NCBI RefSeq assembly: GCF_004335085.1
Contig: NZ_RQRS01000001.1
Coordinates: 1 to 64,000, forward strand
Direction: 5' to 3'
Length of the DNA stretch: 64,000 nucleotides
From: Pedobacter nototheniae
Lineage (GTDB): Bacteria > Bacteroidota > Bacteroidia > Sphingobacteriales > Sphingobacteriaceae
Positions 1-64,000 of the stretch are shown here, piece by piece (within the stretch, counting starts at the first letter, position 1; every line of letters starts with the position of its first letter). Position numbers and translations under genes: made by a program. Under the pieces are notes generated by a model. It was not told where the DNA came from, ran no database searches, and was given only the letters and a program-made list of their open reading frames with translations.

Positions 1-1
1 C

Positions 2-604
2 CTAGACAACTCTACAGCCATCTTTTTGAATTCATCATCAAATACCCTGTGTTTCATATTAGTCAAATTTAAAATTACTCCTTTAAATCTGCGAGATAAA
101 TGTCTCTACTCAAAGGTAGCAACTCCAATCATTGATCAGGATGTTACAGGCTTTTCCGGATCGCGCCTGCGTATAAGGCTGACTGATGATATCATGGCCG
201 GCAAGTTTATGATCCCTAAAGGCACCTACCTCTATGCAACTATTTCAGGCTTCTCTGCCCAAAGGGTTTCCTTGGTGATCTCATCGGTATTCCATGGCGG
301 GGAAATTCTGCCGGTAAATCTTCAGGTTTATGACAACGACGGAATGGCCGGTATTTATGTTCCATCATCCGCCTTTCGCGAATTTACCAGGGACATGAGC
401 AGTTCAAGCACGCAAGGGATTACCATACAGCAGATGGCGGAAAACAACAATCAACTCGTTATGGGGGTGCTTTCCAAGATGTTCCAGTCTACAACAACAG
501 CGGTAAACAAGTTGATCCGGTCCAATAAGGTCAAGGTCAGATACAATACCCAGGTTTATCTCATTGATCCCAATGAGCTTAAAAGAAAACAACAATCTTA
601 TTAG
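2..604 (+). CDS. traM: Conjugative transposon TraM-like protein, C-terminal part (partial)
   Basis: The reading frame is open to the left edge, so the gene is probably cut by the window; a TTG at 26 could serve as a start but nothing favours it. The segment around residues 45 to 130 (from position 2) has the pattern seen in TraM of Bacteroides-type conjugative transposons: an invariant-looking 'SGSRLRIRL..D', then 'IPKGTYLYA' and 'VYDNDGMAGIYVP'. TraM belongs to the cell-envelope-spanning part of the type IV secretion machine. The next gene, 6 bases downstream, is TraN, the usual order. The first 35 or so residues look poor in family features, so a sequence change near the edge is possible. 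Confidence 0.6.
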   Translation, partial: LDNSTAIFLNSSSNTLCFILVKFKITPLNLRDKCLYSKVATPIIDQDVTGFSGSRLRIRLTDDIMAGKFMIPKGTYLYATISGFSAQRVSLVISSVFHGGEILPVNLQVYDNDGMAGIYVPSSAFREFTRDMSSSSTQGITIQQMAENNNQLVMGVLSKMFQSTTTAVNKLIRSNKVKVRYNTQVYLIDPNELKRKQQSY

Positions 605-610
605 AATTTC

Positions 611-1450
611 ATGAAAAAAATATTGTTCCTAGCTCAAATTTTCCTGAGCTCACTGGCCCTTTATGCGCAAGTGCCACACTCAGTTACCGTTGCCGATATT
701 CCGGTAATCGGAATATCGGGTTCAGTTTCTATCCACTTCATCTCGCCAGAGAAAATTTCCTATGTAGACCTATCCAGCAGTTCGCTGATTGGTGACCTTC
801 CGGAAAAGAACATTCTCAGGATCAAGGCGATTCCAGACTCTGTTGCCGCTCTTTTCTCCAGCGGCGATGCTGGCCTGGTTACCATTGTCGGAGAAACCTT
901 TATTGCACAATACAGACTCTCCTTTTTATCGCCTGCTAGTCCCGAGCTGGTTTCCACACAAATCGATATCCTGCCAACCTATATGAGATCCATTGATATT
1001 TCGGGGATAGGATTATCACAGAACGAAATGAAGAGCAATGCGCTTTCCCTGCTAAAGCGCAGAGGGGATTCCCGAATTAAAAAAGAATCAGCTTTCGGGA
1101 TATCACTGGTGGTAAACCGGGTTTATACCCTTGGCGATTGCATCCTTCTTGACCTGAGCTTCCATAACTCGACAAATCTCACCTTTGATGTCGACGAGCT
1201 CAGGTTTAAGATAGCGGACAGAAAGATCAATAAATCTACCAATGTCCAGTCCATAGAATTAAAGCCGGTTTTTCAGCTTTATCCCTTTGAAAGATTTTCG
1301 AAATCCTATCGTAATATTTATTTCATTAAAAAAACCACCTTTCCCGGTGACAAGGAATTCAGTATTGAATTATCGGAAAAGCAGATTTCCGGAAGAAATC
1401 TTCGCGCTTCATTAACTTACTCCGATATCCTAAACGCCGACACCTTTTAA
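611..1450 (+). CDS. traN: Conjugative transposon TraN protein (DUF4138-like)
   Basis: This 279-residue protein begins with a clear signal peptide (hydrophobic residues 3 to 18, ending ALYAQ) and so acts in the periplasm or outer membrane. After it comes a beta-rich domain beginning around residue 25 ('SVSIHFISPEKISYVDLSSS'), where TraN proteins read '..THLIFPSPIKYVDLGS'. A later 'VLRIKA'-like element and a C-terminal beta-sandwich also fit. TraN is an outer-membrane-associated part of the Bacteroidota conjugation apparatus. It lies between TraM and the coupling protein in a tight plus-strand operon. The assignment rests on pattern and order, not on a search. Confidence 0.72.
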   Translation: MKKILFLAQIFLSSLALYAQVPHSVTVADIPVIGISGSVSIHFISPEKISYVDLSSSSLIGDLPEKNILRIKAIPDSVAALFSSGDAGLVTIVGETFIAQYRLSFLSPASPELVSTQIDILPTYMRSIDISGIGLSQNEMKSNALSLLKRRGDSRIKKESAFGISLVVNRVYTLGDCILLDLSFHNSTNLTFDVDELRFKIADRKINKSTNVQSIELKPVFQLYPFERFSKSYRNIYFIKKTTFPGDKEFSIELSEKQISGRNLRASLTYSDILNADTF

Positions 1451-1459
1451 TGTTTCATT

Positions 1460-3502
1460 ATGGAAGAAAGCAAGGAACAACAGAGCCTGCACCGCTTCCT
1501 TCAGTTTGCCATTTATCTAGCCCTTTTGCTAGATGTGCTCATGTTTGTCTATGCAACTAAGCTGTTAACTGATTCTGGTGCAGAGAAAATCGGGCTCGCC
1601 AGGTTTCTAGTGCGCATGTCACGGATTATTATTTACCAGCACCCGCTCTACAGCCGGTTTTTCTCGTTGTTGCTTATCTCGCTGGTTTCAATCGGGACAC
1701 TGAGCAAAAAAGAAAAAGATCTTGATGCTAAAACAGCGATCATTTATCCGCTCGTGTTGGGATTAGTCTTAATGGCGGCCAGTATCTTTTTTTTTGGTGA
1801 AAAGGGGACTGCGGTTTTTTATCTGACCAGCTGGCAGGATATCGGGTATATCTTTTTATTGTTGATAGGTACGATCCTGGTGCACCTAGCGATGGATAAT
1901 GTTTCCAAGATTATCAGCTCTTCTTTAGGTAAGGATAAGTGGAATACCGAAGAAGAATCCTTTATGCAGGCAAGAAAGCCTGTAAACGGACCATTTGCAG
2001 TTACCATCCCCTCACTTTTTTATTACCGCAAGAAAGTACATTCGGGCTTCATTAACATAGAGAACATCTTTCGCGGAACGCTTTTGATCGGGACCCCGGG
2101 CTCGGGCAAGAGTTTTGGCATTGTTATGCCCTTTATCCGGCAGCTTATCTTTAAGGAATTCTGTATCTGCTGTTATGACTTTAAGTTTCCCGACCTGGGT
2201 CAGATCGCCTATTACCATTATCTGCTGGGTAAAAAGCAGGGCAGGCTCTCAGGCTTTGATTTTCATGTCATCAACTTAACCCAGGTAGAGCGAAGCAGGA
2301 GGATAAATGTATTAAGACCAGATTACATAGTAACGCTCGCCGATGCTGGCGAAACAGCGGAAGCCCTGGTTGAAGCCTTGAAAAAAGGGGATAAATCCGG
2401 TGGTAGCGATCAGTTCTTTACCCAGAGTGCGGTAAATTTTCTTTCTTCCTGCATTTATTTCTTTTCTCAGTACCAGGGAGGGAAGTATTCTACTTTTCCG
2501 CACGTACTTTCATTTTTGAACTGCAGTTATGAGCAGATTTTTTCGGTGCTATTTTCCAATCCTGAGCTTGGGAGCTTACTTTCTCCATTTGCCACTGCAT
2601 GGCAGGCTAAAGCTTTCAACCAGCTAGAGGGGCAGATAGGAACGCTAAAGGTATTCATCTCCCGCTTAGCTACTAAAGAGACGTTCTGGGTTTTTTCCGC
2701 GGATGATTTCAACTTAAAGATTTCATCCCGGGCGGAGCCCTCTATATTAGTCCTTGCCAATGACCCCAATACACAGAATATCAATTCCGCCTGCTATTCT
2801 GTGGTGCTCAACAGGCTGACCAGGCTTATCAACTCTAAAGGAAACCGGCCCTCGGCCTTGATTATCGATGAGCTGCCAACCTTATTTGTGCACCGCATTG
2901 AAAATCTAATTGCCACTGCCAGATCAAATAAGGTAGCGGTTCTCATGGGACTCCAGGAGCTTCCACAGTTTCAGCAGCAATATGGAAAGGATACCGCAAC
3001 CACCATTACCTCGGTAGTAGGGAATGTACTTTCTGGCTCGGTAAGGAACAAGGAAACGCTCGAATGGCTGGAGCGGCTTTTTGGGAAAGTTAAGCAACAG
3101 TCGGAGAGCTTGTCCATTGATAGAACCAAGACATCGGTGTCGCTCTCGGAAAAACTAGAATCGCTGATTCCTGCAGGTAAGATCGCATCATTGAAGGCCG
3201 GAGAGCTCGTTGGTATGCTTGCAGCGGATGCGGTAGAAGAATATACCGGAAAATTTGATACCTCGGCGATCAACTGCAGGGTGAATCTTGATATGGAGGC
3301 ATTAGCTACAGAGGAAAAAGCTTACCCTGATATGCCGTTGTATTATGATTTCGCAGGAAAAAAGGATGAGATTCTCCGTAAAAACTTCATGCGCATAAAT
3401 GATGAAATACAGGTATTGGTTAAAAAATTCAGAACCGAGGCTGCCGTCCCAAAAAATGGGGAAAGTCCCAAAGCCTCCATGGCAGGCGGAATGAAGAGAT
3501 AA
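1460..3502 (+). CDS. mobC: Type IV coupling protein, VirD4/TraG family (MobC-like)
   Basis: This 680-residue inner-membrane ATPase links the relaxosome to the secretion channel during conjugation. Several hydrophobic segments occupy residues about 12-35, 62-80, 92-112 and 127-147. A Walker A motif GTPGSGKS lies at residues 211-218, followed by 'CYDFKFPDLG'. A Walker B 'LIIDELP' with Asp470 and Glu471 is present. The length and the four-helix N-terminus match the Bacteroides MobC type of coupling protein (YWFCY/TraG family). It starts 9 bases after TraN, which is a less usual place than next to mobA/mobB. The symbol is by family resemblance; the coupling-protein role is firm. Confidence 0.85.
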   Translation: MEESKEQQSLHRFLQFAIYLALLLDVLMFVYATKLLTDSGAEKIGLARFLVRMSRIIIYQHPLYSRFFSLLLISLVSIGTLSKKEKDLDAKTAIIYPLVLGLVLMAASIFFFGEKGTAVFYLTSWQDIGYIFLLLIGTILVHLAMDNVSKIISSSLGKDKWNTEEESFMQARKPVNGPFAVTIPSLFYYRKKVHSGFINIENIFRGTLLIGTPGSGKSFGIVMPFIRQLIFKEFCICCYDFKFPDLGQIAYYHYLLGKKQGRLSGFDFHVINLTQVERSRRINVLRPDYIVTLADAGETAEALVEALKKGDKSGGSDQFFTQSAVNFLSSCIYFFSQYQGGKYSTFPHVLSFLNCSYEQIFSVLFSNPELGSLLSPFATAWQAKAFNQLEGQIGTLKVFISRLATKETFWVFSADDFNLKISSRAEPSILVLANDPNTQNINSACYSVVLNRLTRLINSKGNRPSALIIDELPTLFVHRIENLIATARSNKVAVLMGLQELPQFQQQYGKDTATTITSVVGNVLSGSVRNKETLEWLERLFGKVKQQSESLSIDRTKTSVSLSEKLESLIPAGKIASLKAGELVGMLAADAVEEYTGKFDTSAINCRVNLDMEALATEEKAYPDMPLYYDFAGKKDEILRKNFMRINDEIQVLVKKFRTEAAVPKNGESPKASMAGGMKR

Positions 3503-3538
3503 ACAAACTATTTTTTTTCAATCTTAAAATCAATTTTT

Positions 3539-3961
3539 ATGGAAGAATTAACCGGCCGGCTTGTGGTGGTACATCCCCAGCTGACAACAGATCCTGTTTC
3601 CAGACAGGGTCAGATAGGTGTAATTGCAATAGCGGATCTTCAAAAAGATAACATTAGCGTCGGCTTTGGTGGTGGTCCACTTGGCAGGTATTCCTCAGAT
3701 GCCCTCCTTGTGCTAAAGGATAAAAGGGAGCTTTATCAGGATATTATGACCGGGGTAAAGGATATGGATGCCGGTACTTTTAAAGACCTGCTCGATATTA
3801 ATATGAAACAGGAGTATTCAGATTATGGTCACATTTCTGCTGCGATGAAGATTGCTATCGAAAATCAAGAGGTGATGAAAAGGAGCATGATTTCCCTGGA
3901 GGACTATATTTCACGAAATCACAATATAAATGTCAGCGAAGCGGTTTCTTTTGAGCGTTAG
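3539..3961 (+). CDS. Conserved hypothetical ICE protein, 140 residues
   Basis: I do not recognise a named family. The protein is soluble, with no signal peptide or membrane segment. It opens with a beta-rich half ('GRLVVVHPQL', 'GQIGVIAIADL', 'ISVGFGGGPLGRYSSDALLVL'), which suggests a small barrel. A helical half follows, from about residue 60. Its last 32 bases overlap the start of the M23 peptidase gene, so the two are probably translated together. The position between coupling protein and peptidase suggests an accessory role in transfer, but no function can be assigned. Confidence 0.7.
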   Translation: MEELTGRLVVVHPQLTTDPVSRQGQIGVIAIADLQKDNISVGFGGGPLGRYSSDALLVLKDKRELYQDIMTGVKDMDAGTFKDLLDINMKQEYSDYGHISAAMKIAIENQEVMKRSMISLEDYISRNHNINVSEAVSFER

Positions 3962-4568
3962 GCTTTTGGCAGGCGTACTTCTCATTTTTGTTTGCTCTTC
4001 TCTATCCTGCTACTCCCAAATCTCCTTGCCTTTGAATTCAATAAAGGTAAATAGCGCTTTTGGTAAAAGGATACATCCTGTTACCCATTTTGCGGATTTC
4101 CATCGTGGCATTGATCTTCACGCAAGAAATGAGCCTGTATTTTCTTTTCTTACCGGAAAGGTATCCGGCGTAGGCTTTAATCCAATTCTGGGAAAATTTA
4201 TAAGGATTGATCATTCAGGCCTTGAAAGCATATATGGCCACCTCTCCATTATTCTGGTTCGAAAGGGCGAGGAAGTCCGTTCTGGGGAAGTTATAGCGGT
4301 TACGGGATCTACCGGTAGGGTGACTGGCGAACACCTGCACTTTAGTTTGCGCATCGGGGGAGTCTACATCGATCCTGTAAACTTTATTCTTCGCTACTAT
4401 AAAGTAGCCAAAATTAATCAAATAAATTTTATGGAAAATTCAGCCTATTTGACCCTAAGGCAAAAACTGGAACTACTCGCGATGGTAGAGGAAGTGGAAC
4501 TGAATCAGGACGAGGCCTGGGTTTACGGAATTGGTTTTGCGGATACGGAGGAAGAGCAAGATGGATAA
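3930..4568 (+). CDS. Secreted M23-family metallopeptidase (conjugation-associated)
   Basis: This 212-residue protein has a signal peptide (hydrophobic about residues 8-26, ending SCYSQ) and a single LytM/M23 domain. The zinc site is visible: HRGID with His58 and Asp62, and HLH with His135 and His137, preceded by 'GSTGRVTGEHLHFSLR'. Such enzymes cut peptidoglycan cross-links and open the wall for the conjugation channel. An extra helical tail of about 55 residues follows the catalytic domain. The gene starts inside the end of the preceding gene (32-base overlap) and its own end overlaps the ArdC start by 8 bases, pointing to one co-translated operon. Confidence 0.87.
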   Translation: MSAKRFLLSVRLLAGVLLIFVCSSLSCYSQISLPLNSIKVNSAFGKRIHPVTHFADFHRGIDLHARNEPVFSFLTGKVSGVGFNPILGKFIRIDHSGLESIYGHLSIILVRKGEEVRSGEVIAVTGSTGRVTGEHLHFSLRIGGVYIDPVNFILRYYKVAKINQINFMENSAYLTLRQKLELLAMVEEVELNQDEAWVYGIGFADTEEEQDG

Positions 4569-5775
4569 AAAAGATGTTCATAAACCCCTGCACGTTCAGG
4601 TTGCCGAGAAAGTAATTGAGGCACTCCGCGCCGGAACCGCACCCTGGCAGATTCCATGGGATTCAGCGGGCATTCCTCTTTTAATGCCTTACAATTTTCA
4701 GAGCGGCAATAGATACAAGGGAATCAACGCGCTATCACTTTTGATGGCAGGTAGGGAAGATCCAAGATGGATGACCTACAGGCAGGCAGAGGAAAGCGGA
4801 ATGCAGGTGAGAAAGGGAGAGAAATCCATGCCCATCCAGTTCGTTAAAACAAGTGATGAGCGAACCAGGCGCGACGCTTCAGGAAAGGTTATGCATGATG
4901 AGCTCGGAAAGCCCATAAAGGAAACAAGGGAACTTCCCCATGCCATTGTTCGCAATGCTTACGTGTTTAATGCCGCTCAGATCGAGGGCATGCCCAAACT
5001 GGAAAGAGAAAAGCCAGGCACGAAGTGGGCACCGGTTGAGCGAGCAGAGAATCTCATTGCCTCCTCAGGCGCAGTAATTTTTCACCAATATTCCGCAAAT
5101 GCCTTTTATGACCCAAAAAGGGATGCTATTACGCTTCCCTACAAGGACTGGTTTTCTGAAAGCCACAAATATTATGCTACACTGCTCCACGAACTGGGAC
5201 ACTGGACGGGGCATCCAGACCGGTTGAACCGAGACATGGGTAAAGGCTTTGGGGATGCGAGCTATGCCAGGGAGGAACTCAGAGCAGAAATCGCTTCGAT
5301 GCTTATTGGACAGGAACTTGGTATAGGCCATGACCCGGGACAGCATTATGCCTATGTGGAAAGCTGGATATCGATTCTGGAGAACAATCCTTTTGAGATC
5401 TTTTCTGCTTCCATGGATGCCGAGCGTATTCTTGGCTATATCATGGATATAGAAAGAAAGCAGGAGATTACCGATGAAAAGGTTTCCCTGAATGCGATGC
5501 AGCCTGCTCCCGGAAAAGCTTCTGGGTATCTCACCACGGGAGATAAGATTCCATATAACGGATCGGTCTATGAGGTTCTAGGCCATTTAAAACAGGGAAG
5601 GCTGAAGATGCATGAAAGCCTGAACGGCAATGCATTTACATTGGGCCGGGAAGATAAACTCTACGCAGCGCTTTTATATCTCAAACGCGAAATGGGTGCT
5701 GAGTTTCAAAATGAGAAGCACGCTAACCAAATTGGCGAAGCTGTGAACCAATCACATCTTGATTTAAACAGATAA
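4561..5775 (+). CDS. ardC: ArdC-family antirestriction protein (zincin-like)
   Basis: The 404-residue product has an ArdC N-terminal single-strand-DNA-binding domain (about residues 8-130: 'VIEALRAGTAPWQIPW', 'RYKGINALSLL', 'YRQAEESGMQVRKGEKS'). A zincin-like peptidase domain with HELGHWTGH at residues 210-218 follows. Known ArdC proteins protect incoming DNA from host restriction during conjugation, which fits this location. The frame could begin at 4531, but the ATG at 4561 starts the conserved domain and overlaps the previous gene by only 8 bases, so I chose it. A C-terminal extension of about 100 residues has no recognised domain. Confidence 0.88.
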   Translation: MDKKDVHKPLHVQVAEKVIEALRAGTAPWQIPWDSAGIPLLMPYNFQSGNRYKGINALSLLMAGREDPRWMTYRQAEESGMQVRKGEKSMPIQFVKTSDERTRRDASGKVMHDELGKPIKETRELPHAIVRNAYVFNAAQIEGMPKLEREKPGTKWAPVERAENLIASSGAVIFHQYSANAFYDPKRDAITLPYKDWFSESHKYYATLLHELGHWTGHPDRLNRDMGKGFGDASYAREELRAEIASMLIGQELGIGHDPGQHYAYVESWISILENNPFEIFSASMDAERILGYIMDIERKQEITDEKVSLNAMQPAPGKASGYLTTGDKIPYNGSVYEVLGHLKQGRLKMHESLNGNAFTLGREDKLYAALLYLKREMGAEFQNEKHANQIGEAVNQSHLDLNR

Positions 5776-5784
5776 AAGAAATTT

Positions 5785-6585
5785 ATGAAAAATATAATTA
5801 TCGAGGAGGCCCTGCCCGTTGCAGAGCTATCCAGGCTAGGGCTATACGACGGGACCAGGTACTTATTGGACGACACAGACATTGCTGCACTTCTTTCGGG
5901 CAGGAGAACTTCTTTAGTGAACCTACAGAATCTGGTCAGCGAGGCTTTTGTTATTGATAGCCTGGATGCTAAGCTATCCTTAAACCTAAATGAAGATAGT
6001 CTCCACGAGATAAAATTGCATCCTATTTACAAGGAGCCGAAACTGTCTCCGGATTTATTGGATGTTGAAGCTGATGCGCTGGTCGCAGGAGAGGTTAAGA
6101 ATATTGCAAAACCCATTAATTTTCCTGATGGCACAAGTAGGACTCTCGTATTTGAATATGATAGTGAAACCAGGGAGTTCATTTCCTATGATCCAAAAGG
6201 GGTAGAGGTTCCATTTCAGATCAACGGAGAGAAACTAGATGTAAAGAAAAGTAAGGATTTTGCCCTAGGACGCATTGTGCAGCTAATCGATGGGACGATG
6301 ATTCAGCATAGGGCCAGTGAGCCCAAGGGGATCGTAGCCAGCCGTACAGCACTTATCTTAACTTTTTTGAAAGACGGTAAAGCCGCGGGTTTTTTATTAA
6401 AAGATCTCGCTCCCATAATGGATTCAAGTATTCATCAGACTCCCTTTTCACCAGGCTTTGAATCAGCATTCCTGGAAATGAAAAAAAACGATGGCGCAAT
6501 TTCAGACGAGATGTTGCAGCAGAGAGAACTCGATGAGTTCAAAAACGAGTATAGCCGCGGCTATAGTCATAGCATATCCAGATAA
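5785..6585 (+). CDS. DUF4099/DUF3945-like ICE protein
   Basis: The 266-residue protein starts with 'ALPVAELSRLGLYDG' and 'DIAALLSGRRTSLV', the pattern of the DUF4099 domain found in Bacteroidota conjugative elements. A basic-to-acidic segment follows around residues 95-200, reminiscent of DUF3945 ('GRIVQLIDGTMIQHRAS'). No catalytic motif or membrane segment is visible. Proteins with these domains sit near mobilisation and topoisomerase genes in many elements, and their function is unknown. It starts 9 bases after ardC and is probably in the same transcript. A perfect 16-base palindrome lies in its last codons. Confidence 0.65.
   Translation: MKNIIIEEALPVAELSRLGLYDGTRYLLDDTDIAALLSGRRTSLVNLQNLVSEAFVIDSLDAKLSLNLNEDSLHEIKLHPIYKEPKLSPDLLDVEADALVAGEVKNIAKPINFPDGTSRTLVFEYDSETREFISYDPKGVEVPFQINGEKLDVKKSKDFALGRIVQLIDGTMIQHRASEPKGIVASRTALILTFLKDGKAAGFLLKDLAPIMDSSIHQTPFSPGFESAFLEMKKNDGAISDEMLQQRELDEFKNEYSRGYSHSISR
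6550..6565. repeat. Perfect 16-bp palindrome near the end of the DUF4099-like gene
   Basis: The sequence TATAGCCGCGGCTATA reads the same on both strands. It lies 20 bases before the stop codon of the preceding gene. It could be a protein-binding site, a small cruciform or a translational pause hairpin. No T-tract follows, so it is not a typical terminator. Confidence 0.5.
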
Positions 6586-6587
6586 AT

Positions 6588-7037
6588 ATGGACAGAGAAT
6601 GGGTTATGTGCGATGGTTTCGCATACCTGATTCCTTACGGGCTGCCAGAGATATGTATCCGTACCGTTTATCTTTTTTATGAAAAAAGGGATTGTCTAAA
6701 AGTTCTATCAGATGCTACCTCAGTCAAATTTCGGGATGCCGCGCTGGCAACGTTTGGTTTTCTTGCTCTTCCGGAAGGTATAATACGCATCAGCTTGGTA
6801 TTTCCCAATGCGAAATTCGTGACTGTATTCGGAGATGATCTGCCTGCAATCGTATTAACCTGTAAGATTTCGCTATGGCTGAAAGGATTTGACGCAACTT
6901 TTCTGGTTTTATCCCATCATGTGATTTTCACTTTTAAGTCATGCGAATTTTCATGTGCGGAATCACTCTTTTCACTTAATAGGTTTTGTAAGATCACCGG
7001 ATTTAGGACTAATCTAAGGCCTTTGCAAATCCGGTAA
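6588..7037 (+). CDS. Uncertain hypothetical ORF, 149 residues
   Basis: This is the only sizeable frame in the stretch between two better genes, beginning 2 bases after the previous stop codon. The translation is unusually rich in Phe, Leu and Cys and resembles no family I know. Its last 40 residues look like an out-of-frame translation. A 86-residue frame on the minus strand overlaps its end. It may be a real short element gene, a decayed gene, or not coding at all. I keep it because the operon would otherwise have a gap of about 460 bases. Confidence 0.35.
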   Translation: MDREWVMCDGFAYLIPYGLPEICIRTVYLFYEKRDCLKVLSDATSVKFRDAALATFGFLALPEGIIRISLVFPNAKFVTVFGDDLPAIVLTCKISLWLKGFDATFLVLSHHVIFTFKSCEFSCAESLFSLNRFCKITGFRTNLRPLQIR

Positions 7038-7048
7038 AATCCATTCCC

Positions 7049-7366
7049 ATGATTCCAGAAATTTTCAAACAGGATATAGGTCTCGATATCCGCGTATTCG
7101 GATTCGATGTCAATGTCAATTATGTGTACAACTGGCCCAGCAAAAGAAATGATGAAAAAGAGCCAACCGTTGTACACCTGGAGTTTCGCTCAGATTCCAA
7201 TATTATATCCAGCACCGGCTACCGGTCACATTTTCTCTTTTCTGCTTTTTTAAAGGATTGCGGATATGCGTCCATCGAGGAACTGGCAGTCTCCCTTGGC
7301 GAACACCTCGCCCGGGAAAATGGCTATAGCCCTCCCCAGCCTGAGCAACAGCTTAGCCTATTTTGA
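7049..7366 (+). CDS. Hypothetical ICE protein, 105 residues
   Basis: The small soluble protein has an alternating beta pattern ('DIGLDIRVFGFDVNVNYVYNWP', 'TVVHLEFRSDSN') followed by a helical part. It ends in 'PPQPEQQLSLF', a tail that resembles a short clamp-binding or SSB-like peptide, although this is only a resemblance. No catalytic residues or membrane segments are seen. It has good codon structure, lies 20 bases before the next gene, and probably belongs to the same transcript. Function unknown. Confidence 0.6.
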   Translation: MIPEIFKQDIGLDIRVFGFDVNVNYVYNWPSKRNDEKEPTVVHLEFRSDSNIISSTGYRSHFLFSAFLKDCGYASIEELAVSLGEHLARENGYSPPQPEQQLSLF

Positions 7367-7386
7367 TTAATTAATAACATATTCTT

Positions 7387-8250
7387 ATGAATGAACAAAA
7401 TTTAGATTATCTAAAAAAGAGCCTGGATTATCTGGGCTTTGGAACAAAACTCAACGATGTTCTTGAATCAGCAATTTCCAGGGAACTCCCTGCTTTCACC
7501 CTCGGAGTTACGCAAAGCTACACATCTGCCAACGCCAAAAAGAATCCTGCAATTGGTTCCGATCAGGTCAGGTTCATGCTGAACTTCAACCGCTCCAAGC
7601 AGAGCGATATGTATTTTCTGAACGATTATGAGGTAACTCTGAATAAGGCCGGAAGTGCCTTGCCTATCAGACAAGTCTTTGATCTGGAAAGGGACAATCG
7701 GATTACGGCGCTACAGGCCTATAAACTACTCTCTGGGAACTCACTTGAACGGGATGTTTACACCAAATTGGAAAACAGTGAGGGTTCGGAAAAGAAAAAG
7801 GTTTGGTTTAAGCTCAACCTTGATATTCAGGATGCCTACGGGAATCATCCCCTGAAAAAATTCTACCCCGAATTCAAGTTTGAGCTATCTGATGCCATAG
7901 ACAAATATCCGTTCAAGGGTCTTACTGAACTTGGAAAGGATGGTATGATGAAAATGCTGAGAAGTGGCCATCTGGCACCGGCCGAGATGATGGTGGGTAA
8001 GAAAGCCGTTGCTGTAATGGTAACCGCGAATCCCCAGTTTAAGGGACTTGATGTTTATGATAAGAACATGGCCATTATCCGCCAGGATGAAATCTTTCCT
8101 AAAAAAGAAGAGCAAAAAGAAAGCACGGCCTCGGCTGAGCAAAGAACTTCCCAAAAAAGCGAAATCGATGCCAGCAATACAGAAGAGCGGTTTCCCTGGG
8201 AAAACCAGCGGGATGGTGATACCTCCCAAAGCGAGGAAATAGGAAGATAA
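7387..8250 (+). CDS. Conserved ICE protein of unknown function, 287 residues
   Basis: The pattern 'NLDYLKKSLDYLGFG..L...L', 'RFMLNFNRSKQSDMYFLNDYEVTL', 'ITALQAYKLLSGN' and 'NPQFKGLDVYDKNM' matches a conserved protein commonly carried by Bacteroidota conjugative elements, from my memory of such loci. The first 235 residues look folded. The last 50 are charged and probably disordered, ending near 'RFPWENQRDGD'. There is no signal peptide or catalytic motif. It may act in element DNA processing, given its usual company, but that is an inference. Confidence 0.68.
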   Translation: MNEQNLDYLKKSLDYLGFGTKLNDVLESAISRELPAFTLGVTQSYTSANAKKNPAIGSDQVRFMLNFNRSKQSDMYFLNDYEVTLNKAGSALPIRQVFDLERDNRITALQAYKLLSGNSLERDVYTKLENSEGSEKKKVWFKLNLDIQDAYGNHPLKKFYPEFKFELSDAIDKYPFKGLTELGKDGMMKMLRSGHLAPAEMMVGKKAVAVMVTANPQFKGLDVYDKNMAIIRQDEIFPKKEEQKESTASAEQRTSQKSEIDASNTEERFPWENQRDGDTSQSEEIGR

Positions 8251-8273
8251 TCCTTTGTAACAGCAAAGAAAAA

Positions 8274-8474
8274 ATGAGAAAGCTTTTAGCTAAGATAGAC
8301 CGCATCCGCGCAAGCGGATGGGTTACCCTTGATCTCAAGGAAGATCACCCGCTACATAACTTAAACGGCAAGCGCTATCATGTGGAAAGTATGGCCACGC
8401 CCGATATCAAGTGCAGGGTGTCGGTAATGGTTGAGGGGAAAAAAGTTGATTTAAGCATTGACGACTTGTATTAG
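8274..8474 (+). CDS. Small hypothetical protein, 66 residues
   Basis: The short basic protein contains 'GWVTLDLKEDHPLHNLNGKRYHVESM' and 'CRVSVMVEGKKVDLSIDDLY', a pattern suggesting a compact beta-barrel. It begins 23 bases after the preceding gene and ends 5 bases before the methylase gene, so a shared operon is likely. An AAAGAAAAA tract precedes the ATG. It could be a partner of the methylase, but no function is recognised. Confidence 0.6.
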   Translation: MRKLLAKIDRIRASGWVTLDLKEDHPLHNLNGKRYHVESMATPDIKCRVSVMVEGKKVDLSIDDLY

Positions 8475-8479
8475 AATTT

Positions 8480-9304
8480 ATGACTAAACTAAAATTAAGA
8501 ACCCCCATAAGCTATTATGGGGGTAAACAAAAATTAGCCAAACGCATTGTTTCGGTAATTCCGCCACATGTGCTTTATTGTGAGCCTTTTATTGGTGGCG
8601 CGGCGGTATTCTTTGCTAAAGAACAATCAAAGGTTGAGGTAATTAATGATACCAATAAAGAACTGATGAATTTTTATAGGGTAGCGAAGGAGGATTTTAC
8701 TTCACTAGAAAAGGAGATCAGGATCTCTCTTCATTCCAGGGATCTGCACAGAAAGGCTTCGGTGATCTATAACAATCCGGATATGTTTTCGGAGATAAAA
8801 AGGGCATGGGCAGTCTGGTTGACTTCATCACAGAGCTTTTCTTCGCAGCTTGACAGCAGTTGGGGATATGATAAATCAGGTAATACCACCACAAAAAAAA
8901 TAAATTCCAAGAAAGAAGGATTTGTTGAAGAAATGGCTATCAGGCTCCAGAACTGCCAGATAGAATGCGCAGATGCCCTTTACATCATCGCAAGCCGCGA
9001 TACCGCAGATAGTTTCTTTTACTGTGATCCGCCCTACTACAACTCTGACTGTGGTCACTATGACGGTTATTCTGAAGGGGATTTTGAAGCCCTTCTTTTT
9101 TTACTGGCCGGAATAAAAGGCAAGTTTTTGCTCTCTTCCTACCCCTCTCCAATATTGGAAAAATATGCCAAAGAACATGGCTGGCATCAATGGTCGGTAA
9201 AGCAACAGGTTTCCGTTAATGCAAAAGGAGGAAAGCAGAAAAGCAAGACGGAGGTGCTAACAGCTAACTACCCGATAGACCTAAAGACGGAATTTGGAGT
9301 TTGA
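8480..9304 (+). CDS. D12-class DNA adenine N6-methyltransferase (Dam-like)
   Basis: The 274-residue enzyme has the class alpha order of motifs. An N-terminal 'TPISYYGGKQKLAKRI' is followed by the AdoMet-binding motif 'EPFIGGAAVFF' (Glu35 to Gly40), a target-recognition middle region, and the catalytic DPPY at residues 183-186. It should methylate adenine in a short target using S-adenosylmethionine. Solo methylases of this kind on mobile elements usually mask the incoming DNA from host restriction, which complements ArdC nearby. No restriction endonuclease is adjacent. The stop codon overlaps the TTG start of the next gene by 4 bases. Confidence 0.9.
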   Translation: MTKLKLRTPISYYGGKQKLAKRIVSVIPPHVLYCEPFIGGAAVFFAKEQSKVEVINDTNKELMNFYRVAKEDFTSLEKEIRISLHSRDLHRKASVIYNNPDMFSEIKRAWAVWLTSSQSFSSQLDSSWGYDKSGNTTTKKINSKKEGFVEEMAIRLQNCQIECADALYIIASRDTADSFFYCDPPYYNSDCGHYDGYSEGDFEALLFLLAGIKGKFLLSSYPSPILEKYAKEHGWHQWSVKQQVSVNAKGGKQKSKTEVLTANYPIDLKTEFGV

Positions 9305-9975
9305 AAGTAAAGGAAATAAACCCAGAATTGCTGGCACTTTATCATGGTTCGCTTGGACTGGACGGTATGAAAATAAACATCCAGTCCGGTAAAGGAGTTG
9401 GCTGGAATGCTCTCACTTTGGGAAATGCATTTTATACTTCAATAAGTGAGGACGCCGCCTGCCTTTTTAGCCATCTCGTACTCCAGAAGTCAAGACTGAA
9501 CGGTGAAGCAGGGTTTGATAATCTTGGATATGCCAAAATCTATAAGATAACACTCAGTAAGGATGCCAGCATTTTGGATGCTGACAAAGCTCTGGACGCA
9601 TCTCGCGTCCGGAGTATTTTGCTGTGCGCAGGAGTTTCCGAGCGATACCTAAATCACCGGCACGATGACCAGCTCTCTGATTTTTACAAGGTTGCTGATC
9701 TGCTCTGCTACGGGATGAACTGGGAAGGTAACCGTAATGAATATCTTACAAGGGTACTGGGTTACGACGGACTTTTAATTAAAGAGAGAGCCTGGGAAAA
9801 CTGGGATTATTATCCGTCAGGCATTGGGATTGACTGGGATAAAATAAACGACCCGAAACTTTGGCCACCAAAAACAGTCGCGATATACAATACAGATCGT
9901 GTAGCGGGATTTGAGGTGATCCGCGATGGCGTAATTGATTCTTTGGCGATAGATCATTCAGATTTGCAAAGATAA
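9301..9975 (+). CDS. ADP-ribosyltransferase-like (PARP-type fold) protein
   Basis: The 224-residue product begins with 'LLALYHGSLG', followed by a Gly-rich stretch and 'GNAFYTSISEDAACLFS'. It later has 'YKITLSKDASILDAD' and ends with 'LGYDGLLIKE' and 'TVAIYNTDRVAGFEVI'. This H-G-S / F-Y-T-S / I-Y-N-T-D-R order resembles PARP-like ADP-ribosyltransferase domains found in phage polyvalent proteins. I infer an NAD-using enzyme and did not prove it. The TTG at 9301 is chosen as start because it keeps the HGS motif and gives a 4-base TTGA overlap with the methylase; the next ATG at 9367 would remove the motif. No obvious antitoxin follows. Confidence 0.5.
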   Translation: MKVKEINPELLALYHGSLGLDGMKINIQSGKGVGWNALTLGNAFYTSISEDAACLFSHLVLQKSRLNGEAGFDNLGYAKIYKITLSKDASILDADKALDASRVRSILLCAGVSERYLNHRHDDQLSDFYKVADLLCYGMNWEGNRNEYLTRVLGYDGLLIKERAWENWDYYPSGIGIDWDKINDPKLWPPKTVAIYNTDRVAGFEVIRDGVIDSLAIDHSDLQR

Positions 9976-10153
9976 ATTATTAACAGGAGACTCATGTGCT
10001 CATCTCAAAATGTGAGTACATTAATGATAGATGTACCCCAGTTTATACCTATTTGCATCTATTTCTAACAGGAGCGTAATTAATTGTGATTATCCAATCC
10101 TGTTATTCTTCAGAATACCTTTCTAAAAATATTTGTTACTCAAAATAAACGTC
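9976..10153. repeat. Intergenic region with repeated AACAGGA boxes
   Basis: TAACAGGAG occurs at 9981-9989 and again at 10066-10074. An inverted copy, TCCTGTTA, lies at 10098-10105, so the last two can form an 8-bp stem around a loop of about 24 bases. A second weaker inverted repeat (TGTGCTCA / TGAGTACA) lies near 9995-10020. This is the junction between the G+C-richer transfer block and the AT-rich recombinase module, and could hold a regulator site or terminator. No gene is seen here. Confidence 0.4.
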
Positions 10154-10333
10154 ATGGATATGGAGTTTGATTTAAATATAGAAACTATTGTGCGCCAGCA
10201 TGATCTAACCATAGAAGAGGTGCTTTCAAAGCAAATGTTTTCACATTTTACCGAGGAGCAGGCTAATGATGTGATCCTTACTATCAAAAAAATGTCTATA
10301 ATCATTTTTAATGCAAGTGAAAAAAAGGAGTAA
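10154..10333 (+). CDS. Small acidic protein upstream of the recombinase, 59 residues
   Basis: The protein reads 'MDMEFDLNIETIVRQHDL' and then 'FTEEQANDVILTIKKMS'. It is helical with no membrane segment. The frame could start at a TTG at 10133, but the ATG at 10154 gives a cleaner N-terminus. It lies 60 bases before the serine recombinase on the same strand. Small genes in this place often encode recombination-directionality or control proteins, but here that is only an inference from position. Confidence 0.55.
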   Translation: MDMEFDLNIETIVRQHDLTIEEVLSKQMFSHFTEEQANDVILTIKKMSIIIFNASEKKE

Positions 10334-10393
10334 AAAACTTGATAAAATAATTGATTATTAGTATCTTATAGTGTAATCAAAGAAGTATTATTT

Positions 10394-12007
10394 ATGTCAG
10401 ACATCTTTTTTTTCGACTCATTTGCAAAAGGGAAACAAAATAAAAAAGTTTCCAAAAGCTTGGAATGCGTTATCTATACAAGGGTTAGTAGTAAAGAGCA
10501 GGCTGATAATTTAAGCCTGGGAACCCAATTGAAGGCATGTATGCTATACGCAGAGAAATTTGGGTTTAATATTGCCGCTCAGTTTGGGGGAACCTACGAA
10601 AGCGCTGAGAACGATGAGAGAAAGCAATTTACCGCCATGCTTTCTTTCGTGAAAAAATTCAAAGGAAAAATATCTTCTATCTTAGTGTATAGTCTGGAGA
10701 GGTTTTCAAGAAATGACAACTCAATCTGGCTTAGCGGAGAATTGAGGCGCTTAGGTATAGAAATAATTTCCGTAACGCAACCTATTGATACCTCGAGTGC
10801 TTCGGGTCAGATGCAACAAAAGTTGTTGTTCCTGTTTGGCGAGTTTGACAATCAATTGAGAAAGCAAAAATGTAGTGCTGGTATAAAAGAGATGTTACTG
10901 CGTGGTGATTGGCCGACTAATCCCCCTTTAGGATTTGAGATTGACAGATCGAAGAACAAAAGGCAGATTGTCATAAATGGGAAGGGAAGGCTCATTCGTC
11001 AGGCCTTTGAATGGAAAGCTTATGAAAATGTGTCAAATGAGGTAATTCGCGATAGGTTGGCGGCTAAAGGACTAAAATTGATTCATCAGCGTATCTCAGA
11101 AATCTTTAGAAATCCATTCTATTGTGGCTTGATGGTGCACAATATGTTGGAGGGACAAGTGGTTGTGGGCAATCACGAGAAATTAATTAGCAGGGAACTT
11201 TTCTTAAAGGTTAACGGTATGCTAGATAAGATTCCCCATGGTTTTTCACTAAATGAAGAAAATGTGCACATTTCTTTGAAGCGCTTTATGGTATGTGCCG
11301 AATGCGGGAAGCCGTTGAGTGGCTACCTCGCACGCAAAAAGAATATACATTATTATAAATGCAAAACCAAAGCTTGCTGTAATAACAAAAATGCTGATTC
11401 TCTTAATTCCAGATTTGCAGATATACTTGATTTCTTTAAAATTGACATTGCCAAGGAATATATAGAACTATTGGTTGAGCAGGTTGCTGCAACATTTAAC
11501 CAGTTGACTCAAAATAAGCAAGCGGATCTTTTAGAGTTGGAGAACAGCCACAGAGAAGTTAAGAAGAAGGTGGAGCGATTAGAGGAAAGATATATTGAAG
11601 AAGATATAAGTCAGGAACTTTACACAAAGTACCATGAGAAATATTCGGACGAAAAAAGAGAAATTGAGCAGAATTTGCTCATCCTGTCTAATAAAAGTTC
11701 GAACCTTTTAAAATGTGTTAGGTTGGCTATAGAATATGCTACTCAGCTACCTTTAAACTGGCTTTCTGGTGATTACCATACTAAGCAACAACTCCAAACA
11801 TTACTGTTCCCTAGTGGTATGAGTTATGATAAGAAAAATGATAAAGTTCGAACCACTGAAATAAATTTAGTGTTTTTGTATATAGCTTATTTTCAGCAAC
11901 TTATCAGTAAAAAGAAAAGAGGCATACCAGAATTATCTCTGGATTATGCCTCTTTTGCCGATTCGGTAGCGGGGAGCAGGATCGAACTGCCGACCTCAGG
12001 GTTATGA
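10394..12007 (+). CDS. Large serine recombinase (ICE integrase)
   Basis: The 537-residue protein starts with a resolvase domain. 'YTRVSSKEQADNLSLGTQ' contains the likely nucleophile Ser32, and 'YSLERFSRN' carries catalytic arginines. A Recombinase domain (about residues 165-275) and a zinc ribbon 'CAECGKPLSG...YYKCK..ACC' starting at Cys301 follow, then a long coiled coil (about 375-440). It should catalyse integration and excision of the element. The last residues are odd: 'SVAGSRIELPTSGL' is the antisense-strand reading of the tRNA-Met gene, and the stop TGA (12005-12007) lies in the anticodon loop. The native C-terminus may therefore be set by the insertion site. Confidence 0.92.
   Translation: MSDIFFFDSFAKGKQNKKVSKSLECVIYTRVSSKEQADNLSLGTQLKACMLYAEKFGFNIAAQFGGTYESAENDERKQFTAMLSFVKKFKGKISSILVYSLERFSRNDNSIWLSGELRRLGIEIISVTQPIDTSSASGQMQQKLLFLFGEFDNQLRKQKCSAGIKEMLLRGDWPTNPPLGFEIDRSKNKRQIVINGKGRLIRQAFEWKAYENVSNEVIRDRLAAKGLKLIHQRISEIFRNPFYCGLMVHNMLEGQVVVGNHEKLISRELFLKVNGMLDKIPHGFSLNEENVHISLKRFMVCAECGKPLSGYLARKKNIHYYKCKTKACCNNKNADSLNSRFADILDFFKIDIAKEYIELLVEQVAATFNQLTQNKQADLLELENSHREVKKKVERLEERYIEEDISQELYTKYHEKYSDEKREIEQNLLILSNKSSNLLKCVRLAIEYATQLPLNWLSGDYHTKQQLQTLLFPSGMSYDKKNDKVRTTEINLVFLYIAYFQQLISKKKRGIPELSLDYASFADSVAGSRIELPTSGL
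11915..11956 (-). terminator. Hairpin terminator of tRNA-Met, inside the recombinase coding region
   Basis: On the minus strand, AAAAGAGGCATA pairs with TATGCCTCTTTT (12 bp), and inner CCAGA/TCTGG adds 5 bp with a 2-base bulge. It starts 11 bases beyond the tRNA 3' end and ends in a T-run. It also encodes part of the recombinase C-terminus on the opposite strand. Confidence 0.7.
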
Positions 12008-12040
12008 ATCCTGCGCTCTAACCATCTGAGCTACCCCGCC
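11957..12040. other. Probable ICE attachment junction within or beside tRNA-Met
   Basis: The element's recombinase gene enters the tRNA gene and ends in its anticodon loop. To the right of the tRNA, typical chromosomal genes begin. The crossover must lie in or near the tRNA 3' half, but the exact core cannot be fixed without the left junction. The tRNA remains intact, as expected when an element restores the 3' end it displaces. Confidence 0.5.
11967..12040 (-). tRNA. tRNA-Met (anticodon CAT)
   Basis: The minus strand reads GGCGGGG for the 5' acceptor, then TA, the D arm (GCTC/GAGC), an anticodon loop TTCATAA, a variable loop, the T arm (GGCAG TTCGATC CTGCT) and the 3' acceptor CCCCGCT followed by A. 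It is 74 nt without CCA, which is not encoded (CCG follows). The anticodon stem has an A-C mismatch at its base next to the loop. Its 3' half overlaps the end of the serine recombinase frame on the other strand, marking it as the probable integration target. Confidence 0.95.
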
Positions 12041-12096
12041 GGGTAAAAATATTTGCTTATATTATCAAATATTTGTGTGGTTATTTTTTGGAGTTG

Positions 12097-12104
12097 CAAA
12101 TATA
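12097..12104 (-). promoter_or_regulatory. Candidate -7 box for tRNA-Met
   Basis: The minus strand reads TATATTTG, which fits the Bacteroidota -7 consensus TAnnTTTG, about 57 bases before the tRNA 5' end. I see no good -33 TTG at the expected distance, so the call is weak. Confidence 0.35.
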
Positions 12105-12177
12105 GAATAAATTCCTTTTCTTTAGAAAAATAAATAAAAAAAAATCGTCCGGAAGATTATTCTGGTAATGAATTAAC

Positions 12178-12558
12178 ATGGCAGAAAAGAAAAAATTTAC
12201 GCTAGAGTACGAGGTTAAATCGTCACCAAGAATACTGTATAGTTTTATAAGTGAGCCAAATGGCTTATCACAATGGTTTGCAGATGATGTTGTTTTTCGC
12301 GATCAACTTTATACTTTTACATGGGATGATGAACAGTTAAAAGCAAAGTTAATTTCTATAAAAGAGAACAAATTAGTTAAGTTTAAGTGGATAGATGACG
12401 AACCACAGTGCTATTTTGAGATGGAAATTGTGCAAGATGAGTTAACCAATGATGTTGCCCTTTCTATAACAGATTTCTCTACGGAAGAAACACTTTCAGA
12501 GAAAAAATTAATCTGGGATAATCAAATAGATTACCTGATTAGTGTTTTAGGTGCATAA
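12178..12558 (+). CDS. START-like/SRPBCC domain protein
   Basis: This 126-residue protein fits the small START-like (AHSA1/SRPBCC) family common in Bacteroidota. An N-terminal strand 'KFTLEYEVKSSPRILYSFISEPNGLSQWFADDV' precedes a curved sheet ('YTFTWDDEQLKAKLISI', 'KFKWID') and a C-terminal helix that closes a hydrophobic pocket. It has no signal peptide, so it is cytoplasmic. The ligand is unknown. It begins 137 bases beyond the tRNA and is the first clearly chromosomal gene after the element. The LptF/G permease follows after 30 bases, perhaps in the same transcript. Confidence 0.82.
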   Translation: MAEKKKFTLEYEVKSSPRILYSFISEPNGLSQWFADDVVFRDQLYTFTWDDEQLKAKLISIKENKLVKFKWIDDEPQCYFEMEIVQDELTNDVALSITDFSTEETLSEKKLIWDNQIDYLISVLGA

Positions 12559-12576
12559 TATTTTATATGCTTTGTT

Positions 12577-12584
12577 TACCTTTG
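12577..12584 (+). promoter_or_regulatory. Candidate -7 box just before the LptF/G permease
   Basis: TACCTTTG matches TAnnTTTG and lies only 4 bases before the GTG start at 12589. If used, transcription would start at or inside the start codon, giving a leaderless message. No clear -33 element is visible. Confidence 0.4.
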
Positions 12585-12588
12585 TAGG

Positions 12589-14016
12589 GTGAAAAAAATA
12601 CATCTTCTTTTAGTTAAAGCATTTATTTGGCCATTCATTACCACCTTTTTTGTGGTAATGTTTATCCTTTTAATGTTTTTTCTATTTAAATGGGTGGATG
12701 ATTTAATAGGTAAGGGCTTTGAGTGGTACACCATTTTAGAGTTGATGTACTATGCATCTGCCGCCAACGTATCCATGGCCCTGCCATTATCTATTCTACT
12801 TTCTTCCATAATGACGTTTGGCTCTTTAGGAGAAAACTATGAGTTAGTTGCCATTAAATCTGCAGGTATTTCCCTTCAAAAAGCAATGCAACCGCTGTTT
12901 GTTGTAATTATTATGCTTACAATAGGCTCCTTTCTTTTTTCTAATTACATGTTACCCAAAGCCAACTTAAAATTTGGCTCGCTCCTTTACGATGTAAGAA
13001 ATAAAAAACTTTCCTTTTTAATTAAACCAGGCGTTTTTAATAATAGTATCCCAAATTATTCTATCCGTGTAGATAAAAAGGATGAAGATGGTACCCTCCA
13101 TAACATAATGATTTACGATCATAAAGGAAATGGAGGCATTCCTAAAATTATAATGGCCAAACAAGGCGTAATGGAAAAAACCAGTGATGGTAAATTTCTG
13201 GTACTTAAATTAAAAGATGGCGTACAATACGAAGAACAGGCTAATAATAGCGGGATTTATAACCCACGACAAATTTTCTATAGAAATAGATTTAAGGAAA
13301 CCGAGCCTAAATTTGACCTTTCTTCTTTTGAGATGAACCGTACCGACCCTAATGCATTTGGCAACAGCACGCCAATGCTTAATTTAAGGGGAATTACCAG
13401 AAAACATGATTCGTTAACAAAAGTATTGGATACTTTTAAAAGAAATACTGCAATTAACCTTGCAAATAATTTTAAGCAAAATAATATTGCTAAGGGGTAT
13501 TCAAAATTAAAGGTAGCACCAAAAAAAATTGATGATATTATTCTTAAAACCATTCCAAATGGTTCGAGAAAGCAAAGTATCGAAAATGCTGCTGGTGCGG
13601 TAGCATCAATTAATCAAACTTTAAATAATGATACACCCCGTAATCAGGATTTAACTGGAGAGATTATTTTCACCAGAATAGAATATCAGCGTAAGTTTAC
13701 ATTGGCTGCATCGTGTATTTTATTGTTTTTTATTGGAGCACCATTAGGCGCCATCATCAGAAAAGGTGGTATGGGTTTACCCGTAGTTATGGCAATTTCA
13801 TTCTTCCTGGTTTATCATATTTTAACAACCGTTGCAGAAAAATCAGCAAGAGAAGGCTCATTAAATCCAATTTTTGCCATGTGGATTGCCGTAATTGTAC
13901 TATCGCCCTTGGCTGCGTTTTTAACCTATAAAGCAACTGTAGATTCTGCTCTGTTTGATATCAATTATTACAAGCAATTCTTTGTTAAGCTTTTCAGGAT
14001 AAAACAAAAACAGTAA
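12589..14016 (+). CDS. LptF/LptG family lipopolysaccharide export permease
   Basis: The 475-residue inner-membrane protein belongs to the YjgP/YjgQ family, which with LptB draws lipopolysaccharide from the inner membrane toward the Lpt bridge. Three hydrophobic segments lie near the N-terminus (about residues 12-36, 48-72, 96-118), then a long periplasmic beta-jellyroll region, and three more helices after about residue 365. The start is GTG; it gives the typical 'KKIHLLLVKAFIWPFITTFFVVMFI' opening, and no ATG precedes it. The periplasmic part is extended by a Asn/Lys-rich stretch (about 270-350), common in this phylum. F and G cannot be told apart here. Confidence 0.9.
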   Translation: MKKIHLLLVKAFIWPFITTFFVVMFILLMFFLFKWVDDLIGKGFEWYTILELMYYASAANVSMALPLSILLSSIMTFGSLGENYELVAIKSAGISLQKAMQPLFVVIIMLTIGSFLFSNYMLPKANLKFGSLLYDVRNKKLSFLIKPGVFNNSIPNYSIRVDKKDEDGTLHNIMIYDHKGNGGIPKIIMAKQGVMEKTSDGKFLVLKLKDGVQYEEQANNSGIYNPRQIFYRNRFKETEPKFDLSSFEMNRTDPNAFGNSTPMLNLRGITRKHDSLTKVLDTFKRNTAINLANNFKQNNIAKGYSKLKVAPKKIDDIILKTIPNGSRKQSIENAAGAVASINQTLNNDTPRNQDLTGEIIFTRIEYQRKFTLAASCILLFFIGAPLGAIIRKGGMGLPVVMAISFFLVYHILTTVAEKSAREGSLNPIFAMWIAVIVLSPLAAFLTYKATVDSALFDINYYKQFFVKLFRIKQKQ

Positions 14017-14081
14017 TACGTCAGGTTCTGTTCCTTTACTTCAAAATGATATAATATTAAATTTATTGTCTAATAAGGTTG

Positions 14082-14089
14082 TACATTTG
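14082..14089 (+). promoter_or_regulatory. Candidate -7 box of ribBA
   Basis: TACATTTG fits TAnnTTTG and lies 80 bases before the ribBA start. The leader between them shows no recognisable FMN riboswitch core. No convincing -33 element is seen. Confidence 0.4.
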
Positions 14090-14169
14090 TATAGCTAAAA
14101 AATATAGCTTAATTATATTACAAGTATTTCTTTTAGCAGATAATAATCAAATCTTATTGCTTTATAAAA

Positions 14170-15381
14170 ATGCAAACAAAATTAAACACCATACAAGAGG
14201 CTATAGAAGATATTAAAGCCGGTAAAGTTATTATAGTTGTTGATGATGAAGGAAGGGAAAACGAGGGAGACTTTGTAACCGCTGCAGAAAATGCAACTCC
14301 TGAAATTATTAATTTTATGGCAACTTATGGGCGTGGTTTAATTTGTGCACCACTTACTGAAGAGCGTTGTGATGAGTTAAACCTTAACTTAATGGTTACT
14401 AAAAATACAGCTGTACACGAAACCAATTTTACGGTTTCTGTTGATCTTGTTGGTCATGGTTGTACAACCGGGATTTCTGCCAGCGATCGTTCAAAAACAA
14501 TGTTAGCTTTGGCTAATCCAAACACAGATCCTGAAGAATTAGGAAGACCAGGACATATTTTTCCATTAAGAGCTAAAGATGGTGGTGTAATTCGTAGAGC
14601 AGGCCATACAGAAGCTGCCGTAGATTTAGCCCGATTAGCAGGATTTCAACCCGCAGGTGTTTTAGTAGAAATATTAAAGGAGGATGGTGAAATGGCCAGA
14701 CTTCCGGAGTTATTAAAAATTGCCGAGCAACACCAGTTGAAAATTATTTCTATTGAAGATTTAATCGCTTATCGCTTAGGAATTGATAGCTTGATAAAAC
14801 AAGAAGTAACTGTTGATTTACCTACGCAATGGGGCGATTTTAAAATGACAGCTTATACGCAGTTGAATAATAATGCAAACCATCTGGCAATTTCAAAAGG
14901 AGAGTGGGCTGCTGATGAACCTATTTTGGTACGTGTACACAGTTCTTGCGTAACGGGTGATATTTTTGGTTCTTGCCGTTGCGATTGCGGTCCTCAGCTT
15001 CATAAATCGCTTGAAATGATTGAAAAAGCAGGGAAAGGAATTGTAGTTTACATGAACCAAGAGGGTAGAGGTATTGGATTAATTAACAAGTTACGTTCTT
15101 ATAATTTGCAGGATGCCGGCTTTGATACTGTTGAAGCTAATATTAAATTAGGTTTTAAAGGTGATGAGCGTGATTACGGAGTTGGCGCACAGATATTAAG
15201 ATCAGAAGGTGTTTCTAAAATGCGCTTAATGAGCAACAACCCAACTAAAAGAGCTGGTCTTATTGGTTATGGTTTAGAAGTGGTAGAAAATATTCCTATA
15301 GAAATTGAAAGTAATGTACATAACGAACGTTATTTGAAAACAAAACGTGATAAAATGGGGCATTCCATTATGAAGGGATAA
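14170..15381 (+). CDS. ribBA: Bifunctional DHBP synthase / GTP cyclohydrolase II
   Basis: The 403-residue protein carries both entry enzymes of riboflavin synthesis. Residues 1-200 are 3,4-dihydroxy-2-butanone-4-phosphate synthase, with the acidic metal loop '[11 protein letters not shown]' and '[12 protein letters not shown]'. Residues about 205-400 are GTP cyclohydrolase II, with its zinc cysteines in '[20 protein letters not shown]' and '[10 protein letters not shown]'. The length is normal for the fused form. Both active sites look intact. It stands alone between the Lpt permease and a convergent TamB-like gene, ending in a strong shared terminator. Confidence 0.96.
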
Positions 15382-15400
15382 TTTCCACTATTCACTTATC

Positions 15401-15437
15401 AAAAAAGGTTGATCGTATAAAACGGTCAACCTTTTTT
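15401..15437. terminator. Bidirectional terminator between ribBA and the TamB-like gene
   Basis: AAAAAAGGTTGATCG pairs with CGGTCAACCTTTTTT around a 7-base loop, with one G-T type mismatch. T-runs exist on both strands, so it can serve both converging genes. Confidence 0.85.
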
Positions 15438-15462
15438 GATTTATATCAACCCTATAAACTAA

Positions 15463-18400
15463 TTATCTTCTAGGGGTATTTTTGCTTTGGTTAATAATCA
15501 CTTCCTTACTAATTGATTTGTTCGCTTTAGGCTGTTGGCTTTGCTTTCTTTTTAAGTTGCGACGGTAAGCACCGGATAGCTTCTGAAGAAACTCTTTAAA
15601 GGTATCAAACTGTTGCGTATAAAGTAAACCTAATGAAGTTACATTTGCCGTTGGACTTATACCACTATTTAAGAAGATACTTTGCTGCGTTGGCGGTTTG
15701 TTGGCCAATTTGCCAGTTAAACTGCCATCTTTCTTAATCAGGAATAAAGCCTCAACCTCACTACCTACATTGTTTTTAGAAAAATCGATCACTGTAAAAT
15801 CATTTAAACTATTTCGATCAACAATACCTGCATTTACAATTAGCCTATCATTAAAGAATTTAAACGATGCATTTGCCTCACTCAGTGATTTAACATTTAA
15901 ATCCACAAAGTTTAAATTTAAAGATGAGAGCACATTGTTAAATTGGTTAAACACCAATTCTGTAGCGGTACTTTGAACCGTAGATCCTAACTGGTTGCCA
16001 ATAGATTCGCCACCATTTCCGGGGGCAAAACTCCTTCTAATAATTAAACTAAAAGCCTGTAAGTTTAAGTTATTTTGATCGCTAAGGTAAGTTTGTAATT
16101 CTTCTTTTATAGCAGGCTGAGATGGGAAGTTAATGTCCAGTTTAATATCAGGTTTTAATAACAAGCCTGTCAATCCCATTTCTACCTCAGTATTTACCCT
16201 TTGGTTTGCATTACTACTAGCATCACGATTAGCCGCTTTAAATAATTCGTTTAAGTTTGCTCTCAGCGCATATACCGCTTTTAAGTTAATTTGTGCTGCG
16301 GTCGGATTTCCAGTCCACCTTATCGTTCCGCCCTGTCTAATTTCGAATTTTTTATTAATCACTTCTTGCGCCGTAAAATCGAAACTTCCCGTTTCAATAA
16401 TATAATCGCCAGACATTTCAAAATCGCCAAAACTATTGATATTCAAATTAAGTTCCGCATTCCCTTTCCCACTTAAATTACCTAAAGTTGTAAAAATATT
16501 GGCTGTAGTATTAGGGTCAATGGTTAATTTAAATGTTAAAGTTAAACCATCAAAACTTGTTGCTTTCTTAACAACCTTTGTAGAATCGCGACTGATAAAA
16601 TTGATAAAGTCATTATCAGATACTGTTTCAGAACTATTTAGTGGCAAATTAAAGACGGTACCTTTTTCGGTTTTGGCTTTAATATCAATCTTCATCTTAT
16701 TAGTAGGACCAGTAAATTTAAATACTCCAGTTCCGTAAGCCTTTCCATAGTATATAGAATTATCCTTTGCGGTGGTATTTAAAGCCATAAAGTTTTCTGC
16801 ATCTACCACTACTTTCAAAGTTGGGTTGTCTAAATTATTTAAATCTACACTTCCATTTGCCGTTGCCTCATTGCCTTCAATATCGCTCAACTTAAAGTAA
16901 TCGAGGTTAATTACACTGTTTTTAACTTCAACCTTATCAGTAATAACATATGTGGTTTTTAAATAATTAACCATCAATTGCCCCTTATCAAGTGCAACGG
17001 TTCCATTAATTTGAGGCTTATCTAACGGTCCTTTAATTGTTAAATCTGAAGAGATATTTCCTTTAAGATTAGAAACTAATTCTTTAACAAATGGCTCTAG
17101 GATGGTTAATTTACTTTCGTTCATTTTAATAGCCAAGTCAATTTGCTTGTCCTTTAAATCTACTCCACCAGTTACCTTAAAAGTTTCTGATCCATCATAC
17201 ATGATTTTGGTAAACACATTTACCTTGTTGGATTTTGTATTGAAAGAAGAGGTATCCGTTAATGTTCCAATGTCAATTCCATTAAAGTTTAGTGAATCAA
17301 TTTTTACATCATCACTAGCCCTTAAGCCTTTCAATATGCCATAGAGTTCGGTTTTACCATTCACATTTCCACCTAGTTTAATGCCTAAACTTTTTGTAAA
17401 AGGATTAAGTGTTTTAAGACTAAAATCTTTAAAACCAACTTTTAATAAATCCTTTGGATCTTCTGATATTAATCCATCAATGGTAATTTGCTGGTGATTA
17501 TTGGTTAAATCAAAATTGCTTATTTCGGTTTTGCCGTTGTTTAAAACAATACGAACTTTTTCCTGTATTCGCCATTCTTCATTATTGATTTTTAAAATGG
17601 AAGGCAAAATACTTAGTCTCGCTGTAGTATCCTGGTTCTTCGTAAATTCGACCAAGCCGTTTAAATCGAGCTGATTATCTTCATCCGCGTTAGACATTTT
17701 TACGTTAAATGCAAGACTATCGTTTCGAAGAATATTGGAAATGTTAAAATCTTTAATGTATAAACTGTCATTTAACTGAACCCGATCAGATGTGATGTTT
17801 AATTGTAATTGTTGCTTTGTAGTATTTTCATCAAGAATGATATTGTTTACCACCACTCCCTGATAATCAAGTTTCTTAATAAAACCATTTAGAGTAGCTG
17901 TGTTCTGCTTAGAATCAAAGTTTCCTATAAAAACACCACCTTCCTCAAGCTTTAATCCTGGCGATATAATTTGCGCCAAAGGTTCAAACTTTTTAATCTG
18001 TAAATTAAATTTAAAAATTTGGTCTTTATACTTAATAATGTCTGCTTTTAACGAAGGAATATAGGTTTTCGCAATAGCTTTATAATAAGAACCTATTGAA
18101 TTTAAATCATATTCTCCAGTAATACTAGCATCCAAAATATCCGATTTAATCGTTAAGTTACGATTTACACCTGCTCCATTTGCCAACAACTGTACAGAAT
18201 CTACGTGGTAGATGCCCTTAGGATTTTGCAGCCTAATTTCTTGAATTAATAAACGCCCCTCAATATTATTAAGGTTAGTTCCCGAGAAATTGGTGGTAAA
18301 TTTAGCATCAACCATTAAAGAATCACTTAATAACTTAAGCGCCTTAAGCTTTGCCTTTGTAATGGTTGCATTGAAATTAAATACTGGTAATTTAGGATTT

Positions 18401-19890
18401 AAGTTTACACCGCCATCAAAAACGAGCTTTACATTTTTATCGTTTATACTCAGTTTACCATCAAAATATTTTTTATCAAAAGTGCCATCAACCTTAACAT
18501 TGTGGTATCGGTAATTGTTGAAATCTATATAATCTACATCACCATTAATGTTTTCAGAGAGGTTTTTAAGCTCAGTTCCTCGGCCTTTTACATATAATGA
18601 AGAAGTTATTCTACCCAAACTCTTTTCATCAAGTAGATTTCCGATATTAAAATCAAATGTTTTAACGTTTCCGGTATAGGAAGGAACATCATTTTTGTCA
18701 ATTTTCATGTTCACATCAGAAACAATTTTGCCCAGCTTGGTTTTAAACTCACCGTATGCAATAAAATCATTTTGAAAACCAGTAAAACTCCCGTTGAAAT
18801 TGATATTACCAAACTTGTTAACAATAGAGGGAATAATTTTAGATTTTTTTCCAGTAATTCCACCAATTACCTCTTCAAGATCTGCTTTATTAGTGCCCGC
18901 TAATTCAATTTTAAGATCCATAAAGGTTTCTTCCCACTTAGGAAGCCCTTTGATAATAAAATCACCTTTAATATATGTAGCCTTTCCCGATTTTATAGAT
19001 AGTTTTTTAGCACGTAAATTATTCACTAAGCCCGTAATCTGACCATCAACATCAATATCCAGTTTCATGGTGCTCAGTTCTGGTGCAAAAAATGAAACAT
19101 CTTTAGAAGTGATATGACTATCCTTAAAAATTGCCTTCATTCTTACATTATCCACGTAATGGTTAAAGTCTCTGAAACTTTTAAAGCGCATTTGATAGTA
19201 ATTTGTTAAACGACTTTGGTTAGTTTCTAACAACAAATTCTTCAATTCAATTGCATTACTGTCAACTGTTGTTTCAGCAGTAAGATTCTTTAAATAAAAG
19301 CCACTTTTCTCTCTAAATGTTAAACCCTTAATATTGGTTTTAAATAGGTGGTTTTTAGTGTCTAAACCTTCAAAAATACCGCTTAAGCTATTTAAACTAA
19401 CGTCATCAAAATTTACGCTTTGTTTAAGGACAGTATCCTTAACTGCATAATTTTTATATTTAAAACTGATTTTATTTAAGATGATTCTTCTGAAATCAAT
19501 TTTATAAGGCTCGGATTTCTTTTTCTTTACAGTAGGTTTACCAGAATCGAAGTAGTTAATAATGAAATCAAGGTTAGATGTCTTATCTTTATAATCCTTT
19601 AGGAAAAAGCTACCATTGTTGATTTGAACTGTACTAACATCAATTATTCTTTTCTTGATAGAAAGCTGATTGATATCGACTAAAAATGCTGGGGTGCTTA
19701 ATAAAGTATCCTTTTGTTGATCGAGAACAAGTAAATCTTCAAGTACAACAGATTTGAACGGCTTAATGTATACACTCTTGATCGAGATGGTTGTATTAAG
19801 TTCTTTTGATAAATATGCGGCTGCTTTTTGGGCAATATAAGTTTGAACAGGCTTAAACTGTAGAGAAAAAATAACAAGCGCCAGCAGCAA
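15463..19890 (-). CDS. tamB: TamB-like translocation and assembly protein (DUF490)
   Basis: The 1475-residue envelope protein has an N-terminal hydrophobic anchor, AsmA-like repeats of beta strands and a C-terminal DUF490 region ('GNAELNLNINSFGDFEMSGDYIIETGSFDFTAQEVINKKFEI' region near residues 1150-1200). It ends with a basic tail. Such proteins bridge the periplasm and aid outer-membrane protein insertion or lipid transport. The start is uncertain. The TTG at 19890 falls inside the anchor, and the same frame continues upstream without a stop to 19971. The upstream codons give the expected basic-plus-hydrophobic start (KIIKKLFKILLWVIASII), but no ATG, GTG or TTG. An ATT near 19938 or 19941 may be the true start. 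Confidence 0.85.
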   Translation of the reverse strand: MLLALVIFSLQFKPVQTYIAQKAAAYLSKELNTTISIKSVYIKPFKSVVLEDLLVLDQQKDTLLSTPAFLVDINQLSIKKRIIDVSTVQINNGSFFLKDYKDKTSNLDFIINYFDSGKPTVKKKKSEPYKIDFRRIILNKISFKYKNYAVKDTVLKQSVNFDDVSLNSLSGIFEGLDTKNHLFKTNIKGLTFREKSGFYLKNLTAETTVDSNAIELKNLLLETNQSRLTNYYQMRFKSFRDFNHYVDNVRMKAIFKDSHITSKDVSFFAPELSTMKLDIDVDGQITGLVNNLRAKKLSIKSGKATYIKGDFIIKGLPKWEETFMDLKIELAGTNKADLEEVIGGITGKKSKIIPSIVNKFGNINFNGSFTGFQNDFIAYGEFKTKLGKIVSDVNMKIDKNDVPSYTGNVKTFDFNIGNLLDEKSLGRITSSLYVKGRGTELKNLSENINGDVDYIDFNNYRYHNVKVDGTFDKKYFDGKLSINDKNVKLVFDGGVNLNPKLPVFNFNATITKAKLKALKLLSDSLMVDAKFTTNFSGTNLNNIEGRLLIQEIRLQNPKGIYHVDSVQLLANGAGVNRNLTIKSDILDASITGEYDLNSIGSYYKAIAKTYIPSLKADIIKYKDQIFKFNLQIKKFEPLAQIISPGLKLEEGGVFIGNFDSKQNTATLNGFIKKLDYQGVVVNNIILDENTTKQQLQLNITSDRVQLNDSLYIKDFNISNILRNDSLAFNVKMSNADEDNQLDLNGLVEFTKNQDTTARLSILPSILKINNEEWRIQEKVRIVLNNGKTEISNFDLTNNHQQITIDGLISEDPKDLLKVGFKDFSLKTLNPFTKSLGIKLGGNVNGKTELYGILKGLRASDDVKIDSLNFNGIDIGTLTDTSSFNTKSNKVNVFTKIMYDGSETFKVTGGVDLKDKQIDLAIKMNESKLTILEPFVKELVSNLKGNISSDLTIKGPLDKPQINGTVALDKGQLMVNYLKTTYVITDKVEVKNSVINLDYFKLSDIEGNEATANGSVDLNNLDNPTLKVVVDAENFMALNTTAKDNSIYYGKAYGTGVFKFTGPTNKMKIDIKAKTEKGTVFNLPLNSSETVSDNDFINFISRDSTKVVKKATSFDGLTLTFKLTIDPNTTANIFTTLGNLSGKGNAELNLNINSFGDFEMSGDYIIETGSFDFTAQEVINKKFEIRQGGTIRWTGNPTAAQINLKAVYALRANLNELFKAANRDASSNANQRVNTEVEMGLTGLLLKPDIKLDINFPSQPAIKEELQTYLSDQNNLNLQAFSLIIRRSFAPGNGGESIGNQLGSTVQSTATELVFNQFNNVLSSLNLNFVDLNVKSLSEANASFKFFNDRLIVNAGIVDRNSLNDFTVIDFSKNNVGSEVEALFLIKKDGSLTGKLANKPPTQQSIFLNSGISPTANVTSLGLLYTQQFDTFKEFLQKLSGAYRRNLKRKQSQQPKANKSISKEVIINQSKNTPRR

Positions 19891-19964
19891 AATTATTGAT
19901 GCGATTACCCAAAGGAGTATTTTAAATAGTTTTTTAATAATTTTGCAGCTTAAATATAAATAAT

Positions 19965-20966
19965 TTGTCTGTCATACTTGCTATCGAGTCCTCTTGCGAT
20001 GATACTTCAGTTGCTATATGTAACAACGGCAAAATTACTGCCAATGTTATTGCAAACCAAACAATTCATCAAAATTATGGTGGTGTAATCCCAGAATTAG
20101 CTTCAAGGGTACATCAACAAAATATTGTGCCTGCCGTACAACAAGCATTAATTGATGCTAAAGTTACAAAACAGGACATAAATGCTGTTGCTTTTACACG
20201 TGGCCCTGGTTTATTAGGATCACTTTTAGTCGGCGTTTCTTTTGCTAAATCTTTCGCATTAGCTTTAAATATACCTTTAATTTCGGTAAACCATATGCAT
20301 GCGCACATATTGGCGCACTTTATTGATGATCCTAAACCCAATTTTCCATTTTTATGCCTAACCGTTTCAGGTGGTCATACGCAAATTGTTTTGGTTAAGG
20401 ATTATTTCGATATGGAAATTGTTGGGGAAACTTTGGATGATGCAGCGGGAGAAGCTTTTGATAAAACGGCTAAAATTTTGCAACTCCCATATCCCGGTGG
20501 GCCACTTATTGATAAGCATGCCCAAAAAGGAAATCCTTTAGCTTTTAAATTTGCGGAGCCACAAATTGCTGACTTAAATTTTAGTTTTAGTGGTTTTAAA
20601 ACTTCTATTTTATATTTTATTAGGAAGCAAGAAAAAGATAATCCAAACTTTATTGCTGAAAATTTAGATGATATTTGTGCTTCTGTTCAGTATAGTATTA
20701 TTGAAATTTTGATGAAGAAATTAAAAAAGGCTGCTGTTCAGTATAACATTAAGGAAATAGCCATTGCAGGTGGTGTTTCTGCTAATTCAGGTTTGCGTAA
20801 TACTTTGCAAGGTTTGGCTACAAAATTAGGTTGGAACGTTTACATTCCGGCTTTCCAGTATTGTACCGATAATGCTGGGATGATCGCAATAGCTGGATAT
20901 CAAAAGTTTTTGAACAATGATTTTGTTGGGCAAGAGGTATCGCCTTTGGCCAGAATGGAATTTTAA
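19965..20966 (+). CDS. tsaD: tRNA N6-threonylcarbamoyladenosine transferase
   Basis: The 333-residue enzyme transfers the threonylcarbamoyl group to A37 of ANN-reading tRNAs together with TsaB and TsaE. The N-terminus 'ILAIESSCDDTSVA' and the metal-binding 'NHMHAH' at residues 109-114 are typical, as are 'SGGHTQ' and 'AGGVSANSGLR' in the ASKHA fold. The start is TTG at 19965: it gives the correct family N-terminus and no ATG is near. It diverges from the TamB-like gene, and the two starts are so close that their 5' regions overlap or almost touch. Confidence 0.96.
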   Translation: MSVILAIESSCDDTSVAICNNGKITANVIANQTIHQNYGGVIPELASRVHQQNIVPAVQQALIDAKVTKQDINAVAFTRGPGLLGSLLVGVSFAKSFALALNIPLISVNHMHAHILAHFIDDPKPNFPFLCLTVSGGHTQIVLVKDYFDMEIVGETLDDAAGEAFDKTAKILQLPYPGGPLIDKHAQKGNPLAFKFAEPQIADLNFSFSGFKTSILYFIRKQEKDNPNFIAENLDDICASVQYSIIEILMKKLKKAAVQYNIKEIAIAGGVSANSGLRNTLQGLATKLGWNVYIPAFQYCTDNAGMIAIAGYQKFLNNDFVGQEVSPLARMEF

Positions 20967-21001
20967 TAGATAATAATAAATAAGATATTGATATAAATAA
21001 T

Positions 21002-21208
21002 ATGACAGGTGCATCACTAATATTTTGGATCGTTTGTGCAATTCCTTTAATGGGTGCATTGTATTGGATGATTAGAAAAGATAAGAATAAATTAAGTGGA
21101 AGTTGGGGAGTAATCATTTTAGGTGCGTTACTCGTTGCAGCAATTTTAGTGATTGTTTATGTCACAAAGGATTTTAATGCCATCTTCAGTCAGGATGGAT
21201 CGAAATAA
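21002..21208 (+). CDS. Small two-helix membrane protein
   Basis: The 68-residue protein has two hydrophobic segments (about residues 5-22 and 36-54) joined by a charged loop 'RKDKNKLSGSWG'. It starts 36 bases after tsaD on the same strand, so the two are likely co-transcribed. It has no known domain. A bidirectional terminator follows it. Confidence 0.6.
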   Translation: MTGASLIFWIVCAIPLMGALYWMIRKDKNKLSGSWGVIILGALLVAAILVIVYVTKDFNAIFSQDGSK

Positions 21209-21228
21209 GAGTTCTTTTATCTCTTAAA

Positions 21229-21265
21229 AAAAATGCCCAGCTTAAATTTTGAGCTGGGCATTTTT
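21229..21265. terminator. Bidirectional terminator between the small membrane protein gene and recA
   Basis: AAAAATGCCCAGCT pairs perfectly with AGCTGGGCATTTTT over 14 bp around a 9-base loop, with further A and T runs outside. Confidence 0.9.
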
Positions 21266-21288
21266 AATTTGTTTTGTATTTGTAAAGC

Positions 21289-22314
21289 TTATTTCTCTGC
21301 TAATTTATCGCCAGTTACTTCCGCTTTAATCTTAATTTCTAATTCTTCCGCTAGTTCAGGGTTATCAGATAATAATTGTTTAACCGCATCTCTACCTTGT
21401 CCTAATTTAGTATCTCCATAAGAATACCATGAACCTGCTTTTTTAATGATGCCGAAATCAACACCTAAATCCACAATCTCACCGTTTTTAGAAATACCTT
21501 CTCCAAACATTACGTCAAATTCGGCAATACGGAAAGGTGGGGCAACTTTATTTTTAACAATTTTAACTTTAACACGATTACCAGAAACCTCGTCAGAATC
21601 CTTAATTTGAGAAACACGTCTGATATCTAAACGTACTGAAGCATAAAATTTTAAAGCGTTACCGCCTGTTGTAGTTTCAGGGTTACCAAACATTACTCCA
21701 ATTTTATCACGTAATTGGTTAATGAAAATGCAGCAACATCCAGTTTTAGAAATTGTTCCTGTTAATTTACGTAATGCCTGACTCATTAAACGGGCGTGTA
21801 AACCCATTTTACTATCACCCATTTCGCCTTCAATTTCACTTTTAGGAACTAAAGCAGCAACGGAATCGATAACAATTACATCAATAGCGCCTGAACGGAT
21901 TAAGTTATCGGCAATTTCTAAAGCTTGTTCACCATTATCTGGTTGAGAGATTAATAAATTATCTGTATCAACACCTAATTTCTTTGCGTAAAATTGATCA
22001 AAAGCATGTTCTGCATCAATAAAAGCAGCAATGCCACCTTTTTTCTGTGCCTCAGCAATAATGTGGGTAGCCAAAGTGGTTTTACCAGAAGATTCAGGAC
22101 CGTAAATTTCAATCACACGTCCTTTTGGAATACCGCCAATGCCTAAAGCAATATCTAAACTGATTGAACCTGTTGAAATAAAATCGATTGGCTCAATTGC
22201 AGTATCACCCAATTTCATGATGGTACCTTTACCGTATGATTTTTCTAATTTATCTAAGGTTAGTTGTAATGCTTTTAATTTATCTGGATTTGCGCTGCTC
22301 ATGGTTTGTTTCAT
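21289..22314 (-). CDS. recA: Recombinase RecA
   Basis: The 341-residue protein forms filaments on single-stranded DNA, promotes strand exchange and triggers LexA-type cleavage where that exists. The Walker A 'GPESSGKTT' lies at residues 72-80. '[18 protein letters not shown]', loop L1/L2 and '[20 protein letters not shown]' are all intact. Length is normal. The start at 22314 gives [10 protein letters not shown]; a second Met at 22302 is also possible. It lies downstream of nth on the same strand across a 127-base gap, and no LexA box is recognised. Confidence 0.98.
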
Positions 22315-22441
22315 CTATCTGATTACGTAAATATATGTTATTTATGTGGCTATTAAGCCTTATGTCTTTAATTTAAATACTAAAATATTTAGCTAAGTTA
22401 AATGTTTTTTAGCTAATGTCAATAGTAAATTGAAAATAGTT

Positions 22442-23107
22442 TTAACTTTTTAGTTTATCTCTTTCGTTCTGTGCATTTAATCGTTCAAAATATCGGCACA
22501 TATAAGTGATTTCACATACTTCACACTTCGGTTTTCTGGCCAGGCAAACATATCGCCCATGTAAAATCAACCAATGGTGAGCAATGTGAATATCCTGCTC
22601 TGGTAAATGCTTTACTAAATCTTTTTCTACAGCCAATGGAGTTTTACCATTTGTTAAGCCTAAACGGTTTGCAACTCTAAAAACATGCGTATCTACTGCC
22701 ATAGCTGGTGCATTGTAAATAACCGAAGCAATTACATTAGCAGTTTTGCGACCAACGCCTGGCATTTTTTGTAAATCATCAATGTCAGAAGGCACAACAT
22801 CATTAAATTCATTTAACAGAATATTAGCCATGCCAACCAAGTGTTTGGCCTTATTATTTGGATAGCTAATGCTTCTAATATAATCAAATACAATATCTGG
22901 TGTTACTTCAGCCAATGCTTTTGCATTTGGAAAACGTTGAAATAGGGCAGGTGTAACCATATTTACCCTTTTATCGGTACATTGTGCAGAAAGAATTACG
23001 GCAACTAAAAGTTGGTAAGGATTGTTGTAATGTAACTCGGTTTCTGCATCAGGTTGCTTGGCCGAAAAATGTTCTACAAAAAGTTTGTAGCGTTCTTTTT
23101 TAAGCAT
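22442..23107 (-). CDS. nth: Endonuclease III (DNA glycosylase/AP lyase)
   Basis: The 221-residue base-excision repair enzyme removes oxidised pyrimidines. It has the helix-hairpin-helix 'LQKMPGVGRKTANVI' and the catalytic Asp in 'AVDTHVFRVANRLGL'. The lysine nucleophile follows 'LSAQCTDKRVN'. Four iron-sulfur cysteines have spacing C-x6-C-x2-C-x5-C near the C-terminus. The start is ATG at 23107; the frame extends 2 codons to a TTG at 23113, but the ATG gives the better N-terminus. A TAnnTTTG box lies almost against this ATG. Confidence 0.95.
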   Translation of the reverse strand: MLKKERYKLFVEHFSAKQPDAETELHYNNPYQLLVAVILSAQCTDKRVNMVTPALFQRFPNAKALAEVTPDIVFDYIRSISYPNNKAKHLVGMANILLNEFNDVVPSDIDDLQKMPGVGRKTANVIASVIYNAPAMAVDTHVFRVANRLGLTNGKTPLAVEKDLVKHLPEQDIHIAHHWLILHGRYVCLARKPKCEVCEITYMCRYFERLNAQNERDKLKS

Positions 23108-23110
23108 GTG

Positions 23111-23118
23111 CAAATATA
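23111..23118 (-). promoter_or_regulatory. Candidate -7 box against the nth start
   Basis: The minus strand reads TATATTTG, 3 bases before the ATG at 23107. If this is the promoter, the message would be leaderless. No strong -33 is seen. Confidence 0.35.
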
Positions 23119-23222
23119 TTAATAGATTGTTCAGGAAATTTAAATTAACGATGGTTTATTTTCCTAATCATTTTATTCCATTGAAGCCAAATTACAGTTG
23201 CACGCCTCCAAATAATATATAC

Positions 23223-24407
23223 TTAGTGAAAAGAAGTGGCTGCAATTTTAATCTCTTGTTTGATGCCTTGATTTTTTTTGATTAACCAAAAAGCAAAAAA
23301 AGCACCAATTAAAGCCATTGCTGCACCCACATAAGCGGGCGAGGTGTAATCGAAGCCATATACTAGCGGTAATCCACCAAAAAATGCACCTAAAGCATTA
23401 CCAATATTAAAACTTGCCTGACTGGCAGATGCTGCTAGCATTTCAGAACCTTTAGCCGATTGAATCATCAACATTTGTATTGGAGCTGCCAATGAAAACG
23501 CGATTGCACCGGTAATAAACGTCATAACTAAAGCGAGTATTTGGTTAGAAGAAACAAAATGTACAATAACTAGGGTAGCCACCATTGCTATCAACAAAAA
23601 GGCTGAAGCTTTTGCTGGTGAGAAACGATCGGCTAAAATTCCACCTACAAAGTTTCCTGCCATCATGCCAAAGCCTGCCAACATTAATATATAGGTTACA
23701 TTTTCTGCAGAAAAATGTGCAATCTCGGTCATTAACGGGGCGATATAACTATACCAGGTAAATAACCCACCTGTACCAATGGAAATCATAAAAATAATTA
23801 TCCAGGCTTCGCGTTTTTTGAAGAAACTGAGTTCCGATTTTAAATCTCTGTTTTTTGTGGCTTCTAAAGCTGGTAACCATAATTTAAGACTCAGCAAAGT
23901 AACTAACCCTACAAATACCACTACTGCAAATGAAATTCGCCACGAAAAGTTGTGCCCTATGTAAGTTCCAAGGGGTACACCTAAAACATTTGCTATTGTT
24001 AAACCAGCAAACATTAAGGAAACAGCTTGTGCTGATTTACCTTTTTGAGCAATGCGACTAGCGACTACCGAGCCTACACCAAAGAATGCTCCGTGAGGTA
24101 ATCCAGATAATAATCGGGCAATAAATAAGGTATCAAATGTAGGAGCAAAGGCTGAGAAAGCGTTGAAAACGGTAAACATAACCATTAAAGCCATCAAGAT
24201 TTTTTTTGGTGGATATTTGCCAGCAATCATAATTAAAAGTGGCGCTCCAATTACTACACCTAAAGCATAAGCTGAAATTAAATGCCCGGCTTGTGGAATT
24301 GTAACGTTTAAATCTTTTGCTATATCAGGAAGTAAGCCCATCATCACAAATTCTGTAATGCCAATGCCTAAACCACCAAGTGTTAATGGAAGTAAGTTTT
24401 TGTTCAT
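23223..24407 (-). CDS. Major facilitator superfamily exporter, AraJ-like (DHA1 type)
   Basis: The 394-residue protein has twelve hydrophobic segments, with N-terminal 'GGLGIGITEFVMMGLLPDIAKDLNV' and 'GKYPPKKILMALM', and a motif-C-like 'GLTIANVLGVPLGTYIG'. This pattern is typical of the AraJ/YdhP sugar-or-drug efflux group. It should export small molecules using the proton gradient, substrate unknown. It stands alone on the minus strand. A 7-base inverted repeat overlaps the region between its -7 box and the start codon, so a repressor-controlled promoter is plausible, but no regulator gene is adjacent. Confidence 0.9.
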   Translation of the reverse strand: MNKNLLPLTLGGLGIGITEFVMMGLLPDIAKDLNVTIPQAGHLISAYALGVVIGAPLLIMIAGKYPPKKILMALMVMFTVFNAFSAFAPTFDTLFIARLLSGLPHGAFFGVGSVVASRIAQKGKSAQAVSLMFAGLTIANVLGVPLGTYIGHNFSWRISFAVVVFVGLVTLLSLKLWLPALEATKNRDLKSELSFFKKREAWIIIFMISIGTGGLFTWYSYIAPLMTEIAHFSAENVTYILMLAGFGMMAGNFVGGILADRFSPAKASAFLLIAMVATLVIVHFVSSNQILALVMTFITGAIAFSLAAPIQMLMIQSAKGSEMLAASASQASFNIGNALGAFFGGLPLVYGFDYTSPAYVGAAMALIGAFFAFWLIKKNQGIKQEIKIAATSFH

Positions 24408-24410
24408 GCC

Positions 24411-24440
24411 TTAGTGTTTTAATTACACTAAGCAAAGGTA
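24411..24440 (-). promoter_or_regulatory. Promoter and possible operator of the MFS exporter
   Basis: The minus strand has a -7 box TACCTTTG at 24433-24440, 25 bases before the ATG. A perfect inverted repeat, TTAGTGT-N7-ACACTAA, spans 24411-24431, between the box and the start codon. A repressor bound there would block transcription. The regulator is not identified. Confidence 0.45.
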
Positions 24441-24632
24441 AGGGTTTTATTAAAATGGAATTGTAATACTAACGACATTTTGGACGAAGTACGTGCATCT
24501 CAAAGGGAAAGAAAAAGAAATACAATATACGTTCGTTAAATTTTAACAATTTAAACGTATTGGAAAGGTTAGTACTAAAAGACAAAAAAAGTTGAACCAA
24601 TTTTAGGACAACTTTTTTCGCTCGTGTAAATT

Positions 24633-24824
24633 TTATTTCTTTCTGCTATAGGCCAAAATCCTGTCGATGGTTTCATCCTGAGGATTTTTAATCAGCCTAT
24701 CTAACTTACCTTTTATTTGATCATAAAATAAGTCGATTTCTGCGTCGGAGTCATTATCAGTAGTAAGCTGAAACATGTTTTGGGGCAAATTTACATTTTG
24801 TTTTGATGTAGAGGTTTTTGTCAT
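24633..24824 (-). CDS. Small hypothetical protein following the ECF sigma factor
   Basis: The 63-residue soluble protein begins 'MTKTSTSKQNVNLPQNMF'. It has a helical C-terminal part with 'DLFYDQIKGKLDRLIKNPQDETIDRILAYSRKK'. The frame reaches a TTG at 24830, but the ATG at 24824 is a better start. It lies 88 bases downstream of the sigma factor on the same strand, and a gene of this type in this place seems conserved in Sphingobacteriaceae, from memory. It has no transmembrane segment, so it is not a classical anti-sigma factor. Function unknown. Confidence 0.55.
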   Translation of the reverse strand: MTKTSTSKQNVNLPQNMFQLTTDNDSDAEIDLFYDQIKGKLDRLIKNPQDETIDRILAYSRKK

Positions 24825-24912
24825 AAGCAACTAAATGTGATAAGTTTTATAAACTTAACGATAGTTGTTTAGCTTTATTTTACATCAGTAAACTTTTTTT
24901 GTAATATTTATG

Positions 24913-25497
24913 CTACCCCTTGTATGTCATCTCTTTTGTTTTTAACATTTTACGCAGGTTACTTAAGGCATAACGCATACGCCCAAGAGCTGTATTTATG
25001 CTTACTTCAGTTAAATCTGCAATTTCTTTAAAGCTTAAATCTGCATAATGGCGCATTAAAAGTACTTCTTTTTGCTCGTCAGGCAATAAATGGATCATTT
25101 CTTTTAAGTCTTTATGCGTTTGATCGCGGAGCATTTTGTCTTCTGCGCTTTCATCGTAAAATTGTAGCATATTAAACACATCCATGCCATCAGAACTGGT
25201 AATGATTGGTGTGCGTTTTTCCTTTCTGAAATAATCAATTACTAAATTATGGGCAATACGCATTACCCAGGGTAAAAACTTACCCTCTTCATTGTATCTT
25301 CCTGATCGCAGCGTGTTAATTACTTTAATAAAAGCATCTTGAAAAATATCTTCTGCCAAATATTGGTCTTTAACCAATAAGTAGATAGAGGTATAAATTT
25401 TGCTTTTATGCCTTCTTAAAAGCTCCTGCAATCCAAGTTCGTTCCCGGCAATATATACCTTTACCAGGTCCTGATCATTATATGATTGTAAATTCAT
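24913..25497 (-). CDS. ECF-family RNA polymerase sigma factor
   Basis: The 194-residue protein has sigma region 2 at about residues 22-90 ('YLLVKDQYLAEDIFQDAFIKVINTLRSGRYNEEGKFLPWVMRIAHNLVIDYFR') and region 4 at about 130-185 ('LPDEQKEVLLMRHYADLSFKEIADLTEVSINTALGRMRYALSNLRKML'). It should direct RNA polymerase to a specific promoter set. There is no adjacent FecR-type anti-sigma gene, and no SusC gene next to it, so it is not of the transport-linked type. It diverges from uvrA. Confidence 0.92.
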   Translation of the reverse strand: MNLQSYNDQDLVKVYIAGNELGLQELLRRHKSKIYTSIYLLVKDQYLAEDIFQDAFIKVINTLRSGRYNEEGKFLPWVMRIAHNLVIDYFRKEKRTPIITSSDGMDVFNMLQFYDESAEDKMLRDQTHKDLKEMIHLLPDEQKEVLLMRHYADLSFKEIADLTEVSINTALGRMRYALSNLRKMLKTKEMTYKG

Positions 25498-25691
25498 AGG
25501 TTTACCTACACTAAATCCCGTACTATTTGCTAAAAATTAATTTGTAGAAGTTTAATTTCTATAGCTGATCTCCTATGGTTTTTGACTATTGTTAGTTTGG
25601 TTTTGAGAGGGTTGATATTCAAAGAAAGTGTTTTTTTTATCAAAAAACAAAAAATAAAATGTTAAAAAATAAATAAACCATCTCAGTACCT

Positions 25692-25699
25692 TATTTTTG
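25692..25699 (+). promoter_or_regulatory. Candidate -7 box of uvrA
   Basis: TATTTTTG fits TAnnTTTG and lies 58 bases before the uvrA start. The rest of the 260-base gap between the divergent sigma and uvrA genes is AT-rich with no other clear element. Confidence 0.35.
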
Positions 25700-25757
25700 T
25701 ATGTTTTAAAAACCCAAAATATACTTCCCGGGTTATATTTCATATATTAATAAATAC

Positions 25758-28571
25758 ATGAGCAAAAAAGAAGCCGAAAAAGATCCGCATAAAAATATTA
25801 TTATAAAAGGTGCCCGTGTGCACAACCTTAAAAATATAGATGTTGCTATTCCGAAAAATAAATTAGTTGTGGTAACCGGTATGTCAGGGTCAGGAAAATC
25901 TTCACTGGCATTTGATACACTTTACGCCGAAGGGCAACGTCGTTATGTAGAGAGTTTATCTGCTTATGCCCGCCAGTTTATGGGTAGAATGAACAAGCCC
26001 GATGTTGATTATATAAAAGGTATAGCGCCCGCAATTGCAATAGAACAAAAGGTAATTACTTCCAACCCACGTTCTACAGTAGGTACTTCAACAGAGATTT
26101 ATGACTATTTAAAGCTGTTGTTTTCTCGTATTGGTAAAACAATCTCTCCGATTTCGGGTAAAGAGGTTAAAAAGGATTCGGTTACAACCGTTGTTGATTA
26201 TGTAAGTGCATTGCCCGAAGATACAACGACAACAATTTTCTGCCCTTTATTTCCACACAACAACCGAACAATAAAAGAAGAGCTTGCCATTTTACTACAA
26301 AAGGGTTTTCTAAGGGTTCTGATTAATAATAAAATTGAGAAAATAGAAACTGTTTTGGACGATGCTGACTTTAAGGATGCTGAATTGACAAATAGTGAAA
26401 CGGTTCAGATTCTTATTGATAGGATTGTAGTTAATGAAGAGGAAGAAACTTTAAGCCGATTAGCAGATTCTGTTCAAACTGCCTTTTTTGAGGGTAAAGG
26501 CGATTGTTATGTAGAAGCGCAAGGTAAAACCAAGCACTTTAGCGATCGTTTTGAGTTGGATGGAATCCGTTTTGAAGAGCCAACTCCTAATTTCTTTTCT
26601 TTTAACAACCCGTATGGTGCTTGTAAACGATGTGAAGGTTACGGTAATGTAATTGGCATTGATGAAGATTTAGTGATACCTGATAAAAGTAAAAGTGTAT
26701 ATGATAACGCTATTGCGCCTTGGAGAGGTGAAAAGATGGGTGTATGGTTGCAAAACTTTATAAAAGTATCCTCAAAGTTCGATTTTCCAATTCATCGTGC
26801 TTATAGCCAGTTAACCGAAAAGGAACAAAAGTTACTATGGACAGGAAATAAATACTTTGCTGGTTTAGATGCCTTTTTTAAGGAATTAGAGGAGCAAACC
26901 TATAAAATTCAATATCGTGTAATGTTATCCCGTTATCGCGGAAAAACTGTTTGCCCGGATTGTAAAGGATCGCGTTTACGCAAAGATGCATCCTATGTTA
27001 AAATTGCTGAAAAATCAATTATAGATGTTGTTTTAATGCCTTTATCAACGGCGTTAAATTTCTTCAATGAATTAAAGCTTAATGCCAATGATGCAAAAAT
27101 TGCCAAACGTTTACTTGCAGAAATTGATAACAGATTTCTTTATTTAAATAATGTTGGGTTAGGCTATTTGACTTTAAACAGGCTATCTAATACTTTATCC
27201 GGAGGAGAATCTCAAAGGATAAATCTGGCTACATCATTAGGAAGTAGTTTGGTTGGTTCTATTTATGTATTAGATGAGCCAAGCATTGGTTTGCACCCAA
27301 GAGATACCAACAAGCTGATTGAGGTTTTACTTTCACTACGAAATGTTGGTAATACGGTTTTAGTTGTTGAGCACGAAGAAGAGATGATGAGGGCTGCCGA
27401 TTACATTATTGATATTGGACCAGAAGCAGGTACTCATGGCGGCAATCTTGTTTTTAGCGGAAACTATGAGGAAATTTTAAAGGATAAAAATAGTTTAACT
27501 GGTCGTTATTTAGCCGGTTTAGAAAAAATTGCTATTCCGGAGAAACGCCGTAAATGGAACGATCATGTTTTAATTAAAGGAGCGAGAGAAAATAATCTTC
27601 AAAATATAGATATTAAATTTCCTTTAGGTGTTTTTACAGCGGTAAGCGGTGTTTCTGGATCTGGAAAAACCAGTTTGGTTAAAAAGATTTTATATCCGGC
27701 ACTACAAAAGGCGATAGGAAACTATGCAGGAGAACAAACTGGAGCTTACGATGGCATTTTCGGTAATTACGATTTAGTTAGTGCCGTAGAAATGGTTGAT
27801 CAGAATCCCATTGGTCGTTCAAGCCGTTCTAACCCCGTAACCTATGTAAAAGCATGGGATGACATCAGAGCTTTATTCTCGGCTTTTCCAGCAGCTAAGG
27901 CAGCAGGATTAAAGCCAGCAGCATTTTCTTTTAACGTAGAAGGTGGTCGTTGCGATGTTTGCCAAGGTGAGGGTGAGGTTAAAATTGAGATGCAGTTTAT
28001 GGCAGATATTTATTTGCCTTGCGAAGCTTGTGGTGGTAAGCGATTTAAACAACAGGTTTTAGATGTAACTTATAAAGAAAAAAATGTTTCTGAAATTTTA
28101 GATATGACCATTGATGAAGCGGTTGATTTCTTTAAAGATGAACAGAAAATCCTTAATAAATTAAATCCACTGGTTGATGTTGGTTTGGGTTATGTGCATT
28201 TAGGCCAATCATCAAATACCTTATCAGGAGGAGAGGCTCAACGTATTAAACTAGCTTCATTCTTAATTAAGGGCAATAATGCCAATAAAACCATGTTTAT
28301 TTTTGATGAGCCAACAACAGGCTTGCATTTCCATGATATTAAAAAATTATTAAAAGCGTTAAATACCTTAATTGAACAGGGAAATACAATTTTGGTAATT
28401 GAGCATAATATGGATATAATTAAATGTGCAGATTGGGTAATTGATATTGGCCCTGAAGGTGGAGATGGAGGAGGACAGCTTGTGTTTGAAGGCGTGCCCG
28501 AAGATCTGGTAAAAGAGAAAAAATCTTATACCGGAAAATATTTAGCTACTCATTTGAATATAAATCCATAA
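25758..28571 (+). CDS. uvrA: Excinuclease ABC subunit A
   Basis: The 937-residue damage-recognition ATPase of nucleotide excision repair has two ABC modules. The first Walker A is '[14 protein letters not shown]' with signature '[12 protein letters not shown]', and the second is '[10 protein letters not shown]' with '[12 protein letters not shown]'. Zinc-finger cysteines are visible in 'CKRCEGYG', 'CPDCKGSR' and 'CDVCQGEGE...CEACGGKR'. The length is normal and the protein looks intact. It stands alone with its own promoter region; LysE follows after 8 bases and may be co-transcribed. Confidence 0.98.
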
Positions 28572-28579
28572 TTTCGGCA

Positions 28580-29230
28580 ATGCTTTTTCTAACGTTTTTC
28601 ATTGGCATCGTTCTCAACGCAATGGGTTATATTCCACCAGGGAACATTAACTTAACAGTAGCCAAACTTGCCATTAACCGAGGTATGCGCCAGGTATGGT
28701 ACTTTATATTATCATTTTCTATTGTAGAAGTGTTTTTTACATTTGGAATGATGCGCTTTGCCCGGTGGGCGATGAGTGATATCAATCCTAACGAAGCAGT
28801 AAGCGATGTAAGGCTAAGTACTTTGGTGGATGGATTTATGATCATTATGTTTCTAGTAATGGGAACTATAACCTGGAAAAACCGTAAAAAAACACCAAAA
28901 ACAAACGATAAAGAAGATAAACGTAGTGGAAGCGTACTTTATGGATTAATCTTAGGCGTTCTAAACCCTGTTCAAATTCCTTTCTGGTTGTTTTTTGGTA
29001 ATTACGTGATTCTTCATCAATGGATAGAAACTGATTATTTATCACTAATTATTTTTGCATTAGGATCAGGAGTAGGGTCAGCTGCAGCATTATATTTGTA
29101 TGGGCATTTTGCTAAGTATATACAGGAAAAGTTTGCATTAAGTAGTTTATTAATCAATAAATCTATCGCTATTTTTCTTTTTGTACTAGCCGCATATTTA
29201 ATTGTAAAACAGGCAATAGTAATTTTTTAA
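28580..29230 (+). CDS. LysE-family transporter
   Basis: The 216-residue inner-membrane protein has six hydrophobic segments and the family opening 'IGIVLNAMGYIPPGNINLTVAKLAINRGMRQ', where the PPG/GP motif of LysE exporters lies. A 'GVLNPVQIPFWLFFGNYV' element occurs in the middle. The family exports basic or other amino acids, but this member's substrate is unknown. It begins 8 bases after uvrA, and a co-transcript is possible. Confidence 0.82.
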   Translation: MLFLTFFIGIVLNAMGYIPPGNINLTVAKLAINRGMRQVWYFILSFSIVEVFFTFGMMRFARWAMSDINPNEAVSDVRLSTLVDGFMIIMFLVMGTITWKNRKKTPKTNDKEDKRSGSVLYGLILGVLNPVQIPFWLFFGNYVILHQWIETDYLSLIIFALGSGVGSAAALYLYGHFAKYIQEKFALSSLLINKSIAIFLFVLAAYLIVKQAIVIF

Positions 29231-29343
29231 GCTTCAAATTTGAACTTAAGAATAGCTTTGTATCATTTTTGTTGAAAACTTATCTCCCCTCAAAAACAAA
29301 AACAATTTTCAATCGTTGTTATAGAAATTATATAATAACTATT

Positions 29344-29673
29344 ATGAAAAAGAAATTTGTATTCGGGTTACTAACATTAGCATTGTTTGGTGGTTTAACC
29401 CTTAGTGTTAACGCACAAGAGAAAAAAAGCGGTGTAGAAAAAGCTGGTCAGGCAATTGGTAAAACTGCCGACAAAGTTGGTAAAAAAACTGCTGAAGTTG
29501 CTGTAAAAGGAGCCTCAAAAGTAACAGATAAAGTGTATAAAGGTAAAATGGCACCAGATGGATCTGATGTTTATATTAACGGTAAAAATGAAAAGTACTA
29601 TGTTAATAAAAAAGGTGCGAAAATTTGGTTAAAAGCAAGCCAAATTAGAAACAGACCAGCTGATAAGAAATAA
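29344..29673 (+). CDS. Small secreted Lys-rich protein
   Basis: The 109-residue protein has a signal peptide ending ALTLSVNAQ-like (about residues 1-23). A Lys/Ala/Gly-rich repetitive stretch follows ('AGQAIGKTADKVGKKTAEVAVKGASKVTDKVYKGK'), and then a short beta module 'GSDVYINGKNEKYYVNKKGAKIWLKAS'. This last part resembles basic adaptor-like modules, which is only a similarity. The frame starts earlier at 29269, but the ATG at 29344 begins the signal peptide. It may coat the cell surface or bind nucleic acids or anionic polymers. No close family is known to me. Confidence 0.7.
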   Translation: MKKKFVFGLLTLALFGGLTLSVNAQEKKSGVEKAGQAIGKTADKVGKKTAEVAVKGASKVTDKVYKGKMAPDGSDVYINGKNEKYYVNKKGAKIWLKASQIRNRPADKK

Positions 29674-29675
29674 AT

Positions 29676-29709
29676 AAAAAATCCCGATAGTTTTACTAGC
29701 GGGATTTTT
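29676..29709. terminator. Bidirectional terminator after the Lys-rich protein
   Basis: AAAAAATCCCG pairs with CGGGATTTTT (10 bp) around a 12-base loop; A- and T-runs allow use from both sides. Confidence 0.85.
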
Positions 29710-29721
29710 GTTTATATAGCT

Positions 29722-30225
29722 TTAATTAAACTTTAAAGTGTACATACTCGATAGAAATGAATCGTTACGGTTTGGAATTTCTTTAGGTGCCTCAGCTTTA
29801 TTAATAAGTAGTTTCTCTACTAAATTACCATTTACTTTAAGGTTAAGCTCATATATTTTATCTTCTCCGAGTTTCAAATAAAAGTTATTGTCTATACTTT
29901 TAGCGAGTATGGCTATTTCATCTGAACGGAGTTGATAGTAAGTAATTTTTAAATCGCTTGTGTAAGTAAATGGTTGGCCAATGGAGAAGCTAATCTGTTT
30001 AATTACATTGTTGGCATCTTTCGAATATAGTTTAATCTGATCCTTATTAAAATAGCCTGTTGTAGTAGAGTTGAGCAAATCTACATCAGTACTGCTTTTA
30101 ATTGTTAGGCTTAGAGTAGGTCCCTGAATAGGTGAACAGGCACAGGGCTGGCCACCTTCAGTAATTTTTTTACAACCTAAATTGATAATAAATAGTGCTG
30201 CGAGTGCAATTAAGATTTTTTTCAT
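29722..30225 (-). CDS. Hypothetical lipoprotein
   Basis: The 167-residue protein has a lipoprotein signal peptide with lipobox 'NLGC' (Cys18), followed by 'KKITEGGQPCACSP'. The rest is beta-rich. It is probably anchored in the outer membrane. No domain is recognised and it is the only gene on its strand between two terminators. It is common to find such species-specific lipoproteins in this phylum. Confidence 0.68.
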   Translation of the reverse strand: MKKILIALAALFIINLGCKKITEGGQPCACSPIQGPTLSLTIKSSTDVDLLNSTTTGYFNKDQIKLYSKDANNVIKQISFSIGQPFTYTSDLKITYYQLRSDEIAILAKSIDNNFYLKLGEDKIYELNLKVNGNLVEKLLINKAEAPKEIPNRNDSFLSSMYTLKFN

Positions 30226-30331
30226 GTTTAGTTTTATTATACTAAACGAAAGGATGGAGGGAATCGCTACAGGTAATAAAGCAAATATTTAATAGACAGA
30301 TTTTTAGGCTCTATCTATTAAATAAAATAAT

Positions 30332-31663
30332 TTAAACAATCTTTCCGTATAAATCGAAATCTTCGGCTCTATCTATTTTAACATTAACAAAGCTACCATT
30401 AGCAGCATAGCCAGTTGCCGCATCGATTAAAACTTCATTGTCTACTTCAGGAGAATCAAATTCTGTACGACCTACAAAGAAATCACCTTCTTTTTTATCA
30501 ACTAAAACTTTAAATATTTTGCCAACTTTTTCTTGATTAATATCGAAAGAAATGCCTTGTTGTATTTCCATAATATCATCAACACGTTGTTGTTTTACTT
30601 CATCAGGCACATCATCAATTAAAGTATGCGCATGTGTTTTTTCCTCATGAGAATAGGTAAAACAGCCTAAACGATCGAATTTAGTATCTTCAACCCATTG
30701 TTTCATTTCTTCAAAATCATGTTGAGTTTCACCAGGATAACCACAAATTAATGTAGTACGCATGGCTATATTTGGAACCTTATCTCTAATTTGGTTAACT
30801 AAATCTATGGTTTTTTGTTTGGTTGTACCACGACGCATTGATTTAAGCATATTATCAGTAATGTGCTGTAAAGGCATATCCAGATACTTGCAAATATTAT
30901 CACGTTCGTTCATTGCATCTAAAATTTCCATTGGGAAACCAGAAGGGTACGCGTACTGCAAACGAATCCATTCAATGCCTGGTACATCAGATAAGCGACG
31001 CATTAACTCATCTAGCTTACGTACGCCATAAAGATCAAGGCCATAATAGGTAAGATCCTGGGCAATTAAAATTAACTCCTTTGTGCCGTTTTTAGCTAAA
31101 ATCTTAGCTTCATTTACCAATTCTTCCATTGGCTTGCTCAAGTGTTTACCACGCATTAATGGGATGGCGCAAAAAGAGCATGGGCGATTACAGCCTTCAG
31201 CAATTTTAAAATAAGCAAAGTGCGAAGGGGTAGTTAAAAGGCGCTCGCCAATTAATTCATGTTTATAGTTTGCCCCTAACTCATGCAATATATTTTGTAA
31301 ATCATTAGTGCCAAAAAAGGCATCAACGTTTGTAATTTCAGATTGCAACTCTGGTTTATAACGTTCAGATAAGCATCCTGTAACGATTACTTTGCCTACC
31401 TTTCCGGCTTCTTTAAGTTCGCTATACTGTAAAATAGTATCGATAGATTCTTGTTTAGCATTGTCAATAAAGCCACAGGTATTAATTACAACGATATCAT
31501 CTTTACCAACTTTATCAGCTTCGTGTACAACATTTAAGCTGTTTCCACGCAACTGACCCATTAGTACTTCCGAATCGTAAATATTTTTTGAGCAACCTAA
31601 TGTAATTACATTGATTTTAGGTTGTTTAACTGCAGCTTTGTTTTTTACTATTTTAGTATTCAT
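30332..31663 (-). CDS. rimO: Ribosomal protein S12 methylthiotransferase
   Basis: The 443-residue radical-SAM enzyme adds a methylthio group to Asp88 of S12. It has an N-terminal MTTase domain with iron-sulfur cysteines Cys24, Cys63 and Cys97. The radical SAM motif CxxxCxxC is at residues 158, 162 and 165 in 'GCNRPCSFCAIPLMRG'. A C-terminal TRAM domain ends with 'FVNVKIDRAEDFDLYGKIV', the typical RimO tail that separates it from MiaB. It lies 21 bases after ftsY on the same strand, probably in an operon. Confidence 0.96.
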   Translation of the reverse strand: MNTKIVKNKAAVKQPKINVITLGCSKNIYDSEVLMGQLRGNSLNVVHEADKVGKDDIVVINTCGFIDNAKQESIDTILQYSELKEAGKVGKVIVTGCLSERYKPELQSEITNVDAFFGTNDLQNILHELGANYKHELIGERLLTTPSHFAYFKIAEGCNRPCSFCAIPLMRGKHLSKPMEELVNEAKILAKNGTKELILIAQDLTYYGLDLYGVRKLDELMRRLSDVPGIEWIRLQYAYPSGFPMEILDAMNERDNICKYLDMPLQHITDNMLKSMRRGTTKQKTIDLVNQIRDKVPNIAMRTTLICGYPGETQHDFEEMKQWVEDTKFDRLGCFTYSHEEKTHAHTLIDDVPDEVKQQRVDDIMEIQQGISFDINQEKVGKIFKVLVDKKEGDFFVGRTEFDSPEVDNEVLIDAATGYAANGSFVNVKIDRAEDFDLYGKIV

Positions 31664-31684
31664 CTTTTACACTTAATCTATCTA

Positions 31685-32647
31685 TTATTTAAAAAGGCTG
31701 TTTACAAATTCCTTTTTATCAAAAAGTTGTAAGTCGTTAATTTTTTCACCTACACCAATATATTTTACTGGAATTTTAAACTGATCTGAAATTCCGATTA
31801 CAACACCACCTTTAGCGGTACCATCTAATTTAGTAATGGCTAAAGCATTTACATCAGTTGCTTCGGTAAACTGTTTACATTGTTCAAAAGCATTTTGACC
31901 AGTTGAGGCATCTAGCACGAGTAAAATTTCATGTGGAGCATTCGGTACAACCTTTTGCATTACTTGTTTAATTTTACCAAGCTCGTTCATCAAGCCAATT
32001 TTGTTGTGCAAACGACCAGCGGTATCAATAATAACTACATCTTCTCCGTTAGCAACTGCTGATTGTAGAGTATCAAAAGCTACAGATGCCGGATCGGAAC
32101 CCATTGCTTGTGCAACAACTCTAACACCAACACGTTCACCCCAAAGTTTAATCTGATCTACTGCAGCAGCTCTAAAAGTATCAGCGGCACCTAAAACTAC
32201 TTTTAAGTTTGCTTCTTTTAGCTTGTGAGCTAACTTTCCAATAGTAGTAGTTTTGCCAACTCCATTTACACCAACCACCATAATTACATATGGCTTATGA
32301 TCTCCATATTCAAACTGGCGAAAATCGTTGCTGTTATTTTCAGAAAGTAGTAGCTGAATTTCATCACGCAATATAAAATTCAACTCAGTAGTAGAAAGAT
32401 ATTTATCGCGGGCTACACGGTCTTCAATTCTTTTAATAATTTTTAAAGTAGTACTTACGCCAACGTCAGAAGTTACTAAAACTTCTTCCAGGTTATCAAG
32501 TACTTCATCATCTACAGAAGATTTTCCGGCGACAGCTTTAGTTATTTTATTAAAGAAACCATCTTTGGTTTTTTCTAAACCTTTATCCAGTGCTTCCTGA
32601 GCTTCAGGTGCAGCCTCTTTCTTTTTGAAAAAATCGAATAAGCCCAT
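31685..32647 (-). CDS. ftsY: Signal recognition particle receptor FtsY
   Basis: The 320-residue GTPase receives the SRP-ribosome complex at the membrane. An acidic/basic N-terminal region with 'LFDFFKKKEAAPE' is followed by the NG domain. G1 is 'GVNGVGKTT' at residues 126-134, then 'DTFRAAA', 'DTAGR' and 'TKLDGTAKGG'. The A domain is short, as usual in this phylum. It follows a terminator of the rpmB-rpmG-DUF4295 operon on the same strand and precedes rimO. Confidence 0.97.
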   Translation of the reverse strand: MGLFDFFKKKEAAPEAQEALDKGLEKTKDGFFNKITKAVAGKSSVDDEVLDNLEEVLVTSDVGVSTTLKIIKRIEDRVARDKYLSTTELNFILRDEIQLLLSENNSNDFRQFEYGDHKPYVIMVVGVNGVGKTTTIGKLAHKLKEANLKVVLGAADTFRAAAVDQIKLWGERVGVRVVAQAMGSDPASVAFDTLQSAVANGEDVVIIDTAGRLHNKIGLMNELGKIKQVMQKVVPNAPHEILLVLDASTGQNAFEQCKQFTEATDVNALAITKLDGTAKGGVVIGISDQFKIPVKYIGVGEKINDLQLFDKKEFVNSLFK

Positions 32648-32667
32648 ATCTAAATTTTATATAACAA

Positions 32668-32701
32668 AAAAAGCCCTTCCGGTTAATGCGGAACGGCCTT
32701 T
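32668..32701 (-). terminator. Terminator of the rpmB-rpmG-DUF4295 operon
   Basis: A minus-strand hairpin (TTCCG/CGGAA and GCC/GGC helices with one mismatch) is followed by a T-run. It separates the ribosomal genes from ftsY. The hairpin is imperfect, so some readthrough into ftsY may occur. Confidence 0.6.
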
Positions 32702-32730
32702 AATATTTTCAATATTAAAAAATATTAACC

Positions 32731-32886
32731 TTATTTAGATGCGATAGCATCTTTAACGTGGTCGTTATGAACGATAAGTTCTTTGAATGAATAAGCACCA
32801 GTTTTTGGTGATTTAACCATTGTAATTACTTTCGAATATTCTTTACCAGTTCCGGTTTTAAGGGTTGCAACTACTTTCTTTGCCAT
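32731..32886 (-). CDS. DUF4295 family protein, 51 residues
   Basis: The translation begins MAKKVVATLKTGTGKEYSKV and ends 'VHNDHVKDAIASK'. This basic small protein is a conserved Bacteroidota companion of rpmG and rpmB, to which it always seems linked. It probably binds the ribosome, but the role is not established. It lies 82 bases downstream of rpmG on the same strand. Confidence 0.85.
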   Translation of the reverse strand: MAKKVVATLKTGTGKEYSKVITMVKSPKTGAYSFKELIVHNDHVKDAIASK

Positions 32887-32968
32887 GATATTTTAATTTT
32901 AAATGATCAAATTAGAGAATTATAGAATGAAAGAGTTTTAAAGCTCGAGCATTCAATCTTTCATTCAA

Positions 32969-33151
32969 TTATTTTATTTCTTTATGTACAGTTACTTTTC
33001 TCAATACCGGATTGAATTTTTTCAACTCTAATCTTTCGGTAGTGTTTTTACGGTTTTTAGTCGAAATATATCTAGACATACCTGGCATGCCACTTTCTTT
33101 ATGCTCAGTACATTCTAAAATAACCTGAACTCTGTTACCTTTTTTTGCCAT
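32969..33151 (-). CDS. rpmG: 50S ribosomal protein L33
   Basis: The 60-residue basic protein '[18 protein letters not shown]...[32 protein letters not shown]' is a clear L33. The four zinc cysteines of the zinc form are not present; only one Cys is left, so it is the non-zinc type. It is the second gene of a ribosomal operon, between rpmB and the DUF4295 gene. Confidence 0.96.
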
Positions 33152-33194
33152 TTTAATATAAATTTAAACTGTTAATCTCAACAGTTAATGTTTT

Positions 33195-33428
33195 TTACAA
33201 AAATCCTTTTTTTACGAAACGACTAATCGCTTCGCTAATACCCACTTTGTTAATGGTTTTTATCGCTGAAGTTGAAACTTTCAACGTAATCCAACGGTCC
33301 TCTTCAGGGATATAAAATTTCTGAAGTTTTAAGTTAGGATAAAATTTGCGCTTGGTTTTAACGTTCGAGTGAGAAACATTATTACCTTTCATCGCCATTT
33401 TTCCTGTTAAATCACAAACTCTTGACAT
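33195..33428 (-). CDS. rpmB: 50S ribosomal protein L28
   Basis: The 77-residue protein '[43 protein letters not shown]' is L28, a late-assembling large-subunit protein. It is the first gene of a three-gene minus-strand operon, whose promoter should lie in the 212-base gap to acs. Length and motifs are normal. Confidence 0.97.
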
Positions 33429-33640
33429 GACTTGTATATATAGTTGTTAATATCGCTACTTAATTTTTTTAAGAGTGTGCAAATATCTGAATAATAATTG
33501 TAAAAGACAAGCATAGGCGGAAAAATTTTAATATATTTTTTAAATATTCCTCTTTATCCATTTTGATACCATTTGAAAGTTTTATTCCCTCAATAATTAT
33601 TTAAATTAGCGGCTACTAATCCAAAACATATAAACGAGCA

Positions 33641-35536
33641 ATGCAAATTACATCTTTTAAGCAATACGAAGAAGATTATAGAAAAAGCGTAGATAACCCC
33701 GAGCAATTTTGGGGAGAAGTAGCACAAAACTTTCAATGGCGTAAACCTTGGTACAAAGTACTTTCATGGAATTTTGAAGAACCGAATATTAAATGGTTTG
33801 AAGGCGCAAAGCTAAATATTACCGAAAATTGTTTAGATAGGCACTTAGCCAAAGATGGAGATAAACCAGCCATTATTTGGGAGCCTAATAACCCCGAAGA
33901 GGAAAGTGTTACACTCACTTATAAAATGCTTCACGAACGGGTTTGCCGTTTTGCTAATGTTTTAAAAAGAAACGGTGCTAAAAAGGGTGATCGAATTTGC
34001 ATTTATATGCCTATGGTACCAGAATTGGCTATTGCTGTACTAGCTTGTGCTCGTATTGGTGCTGTACACTCTGTAGTGTTTGGTGGCTTTTCAGCTAAAT
34101 CTATTGCTGATAGAATTAATGATGCTCAATGTAAATTGGTTATTACTGCTGATGGTGCTTACCGTGGAAATAAACAAATTCCTTTAAAAGAGGTAATTGA
34201 TGATGCCTTAATTGGTTGTCCGACAGTATCTAAGTGTATTGTTTTAACACATGTACGCACGCCTGTTTCTATGCTTAAAGGACGTGATGTTTGGTGGGAA
34301 GATGAGGTAAAACACGTAAATGATATTTGCGAAGCAGAGGAAATGGATGCCGAAGATTTGCTATTTATTTTGTATACATCTGGATCAACCGGAAAACCAA
34401 AAGGCGTGGTGCATACTTGCGGTGGTTACATGGTTTACGCAGGCTATACTTTTTCTAATGTATTTAATTATCAACCTGGTGAAGTATATTTTTGTACAGC
34501 AGATATTGGGTGGATTACCGGTCATTCTTACATTGTTTATGGTCCATTATCTCAGGGTGCAACTTCTGTATTGTTTGAAGGAATTCCAACTTATCCAACT
34601 CCTTCGCGTTTCTGGGATATTGTAGAAAAACATAAGGTAAATACTTTATATACAGCGCCAACAGCAATCCGATCTTTAATGAGTTTTGGAGAAGAGCCAT
34701 TAAACGGAAAAGATTTAAGTTCTATCCGTGTTTTGGGTTCAGTAGGGGAGCCAATTAATGAGGAAGCTTGGCATTGGTTTGATGAAAAAATTGGGCATAG
34801 TGAAGCGCCAATTGTAGATACTTGGTGGCAAACCGAAACAGGCGGAATTATGATTTCACCTATTGCTACGGTAACACCAACAAAACCGGGCTACGCTACC
34901 TTACCTTTGCCAGGTATTCAGCCAATTTTAGTTGATGAAAACGGAAACGAAGTAGAGGGTAATGGTGTAAGTGGAAATTTATGTTTAAAGTTTCCATGGC
35001 CAGGTATGCTGCGTACTACTTATGGCGATCATGAGCGTTGCAAGCAAACATATTTTTCTGCTTATCCTAATTTATATTTTACTGGTGACGGCTGCTTACG
35101 GGATGAAGACGGTTATTATAGAATTACCGGTCGTGTTGATGATGTTTTAAATGTATCAGGCCATAGAATAGGAACTGCAGAAGTAGAAAATGCGATAAAT
35201 ATGCATGCTGGAGTAGTAGAAAGTGCTGTAGTTGGTTATCCTCATGATGTAAAAGGACAAGGTATTTACGCTTTTGTAATTTATCCAGAAATGCATGGCG
35301 AAGCTGAATTATCTAAAAAGGATATTTTACAAACCGTTACTCGCGTAATTGGAGCAATTGCAAAGCCTGATAAAATACTATTTGTTTCAGGTTTACCTAA
35401 AACACGTTCTGGTAAAATTATGCGTCGTATTTTACGCAAAATAGCCGAAGGTGATACTTCCAATTTGGGTGATACATCAACTTTGCTGGATCCAGCGGTT
35501 GTTGAAGAAATTATAGAAGCCTCGAAGAAACTTTAA
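33641..35536 (+). CDS. acs: Acetyl-CoA synthetase (AMP-forming)
   Basis: The 631-residue enzyme activates acetate to acetyl-CoA by way of acetyl-AMP. It has the adenylate-forming motif 'YTSGSTGKPKGVVHT', then 'DTWWQTETGG' and 'YFTGDGCLRDEDGYYRITGRVDDVLNVSGHRIGTAEVE'. The C-terminal catalytic lysine is in 'KTRSGKIMRRILRKIA', a known acetylation site in the family. An N-terminal ACAS domain is present. It stands alone and ends in a perfect palindromic terminator. Confidence 0.96.
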   Translation: MQITSFKQYEEDYRKSVDNPEQFWGEVAQNFQWRKPWYKVLSWNFEEPNIKWFEGAKLNITENCLDRHLAKDGDKPAIIWEPNNPEEESVTLTYKMLHERVCRFANVLKRNGAKKGDRICIYMPMVPELAIAVLACARIGAVHSVVFGGFSAKSIADRINDAQCKLVITADGAYRGNKQIPLKEVIDDALIGCPTVSKCIVLTHVRTPVSMLKGRDVWWEDEVKHVNDICEAEEMDAEDLLFILYTSGSTGKPKGVVHTCGGYMVYAGYTFSNVFNYQPGEVYFCTADIGWITGHSYIVYGPLSQGATSVLFEGIPTYPTPSRFWDIVEKHKVNTLYTAPTAIRSLMSFGEEPLNGKDLSSIRVLGSVGEPINEEAWHWFDEKIGHSEAPIVDTWWQTETGGIMISPIATVTPTKPGYATLPLPGIQPILVDENGNEVEGNGVSGNLCLKFPWPGMLRTTYGDHERCKQTYFSAYPNLYFTGDGCLRDEDGYYRITGRVDDVLNVSGHRIGTAEVENAINMHAGVVESAVVGYPHDVKGQGIYAFVIYPEMHGEAELSKKDILQTVTRVIGAIAKPDKILFVSGLPKTRSGKIMRRILRKIAEGDTSNLGDTSTLLDPAVVEEIIEASKKL

Positions 35537-35553
35537 AACTTCGTGCTGAATTT

Positions 35554-35595
35554 AAACAAAAAATGCCTCCGAAATTTCGGAGGCATTTTTTGTTT
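35554..35595. terminator. Perfect 42-bp palindromic bidirectional terminator
   Basis: Each half is 21 bases, AAACAAAAAATGCCTCCGAA plus A and its exact complement, with no loop in the sequence. It serves acs and the convergent SusD-like gene. The T-run TTTTTTGTTT follows on both strands. Confidence 0.9.
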
Positions 35596-35609
35596 ATGGA
35601 TTAAAATTA

Positions 35610-36977
35610 TTAATATCCAGGGTTTTGTTCTAACGCTTTGTTAGCGGTCATTTCACGATCTGGAATAGGGAATACCAATTTGGGATCATCATATGGATAA
35701 ACACCTATTGATCTTTTTGTGCGTTTATAATCATGTAATTTAAACCCTTCAAAATCTAATTCTTTTTCGCGTTCGTTTAAAATAACATCAAGTGTTAAAG
35801 CAATGGTACCCAGGCCTGCTCTAGTTCTAAGAATATTAATATCATCTGCAGGGGTGGCGCCTACGCTCGTTCCCAGCCTAAAATTGCATTCTGCACGAAT
35901 TAAATATTGCTCAGTAATGCGACAAACAGGAATATTATCAAAATAACCATACCATTTTTTTGTAAACAAACCAGTTCTAGCGCCAGTACCATCATAAATC
36001 ATTTCAGTTTGTCTCTTATCTCCAGCCTCAAACGAATTATAAAATACAGTATTTATTCTAACGTCGCCACGGCCAACATTGCCACCAGTAGAGTTTTTGT
36101 AGCTAGAATAAAAAGTAGCTAAACCATCATTTGCTGTGCCGGCATTACTTTGTTCGTTTTGTTGAATTTCGAAAATACCTTCATTAGAATTTTTGGTTCT
36201 GAAGGGCGCTTCCAACGAATTGGTAATTAAATGATAAGGGCTATTAGATATGATATCGTTTGCCAAATCTCTGGCTAGTGCATATTTTTCTTCTTGCAAA
36301 TAAACTCTTGCTAAAAATGCTTTAGCGGCATATTGATCGTTTACTGATGCTAATTTTGTAATCGCCGTTTTTAAATCGTTTTCAACTGCAATATAAACCT
36401 CTGCAATAGTATTTCGGGGTACACTTTGCACAACATTATCAATTGTACTAACTGCTTTAGAAATAATTGGTACGCCTAAGCCGCTATTTGCACCAGTTGC
36501 GTTGTAAGGTTGCGCATATAATCTTACAAGTTCGAAATGCATAATTCCTCTTATAAATAACGCTTTACCTTCTATAACTGTTCTTGTGTCATTATTACTA
36601 ACAACACCTAATGCTGATAATACAATGTTTGCGGTATTAATGGCTTTATAGGCAGATACCCACGTTCTTGTAGCATCGGCATTTGACGATAAAATGGCCT
36701 TGCCAGATATATTCCTATAGGTGCTGAAGGAACCAACCCAATTTAAATAGTTATCGCTGGCATATAAATCGGGAACAAACACCAAATTTGTTCCATACAA
36801 ATCACCAGTAGCTAATGTTGTGTAAGCACCAATTAATGCATTTTGTACATCAGCGGTGGTTTTTAATGCATCTTTAGCATCTATAGATTGTTTGGGATCT
36901 ATTTCTAATTGCTTTTTACAAGCTGAAAAGCTTATGACGAATAAAAGAGCGATCCATATATTTTTATAATTTTTCAT
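35610..36977 (-). CDS. SusD/RagB-family nutrient-binding lipoprotein
   Basis: The 455-residue outer-membrane lipoprotein has a lipobox 'SFSAC' at about residues 16-20 and SusD-type helical repeats from about 40 ('DALKTTADVQNALIGAYTTL', 'EGKALFIRGIMHFELVRLYAQPY'). It ends 'NKALEQNPGY', the family C-terminus. It binds a nutrient at the surface and hands it to the SusC-type partner, whose gene is 15 bases upstream on the same strand. No enzyme or regulator belongs to this pair, so the substrate is unknown. The protein is shorter than many SusD members. Confidence 0.9.
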   Translation of the reverse strand: MKNYKNIWIALLFVISFSACKKQLEIDPKQSIDAKDALKTTADVQNALIGAYTTLATGDLYGTNLVFVPDLYASDNYLNWVGSFSTYRNISGKAILSSNADATRTWVSAYKAINTANIVLSALGVVSNNDTRTVIEGKALFIRGIMHFELVRLYAQPYNATGANSGLGVPIISKAVSTIDNVVQSVPRNTIAEVYIAVENDLKTAITKLASVNDQYAAKAFLARVYLQEEKYALARDLANDIISNSPYHLITNSLEAPFRTKNSNEGIFEIQQNEQSNAGTANDGLATFYSSYKNSTGGNVGRGDVRINTVFYNSFEAGDKRQTEMIYDGTGARTGLFTKKWYGYFDNIPVCRITEQYLIRAECNFRLGTSVGATPADDINILRTRAGLGTIALTLDVILNEREKELDFEGFKLHDYKRTKRSIGVYPYDDPKLVFPIPDREMTANKALEQNPGY

Positions 36978-36992
36978 AATTCTATTTTATTT

Positions 36993-39900
36993 TTATAAAC
37001 CAATGTTTACTCCGAAAGTTATTGTTCTTGCTTGTGGTGGGGTATAAAAATCGTGACCTAATTGAATATTTGCAGATTGTATACTTGACCCACCTGGCGT
37101 ATTAACTTCTGGATCGTAACCTTTGTAGCCTGTTATGGTAAATAAATTAAGTGCTGATGCATATAACCTAACATTTTGCATTTTATATTTATTTACAAAT
37201 GCCTTAGGTAAATTGTACGCTAAAACAACTGTTTTAATCCTTAAGTAAGAACCTTTTTGAATCCATCTTGATGATGGGCTTGTGCCATTACCTTCATCAA
37301 AACGTGGTTGAGGAATATTTGTAATGGTGTTAGTTGGTGTCCAATAATTTAGCTGGTCAATGGTTTGATTATCAAAATAATCACCGTTTGCAGATTGGAA
37401 AGCCCCCGCCATATTGTAAATATCATTGCCCGATACGAATTGAGCTTGTATATCTAAATCAAAATTTTTATAAGAAAAATGATTTCCAAAACCACCATAA
37501 TATTTAGGATTTGGATCGCCAAGTTTTTGATTTTGAGCTGCAGCATAGCTGTTTGTTGTAGTTGTTCTGGTTGCATCAACAAAGTATAAAGCATCACCGT
37601 TTGCTGGGTCTACGCCTGCATAAGCTTTACCGTAAAAATAACCTAAAGGCTCGCCAACGGCAACTCTTCCTAAAAACCTGCCGCCTGGATAAATTGGTTG
37701 ATCATTAACTAAACGCAAAACTTTATTTCTATTAAAAGAAATATTGAAAGAGGTGGACCACTTAAACTCTCCAACAAAGTTTTTAGTATTTAAAGATATC
37801 TCAAGACCTTTATTTTGCATATCTCCAATATTTTGTACAATTGATGTAAAACCATTTGTTGCTGGAATTGGAGCGTTTAGCAATAAATCTTTGGTTTTCT
37901 TTTTATAATATTCTACCGTTCCGGAGATTCTATCAGATAAAAAGCCAAAATCTAAACCGATATTGTAATTTGATGTCGTTTCCCAACTCAAATTAGGATC
38001 ACCTAACTGGCTAGGAGAAGTGCCTCCAATACCTGCATAATTAACGCCGCTGTATAAATTTCTGGATGGAAAATCACCAATTTCGGCATTACCCGTTAAA
38101 CCATAACTTGCTCTAAGTTTTAGTAAGCTAATTGCTGTGCTTGATTTCAGGAAATCTTCCTGATTGATAAGCCAGCCTGCAGAAAATGCAGGGAATGTTC
38201 CATAGCGGTTATTAACGCCAAATCTTGAGGATCCATCTGTTCTAACTGATGCGCTAAGTAAATATTTATCATCATATTTATAGTTAACCCTTGCTAAATA
38301 AGAAACAAAAGAGTGTTCTGTTTCAGATGAACTACCTAAAGAAATTATGGCAGCACTAGCAATTTTTGTAAAACTATCTGATGGGAAACCTGTACCTTCT
38401 ACATTAGAGTATCTGAATTTGGTATCTTGAAAGGCAAAACCAGCTAATGCATTTATGTTGTGTTTTTCGTTAAAGGTTTTTGAATATGTTAACGTGTTGT
38501 TAGTGTTAAAGTTGATGGATTTTGCCATATAATCACTTCCATAACCCCTTGTGCCACCACCATCTTGAGTTTTCGATCCCAAATATTGTTCTTCTTCCAA
38601 ATTATTAAAGTCAAAACCGTATTCACTCCTGAAAACCAAATCTGGTGTAAACTTTAAACTTGCATAGGCATTTGCAAAAGTGCGGTAAGTTGTAGATAGA
38701 TTTTTACCATTAGCAATATCAATTAAACTGTTGTAATAAACGGTATTGTTATTAAGCTCTCCATTTACATAAACTGGTTGTATTGGAGGTAATGCGTTTA
38801 ATTGCAATGGATTAGAGAAGGCGTTGTCAGTAGGAATCCGATAATTGTCAACCTTTGAAATATTAACAGAACCACCAACTTCTAAAAGTTTAGAAACGGT
38901 ATGATCTAGGCTAAGCCTGCCACCTGTACGTACATATCTATTGGAAAAAATTATGCCATTATTATTATTATAGTTACCAGAAATCATGAAACGAGTTTTT
39001 GCATCGCCACCATTAATATTTAAGCTATACTGTTGTGTATGGCCTCTTTTTAATGATTCATTTACCCAATTGGTATTATTGTTTGAGTTCCAGTCATCTG
39101 TACCAGTATAATCTGCCCACATTTCAGCTGCGTTTGCATAATCTCCATCATCATAATTATTATATTTAAATGAAGCATCAAGTAGCTGACGGTATTGATC
39201 GGCGTTTAAAAATTTACCTTTCTTTGTAGGATCACTAAAGCCAGCATAATATCCAAAGTCTATATTAGTTCTACCTTGTTTACCTTTTTTTGTGGTGATA
39301 ATTACAACGCCGTTAGATCCTCTTGCACCATAAATTGCAGCTGATGCAGCATCTTTTAAAACCTCCATGGATTCTATATCATCCGGACTAATTGCAGCCA
39401 ACGGATTATCAGCCTCTGTATAGGTACCTAAAGCTTCAGTTACAATAGGTACGCCATCAATAACAAATAGTGGTTGGTTACTTGCTGATATTGAAGAAAT
39501 ACCTCTAACCCTTATTTGTAATGCCTGGCCAAGCTTGCCACTTCCTGAGTTTATAAAGACTCCAGGTGCCTTACCTTGCAATGCACTTTCGACAGTAGGG
39601 ATAGGCCTATCTTTTAAATCAGCGGCAGAAACTCTAGCGATTGATCCAGTTACATCTCTTTTATTTTGCGTACCATAACCTACAACCACAATATCATTTA
39701 AAGTAGCAGCATTATCTTCTAAAACAACATTGTATGAGTTATTGCCTGTAATAGCAATTTCTTTGCTTTTATACCCGATAAAACTAAAAACAAGTACTTT
39801 GGCGCTAGTAGGAACACTGAGTTTAAATGTACCCGAAGCATCAGTCTGTGTGCCATTACCTGAAGAGCCCTTTACATAAATGCTAACACCGGGGAGGGGT

Positions 39901-40004
39901 AAGGTATCGCCGGAGGTAACCTTCCCGGTAATAACCCTTTCTTGCGAGGAAGCTTGTGCCATTGCAAAGCAATACAGCAAAAACCATAAGAGTAGTTTTT
40001 TCAT
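36993..40004 (-). CDS. SusC/RagA-family TonB-dependent transporter
   Basis: This 1003-residue outer-membrane transporter has a signal peptide (ending ASS), a carboxypeptidase-regulatory-like domain (about 24-105), and a TonB-box/plug region 'DIVVVGYGTQNKRDVTGSIARV...GVVIITTKKG'. The 22-strand barrel ends 'ITFGVNIGL'. The ATG at 40004 is chosen over a TTG one codon upstream. Import should be energised by TonB. The gene precedes its SusD partner, with only 15 bases between. Its 270-base upstream region has AT-rich repeats but no clear operator. Confidence 0.92.
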   Translation of the reverse strand: MKKLLLWFLLYCFAMAQASSQERVITGKVTSGDTLPLPGVSIYVKGSSGNGTQTDASGTFKLSVPTSAKVLVFSFIGYKSKEIAITGNNSYNVVLEDNAATLNDIVVVGYGTQNKRDVTGSIARVSAADLKDRPIPTVESALQGKAPGVFINSGSGKLGQALQIRVRGISSISASNQPLFVIDGVPIVTEALGTYTEADNPLAAISPDDIESMEVLKDAASAAIYGARGSNGVVIITTKKGKQGRTNIDFGYYAGFSDPTKKGKFLNADQYRQLLDASFKYNNYDDGDYANAAEMWADYTGTDDWNSNNNTNWVNESLKRGHTQQYSLNINGGDAKTRFMISGNYNNNNGIIFSNRYVRTGGRLSLDHTVSKLLEVGGSVNISKVDNYRIPTDNAFSNPLQLNALPPIQPVYVNGELNNNTVYYNSLIDIANGKNLSTTYRTFANAYASLKFTPDLVFRSEYGFDFNNLEEEQYLGSKTQDGGGTRGYGSDYMAKSINFNTNNTLTYSKTFNEKHNINALAGFAFQDTKFRYSNVEGTGFPSDSFTKIASAAIISLGSSSETEHSFVSYLARVNYKYDDKYLLSASVRTDGSSRFGVNNRYGTFPAFSAGWLINQEDFLKSSTAISLLKLRASYGLTGNAEIGDFPSRNLYSGVNYAGIGGTSPSQLGDPNLSWETTSNYNIGLDFGFLSDRISGTVEYYKKKTKDLLLNAPIPATNGFTSIVQNIGDMQNKGLEISLNTKNFVGEFKWSTSFNISFNRNKVLRLVNDQPIYPGGRFLGRVAVGEPLGYFYGKAYAGVDPANGDALYFVDATRTTTTNSYAAAQNQKLGDPNPKYYGGFGNHFSYKNFDLDIQAQFVSGNDIYNMAGAFQSANGDYFDNQTIDQLNYWTPTNTITNIPQPRFDEGNGTSPSSRWIQKGSYLRIKTVVLAYNLPKAFVNKYKMQNVRLYASALNLFTITGYKGYDPEVNTPGGSSIQSANIQLGHDFYTPPQARTITFGVNIGL

Positions 40005-40222
40005 CAAATTTAAGTTTTAGTTAATGATTAATTTGTTCGTAAATGATTAATACAATGTAACGAAAAAAAAATATATAAGTGAGTTTAATATGACAATTCT
40101 AAATGGTGAGTGGGTTAACTGTCGTAAGGCACATTTTGGAGAATGGACCAGCCACAAAGTGCCAAATAGAGGATAAACTTACTGTTTGCGACTTAATTAA
40201 AGTAATGGACTTTGCTTAAAGC

Positions 40223-40258
40223 AAAACAGCGTCTCGATTTACATCGAAACGCTGTTTT
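40223..40258 (-). terminator. Terminator of the M16 peptidase gene
   Basis: AAAACAGCGT and ACGCTGTTTT pair, and an inner ATCGA/TCGAT helix extends the stem with a mismatch between them; T-runs lie on both strands. It sits 22 bases past the stop codon of the M16 gene, in the gap to the SusC gene. The rest of the gap (40005-40279) holds no gene. Confidence 0.8.
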
Positions 40259-40279
40259 TAAATGAGTAAGAATGCTTAC

Positions 40280-43213
40280 TTAGTATCCAAAAATTTGTTC
40301 TAGGGTTAACTTTGTTACTGCACCATATTTTTCTAAATCAGCGGTGCTTACCTTCTTCTCTGATGCTACGATACAGTAGTTATAAGGCTTGCCTGATAAA
40401 TTAGTTTGGTGAAAAGTTTTAATATCAGCAAATGTTAATGGTTTTAAATTAGTATAAAGATCGATCCTTGAATCGTGATCAAAGCCTAATTTTTTATCTG
40501 CTAAATAAGAATAAATAATGCCATCTTTCGTAATACGAGAGGTTTCAAGGCCATTTAAACTATTTCCTTTTGATAAGCTAAATGATTTATCAGACTCTGG
40601 TAAAGTGGTTAATAACTCATTCATGCCTACAACAGCATCATTCATTTTATCTGCTTGCGTACCTACGTAAGCCACCACAGTGTTTTCTTTTTCTTTACTG
40701 TTTGGAGCAGAATAAAAGGCGAATGTTGAGTAAGCTAAAGCTTTTGATTCGCGAATGGTTTGGAAAACGATAGAACCCATACCACCACCGAAATAGTTAT
40801 TAAATAGATCAATTTTTGCAGCATTTGCGGCATCATATAAACCAGCATTACGCAACCAACGAATTTCGGCCTGTACCATATCGTAATCAGCAAAGTAAAC
40901 TTTGTTTGCATCAGTAGTGGTGTAAGTAAATTTTTTCATTGGCGCCTCTGGTGTAAACTCCTTTGGTAAAGGGTGTACTTTAGCGATATCAGAAGAGAAA
41001 GCTTCCAAATCTTTAGGACCGTAATAAGTAATGATGTGTTTATAATTGGTTAAGTTGTGCAAAAGATAAATTAAATCAGCTGATTTCATGTTTTTAATCT
41101 CATCGTTTGTTAAACCATAATTTGTTGGATTATCAGCACCATATTGAGCATAACTCATTAAACCGTTCATAATAGCGGCCTTATTTAATTTATTGTTATC
41201 TCTAGCTTTTAATAGGCGGCCTTTTAAATCTTCAAGTGCTTTTTCATTAGGCTTACAATTGGCTAAAACATGCTCAACTAAAGCAACAGCCTTATCAAAA
41301 TTTTCTTGTAAACCACTTACAGAAATTGTAGTAGCATCAGTGCCTACATTAATGCTGTAAGAGCAGGCGATGTTATAAAATTCTTTACTAATTTCTTCTG
41401 CAGAATACTTATCAGTACTTAAAAAGGTTAAGTATTGAGATGCATAAGGCAATAATCTATAATTGTAAGAACCTTTTTCAAAGCGATAGCTTAAACGGAA
41501 AATACTGTTTTCGGTGTTTTTAACAGCAATTACTTCAGCAATGCCGGCTTTACCAAAGCTTAAATCTTTAGTATAATCTAAAAATTTAGGCGCAATAGGC
41601 GTCACCTTAGCATCTATAATAGATTTTGTGAAAGGAGAAACCTCATTTACATTCGTTTTAACTGCAGTAATAGTTGGTTTTTCTACTTTAATAATGCTTT
41701 TATCTTCCCCTTTATGTTTAAGAACGACTACATAATTATCTATAAAGAATTTATTAGCGAAATCAACAATTTCCTTTTTAGTTATTTTTGCCATTGCATC
41801 CGTTGCAGATAAAGATTTATCCCATTCGGTACCTCGGTTTTGAATAAAGGCAGTCATGGTTGCCTCAGCTCTAACGTCGTTGTTGTCGTAAGCTTCCAGC
41901 TCACTTAATTTTGTGTTTGCAACAGTAGCTTTAATCAAATTTTCATCAAAATCACCTTTTTTAATTAAATCAATTTGATCTAGTAATAATTTCTGAGCCT
42001 CTTCTAAACTCTGTCCGGTTTTTGGTGATGCCGAAGTGATAAAATAACCATAATCCTTAAACTGTCCGTAACCAGCGCTAGATCTTAATACTTTTTGTTG
42101 TTTATTTAGGTTAATATCTAATAAACCAGCTTTTCCATTAGATAAAATACTGCTAATTAAATCAAGTAATAAACTTTGGTGGCTGTTTTGAGCATATCCA
42201 CGATATGCAATACCTACACTTTCTGCACTTGGTCCATAAACATCAAGTTTTTGAATTTGAGTTAATGGTTTTTCTGGTGCCGGGTTGTACAATGCAAGTG
42301 GTTTTGGAGCCAGGTAAGCAAAATCCTTATCTATTTTCTTAATTAAATTATCATAGTTAATATCACCAGACATGATAACCGCCATATTATTGGGTACATA
42401 ATATTTGTTGTAATACTTTCTGATTTCAACTAAAGAAGGATTTTTTAAATGTTCTATAGTACCAATAGTACTTTGTTGACCATAGTTATGGGTAGGAAAT
42501 AAGGCTCTTAATCTTGCTTCGTAAATTTTACGGTTATCGTCATCCAAGCCTCTATTTTTTTCTTCATAAACTGCTTCTAATTCAGTATGGAAAATACGGA
42601 AAACCGGAGCACGGAAACGCTCAGCCTGAACGGCTAAAAATTTATCAATAGCATTTGATGGAAGGTCCTCTTCATACACAGTTTCCTCAACAGAAGTATG
42701 GGCATTACTTTGCTCACTTCCAATTGCTTTCATCAATTTATCGTACTCATTAGCGATAGAATAATTTGATGCCTCGCCAGAAGTTTTATCAATTTCCTTA
42801 TAAATTTCCTTACGTTTTGCCGGATCCGTTGTTTTGTTGTAAACTTCGTAAAGCGCCTCTATTTTATCCAATAAAGGTTTCTCTTTAGCATAGTTTAAAG
42901 CACCAAACTTATCGGTACCTTTAAATAAGAGATGTTCAAGGTAATGAGCTAATCCAGTGTTGGTTCTTGGATCTGTATTACTACCTGCACGAACAGCCAT
43001 TTTATACACAATTTTTGGCTCTTTGTTATTTTGAGATAAGATAACCGTTAATCCATTTTTCAACGTATAGAAACGCGATTTTGTAGGGTCGTTTGTTACA
43101 TATTTATAGGTGTAACCGCCTGATGTACCCGTTTTCCATTGATAGGAGGTTTGAGCATGCGATAAAAAGCAGGTAAAGCAAATTAAGCCTGCCAGTGTTG
43201 TTAATTTAAACAT
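40280..43213 (-). CDS. Secreted M16-family zinc peptidase (insulinase type)
   Basis: The 977-residue protein has a signal peptide (ending LSHAQ, residues 1-21) and two M16 halves. The zinc motif HxxEH is at His90-His94 (HYLEH), with a distal ligand Glu217 or Glu218 in 'AVYEEKNR'. The second half is inactive in this family but needed for the clamshell. It should cleave short peptides in the periplasm or at the surface. A 60-residue double-glycine peptide gene lies 93 bases upstream on the same strand, which may be chance or may mark a processing partner. Family members in this phylum are often unlinked to peptide systems. Confidence 0.9.
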   Translation of the reverse strand: MFKLTTLAGLICFTCFLSHAQTSYQWKTGTSGGYTYKYVTNDPTKSRFYTLKNGLTVILSQNNKEPKIVYKMAVRAGSNTDPRTNTGLAHYLEHLLFKGTDKFGALNYAKEKPLLDKIEALYEVYNKTTDPAKRKEIYKEIDKTSGEASNYSIANEYDKLMKAIGSEQSNAHTSVEETVYEEDLPSNAIDKFLAVQAERFRAPVFRIFHTELEAVYEEKNRGLDDDNRKIYEARLRALFPTHNYGQQSTIGTIEHLKNPSLVEIRKYYNKYYVPNNMAVIMSGDINYDNLIKKIDKDFAYLAPKPLALYNPAPEKPLTQIQKLDVYGPSAESVGIAYRGYAQNSHQSLLLDLISSILSNGKAGLLDINLNKQQKVLRSSAGYGQFKDYGYFITSASPKTGQSLEEAQKLLLDQIDLIKKGDFDENLIKATVANTKLSELEAYDNNDVRAEATMTAFIQNRGTEWDKSLSATDAMAKITKKEIVDFANKFFIDNYVVVLKHKGEDKSIIKVEKPTITAVKTNVNEVSPFTKSIIDAKVTPIAPKFLDYTKDLSFGKAGIAEVIAVKNTENSIFRLSYRFEKGSYNYRLLPYASQYLTFLSTDKYSAEEISKEFYNIACSYSINVGTDATTISVSGLQENFDKAVALVEHVLANCKPNEKALEDLKGRLLKARDNNKLNKAAIMNGLMSYAQYGADNPTNYGLTNDEIKNMKSADLIYLLHNLTNYKHIITYYGPKDLEAFSSDIAKVHPLPKEFTPEAPMKKFTYTTTDANKVYFADYDMVQAEIRWLRNAGLYDAANAAKIDLFNNYFGGGMGSIVFQTIRESKALAYSTFAFYSAPNSKEKENTVVAYVGTQADKMNDAVVGMNELLTTLPESDKSFSLSKGNSLNGLETSRITKDGIIYSYLADKKLGFDHDSRIDLYTNLKPLTFADIKTFHQTNLSGKPYNYCIVASEKKVSTADLEKYGAVTKLTLEQIFGY

Positions 43214-43268
43214 ATAATTTATGAAGTAATAAAAGTGGTTTTCTGGTATTATAAAAAAAGCTATTGCA

Positions 43269-43299
43269 ATCCTGCCTTCCCATAATAGGTGGCAGGATT
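43269..43299 (-). terminator. Hairpin between the cysteine peptide gene and the M16 gene
   Basis: AATCCTGCC and GGCAGGATT form a perfect 9-bp stem around a 13-base loop. On the minus strand a T7 tract follows 10 bases later, so this is a weak terminator or an attenuator allowing some readthrough into the M16 gene. Confidence 0.55.
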
Positions 43300-43306
43300 A
43301 GTTTTA

Positions 43307-43489
43307 CTAACGTGTGAAGCACTCACCACCAGCGTCGCCACAAATTCTGTCCACGTCGTCAATCATAGTTTCAGAAACTGCGCCATTAATTGTGGTTCCG
43401 TTATTGCACAGGCAATAGTAACGCGTTCCGCCACCCTGAACGTTTTTCATTTCTTCTCTTGTAAGAGTTGCTTTTTGTTTCGTTTCCAT
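43307..43489 (-). CDS. Double-glycine-leader cysteine peptide (RiPP/bacteriocin-like)
   Basis: The 60-residue peptide starts METKQKATLTREEMKNVQGG and so has a leader of the class seen in Bacteroidota GG-type peptides (L-x-R-E-E-M-K-x-V-x-G-G). The predicted core of about 40 residues has Cys26, Cys28, Cys50 and Cys57, enough for two disulfides or thioether links, and is acidic overall. A C39 peptidase transporter would be expected but none is in the window. The M16 gene is next on the same strand. A -7 box TATATTTG lies at 43513-43520. Bacteriocin, signalling peptide and toxin are all possible. Confidence 0.7.
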   Translation of the reverse strand: METKQKATLTREEMKNVQGGGTRYYCLCNNGTTINGAVSETMIDDVDRICGDAGGECFTR

Positions 43490-43512
43490 AGTTTTTATTT
43501 GAAGTTAGTACT

Positions 43513-43520
43513 CAAATATA
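43513..43520 (-). promoter_or_regulatory. Candidate -7 box of the cysteine peptide gene
   Basis: The minus strand reads TATATTTG, 23 bases before the start codon, a suitable distance for a short leader. I see no strong -33 element. Confidence 0.45.
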
Positions 43521-43623
43521 AATATTTTTTATAGTTGATATCTCTAAAGACATAATTAATTTTAAATAGAAAATCTCAAGTCATTTTTACATTAGCAAGC
43601 TTATATTCCGTATTTTTACCGAT

Positions 43624-44469
43624 ATGACAAAGCAGAGCACAAAACCCAATATTTTAGTTGTAAATGATGATGGAATAACCGCAACAGGTATAAAAAACCT
43701 GATGGAAGTTATGCAACAATTAGGGAATGTTGTTGTAGTTGCACCTGATAGCCCGCAGAGCGGAATGGGGCATGCAATAACCATTGGCAAGCCTATCCGT
43801 TTTGATAAGGTTGACCTTTACCCAGGTGTTGAAATGTATAAATGTAGCGGTACACCTGTAGATTGTGTTAAAATTGCTGTTAATAAAATTTTTAAAGGTA
43901 AAAAACCCGATTTATGTGTATCTGGAATAAACCACGGTTTAAACAATTCTATTAACGTAATTTATTCAGGCACCATGTCTGCTGCGGTAGAAGGTGCTAT
44001 TGAAAAAATTCCGTCCATTGGTTTTTCTTTAGATGATTTTGGTGCAGATGCAGATTTTAGTCATTGCAAAAAGTATATAAAAAATATTTGTGAACAAGTT
44101 TTGGAGCACGGTTTGCCAGAAGGTACGCTGCTAAATGTAAATTTCCCGAATGGAGCAGAAATTAAAGGCGTTAAAATCTGTAGACAAGCAAATGCAAAGT
44201 GGGCCGAGGAATTTGAAGAAAGAGTAGATCCTTACAAAAGACCCTATTATTGGTTAACTGGGGTTTTCCAAAACTTTGATAAAGGAGAAGATACCGATGT
44301 TTGGGCTTTAGAAAATAATTACGCATCTATTGTTCCTGTACAGTTTGATTTAACAGCACATCATGCTATTCAAATGTTAAATAGCTGGTCTTTTATTGAT
44401 GATAAAAAATCAAAAACAGGTGATGCGAAAAATACAGTTTCAGCACCTGATGGATTAAATTTAGGCTAG
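43624..44469 (+). CDS. surE: 5'/3'-nucleotidase SurE
   Basis: The 281-residue metal-dependent phosphatase removes phosphate from nucleoside monophosphates under stress and stationary conditions. The N-terminal metal site 'NDDG' is at residues 14-17, and 'SGINHGLNN' with 'YSGTMSAAVEGAI' completes the active site. A short C-terminal tail of about 20 residues is extra. It begins a plus-strand operon with a small membrane protein and lpxB. Confidence 0.95.
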   Translation: MTKQSTKPNILVVNDDGITATGIKNLMEVMQQLGNVVVVAPDSPQSGMGHAITIGKPIRFDKVDLYPGVEMYKCSGTPVDCVKIAVNKIFKGKKPDLCVSGINHGLNNSINVIYSGTMSAAVEGAIEKIPSIGFSLDDFGADADFSHCKKYIKNICEQVLEHGLPEGTLLNVNFPNGAEIKGVKICRQANAKWAEEFEERVDPYKRPYYWLTGVFQNFDKGEDTDVWALENNYASIVPVQFDLTAHHAIQMLNSWSFIDDKKSKTGDAKNTVSAPDGLNLG

Positions 44470-44479
44470 AACCCAACCA

Positions 44480-44752
44480 ATGAATGATCGTTTAAAAAAG
44501 CTGAATAACAATGTTTGGGTAGGTGTAGGTATTGGTTTATTAAGCCCAGCTATTTTTTGTTCAATAGCGTGGTATTTAATTCACCATGTGATTTACCTTG
44601 CCAAAGCAGATTTACTTTACATTGGCGGCATTGCTATAAACGCCTACACCATGCAATATTTTTTTAAGTACAATAAAGAAAACATTGGGAGAGGAATTTT
44701 GGCTGCAACTTTTCTATGTGCCTTTGCATTTTTCTTTTACAAAGTTTTTTAA
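44480..44752 (+). CDS. Small membrane protein between surE and lpxB
   Basis: The 90-residue protein has three likely hydrophobic segments ('VWVGVGIGLLSPAIFCSIAWYLI', 'LLYIGGIAINAYTMQYFF', 'GILAATFLCAFAFFFYKVF'). It begins 10 bases after surE and precedes lpxB by 46 bases. No named family is recognised, and its link to envelope synthesis is only by position. Confidence 0.68.
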   Translation: MNDRLKKLNNNVWVGVGIGLLSPAIFCSIAWYLIHHVIYLAKADLLYIGGIAINAYTMQYFFKYNKENIGRGILAATFLCAFAFFFYKVF

Positions 44753-44798
44753 AAAGCCTGCGTCACTGCAATGACGATATTGTTATAATATCTAAAAT

Positions 44799-45908
44799 AT
44801 GAAATATTACCTCGTAGCCGGAGAAGCATCAGGCGATTTACACGGAGCAAATTTAATTAAAGCCTTAAAAACAGAAGATGCAGATGCAGATTTCAGGTAT
44901 TTTGGTGGCGATAAAATGCAGGCAGAAGGTGGGGAGCTGGTAAAACACTATGCTGATATGGCTTTTATGGGCTTTACAGAGGTGGTATTGAATTTAAGAA
45001 CGATTTTTAAAAACATGAAATCGTGTAAAGCAGATATTTTAGAATGGCAACCTGATGTTTTGATTCTAATTGATTTTCCAGGCTTTAATTTAAAAATCGC
45101 AGAATTTGCAAAAGCCAATAATATTAAGGTTTGCTATTATATTTCACCAAAGGTTTGGGCATGGAACCAAAAACGGGTTTTAAAAATAAAACGTGTTGTA
45201 GACCATATGTTTTGCATTTTACCTTTCGAAGTAAATTTTTACAAAGAATGGGGAATGAAGGTTGATTACGTAGGCAATCCTTTACTTGATGCAGTGGATC
45301 ACTTTACGGCTAATGAAAGTTTTAGAGCGCAAAATAATTTAACTGATAAAAAGGTAATTGCGCTTTTACCCGGAAGCCGTAAACAAGAAATAGAAAGGTT
45401 GTTGCCCGTTATGCTGAGCATTACCGATCAATACCCAGATTATGTTTTTGCCGTAGCTGCAGCGCCCACTTTTAATGAGGCATATTATAAGCAGTTTACA
45501 GGTACTAAAAAGGTTACTTTATTGTTTAATGCCACTTATGATCTTTTGCAAATTGCCCATGCCGCAATTGTGGCATCAGGTACCGCAACTTTAGAAACAG
45601 CTTTATTTAAAGTGCCACAAGTTGTGGTATATAAAGGCGGAAAAATTTCCATTGCAATTGCCCGGATGCTAGTGAAAATTAAGTTCATTTCTCTCGTTAA
45701 TCTTATTGTAAATAAGAAGGTTGTAACCGAACTTATTCAGGAAGATTGTAACACTAAAAAGGTAGATGAAGAGCTTCGTTATATAGTGGATGGAGCAGGG
45801 AGAGAAACGATGTTGAATGACTATGATGAGCTATTAAATTTAATGGGAAAACCAGGTGCATCAGCAAAAACAGCGAAACTGATAATCAGTTATCTACGCC
45901 AAAAATAA
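44799..45908 (+). CDS. lpxB: Lipid-A-disaccharide synthase
   Basis: The 369-residue glycosyltransferase joins UDP-diacylglucosamine and lipid X to form the lipid A disaccharide. It starts 'YLVAGEASGDLHGANLIKAL', followed by 'YISPKVWAWNQKR', 'LPFEVNFYKEWGMKVDYVGNPLLD', 'LLPGSRKQEI' and 'ASGTATLETAL', the complete set of LpxB motifs. It is a peripheral inner-membrane enzyme. It lies third in the surE operon. Confidence 0.96.
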   Translation: MKYYLVAGEASGDLHGANLIKALKTEDADADFRYFGGDKMQAEGGELVKHYADMAFMGFTEVVLNLRTIFKNMKSCKADILEWQPDVLILIDFPGFNLKIAEFAKANNIKVCYYISPKVWAWNQKRVLKIKRVVDHMFCILPFEVNFYKEWGMKVDYVGNPLLDAVDHFTANESFRAQNNLTDKKVIALLPGSRKQEIERLLPVMLSITDQYPDYVFAVAAAPTFNEAYYKQFTGTKKVTLLFNATYDLLQIAHAAIVASGTATLETALFKVPQVVVYKGGKISIAIARMLVKIKFISLVNLIVNKKVVTELIQEDCNTKKVDEELRYIVDGAGRETMLNDYDELLNLMGKPGASAKTAKLIISYLRQK

Positions 45909-45978
45909 CAGTTTTTATAAGTCAACATTTCAAAGTTTTTTCATTTTGTTTAAAACAAAACCGCATTTAAAGCGTTAC

Positions 45979-45989
45979 TAAATCGTTTT
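45979..45989. promoter_or_regulatory. Possible LacI-type operator upstream of SusC pair 1
   Basis: TAAATCGTTTT, centred on CG, is identical to the core of the site at 52455-52465. Its flanks are not symmetric (TTAC left, GCGG right). It lies about 105 bases before the SusC start. It is a weaker candidate than the other sites of the locus. Confidence 0.4.
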
Positions 45990-46093
45990 GCGGAAAACTT
46001 ATCATCCTAATTAATTTTTAAAACGCCTCATTAATTAAGTATAATTTTTTGGCCGCATTGCGAACTAATTATTTCTAAACCTAATGAGTGCCA

Positions 46094-49000
46094 ATGAAAA
46101 ACTATTTACCAATGAGATTGGGATTGCTATGCTTTTTCCTGATTTCATCCATGAAATTATTCGCCAGTTCTATGGGCGAAAACTACAAAACAAACTTTTT
46201 ATATTTTCAACAAGACACCACTAAACGGCAAGATACAACTAAGAAAACACCCGTTGTAAATACCGTTGACACGATCAAAAAACCGGTAAATCCTTTGGGC
46301 ACCTCAAACCCAGGTTCGGTGGCAGCATCAACAACCGAGAAGCCTGCAGATTCAACTAGTCAAAAAACCATTACCGGAGTAGTTTTAGATGAAAAAAAGA
46401 TTGGTTTACCTGGCGTTGGAATTAAAATTCAGGGTAAAACGGGTGGAGCTGTAACGCAAGAAAACGGCAAGTTTACAATCAAGGTAAGTTCTGCTAGTGA
46501 TGTTTTACAATTTAGCTACATTGGTTATCAGCCAAAATCTATTCCAGCAGGATCAGGAAACACACCATTAGTGGTAAATATGGTTCCATCCGAATCTCAA
46601 AAGCTTGATGATGTAGTGGTAGTAGGTTACGGCACTTTAAAATCAAAAGAAGTTACTTCGGCAGTTGCCCACGTTGATACTGCCCAGTTTAGGCAAGGTG
46701 GGGCAAGGAGCGCATTGGATTTGGTGCAGGGCAAAGTAGCCGGTTTAAACATTACCCGAACAGGTTCAAATCCAAACTCTAGCCCAAGTGTACAATTGCG
46801 TGGCGTAGTATCAGTAACCGGAAGTGCCTCTCCACTTTATGTTATTGATGGTATTCCTGGAGGCAATCCCGATTTACTCCAACAAGATGATGTTTTATCT
46901 ATTGATGTACTAAAAGATGGTTCGGGAGCGGCAATTTATGGAACCAGTGCAAATGCGGGTGTAATTTTAATTACCACAAAAAAAGGTAAACCAGGCTTGC
47001 CTACAATTAATTATTCGGGTTACATTAGAAAAGAATTTATCCAGAATCGACTGGATTTTTTAACAGCAGATGAATTCAGATCCAAAATTGCTTCCGGACA
47101 AATAAATGCTGTGGATTACGGTGGGAATTACGATTTATACGATAAGCTGGTTAATCATGGAAATTTGTCTCAAAACCACAACGTTTCGCTTTCTGGCGGT
47201 ACAGATAAAACCAGTTACAGAGCAAGTTTAAACTATCGTGATTTACAAGGAATTGCTTTAGAAAATGGTAGGAAAGAGTATACCGCTAGAATAAATGTAA
47301 ACCAAAAAGCTTTTAACGATAAATTGAATTTGCAGTTAAACTTAGCCACTAATTTTAATAGAGCCAATTTACTCTCTAACGGAGGAACTATTCCTTTTTA
47401 CGATAATGAACTGAATGGAAGCGGTTGGGAAGAGGAATTAGCTAAAAACCCAACTAAACAAATTTATAATCAAGACGGCTCTTTTTATTTTGATAATCAG
47501 AGTACCAACCAATACGCAAAGTTATTTCAGCAAACCAATTATCGTAAACAACAAACCAGCTCAGCAGATATTAAAGCCGATATTGATATTGTTAAAGGTT
47601 TAAAAGGATCAGTTTTTGGGTCATTACAGCGTGATTTTTATATTGATGGAGGTTACGCCCTTATCGCAAGTGAAAATTCTGTTGAGAATAGCGATTATCC
47701 CAATGGCGGTTATGGCTTTAAAAACAATTTCCTCTCGCAAAGCTACGCCTTTGAGCCAACTTTGCAGTACAGTACAACTTTAGCAACCAAACATTCTATT
47801 ACCGCTTTGGCTGGTTATAGCTATCGTTATAACATGGAAGAAGGACAAAAAGCCAGTAATCGGGGGTTTTTAAATGATCAGTTTCATGAAGATAATTTGG
47901 GTGCTGGTCAGGCTTTAGCAGATGGAAAAGCAGCTATGGGAAGTTTTAAAAATGATAATACCTTAATTGCATTCTTTGGAAGGGTAAACTATACTTTCGA
48001 TGGCAAATATTTAGCTCAGTTTATTTTAAGAAGAGAAGGCTCCTCACGTTTTGGTGCAAATAATAAATGGGGAAATTTCCCTGCGGTTTCATTAGGTTGG
48101 AATGTTACGGAAGAAGGCTTTATGAAAAATGTTAAATGGGTAAACTATTTAAAATTAAGAGCCGGTTATGGCGTAACAGGTAATTCGGGTTTTAGCAACA
48201 ATGCCTCAAGAGTAACATTAAGCGGCGGCGGAAAATACATTTATCCTGACGGAACTTACCGTGAAACTTACGGCCCATCCAGAAACCCAAATCCGTTTTT
48301 AAAGTGGGAAACTAAGCGTGAAACCAATATTGGCGCAGATTTTACCTTGTTTAATAGCAAGTTAACCGGATCATTGGATTTGTTTAACAGAACAACAAAA
48401 GATCTTTTAGATGAATATATTACACCACAACCACCTTTTGTACAAACAAGAATTTATGCCAATGTAGGCACAATTTCATCTAAAGGGATTGAACTTGCCT
48501 TAAGTTATCAAGCTATTAAAACTACAGATTTTACATTTAGCATGGATTTTACAGGTAGTACCATTAAAAATAAATTAAACTCTTATTCAAACGATGTTTA
48601 CAAAGTGAAATATAAAACCTTTGGTCCAATTGGTGGAGCAGGAGATTTAGGTGATGCCATTATTACTTATGAAGGTGAAGATTTGGGCGTTTTTTATGGT
48701 AAACGATTCGCCGGTTTTGATGCAGATGGAAAATGGTTATTCTACAATAGAAACGGCGTAGCGGTAAGAAACGATCAGATTAATTATTCAAAAGATAAAA
48801 ATCTGTCGGATTTAGCACCAATTGGCAATGCAATTCCTAAATATTATGCCTCTTACACAGCTAATTTCACTTATAAGCAATTTGATCTTCGCATTTTCTT
48901 GAGAGGTAAATTTGATTACGATATTTTAAATACAACTGCACTTTCTTATGGGAATCCATTTATTAATGGTTCAAACTACTTAAGCGAAGCATTTACAAAA

Positions 49001-49285
49001 TATAGCGCCATTAAAGATACCTACATGTACTCTGATTATTATTTGGAAAATGGTACAAATGTTAAAATTGATGAGGTAACGGTAGGTTATAATTTTAAGT
49101 TAAAAAGCAAACTCATTCGTAATTTCAGGGTATATGCAACAGGGCAAAACTTAGCCACAATTACTGGTTACTCTGGTAACGATCCTGATTTTGTTCAAGA
49201 TACTGGCTTGGGCCCAGGTATCGATAGTCGTGGTGCTTATCCTAGCACAAGATCATTTCTTTTTGGCGTTAACATAGGCTTTTAA
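46094..49285 (+). CDS. SusC-type TonB-dependent transporter, pair 1
   Basis: The 1063-residue outer-membrane protein has a signal peptide, then an unusual low-complexity linker of about 60 residues rich in Thr, Lys and Pro ('QQDTTKRQDTTKKTPVVNTV'). A carboxypeptidase-like domain follows (about 95-165), then the plug 'DDVVVVGYGTLKSKEVTSAV' and the barrel ending 'FLFGVNIGF'. The GTG at 46088 is passed over in favour of the ATG at 46094. Partner SusD begins 11 bases downstream. The Pro/Lys-rich linker before the CarboxypepD domain is odd for SusC proteins. Confidence 0.92.
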   Translation: MKNYLPMRLGLLCFFLISSMKLFASSMGENYKTNFLYFQQDTTKRQDTTKKTPVVNTVDTIKKPVNPLGTSNPGSVAASTTEKPADSTSQKTITGVVLDEKKIGLPGVGIKIQGKTGGAVTQENGKFTIKVSSASDVLQFSYIGYQPKSIPAGSGNTPLVVNMVPSESQKLDDVVVVGYGTLKSKEVTSAVAHVDTAQFRQGGARSALDLVQGKVAGLNITRTGSNPNSSPSVQLRGVVSVTGSASPLYVIDGIPGGNPDLLQQDDVLSIDVLKDGSGAAIYGTSANAGVILITTKKGKPGLPTINYSGYIRKEFIQNRLDFLTADEFRSKIASGQINAVDYGGNYDLYDKLVNHGNLSQNHNVSLSGGTDKTSYRASLNYRDLQGIALENGRKEYTARINVNQKAFNDKLNLQLNLATNFNRANLLSNGGTIPFYDNELNGSGWEEELAKNPTKQIYNQDGSFYFDNQSTNQYAKLFQQTNYRKQQTSSADIKADIDIVKGLKGSVFGSLQRDFYIDGGYALIASENSVENSDYPNGGYGFKNNFLSQSYAFEPTLQYSTTLATKHSITALAGYSYRYNMEEGQKASNRGFLNDQFHEDNLGAGQALADGKAAMGSFKNDNTLIAFFGRVNYTFDGKYLAQFILRREGSSRFGANNKWGNFPAVSLGWNVTEEGFMKNVKWVNYLKLRAGYGVTGNSGFSNNASRVTLSGGGKYIYPDGTYRETYGPSRNPNPFLKWETKRETNIGADFTLFNSKLTGSLDLFNRTTKDLLDEYITPQPPFVQTRIYANVGTISSKGIELALSYQAIKTTDFTFSMDFTGSTIKNKLNSYSNDVYKVKYKTFGPIGGAGDLGDAIITYEGEDLGVFYGKRFAGFDADGKWLFYNRNGVAVRNDQINYSKDKNLSDLAPIGNAIPKYYASYTANFTYKQFDLRIFLRGKFDYDILNTTALSYGNPFINGSNYLSEAFTKYSAIKDTYMYSDYYLENGTNVKIDEVTVGYNFKLKSKLIRNFRVYATGQNLATITGYSGNDPDFVQDTGLGPGIDSRGAYPSTRSFLFGVNIGF

Positions 49286-49296
49286 TTTATACAACA

Positions 49297-50952
49297 ATGA
49301 AAAACAAATCAATAATATATACCGCACTGATTTTATTTACTGGCTTAGGAAGCGCCTGTACTAATTTAGATGAAAAGGCTTACGATAGCATTCCGGCAGA
49401 TCAGTTTTACAACAATAAAAATGAAGTTTTATCTGCAGTTTTAAGGCCTTACACCCATGCAAACGCTTGGGTTACACCTTCGGGGCAAGATGGGTGGTGG
49501 CGCCTGGCAGAGCTTTCTGCAGATCAACTGGCTTGGCCAACCAAAGGCCCCCACGGAGAAGATGGGGGTAAGTGGAAAAGGTTACATTATCACTCCTGGA
49601 CAGTTGATGAAGCTGGAATTAATAATGCATGGTCTTTAATGTATGGTGGCGTTGGTTATTGTAACGATCCAATTTTTAATATAGAATCTAGAGATATTTC
49701 TAAAATGGGAATTACTCAGGCAGAAAAAAACGCTTACCTATCCGAATTGAAATTATTAAGAGCTTTTCATTATTTAAAACTGATGGATTTATTTGGTAAT
49801 ATCCCAATTTCAACATCAATTGTTGATCCATCCAACCCTGTTTTGCCAAATACATCCTCCAGAAAAGATGTATTTGCTTTCGTAGAAAAGGAGATTAAAG
49901 ATAATTTGGCTAATGTTCCAAAATTATCAAGAGCACAATTAGGGCGTATGAGCCAGGCTAGTGCATACGCTATGCTGGTAGAATTGTATTTAAATGCTGA
50001 AGTATGGACTGGAACGCCACGCTGGGATGACTGTATTGCTGCGGCAGATCAATTGATTAATGGTCAGGCAGGCGGTCAAAATGGAAATATGCAATTAGAT
50101 CCAAACATTAGCGATCAGTTTAAAAATACCAACGACTTATCCAAAGAAGTAATTTTCTCTATTGCTTATGATTTTACCAGAGCAAAATTTGAACCATCAT
50201 GGACAGGTGAATTTTATCATTTTTCTCAAAAGGAAATTTACGGCGGTGGCAGAAACGGAAATGATGGGGTAGTTTTAGTTCCTGGCGTATACGTAAATTA
50301 CGAAACAGATGATCTACGTAAAACGAATTGGCTTTTAGCTGGTCCTCAACTTTCTTTTTCTGATGGCGTTACACCAGTAAAAGGTACGGTAGAATATGCC
50401 GGTAAACCATTAGAATTTGTTGATAATATCCAAAGGAATATAAAAAATTCTACATTATCTAATATGAGCGAAGGGGAAGAAAATAGCGGCATCCGCTTTA
50501 ATAAGTATAAGCTAGGAAACTCATTACCCGGAATCGTTAATGGTGTAAAAGTAGAGCCTGATCCAAACTATAATAATACTGATTGGAATGTTTATCGCCT
50601 AACGTGGATCTATTTTGCCAAAGCCGAAGCTTTAATGCGTAAAAATGGTGGCGTTGCTACCATAGAAGCTGTTGATTTAATTAATGCTTGCAAATCCAGA
50701 GCCTACACCGCCGCAATTTGGCCCTCAAAAGCCTATACCACCGCAACTTTAAATTTAAATGAATTGCTGGAAGAAAGAGGAAGGGAATTTATATTTGAAG
50801 GTTTTAGAAGGAATGACTTAATTCGTTTTGGCAAATTTAATACGGCAAAATGGTGGGATCATACACCATCTGCTGCAACCAAAACGTTATATCCAATCCC
50901 TCAGCAGCAACGAGATTTAAATACTAAACTTACCCAAAATCCTGGTTATTAG
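49297..50952 (+). CDS. SusD-type nutrient-binding lipoprotein, pair 1
   Basis: The 551-residue lipoprotein has a lipobox 'GSAC' near residue 21 and the SusD region 'LKLLRAFHYLKLMDLFGNIPI' (about 148-170). It ends 'LTQNPGY'. It should sit on the outer-membrane surface and cap the SusC barrel encoded directly upstream. It is longer than the average SusD (usually about 450 to 550) and has Trp-rich motifs, 'WWRLAELSADQLAWP', in the binding-side region, which may hold a ring-type ligand. A long stem-loop follows its stop codon. Confidence 0.92.
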   Translation: MKNKSIIYTALILFTGLGSACTNLDEKAYDSIPADQFYNNKNEVLSAVLRPYTHANAWVTPSGQDGWWRLAELSADQLAWPTKGPHGEDGGKWKRLHYHSWTVDEAGINNAWSLMYGGVGYCNDPIFNIESRDISKMGITQAEKNAYLSELKLLRAFHYLKLMDLFGNIPISTSIVDPSNPVLPNTSSRKDVFAFVEKEIKDNLANVPKLSRAQLGRMSQASAYAMLVELYLNAEVWTGTPRWDDCIAAADQLINGQAGGQNGNMQLDPNISDQFKNTNDLSKEVIFSIAYDFTRAKFEPSWTGEFYHFSQKEIYGGGRNGNDGVVLVPGVYVNYETDDLRKTNWLLAGPQLSFSDGVTPVKGTVEYAGKPLEFVDNIQRNIKNSTLSNMSEGEENSGIRFNKYKLGNSLPGIVNGVKVEPDPNYNNTDWNVYRLTWIYFAKAEALMRKNGGVATIEAVDLINACKSRAYTAAIWPSKAYTTATLNLNELLEERGREFIFEGFRRNDLIRFGKFNTAKWWDHTPSAATKTLYPIPQQQRDLNTKLTQNPGY

Positions 50953-50960
50953 TTTTAGTT

Positions 50961-51040
50961 AAGACCGTATCGAAAATTAATTTGTCAAAAATTAAACTAA
51001 AAAAGTTTAGAGCAAATTAATATTATGATGCGGTCTTTTT
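50961..51040 (+). terminator. Long-stem 3' element after SusD pair 1
   Basis: An outer stem, AAGACCGTATC against GATGCGGTCTT (10 of 11 positions pair, counting one wobble), continues to ATTAATTTG/CAAATTAAT inside, then a loop with a further short AAACT/AGTTT stem. A TTTTT tail follows. The right arm ATTATGATGCGGTCTTTTTC resembles the element after SusD pair 2. Confidence 0.7.
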
Positions 51041-51202
51041 CATTTATATCACTTAATACGTTCTAAAAATGCTTAAAATTTGTTAAATAGGGTTTTAATG
51101 GGACTAGATTTTCTAAAAAATAGCTGATTATCTACTATATTAGCCAAAATCGAATTCTATAATATATATTCGTAAAACTGACCTTCAAAATAATTATTCA
51201 TA

Positions 51203-52207
51203 ATGAAAAGCCTCTCTATAAAAGATATAGCTTTAAAAGCAAACGTATCCATTACTACGGTTTCCTTTATTATTAATGGAAAAGCTAAAGAAAAATCAAT
51301 CAGCGAGGCGGTAATTAAGAAAGTTGAAAAAATTATTAATGAAAGTGGTTACAAACCCAACCAAATAGCCCGAAGCTTAAGAACAGGCAATTCTAATATT
51401 ATTGGATTGATTGTAGAGGATATTTCCAATTCATTTTTCTCTAAGATAGCCCGTTTAATTGAAGATAAAGCTTATAAAAAAGGTTATAAAATTATCTATT
51501 CAAGTACCGAAAATAATGTAGAAAAAGCTAAGGAGCTTATTAATATGTTTAAATCGAGGAAAGTTGATGCTTATATCATTTCTCCGGTTGTGGGCATTGA
51601 AGAAGATATAAAGCTGCTTTTAAATGATAATAAGCCCGTAATATTATTTGATAGGAATTTGCCAGATATTGATACCAATTATGTGGGCGCAAACCATTTT
51701 ACAGCCACATATCAATCAATAGAGAGTTTCGCCAAAACAGGTAAAAAAAATATTGCACTGGTTACTACAGATGTTGGCGTACAGCAAATTATGGAGCGTT
51801 TTGATGGTTATAAACAAGCATTAACCGATTATAAAATTCCATATAATGAAAAATTGGTTTTAAAAGTACCCTTTGGTCAGGCAGAAGAAGAAACCATAAA
51901 TAAAATAAAAGATCTTTTTAAAAATAATGATATTGATGCAGTTTTGTTTGCTACTAACTACTTAGCAATAAGCGGTTTAAAAGCGCTTAAACAGATTAAG
52001 AAAACAGTAGGGAAAGATTTATCAGTAATTGCATATGATGACCATGAAGCGTTTGAATTGCATACACCATTAATTTCTGCAGTGCAACAACCGCTTGAAG
52101 AAATTGCCGAAGCAGTAATAAAATTAATTTTAAATCAACTTTCTTCAAAAACAAAACTGGCCAATCAGCAAGTTATTATTCCTGCCAAATTAATTTCAAG
52201 GAATTAA
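51203..52207 (+). CDS. LacI-family transcriptional regulator
   Basis: The 334-residue protein has the LacI helix-turn-helix (residues 4-55: 'SIKDIALKANVSITTVSFIINGKAKEKSISEAVIKKVEKIINESGYKPNQIARSLRTG'). A periplasmic-binding-like sensor domain follows ('IIGLIVEDISNSFFSKIARLIEDKAYKKGY', 'LFDRNLPD', 'VIAYDDHEAFELHTPLISAVQQP'). It sits between two SusC/SusD units, in the same direction. Candidate operators (TAAAACGATTTA or TAAAACGTTTTA cores) lie upstream of pair 2 and of the DUF4965 gene, so it probably controls them in response to the imported sugar. A weak candidate site at 51053-51066 could mean autoregulation. Confidence 0.95.
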   Translation: MKSLSIKDIALKANVSITTVSFIINGKAKEKSISEAVIKKVEKIINESGYKPNQIARSLRTGNSNIIGLIVEDISNSFFSKIARLIEDKAYKKGYKIIYSSTENNVEKAKELINMFKSRKVDAYIISPVVGIEEDIKLLLNDNKPVILFDRNLPDIDTNYVGANHFTATYQSIESFAKTGKKNIALVTTDVGVQQIMERFDGYKQALTDYKIPYNEKLVLKVPFGQAEEETINKIKDLFKNNDIDAVLFATNYLAISGLKALKQIKKTVGKDLSVIAYDDHEAFELHTPLISAVQQPLEEIAEAVIKLILNQLSSKTKLANQQVIIPAKLISRN

Positions 52208-52265
52208 TTATTGTCATTTTGTAGGATTAAAGCCTAATACAATACATTTTTATCGTATTTTACAG

Positions 52266-52297
52266 AAGGAGATACCTAATGAAGTATCTCCTTTTTT
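52266..52297 (+). terminator. Terminator of the LacI-family regulator gene
   Basis: AAGGAGATAC pairs with GTATCTCCTT (10 bp) around an 8-base loop, followed by TTTT. It isolates the regulator from the downstream uptake operon. Confidence 0.88.
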
Positions 52298-52390
52298 ATG
52301 TTTCATAAATCAATATTCCTTTTTTAAAAATTGTTTTACGTCTGCTTAAAACTACTTAATTACAAGTATTTTGTTTCGATGCAGTAGTAT

Positions 52391-52406
52391 GTAACATATA
52401 TGTTGC
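52391..52406. promoter_or_regulatory. Palindrome of the GTAAC-N6-GTTRC type, copy 1
   Basis: The sequence GTAACATATATGTTGC contains the perfect 12-bp palindrome AACATATATGTT. It is matched by GTAACCGATATGTTAC at 57697-57712. Each copy lies about 60 bases before a LacI-type site. It may bind a second regulator or be part of the promoter. Confidence 0.5.
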
Positions 52407-52450
52407 TTTGTATTCGATTGATAATGATTGGAAAATAGTTATTATTGAAT

Positions 52451-52468
52451 TGATAAATCGTTTTATCA
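52451..52468. promoter_or_regulatory. LacI-type operator, distal site of SusC/SusD pair 2
   Basis: TGATAAATCGTTTTATCA has 7-base arms pairing around a central CG with one mismatch pair. Its reverse complement agrees with the sites at 57875 and 58419 at 16 of 18 positions. It lies 257 bases before the SusC start. The odd length of symmetry (central CG) is typical of LacI-family operators. Confidence 0.7.
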
Positions 52469-52666
52469 AACTAAACCAAATGTATTTATGAGCTCAGGAC
52501 TAATACTTCCGTATTATGCAATTTCTGTATGCATAATTTATTTAGTTACATGGAAAATCTACATGATAAAATGTAGTTCCAAATTACATTCAGTTATCTC
52601 CTTTTAAACATTTAATTCTGATTAGCGACAAAAAAACTTGTATTCGCAAATTTTACAAATAATTAG

Positions 52667-52678
52667 TAAAACGTTTTA
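52667..52678. promoter_or_regulatory. LacI-type operator, proximal site of SusC/SusD pair 2
   Basis: TAAAACGTTTTA is a perfect 12-bp palindrome, preceded by TAG as in the site at 57755. It lies 46 bases before the SusC start. Its centre is 213 bp from the distal site. Confidence 0.7.
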
Positions 52679-52724
52679 ACCAGTAAAGAAAACTAAATTT
52701 TAATTAACCATTAACTAAAACTAA

Positions 52725-55700
52725 ATGAAAATCAATCTACTCAAGATTTCAGGACTCTCTGTGCTTTTTTTGCTCAATAGTCCTGCTTTTTCAATGAATT
52801 ATGATGGGAATTCTTCCAAAAGAATTTTGAAAAAGTATGAACCACTAACGCTAATCCAGTCTCGAAAGGTAATTACTGGAACAGTAATGGACGAAAAGGA
52901 TCTTCCGATGCCCGGTGTTGGAATTAAAAACCAAGCTACAGGTAAATCTACCGTTACGGATGATTCTGGTAAGTTTAGCATAGAAGCTAATCCAGGTGAT
53001 GTTCTTCAATTTACTTACATCGGTTATGAAACAAAAAGCGTAACCGTTGGTGCACAAAACAGCCTTAGCGTTAAAATTGCACCTTCTGAAGCTAGTAAGC
53101 TAGATGAGGTTGTTGTTATTGGATACGGAACCGTTAAAAAAACAGATCTTACAGGCTCTGTTGGTGTAGTAAAAGCAAGCGAATTGCAAGAAAGACCAGC
53201 AGCATCTTTAAACCAAGCTTTGGCCGGAAGAATTTCTGGAGTTCAGGTAAACACAAACTCTGGTAGGCCAGGCGGACAAACCAGTATTAAAATTAGAGGT
53301 TTTAGCTCTATCAACACCAGTAATAACCCGCTTTATGTGGTAGATGGGGTTGCACTGCCAGTTGGTTCTCAAACTCAAAACAGTAATGCAATCGATTATA
53401 TTAACCCAAGCGATATTGCTTCTGTTGAGGTATTGAAAGATGCTTCATCTACCGCAATTTATGGGGCAAGAGGCGCAAATGGAGTTATTTTAATCACCAC
53501 TAAAAAAGGTACGGCTAATACACAAAGAATTACTTACGATGCTGATTTTGGTATCAACACACTATCTGCACACCATGTTAAAATGCTGGATGCCTATGAA
53601 TATGTAAAAGTTCAGGATTTGGCTTACGATAATATAAAGGTTTATGATCCTGTGGGTTGGGCGGCCGGAAACTATGCATCAACGCCAGTACCAAAAGCTG
53701 CAAGAATTGCCTTACCACAGTTTTTTGATAGTAATGGTAACCCTTTGTACAATACCGATTGGTTAAAAGAATCAACTCAGAATAAACTGTCGCAAAATCA
53801 TCAGTTAGGTTTTACTGGTGGAAATGAAAATAGTACTTACGGAGTTTTTGCTGGCTATCGCGATGATCAAGGGCTTTTACTTAATTCGTTTTTAAAACGC
53901 TATTCTGGTCGCTTTAACTTTGATAGTAAAATTAAGCCATGGTTAAAAGTAGGTGGTAATTTAAGTTACAACAATCAAGTAGAAAATATTGTAGATCAAG
54001 GAACGGGTGGCTTAAACTCGGTGCGTATGATTACAGAGGCTTTTCCATTTCTTCCTATAAAATTGGCTGATGGAACCTGGGGTGATAATAAATTAATTCC
54101 ATGGGCAGAAGGTGGTTCCAATCCCGTTCATATATTAACAGATCAAAAATATGGAATGGTTACACAAACCTCTTTAGGAAGTATTTATTCAAATATAACT
54201 TTTAGTAAAGATTTAGAATTTCGTACACAATTGGGGGCTAACATTGTTAGCAGAAACATTAATGAATACAATGCAAAGCAACTTTACGGTATTTCTGATG
54301 GTCAAAATGGTACAGCCAATGTAACTAATGATAGAGAAACATTTTGGTCGTTAGAGAATTATTTAACTTATAACAAACGTTTCTCAGAAGTACATGCCAT
54401 AAACGCTTTATTGGGTATATCATGGCAAGCGACAAACTTTTTTAGCAACACTGGACACGCAGAAAATTTTGTGACTGATTTCTTCGGAAACAATAATATG
54501 GGCTCAGGTAGTAAATCGATTACCGTAGGTTCTAGCAGAAATAAATCAGCTTTTAACTCTTATTTTGGGCGGATAAACTATGCCTACAAAGATAAATATC
54601 TGGTTACTTTTACAGGTAGGGTAGATGGATCTTCTAAATTTGGAGAGAACCATAAATTTGCGTTTTTCCCATCTGCGGCATTGGCATGGAAAGCATCAGA
54701 TGAAGATTTTCTTAAAGGAAATACGACCATTTCTAATTTGAAACTGCGCACCAGTTATGGTTTAAGTGGTAATTCTGAGCTTCCTGCTTATCAGTCGTTA
54801 TCAACACTTGCCAATAACTTTGCCATTATAAATGATAGCAAGGTAACTGGAATTGGAATTGGAAGATTGGCAAATCCCGATTTAGTTTGGGAAAAAACAG
54901 CGCAGTACGATGCTGGTGTTGAATTGGGTTTATTTAATAATAGAATTAACCTGGAAGCAGATCTTTACTACAGAAAAACAACCGATATGTTGTTGGATGC
55001 GCCTGTACCAAGAACAACAGGTTATGCGGTAATCCGTAAAAATATTGGATCGATGCAAAATAAAGGTTTAGACCTTGGCATTAATACTATAAACATTGAG
55101 ACAAAAGATTTTACCTGGAAAACGAGTTTTAACATCTCACTAAACAGAAATAAGGTACTTTCATTAGCTACTCCTGATGATATTTTTGGTGTTGGTAATC
55201 CAAATTTCACCAATCAAACCGGTATTATTAGAGTAGGTGAACCGGTGGGTTCTTTCTGGGGATTGGTTCGTTTAGGTACATGGAGCGAGGCCGAAAGAGC
55301 CGAAGCCGCTAAATATGTAAGTTATCGTGGTGGCAAAACCTTGCTTCCTGGTGATATTAAATACCTGGATGTAAACGGAGATCATGCCATTACAGATGCT
55401 GATCGTCAGATTATTGGAAATGGAATGCCAAAAGGCTGGGGGTCTTTTTCTAACTCTTTCCGCTATAAAAACTTTGATTTAATCGTTGAGCTTCAATATT
55501 CATATGGCAATGATGTTTTGAATATGACGCATCACTCAGGGGAAGATAGACAAGTGCAGGCCAATAGCTTTGCAAGCGTATTAAATGCGTGGACACCGCA
55601 AAATCAGAATACACCAATTGCAGCAATCAGAGATCAATCTGCGGGCTACGTTACCAATGTAGATACGCACTGGCTGGAGGATGGTTCATTTATCCGTGGA

Positions 55701-55925
55701 AAAAACCTTTTGCTGGGCTACACATTTAACAGGGCACTTGTAGAAAAGTTGCGTTTGAGCAAATTACGTGTTTATACTTCTGTTCAAAATTTCTTCATTG
55801 CAACAAAGTATACAGGGAATGATCCTGAGGTAACAACTTATGGAAATGCTTTTGCACAAGGACAAACATTTTTTGATTATCCAAAACCAACCACATTTAT
55901 GGTGGGCTTAAACATTGGGCTATAA
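52725..55925 (+). CDS. SusC-type TonB-dependent transporter, pair 2
   Basis: The 1066-residue outer-membrane transporter has a signal peptide ending 'SPAFSMNYDG'-like, a carboxypeptidase-like domain (about residues 48-125), the plug 'DEVVVIGYGTVKKTDLTGSVGVV', and a barrel ending 'FMVGLNIGL'. A CarboxypepD-plug boundary of normal size is seen, unlike in pair 1. It should import a substrate with its SusD partner 23 bases downstream. The upstream region carries two LacI-type sites, so expression is probably repressed without inducer. Confidence 0.93.
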   Translation: MKINLLKISGLSVLFLLNSPAFSMNYDGNSSKRILKKYEPLTLIQSRKVITGTVMDEKDLPMPGVGIKNQATGKSTVTDDSGKFSIEANPGDVLQFTYIGYETKSVTVGAQNSLSVKIAPSEASKLDEVVVIGYGTVKKTDLTGSVGVVKASELQERPAASLNQALAGRISGVQVNTNSGRPGGQTSIKIRGFSSINTSNNPLYVVDGVALPVGSQTQNSNAIDYINPSDIASVEVLKDASSTAIYGARGANGVILITTKKGTANTQRITYDADFGINTLSAHHVKMLDAYEYVKVQDLAYDNIKVYDPVGWAAGNYASTPVPKAARIALPQFFDSNGNPLYNTDWLKESTQNKLSQNHQLGFTGGNENSTYGVFAGYRDDQGLLLNSFLKRYSGRFNFDSKIKPWLKVGGNLSYNNQVENIVDQGTGGLNSVRMITEAFPFLPIKLADGTWGDNKLIPWAEGGSNPVHILTDQKYGMVTQTSLGSIYSNITFSKDLEFRTQLGANIVSRNINEYNAKQLYGISDGQNGTANVTNDRETFWSLENYLTYNKRFSEVHAINALLGISWQATNFFSNTGHAENFVTDFFGNNNMGSGSKSITVGSSRNKSAFNSYFGRINYAYKDKYLVTFTGRVDGSSKFGENHKFAFFPSAALAWKASDEDFLKGNTTISNLKLRTSYGLSGNSELPAYQSLSTLANNFAIINDSKVTGIGIGRLANPDLVWEKTAQYDAGVELGLFNNRINLEADLYYRKTTDMLLDAPVPRTTGYAVIRKNIGSMQNKGLDLGINTINIETKDFTWKTSFNISLNRNKVLSLATPDDIFGVGNPNFTNQTGIIRVGEPVGSFWGLVRLGTWSEAERAEAAKYVSYRGGKTLLPGDIKYLDVNGDHAITDADRQIIGNGMPKGWGSFSNSFRYKNFDLIVELQYSYGNDVLNMTHHSGEDRQVQANSFASVLNAWTPQNQNTPIAAIRDQSAGYVTNVDTHWLEDGSFIRGKNLLLGYTFNRALVEKLRLSKLRVYTSVQNFFIATKYTGNDPEVTTYGNAFAQGQTFFDYPKPTTFMVGLNIGL

Positions 55926-55948
55926 ACAATATTAAAGAAAGAATAACA

Positions 55949-57508
55949 ATGAAAATCAATATAAAAAACATTGCTGCCTTTTTGCTTCTGGGCGGAGCAA
56001 TAATTGGAAATTCGGGATGTAAAAAGTTTTTAGAAGAAAAGGATCCTACAAACCTTTCTCCGGGCAGTTTTTATACCTTGCCTGAGCATGCAGAAGCTGG
56101 CATTGCGGCAATATATTCTGAAATTAGGTTTATTGGAAACGGTGCTGGTATTTTCTCCAACAATTGGCAAATGCTTGATGCACCAACGGGAATACAATCT
56201 ACAGAAACTGCTCAAAACTCTGATTTAAACAACCTTTATTCGTTAATTTACGATGGCACAAACCTGCATATTAATCAAAACTGGAACGGCTTTTATAAAG
56301 TAATTGCACAGGCAAATTTATTGCTTGATAAAGTACCAGCAATTACGCCTATGGATGGTGTGCAAAAGAAAAGAATTTTAGGCGAAGCTTCTTTTTTAAG
56401 GGCATGGGCTTATTTTTATTTGGTGCGTTTATGGGGCGATGTACCTTTAATTGTAAAACCAGTAACTAGTCCTAACGATCCTGATTTTTATCCATCAAGA
56501 ACTCCACAAGAGCAGGTTTACAAACAAATTGTAGATGATTTGGTGTTTGCAGAAACAGCAGGCTTACCATTTATGGATGCAAGTGGGAGGGTTTCTACCG
56601 CCGCAATTAAATCGCAATTAGCAAAGGTTTATTTAACAATGGCAGGTCAGCCGTTAAATAAAGGTGCCGCATATTATCGCTTATCGGCTGATAAAGCCAA
56701 AGAAGTGATAGATTATTCCACCGGCAACCCAACGTCACTTAATTTATTCTCTACCTATGCAGAAATACACGATGCTAAAAATGATAATAAAGTAGAGCAT
56801 ATTTTCGGAATTCAATATAATGATGCCGCTGGAGTAGGTAATCCACTTCAATCTTCTTACTTACCATTACACCAGCCATTAGTTTCTAAAATAGATGGAA
56901 TTGGAACTTCCATACCAACAGCAGATTTTTATGCATCATACGAAGCAGGAGATTTAAGGGCAAAAAATAGAGACGGATATTTCTTTACCGATTATTATAC
57001 AGATGGATATAAAATGCCTTTGGTAAATCGTGGTAAACCGTATATTTTTAAACATTTTGATCTTGTTGCCAATGGTACATTAGGCGTACAGGGAACAAGT
57101 AGAAGTGATTTAAATATTCCGCAAATTAGATATGCAGATGTTTTGTTAATTTATGCAGAAGCGCAAAACCGAGCTGATGGAGCGCCTAACCTCGCTGCAT
57201 ATGCTGCCGTAAATGCTGTAAGAAGACGGGCTTTGTTAGGAAATTTATCTGGCCTTGGACAAACACAGTTTGAGGAAGCTGTTTGGAGAGAACGCTGGCA
57301 TGAGCTATGCTACGAGGGATTAACCTGGTTTGATATGCTTCGTTTGCGCAAAGTTTACAATGAAAGCACCAATAGCTTTGATAATTTTGTTGGCCATGTT
57401 AATAAAAGTGTAAATCAATCTTTGCAAACAAAAAACCTTTTATTTCCAATTCCAACATCTGAAATTAAGAACAACCCAAAATTAACACAAAACCCAGGTT
57501 ATAATTAA
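55949..57508 (+). CDS. SusD-type nutrient-binding lipoprotein, pair 2
   Basis: The 519-residue lipoprotein has a lipobox 'GNSGC' around Cys25, followed by 'KKFLEEKDPTNLSPGSFYTLPEHAEAGI'. The helical SusD core with 'RILGEASFLRAWAYFYLVRLWGDVPLI' is at about 145-172, and the end is 'NPGYN'. It sits 23 bases after its SusC. The substrate is unknown, but control by the LacI-type regulator points to a saccharide or related small molecule. A stem-loop with a conserved right arm follows its end. Confidence 0.93.
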   Translation: MKINIKNIAAFLLLGGAIIGNSGCKKFLEEKDPTNLSPGSFYTLPEHAEAGIAAIYSEIRFIGNGAGIFSNNWQMLDAPTGIQSTETAQNSDLNNLYSLIYDGTNLHINQNWNGFYKVIAQANLLLDKVPAITPMDGVQKKRILGEASFLRAWAYFYLVRLWGDVPLIVKPVTSPNDPDFYPSRTPQEQVYKQIVDDLVFAETAGLPFMDASGRVSTAAIKSQLAKVYLTMAGQPLNKGAAYYRLSADKAKEVIDYSTGNPTSLNLFSTYAEIHDAKNDNKVEHIFGIQYNDAAGVGNPLQSSYLPLHQPLVSKIDGIGTSIPTADFYASYEAGDLRAKNRDGYFFTDYYTDGYKMPLVNRGKPYIFKHFDLVANGTLGVQGTSRSDLNIPQIRYADVLLIYAEAQNRADGAPNLAAYAAVNAVRRRALLGNLSGLGQTQFEEAVWRERWHELCYEGLTWFDMLRLRKVYNESTNSFDNFVGHVNKSVNQSLQTKNLLFPIPTSEIKNNPKLTQNPGYN

Positions 57509-57530
57509 AGCCTGAGTAATATTAAAGATT

Positions 57531-57646
57531 GAGGTCGTACCATAAACTATTTTTAATCTTCCATATTGAGCTTTTCGAATTGCTTTAAAATAAAAGTAAA
57601 TCTTAGCAAGTTCAGCACGGCAAGTTAAAGTTTATGATGCGGCCTC
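57531..57646 (+). terminator. Long inverted repeat after SusD pair 2
   Basis: GAGGTCGTACCATAAACT (57531-57548) pairs with AGTTTATGATGCGGCCTC (57629-57646) at most positions, around an 80-base loop. The right arm TTATGATGCGG recurs after SusD pair 1. The T-run after it is short and interrupted, so termination is uncertain. Confidence 0.5.
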
Positions 57647-57696
57647 TTTCTGCTTTATGATTTAAAATATGGGTTGTTTTGATAAAATTATATTGT

Positions 57697-57712
57697 AACC
57701 GATATGTTACTT
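57697..57712. promoter_or_regulatory. Palindrome of the GTAAC-N6-GTTRC type, copy 2
   Basis: GTAACCGATATGTTAC has GTAAC/GTTAC arms and shares 13 of 16 bases with copy 1 at 52391. It lies 204 bases before the DUF4965 gene and 58 bp (centre to centre) before the first LacI-type site. Confidence 0.5.
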
Positions 57713-57754
57713 TTTTTTATTTCAATCATGTAATTTTTTATCTAAAATTGATTT

Positions 57755-57770
57755 AGTAAAACGTTTTACT
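57755..57770. promoter_or_regulatory. Perfect LacI-type palindrome upstream of the DUF4965 gene
   Basis: AGTAAAACGTTTTACT is a perfect 16-bp palindrome around a central CG. It resembles the proximal site before pair 2 (52667), including the TAG at its left edge. It lies 146 bases before the start codon. Confidence 0.78.
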
Positions 57771-57874
57771 TTATTTAGGCTTAGCTGTATAAAAAACAGC
57801 ATATAGTTGATAAAAATTTTCTTAAATAATTAAATAACCTTCTTTTTTATGAGAGGGTTTAATTTTAGAGGATT

Positions 57875-57892
57875 TACTAAAACGATTTATCA
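57875..57892. promoter_or_regulatory. LacI-type operator next to the DUF4965 start
   Basis: TACTAAAACGATTTATCA has a central CG and a mostly symmetric core (TAAAACGATTTA). It ends 23 bases before the start codon, so a bound repressor would block transcription or its early part. The same 18 bases recur at 58419-58436. Confidence 0.72.
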
Positions 57893-57915
57893 TTAAACTA
57901 ACCGAATAACTAATT

Positions 57916-60357
57916 ATGAGAAATCTCTACTTGCTAGGGCTGTGCCTTTTTATTTCAATTTATTCTAAGGCACAAGATAAGGCACCAGCTTACCCGTTAA
58001 TTACCCACGATACCTATTTTAGCATCTGGTCTTTTGGGGATGGTTTAAACCAATCTGTTACTAAACATTGGACAGGGAAGAAACAATCTTTGTTAGGTGT
58101 TATTAAAGTTGACAATCAGTTTTATCGTTTTTTAGGCGAAGAAACCAAGGATTATAAAACTATTCTTCCGGCAGCGGATGAAACAGCCTACACTGTAAGT
58201 TATACATTTGATGAGCCTGGCGCAAATTGGAATACACCAAATTATAACGATAGCAACTGGAAAAAATCTGAAGCCCCTTTTGGTGATGATAAAACAGCAA
58301 AAACCAAATGGGATACAGATAATATTTACTACCGTAGAAAATTTTCAATTGCAAAACCATCAAAAGCTAAAAAATATTTAAAGCTTAGCCACGATGATAA
58401 TGTTATTGTGTATTTAAATACTAAAACGATTTATCAGAAAGAAGGATGGGTACATGAGTATATTTACATTCCTATTGAGGATGGCATTTTAACGGATGGA
58501 GAAAATACGCTAGCCATTCATTGTAAAAATACAGCAGGCGGCAGGCACCTTGATGCTGGCATTGTTGAGGAAGTTCCGCAGGGATCAAAAATTTTAACTG
58601 CAAAACAAACCAACGTATCTTTTGAGGCTACAACAACCAAATATACTTTTAGCTGCGGTAAGGTTAATTTAGATGTTACTTTCACTTCGCCGCTGCTTCT
58701 TAATGATATAAATTTAACGGCAAGGCCAATTAGTTACATTAGTTACATAGCAAAATCCAATGATGCAAAGTCGCATCAAGTTTCAGTTTATTTCAGTGCA
58801 TCAACTAATATTGCTGTAAACACAAGCAACCAACCAGTTTCAGCGTGGAAAACTTCAAAAAATAATTTATCAATATTAAAAGCTGGTACAATAGAGCAGC
58901 CAATATTGCAAAAGAAAGGCGATGATACCCGAATAGATTGGGGCTATATGTATGTTGCTGTGCCTGCAAAATTTAAAGCGCAACAATATATTGGTAAGCA
59001 AGAAGAAAATTTGCAAAACTTTGTGGGTGCAAAATATCCGCAGCAAACACATGTTTTAAATTCAACACAGTTGGATTTAAGCAGCGTAATTCCTTTTGGT
59101 ACCGTAACAGCAACCCCCGTAGAAAAATATGTGATGATGGGGTACGATGACTTGAAATCTGTAGAATATTTCGAAAAAGCGTTATTGCCAATCTGGAAAA
59201 AATCGGGCGTTCAATTTGAAAATTTGTTGGTTAGTGCAAGCAACGACTATGTATCAATAAAAACAAAATGTAATCAGTTTAATAAACAATTGGTTGCTGA
59301 TGCTACAAAAGTTGGCGGTAAAGAATATGCAGATTTATGTAAAATGGCGTACAGACAAAGTATCGCTGCCCACAAAATTTTATATGCACCAAATGGTGAA
59401 ATCCTTTTCCTTTCTAAGGAGAATTTTAGTGGTGGTTTTATCAATACCGTTGATGTAACCTATCCATCGGCACCAGAATATTTATTGTACAATCCTGAAT
59501 TGTTAAAGGGAATGTTGAATGGTATTTTCTATTACGCGGAAAGCGGCAAATGGAATAAACCTTATCCTGCGCATGATATTGGCACATATCCGGTGGCAAA
59601 TGGTCAAATTTATGGCGAAGATATGCCTGTTGAAGAAGCTGGAAACATGATTATTTTGGCAGGAGCGATTAGCAAGGCTGATGGAAATGCCAATTATGCA
59701 GAAAAACACTGGCAAACAATTTCTACGTGGGCAAATTATTTATTAAAAGAAGGATTTGACCCCGCAAACCAATTATGTACCGATGATTTTGCTGGTCACC
59801 TTGCACGCAACGCCAATTTATCCGTAAAAGCCATTGTTGCTTTGGGCGCATATGCTCAAATGGCACAGCAGCTTAACAAAGCAGATGTAGCAACAAAATA
59901 TAGAACTGCAGCCTTGGAAATGGCTAAAAACTGGCAACAAATTGCAGATGGAGGCGACCATTACGCTTTAACTTTTAATGATAAAAATACCTGGAGCCAG
60001 AAATATAATCTCGTTTGGGATAAACTTTTAAAGCTTAACCTGTTCCCGGCAGAAGTTTATAAAAAAGAAATCAACTACTACTTAACAAAACAAAATGAAT
60101 TCGGATTGCCATTGGATAGCCGCAAAACCTATACAAAATCTGATTGGATTATCTGGACCGCAACTTTGGCGGATAACCAGGCCGATTTTCAAAAACTTGT
60201 TAGTCCTGTTTATAAATATGTAAGCCACACAGAAACCAAAGTTCCTATGAGCGATTGGTACGAAACAACTACTGGAAAAATGACTGGTTTCCAGGCAAGA
60301 AGTGTTGTTGGTGGCTATTTTATAAAGCTACTGGCTAATAAATGGGGCATTAAATAG
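57916..60357 (+). CDS. Secreted glutaminase-A-like protein (DUF4964/DUF5127/DUF4965/DUF1793)
   Basis: The 813-residue protein has a signal peptide (ending SKAQ, about residue 20), then a DUF4964-like start 'PAYPLITHDTYFSIWSFGD'. An inserted beta-sandwich (about 88-215; 'GANWNTPNYNDSNWKKSEAPFGD', 'YYRRKFSI', 'NTLAIHCKN') looks like the sugar-binding domain of GH2 enzymes. DUF5127 (about 220-440), DUF4965 (about 460-640) and DUF1793 (about 645-810) follow, including an alpha/alpha-barrel-like part. The Aspergillus glutaminase A family is the named relative, but Bacteroidota members in uptake loci are of unproven activity. The LacI-type operators and the flanking SusC/SusD units suggest a glycan or amidated-sugar substrate. 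Confidence 0.85.
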   Translation: MRNLYLLGLCLFISIYSKAQDKAPAYPLITHDTYFSIWSFGDGLNQSVTKHWTGKKQSLLGVIKVDNQFYRFLGEETKDYKTILPAADETAYTVSYTFDEPGANWNTPNYNDSNWKKSEAPFGDDKTAKTKWDTDNIYYRRKFSIAKPSKAKKYLKLSHDDNVIVYLNTKTIYQKEGWVHEYIYIPIEDGILTDGENTLAIHCKNTAGGRHLDAGIVEEVPQGSKILTAKQTNVSFEATTTKYTFSCGKVNLDVTFTSPLLLNDINLTARPISYISYIAKSNDAKSHQVSVYFSASTNIAVNTSNQPVSAWKTSKNNLSILKAGTIEQPILQKKGDDTRIDWGYMYVAVPAKFKAQQYIGKQEENLQNFVGAKYPQQTHVLNSTQLDLSSVIPFGTVTATPVEKYVMMGYDDLKSVEYFEKALLPIWKKSGVQFENLLVSASNDYVSIKTKCNQFNKQLVADATKVGGKEYADLCKMAYRQSIAAHKILYAPNGEILFLSKENFSGGFINTVDVTYPSAPEYLLYNPELLKGMLNGIFYYAESGKWNKPYPAHDIGTYPVANGQIYGEDMPVEEAGNMIILAGAISKADGNANYAEKHWQTISTWANYLLKEGFDPANQLCTDDFAGHLARNANLSVKAIVALGAYAQMAQQLNKADVATKYRTAALEMAKNWQQIADGGDHYALTFNDKNTWSQKYNLVWDKLLKLNLFPAEVYKKEINYYLTKQNEFGLPLDSRKTYTKSDWIIWTATLADNQADFQKLVSPVYKYVSHTETKVPMSDWYETTTGKMTGFQARSVVGGYFIKLLANKWGIK
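58419..58436. promoter_or_regulatory. Intragenic copy of the LacI-type operator
   Basis: The 18 bases TACTAAAACGATTTATCA are identical to those at 57875-57892. They lie within the DUF4965 coding sequence, where they encode part of 'NTKTIYQ'. The centres are 544 bp apart. Such an internal site would permit repression by DNA looping, but it could in principle also be coding constraint. Confidence 0.6.
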
Positions 60358-60398
60358 CATTCCAAAAAAATAAATAACCAAGTACAAACCATTCCATT

Positions 60399-63300
60399 AT
60401 GAACAAAAAATTTACCAGACTCATTAAGCTTAGGCTTATGACGAGATCGGGTGCAATAAAAATTGGCACCTTATCTCTGGCTTTTGGATTAACATTTAAC
60501 GCATCAGCGGATGTGAAAAGTGTAGATCGCAATTCGCCAATTTCAAAAAAAGAACTGAAAAGAAATGCCTCAGCTATTGTGGTAAGGGGTATTATTAAAG
60601 ATGAAACGGGCGCACCAATCCCGGGGGCAAGTATTAAAGTGAAGGGCACCTTAACGGTTGCAGCAACAGATATTAATGGTAGTTTCAGTATTTCTGTTCC
60701 TTCAGAATCTTCCGTTCTTATTATTTCATACGTAGGTTATGAAGCAAAAGAAATTACGGTAGGTAATCAAAAAAACATCTCAGTTCAACTATTGCCAAGT
60801 AGTAATGCGCTAGAAGAAGTTGCTGTAGTAGGCTTTGGTACGCAACGTAAAGTTTCATTAATTGGCGCTCAATCTACGGTTAGTGCAAAAGAGCTAAAAC
60901 AACCTGTTGCCAGTATAACGCAATCTTTAGCGGGCAGAATTGCCGGTGTTGTTGGTGTACAAAGAAGTGGAGAGCCAGGTAGAAGTGCAGCAGATATCTG
61001 GATTAGAGGAATAGCAACTTTTGGTGGCAATACCAGCTCGCCATTAGTTTTAGTAGATGGGGTAGAACGTTCTATTGATAACATTGATCCAGAAGATATT
61101 GAATCTTTCACGGTGCTAAAAGATGCATCTGGTACAGCCGTTTATGGTGTTAGAGGTGCAAACGGCGTTGTTATTGTAAAAACTAAAACAGGTAAAGTTG
61201 GTAAGCCTAATATCTTTTTTGATTACAACGAAGGCGTAAGCACCTTTACTAAAAAACCCGAAATGCTTGATGGTGTCGATTATATGAATTTGGCAAATGA
61301 AGCATTAACTGGAAGAGGACAAAGTGCTAAATATGCACAAGATTATATTGATAAAACGGCTTCAGGTGCAGATCCATTGCTTTATCCAAATGTAAATTGG
61401 ATGGATGAGTTATTTAAAAAATATAGTCGCAACAGAAGAGCAAATTTAAATGCAAGCGGTGGTGTAGAAAATGCTCAATATTATGTTTCATTAGCTTATT
61501 ATAATGAAACTGGCTTTTTGAAAACTGATGATTTAACTCAATACAATACGGCTTTAAATTATAACAGATACAATTTTACCAGTAATTTAAACTTAAAACT
61601 AACCGGAACAACTAAGTTAGATTTAGGAATTCAGGGATATGCATCTACCGGAAACTATCCTGGTGAAAAAACAGAAGATATTTTTCGTTCTGCTTTAGAT
61701 GTTTCTTCAGTAGAATATCCAAAATTATATCCAGGAGGTTTTATTCCTGGTCGTGCATCAAATGGTGGTTTCCGCAACCCTTATGCAGATTTAACCAGAA
61801 GAGGTTATCGCACCGAGTTTAAAAATCAATTGTATACCAATTTAAGATTAACACAAGATTTAAAAATGGTTACGCCAGGTTTAACGGCTACAGCAATGGT
61901 TGCATTTGATGCGTACAACGAAAATTTTATTAAAAGATCAAAGAGAGAGAGTACCTATTTTATTTCTAATGTAACGGGAACTAATTCTCCGTACAAACCC
62001 GACGGTTCTTTAAATCTGGTTCAAACGTTTACCAGTGGTGGTAACTATTTAAGTTTTGAACCAACGAGAGCAGGAAATCGTAAATTTTACACAGAAGCAG
62101 CTGCAAATTACGATAGGGCTTTTGGTAAGCACCGTGTTGGTGGTTTAATTTTGGGTTACACTCAAGATTATAACGATCCATTTGCCGGTAACTTTACCTC
62201 ATCAATTCCTGAGCGCCAGGTTGGTTTAGCTGCCCGTGGAACTTATTCTTACGATGACCGTTATTTTGCGGAGGTTAATTTTGGATACAATGGATCAGAA
62301 CTATTTGCACCATCCAACAGATATGGTTCATTTCCAGCCTTCGGTATTGGATGGATTCCATCTAACGAGAAATTCTGGGAACCGATTAAAAATACCATTT
62401 CATTCTTAAAGTTTAGATACTCTGATGGGGTTACGGGTATTGGTAAAATTAACGGACGACGCTTTGCTTATTTAACCTTAGTATCTGATAATCCAAACGA
62501 TCCTGATAAAGTACAAGGCTACCAATTGGGTAAAAACTTTAATAATTCTGGCGGTATTACCGTAATGGATTATGGTGTAGATATTAGATGGGCAGAATCT
62601 CGCAAACAAGATTTGGGTATGGAAATTAGAACCCTTAACGATAACCTATACCTTATTGTAGATTTATTTAAAGAAAAACGTACTGGTATATTTTTACAAC
62701 GTCAATCGTTGCCAGGCTACGTAGGTTTAACCAACCAGCCTTATGGAAACTTAGGTGTGGTTGATAACCGTGGTATCGACGCTACTTTAGAATATAACTT
62801 TAAAGTAGGCCAGGTTGATATTGGTTTAAGAGGTACCTACACTTACAATAAAGATAAACTGGTTAATGATGATCGTCCGGCGCAGCCTTACCCTTGGATG
62901 AGCCATTTAGGGGATAATGTACTTGCTCGTTACGGTTATGTAGCCGAAAAATTATTTGATTCTCAGGAAGAAATTAATGCAAGTCCTACTCCAGGTTCAA
63001 AAGGAAGCATTAAACCAGGTGATATTAAATACAAAGATTTAAATGGAGATGGTTTAATCAACGATTACGATAAAACTAAAATCGGTAGAGGTGATATTCC
63101 TAACACAGTATATGGTTTCGGTTTTACAGCATCATACAAAGGTTTTGCAATAAGCACTTTATTTCAAGGTGTAGCCAATGCTGATATTATGTTGGGTGGC
63201 TCGGGTATATTTCCATTTAATGGTGGTGGTGGTTTAAGCAATGCCTATAGCGTTGCAAATGACCGTTGGACACCTGCAAACCCAAGACAAGATGCTTTTT

Positions 63301-63605
63301 ATCCTCGTTTAGCCTATGGCGAAGCCGATAACACAAACAACACTTTAGAAAGCTCATGGTGGGTAAAGGATGTAAGTTTCTTAAGGTTAAAAAGCGCACA
63401 GCTTAGCTATAACTTACCAACGGCATTTACCCAAAAAATCCACATTAAAAATGCAGCAATTTATTTAATTGGCTCTAATCTTTTAACATTTAGTAAATGG
63501 AAACTGTGGGATCCTGAGTTAAATACCAACGTTAACGGTAGAGCAAACGGAGCTAAATATCCGCTTACAGCTACATTATCTCTAGGGCTTAATGTTAAAT
63601 TTTAA
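60399..63605 (+). CDS. SusC-type TonB-dependent transporter, pair 3
   Basis: The 1068-residue protein has a long N-terminal signal region ('TRLIKLRLMTRSGAIKIGTL' then a hydrophobic stretch, end near residue 37), a carboxypeptidase-like domain (about 63-140), a plug ('EEVAVVGFGTQRKVSLIGAQ', 'GVVIVKTKTGK') and a barrel ending 'LSLGLNVKF'. The plug starts with VVGFGTQ instead of the more usual VVGYGT. It lies 41 bases after the DUF4965 gene without a separate promoter region, so it is probably part of the same operon. Its SusD partner begins 12 bases downstream. Confidence 0.93.
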   Translation: MNKKFTRLIKLRLMTRSGAIKIGTLSLAFGLTFNASADVKSVDRNSPISKKELKRNASAIVVRGIIKDETGAPIPGASIKVKGTLTVAATDINGSFSISVPSESSVLIISYVGYEAKEITVGNQKNISVQLLPSSNALEEVAVVGFGTQRKVSLIGAQSTVSAKELKQPVASITQSLAGRIAGVVGVQRSGEPGRSAADIWIRGIATFGGNTSSPLVLVDGVERSIDNIDPEDIESFTVLKDASGTAVYGVRGANGVVIVKTKTGKVGKPNIFFDYNEGVSTFTKKPEMLDGVDYMNLANEALTGRGQSAKYAQDYIDKTASGADPLLYPNVNWMDELFKKYSRNRRANLNASGGVENAQYYVSLAYYNETGFLKTDDLTQYNTALNYNRYNFTSNLNLKLTGTTKLDLGIQGYASTGNYPGEKTEDIFRSALDVSSVEYPKLYPGGFIPGRASNGGFRNPYADLTRRGYRTEFKNQLYTNLRLTQDLKMVTPGLTATAMVAFDAYNENFIKRSKRESTYFISNVTGTNSPYKPDGSLNLVQTFTSGGNYLSFEPTRAGNRKFYTEAAANYDRAFGKHRVGGLILGYTQDYNDPFAGNFTSSIPERQVGLAARGTYSYDDRYFAEVNFGYNGSELFAPSNRYGSFPAFGIGWIPSNEKFWEPIKNTISFLKFRYSDGVTGIGKINGRRFAYLTLVSDNPNDPDKVQGYQLGKNFNNSGGITVMDYGVDIRWAESRKQDLGMEIRTLNDNLYLIVDLFKEKRTGIFLQRQSLPGYVGLTNQPYGNLGVVDNRGIDATLEYNFKVGQVDIGLRGTYTYNKDKLVNDDRPAQPYPWMSHLGDNVLARYGYVAEKLFDSQEEINASPTPGSKGSIKPGDIKYKDLNGDGLINDYDKTKIGRGDIPNTVYGFGFTASYKGFAISTLFQGVANADIMLGGSGIFPFNGGGGLSNAYSVANDRWTPANPRQDAFYPRLAYGEADNTNNTLESSWWVKDVSFLRLKSAQLSYNLPTAFTQKIHIKNAAIYLIGSNLLTFSKWKLWDPELNTNVNGRANGAKYPLTATLSLGLNVKF

Positions 63606-63617
63606 TAATTAGAAAAC

Positions 63618-64000
63618 ATGAAAAAATATATATTGATCACATTTGTAGCCTGCTTAACGCTCGCTACTTCATGTAAAAAAGGTTTCCTTGATCAAGTACC
63701 TAATGATAGGTTAACACTTGAAGAAACATTTACCAATAGAGCAACGGCAGAAAAGTTTTTAAACAACATATACTCTTGGATTCCGGATGAATTTGGACAA
63801 AGAAACCCTAATACTGGTAGAAATGCAGGTATTTGGACCGGTGCCGCTGATGAAGCAGAATTTGTTTGGGGCTTTAATCAAGCCAATAATGTAAATATTG
63901 GTAGCTGGGATGCCAATACAGGTTTCGTAAACGATTACTGGAATAATTATTATAAAGGTATTCGCTCTGCAAGTTTCTTTATCGCAAATATTGATAAGGT
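63618..64000 (+). CDS. SusD-type nutrient-binding lipoprotein, pair 3 (partial, cut by right edge)
   Basis: The frame starts with ATG at 63618 and is open to the right edge (about 127 residues visible). It begins MKKYILITFVACLTLATSCK, with lipobox 'ATSC', followed by 'KKGFLDQVPNDRLTLEETFTNRATAEKFLNNIYSWIPDE', a SusD-like N-terminus. Its position 12 bases after SusC pair 3 confirms the assignment. The binding region is outside the window. Confidence 0.9.
   Translation, partial: MKKYILITFVACLTLATSCKKGFLDQVPNDRLTLEETFTNRATAEKFLNNIYSWIPDEFGQRNPNTGRNAGIWTGAADEAEFVWGFNQANNVNIGSWDANTGFVNDYWNNYYKGIRSASFFIANIDK

Follow-up and report, generated by a model that had tools for sequence, protein, structure and literature searches.

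A probable LacI-family operator inside a gene of a Pedobacter polysaccharide locus is conserved at the codon level

Introduction

In the lac operon of Escherichia coli, a LacI-family regulator uses a primary operator, O1, just past the transcription start and an auxiliary operator, O2, inside lacZ about 401 bp from O1. In purB, a single coding-region operator acts, and the cre sites of Bacillus subtilis are palindromes with a central CG. Even palindromes with a central CG are described for LacI-family operators in general (PMC4052901). The purB operator, recognized by PurR, lies within the coding region (PMC4052901), and a title cited in PMC10310618 names a PurR roadblock at this gene. At cre sites, the LacI-family protein CcpA impedes elongation as well as initiation (PMC4348106). 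In the gal operon of E. coli, GalR dimers occupy operators 113 bp apart, with OI in the galE coding region, and loop the DNA through direct contact with the help of HU (PMC4693257).

Operator searches are usually confined to the vicinity of gene starts. In a study of 344 genomes, LacI-family motifs were sought between -400 and +100 relative to the start codon, and less than 1% of the sites, among them those in lacZ and purB, were in coding regions; Bacteroides is the only group of its phylum, with about 1–2% of the regulons, and the text contains none of the words Pedobacter, Sphingobacter or Flavobacter (PMC4052901). In the open-licence PMC literature, we found neither an intragenic LacI operator in a polysaccharide locus from Pedobacter or other Bacteroidota, nor a Bacteroidota case that combines codon-level conservation with a regulator of dimer length. 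LacI-type operators within genes, although documented, are rare, and the locus described here is, judged from its sequence, a conserved Bacteroidota case.

The locus, from Pedobacter nototheniae, is similar to lac in having a LacI-family regulator, a probable auxiliary operator that lies within an operon gene, and a primary operator that is predicted to lie just past the transcription start. The spacing from the intragenic to the next operator is 544 bp, as compared with that of O2 and O1 in lac. Unlike in lac, both auxiliary sites are located downstream of the predicted start and none upstream, the putative promoter box resembles the Bacteroidota type, the regulator is without the tetramerization helix, and codon-level conservation is seen in 11 species. 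The arrangement also differs from gal in that the closely spaced pair (92–121 bp) consists of a promoter and a leader operator, the coding-region site being 503 bp into the gene. As in purB, a LacI-family operator probably lies within a coding region, but here on top of two upstream operators. Finally, the operator is a palindrome with a central CG like cre, whereas the regulator, unlike the global CcpA with its P-Ser-HPr, sits among the genes that it apparently controls.

Results

Organization of the locus

The window, a stretch of 64,000 nucleotides on contig C18 of the 5,263,887-base (5.26 Mb) genome, comprises the features listed in Table 1. The gene carrying the intragenic site, given as DUF4965 in the preliminary description, encodes a DUF4964-DUF5127-GtaA_6_Hairpin protein. 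Among the genes 3´ of the window are those for GH76, a 720-aa protein, GH92, a ROK protein, and another GH92. The 720-aa protein between GH76 and GH92 (L117:2766-4925) is without a Pfam or NCBIfam match. GH76 together with GH92 presumably indicates α-mannan as the substrate, in line with established knowledge of these families, and the locus is probably a LacI-regulated α-mannan utilization operon. Named relatives at 71–83% identity are Pedobacter throughout.

Table 1. Genes, promoter boxes and candidate operators in the window
Feature	Coordinates	Strand	Basis and remarks
LacI-family regulator, 334 aa	51203..52207	+	Pfam LacI and Peripla_BP_3
Putative -7-type promoter box TATTATTG, first SusC gene	52440..52447	+	Read from sequence
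Operator at SusC promoter	52451..52468, core 52454-52465	.	Mismatch and core search
Second operator 5´ of SusC	52664..52681, core 52667-52678	.	213 bp from first; core search
SusC-type TonB receptor 1	52725..55925	+	TIGR04056, Pfam
SusD 1	55949..57508	+	PF07980
-7-type box TAAAATTG	57743..57750	+	Matches TANNWTTG
Promoter operator	57754..57771, core 57757-57768	.	Overlaps predicted transcription start ~57755
Leader operator	57875..57892, core 57878-57889	.	121 bp past promoter operator
DUF4964-DUF5127-GtaA_6_Hairpin protein, 813 aa	57916..60357	+	Pfam
Intragenic operator	58419..58436, core 58422-58433	.	Codons 168-174; 544 bp past leader operator
SusC-type TonB receptor 2 (SusC2)	60399..63605	+	41 nt 3´ of DUF4964 gene; no operator core in between
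SusD 2	63618..63998, continues beyond window	+	Part outside window matches PF07980 (L117)

The preliminary description had reported an exact repeat of 18 bases, TACTAAAACGATTTATCA, at 57875-57892 and 58419-58436 with centers 544 bp apart, a reverse copy with two mismatches at 52451-52468, and a palindromic site at 57755. All were recovered, with the centers at 57883.5 and 58427.5 and the last site corresponding to the 18-mer 57754-57771. The leader copy ends 23 nt before the ATG (57916) and the intragenic copy is read in frame as N-T-K-T-I-Y-Q (codons 168–174). The operator is an 18-bp palindrome with a central CG and the 12-bp core TAAAWCGWTTTA, the form found in the LacI family.

That the repeat was unlikely by chance is borne out by genome-wide counts and shuffles. 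At up to three mismatches, TACTAAAACGATTTATCA occurs 3 times in the window (0.25 expected), a number reached in none of 100 shuffles, and the genome holds two exact copies only and 4 matches at up to two mismatches. The core is found in 5 copies in the window (two in the exact 18-mers, the others at 52454, 52667 and 57757), where 0.08 are expected. Six of its 8 genomic copies fall within a single 19-kb locus (C18:52454 to 71306), one of them intragenic at codons 169–173, and the remaining two lie outside open frames of at least 80 codons. Two of these operators, 213 bp apart, are placed 5´ of the first SusC gene, where one had been listed before, and a core 5´ of the ROK gene beyond the window (C18:71295-71306; L117:7295-7306) is a further addition. 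A chance repeat is thus excluded by the core and 18-mer counts. As a separate observation, the core is rarer in the genome than a backwards control pattern (8 versus 20), a possible sign that the motif is avoided outside the locus.

The complete identity of the two copies, earlier described as a notable coincidence, requires no special cause, because a single consensus accommodates both, and the leader and intragenic copies of the nearest relative (G062) differ at 2 of 18 positions. Gene conversion between the copies was considered and is superfluous: the identity stops at 18 bases and the G062 copies differ. Codon 169 (58420-58422) encodes Thr here, where 44 of 49 orthologues have Gly and the nearest relative has Ala, and it is this Thr codon that renders the intragenic site identical to the leader site in the present genome.

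Promoter and leader operators

Distances to gene starts were taken from the matched start, which in some species (e.g. G040 and G044) is a few residues past the true start. In 48 of 49 orthologous loci, an operator is found 66–165 bp before the gene, and all 48 have a TANNWTTG box 2–5 nt 5´ of it, in many cases with the first T of TTTG replaced by A when compared to the TAnnTTTG consensus from Flavobacterium psychrophilum. In that species, the -7 box covers -12 to -5 (PMC9723704). A box in the same position here would place the transcription start at ~57755, within the first operator, and the leader and intragenic operators would then be centered at ~+129 and ~+673. The layout of the preliminary description would thereby be reversed, such that the far upstream site would be the promoter operator and the other two would lie downstream. 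At the first SusC promoter, box and operator are arranged in the same way (52440-52468), with a second operator before the gene; the 3-nt gap between its putative box and the 18-bp operator appears equal to that at 57743.

A leader operator is present 33–56 bp before the start in 37 loci, and in one of these (G062) a TANNWTTG box occurs in the preceding 20 nt. All 11 species that carry the intragenic site (carriers) have two upstream operators at the score cut-off used, with a leader site that deviates from the core in three (G132, G078 and G116). The order is promoter operator, leader operator about 105 bp further on (92–121 bp), and intragenic operator about 650 bp from the promoter operator.

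The intragenic site could instead serve an internal promoter or another LacI paralogue. The genome does encode other LacI-family proteins (3 matches at E<=1e-60, the regulator among them). However, the core recurs in the other operators of the locus but hardly anywhere else in the genome, and none of the 11 carriers has a TANNWTTG box at promoter spacing 5´ of the intragenic site (G090 has one 10 nt away), which led us to reject an internal promoter. We consider this explanation as a whole very unlikely.

Conservation of the coding-region site

The orthologue set consisted of 49 Pedobacter genes at 67–100% protein identity. Five genes at 59–63% identity (G114, G118, G063, G004 and G018) were kept apart and contain no core; homologues at 55–59% were covered by a context-pattern search only. 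The core occurs at exactly codons 169–173 in 11 of the 49 orthologues and elsewhere in the gene in none. The 54 loci together hold 140 cores, 18 of which fall in coding sequence defined as stop-to-stop frames of at least 200 codons, namely the 11 intragenic sites and 7 before the matched gene start. The context pattern gave 13 matches in 145 genomes of the genus, these being the 11 carriers and two outside the gene (G060 and G093), and two matches in other genera, neither in the gene, among 399 genomes of the family that sample a larger group. Of the homologous loci with named organisms, the best 80 of 175, which are partly the same contigs as the genome set, include 7 with the site, all from Pedobacter; culturable carriers are, for example, Pedobacter frigiditerrae and P. 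punctiformis. On the gene tree, the carriers are spread over several lineages and 6 changes are needed.

Following the check proposed in the preliminary description, synonymous positions were compared in orthologues, and the DNA of the site is kept beyond protein need. In the 13 species with Thr at the central codon, picked by amino acid alone, this codon is ACG in 11 and ACC in 2, whereas ACG accounts for 10.6% of 642 other Thr codons in the same genes; the next-highest column has ACG in 6 of 13. The binomial probability is 1e-9 with species counted without correction for kinship, and 3e-5 for 6 of 8 Thr lineages grouped by hand on the gene tree. The adjoining Lys and Ile are AAA and ATT in all 13, compared to 4 of 23 and 1 of 14 among the fully Lys or Ile columns. 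Lineage representatives agree in their 4- and 6-fold codons at only 27–44% of the columns with identical amino acids, and recent ancestry alone is therefore an insufficient explanation. The three-codon window KTI, identical in 11 of 13, is only the best of 116 windows (the next reach 10 and 9), and the case consequently stands on the rare codon, the identity of the motif and the regulator taken jointly. KTI is also the only run of at least two codon-identical columns among 382, an argument that we rejected as circular since the 11 species were picked by the site.

Could a conserved protein motif, NGKxIY, combined with codon bias have produced the match in the absence of any operator? The protein stretch is well conserved among orthologues, and a count over the 1024 palindromes with this form yields two that reach at least 11 species, the motif and the unrelated class TTTAWC, which attains 14 at one column, presumably because of protein conservation. 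On the other hand, the 49 orthologues differ at the central position (V 14, T 13, L 6, I 5, S 4, K 3, Q 2 and M 2), and 11 of the 13 species with Thr encode it by the rarest Thr codon. Only the motif itself reaches 11 species among its 120 half-site permutations, and it is the operator core of the same locus. We find such a coincidence extremely improbable, and the caveat in the preliminary description that the protein text NTKTIYQ might by itself limit the match is excluded by codon use, with caution due to the TTTAWC class.

The preliminary description also held that absence of the site from orthologues with the same regulator would speak against an operator, and on this point the result is mixed. 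The core is absent in 38 of the 49 orthologues even though the regulator is upstream in the same locus in all 38, and the site is thus not essential to the regulon; retention of the rare codon and the tracking of a downstream SusC gene by the site argue in its favor. From these patterns, it is highly likely that the site is a true operator for the nearby LacI-family regulator, and very probably it provides an extra brake on the operon as opposed to being a chance repeat. A decoy or storage site that titrates the regulator or raises its local concentration, with no effect on elongation, would be in keeping with the clustering of six sites within 19 kb. Such a site could sit anywhere, however. 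That this one occupies a fixed position and has retained its rare codon in several lineages suggests that its role depends on where it lies; a decoy accordingly seems highly improbable.

The regulator

Orthologues of the regulator are found upstream in 48 of 49 loci at 74–93% identity; the carrier G027 has it on a separate contig. All 47 orthologues with an N terminus share the helix-turn-helix text SITTVSFIINGKA, G103 being cut by the contig end. Lengths are 334 aa in 37 of 48 orthologues and 333 aa in 10, and one is cut by a stop. This shortened orthologue (G087:C1:1258085-1258981, L080) has operator cores present around it. The tetramerization helix of LacI comes after residue 340. Since the alignment of the regulator to LacI covers residues 1–326 of 360 and ends there, this helix is absent. 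The comparison with lac made in the preliminary description therefore holds for the architecture, a promoter operator with auxiliaries of which one is intragenic, but looping by a tetramer of the classical lac type is not supported by a regulator ending at 333–334 aa, and a roadblock to elongation is favored.

Lac- or Gal-like looping in a wider sense would bridge the intragenic site to the leader operator (538–547 bp) or to the promoter operator (636–668 bp) and raise promoter occupancy. Multiple operators are present, and the promoter-leader spacing of 92–121 bp is comparable to that of the gal operators (113 bp), which GalR and HU join in a loop (PMC4693257). Against this stand the missing helix and the lack of helical phasing peculiar to carriers: the distance from leader to intragenic site gives a Rayleigh p of 0.067 (n=11), compared to 0.0004 when it is measured in 26 species that lack the site, such that phasing reflects leader length and relatedness and the spacing is uninformative as to looping or roadblock. 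We regard looping as a possible but doubtful account.

Association with a downstream SusC gene

SusC2 is located directly 3´ of the gene in all 11 carriers and in 1 of 43 other genes examined. Conversely, 12 of 54 genes have SusC2 in this position, 11 of them with the intragenic core, and none of the 42 others has the core. The association has a Fisher probability of 1e-10 that is not corrected for kinship; with correction, 4 of 5 independent pairs agree and 0 disagree (sign test p 0.125, not significant). The exception is G002, which has SusC2 downstream and no intragenic core. No core is found between the gene and SusC2 in any of the 12 genes with adjacent SusC2, and the core search of the window likewise found none between the DUF4964 gene and SusC2 at 60399.

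Two contrast species without the intragenic site were examined in detail. In G081, GH92 is directly 3´ of the gene and a SusC gene on the minus strand (L121:11004) encodes a protein with 54% identity to SusC2 and 25% and 29% to the two other SusC proteins of the window; three cores (11132, 11240 and 11812, the first two 108 bp apart) lie between this SusC gene and GH92. In G073, a SusC2 relative at +4023 is preceded by cores at +3792 and +3890. That the SusC2 relatives in these two species have operators of their own suggests that the intragenic operator guards a transporter lacking one.

One speculative extension is that an operator moved from a promoter into codons, with selection keeping the intragenic site (11 of 12) where the adjacent SusC2 has none, and a dimer-type LacI regulator using coding sequence as a second, in-transcript lock. 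The price of the intragenic operator would then be a rare codon and, in two species, loss of the glycine present there in 44 of 49 orthologues.

Discussion

The observed sites, their conservation and codon bias, the co-occurrence of the regulator and the gene order are best accounted for, with a probability of roughly 0.7, by a true intragenic operator that is the last of three operators in series, the downstream two acting as elongation roadblocks. This model predicts binding, start site, co-transcription, roadblock action and inducer as follows. In the uninduced state, the regulator would occupy 57754 at the transcription start, 57875 in the leader and 58419 in the coding region. The promoter operator at 57754 would block initiation, and polymerases that escape would be halted at 57875 and 58419 before they reach the distal SusC2-SusD2-GH76-GH92 genes. 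GalR-like contact between bound dimers may reinforce the roadblocks, and an inducer, presumably a mannose derivative, would free all three operators.

Whether the roadblock is the main action of the intragenic site is close to an even call; the sequence would look alike for roadblock and loop. In E. coli, polymerases cooperate to dislodge LacI roadblocks only at strong promoters, because a stalled polymerase is rapidly terminated by Mfd (PMC4132739). Where a promoter is already kept weak by an operator of its own, as predicted here, one placed further downstream should be effective. Weak roadblocks can be strengthened by looping (PMC10310618), and as GalR dimers can loop, both mechanisms may act here.

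In conclusion, both the site and the downstream SusC gene are present in some species and absent from others, which offers a natural test of roadblock versus looping for a dimer-type regulator. The codon statistics indicate that in Pedobacter an operator in a coding region can persist across several lineages.
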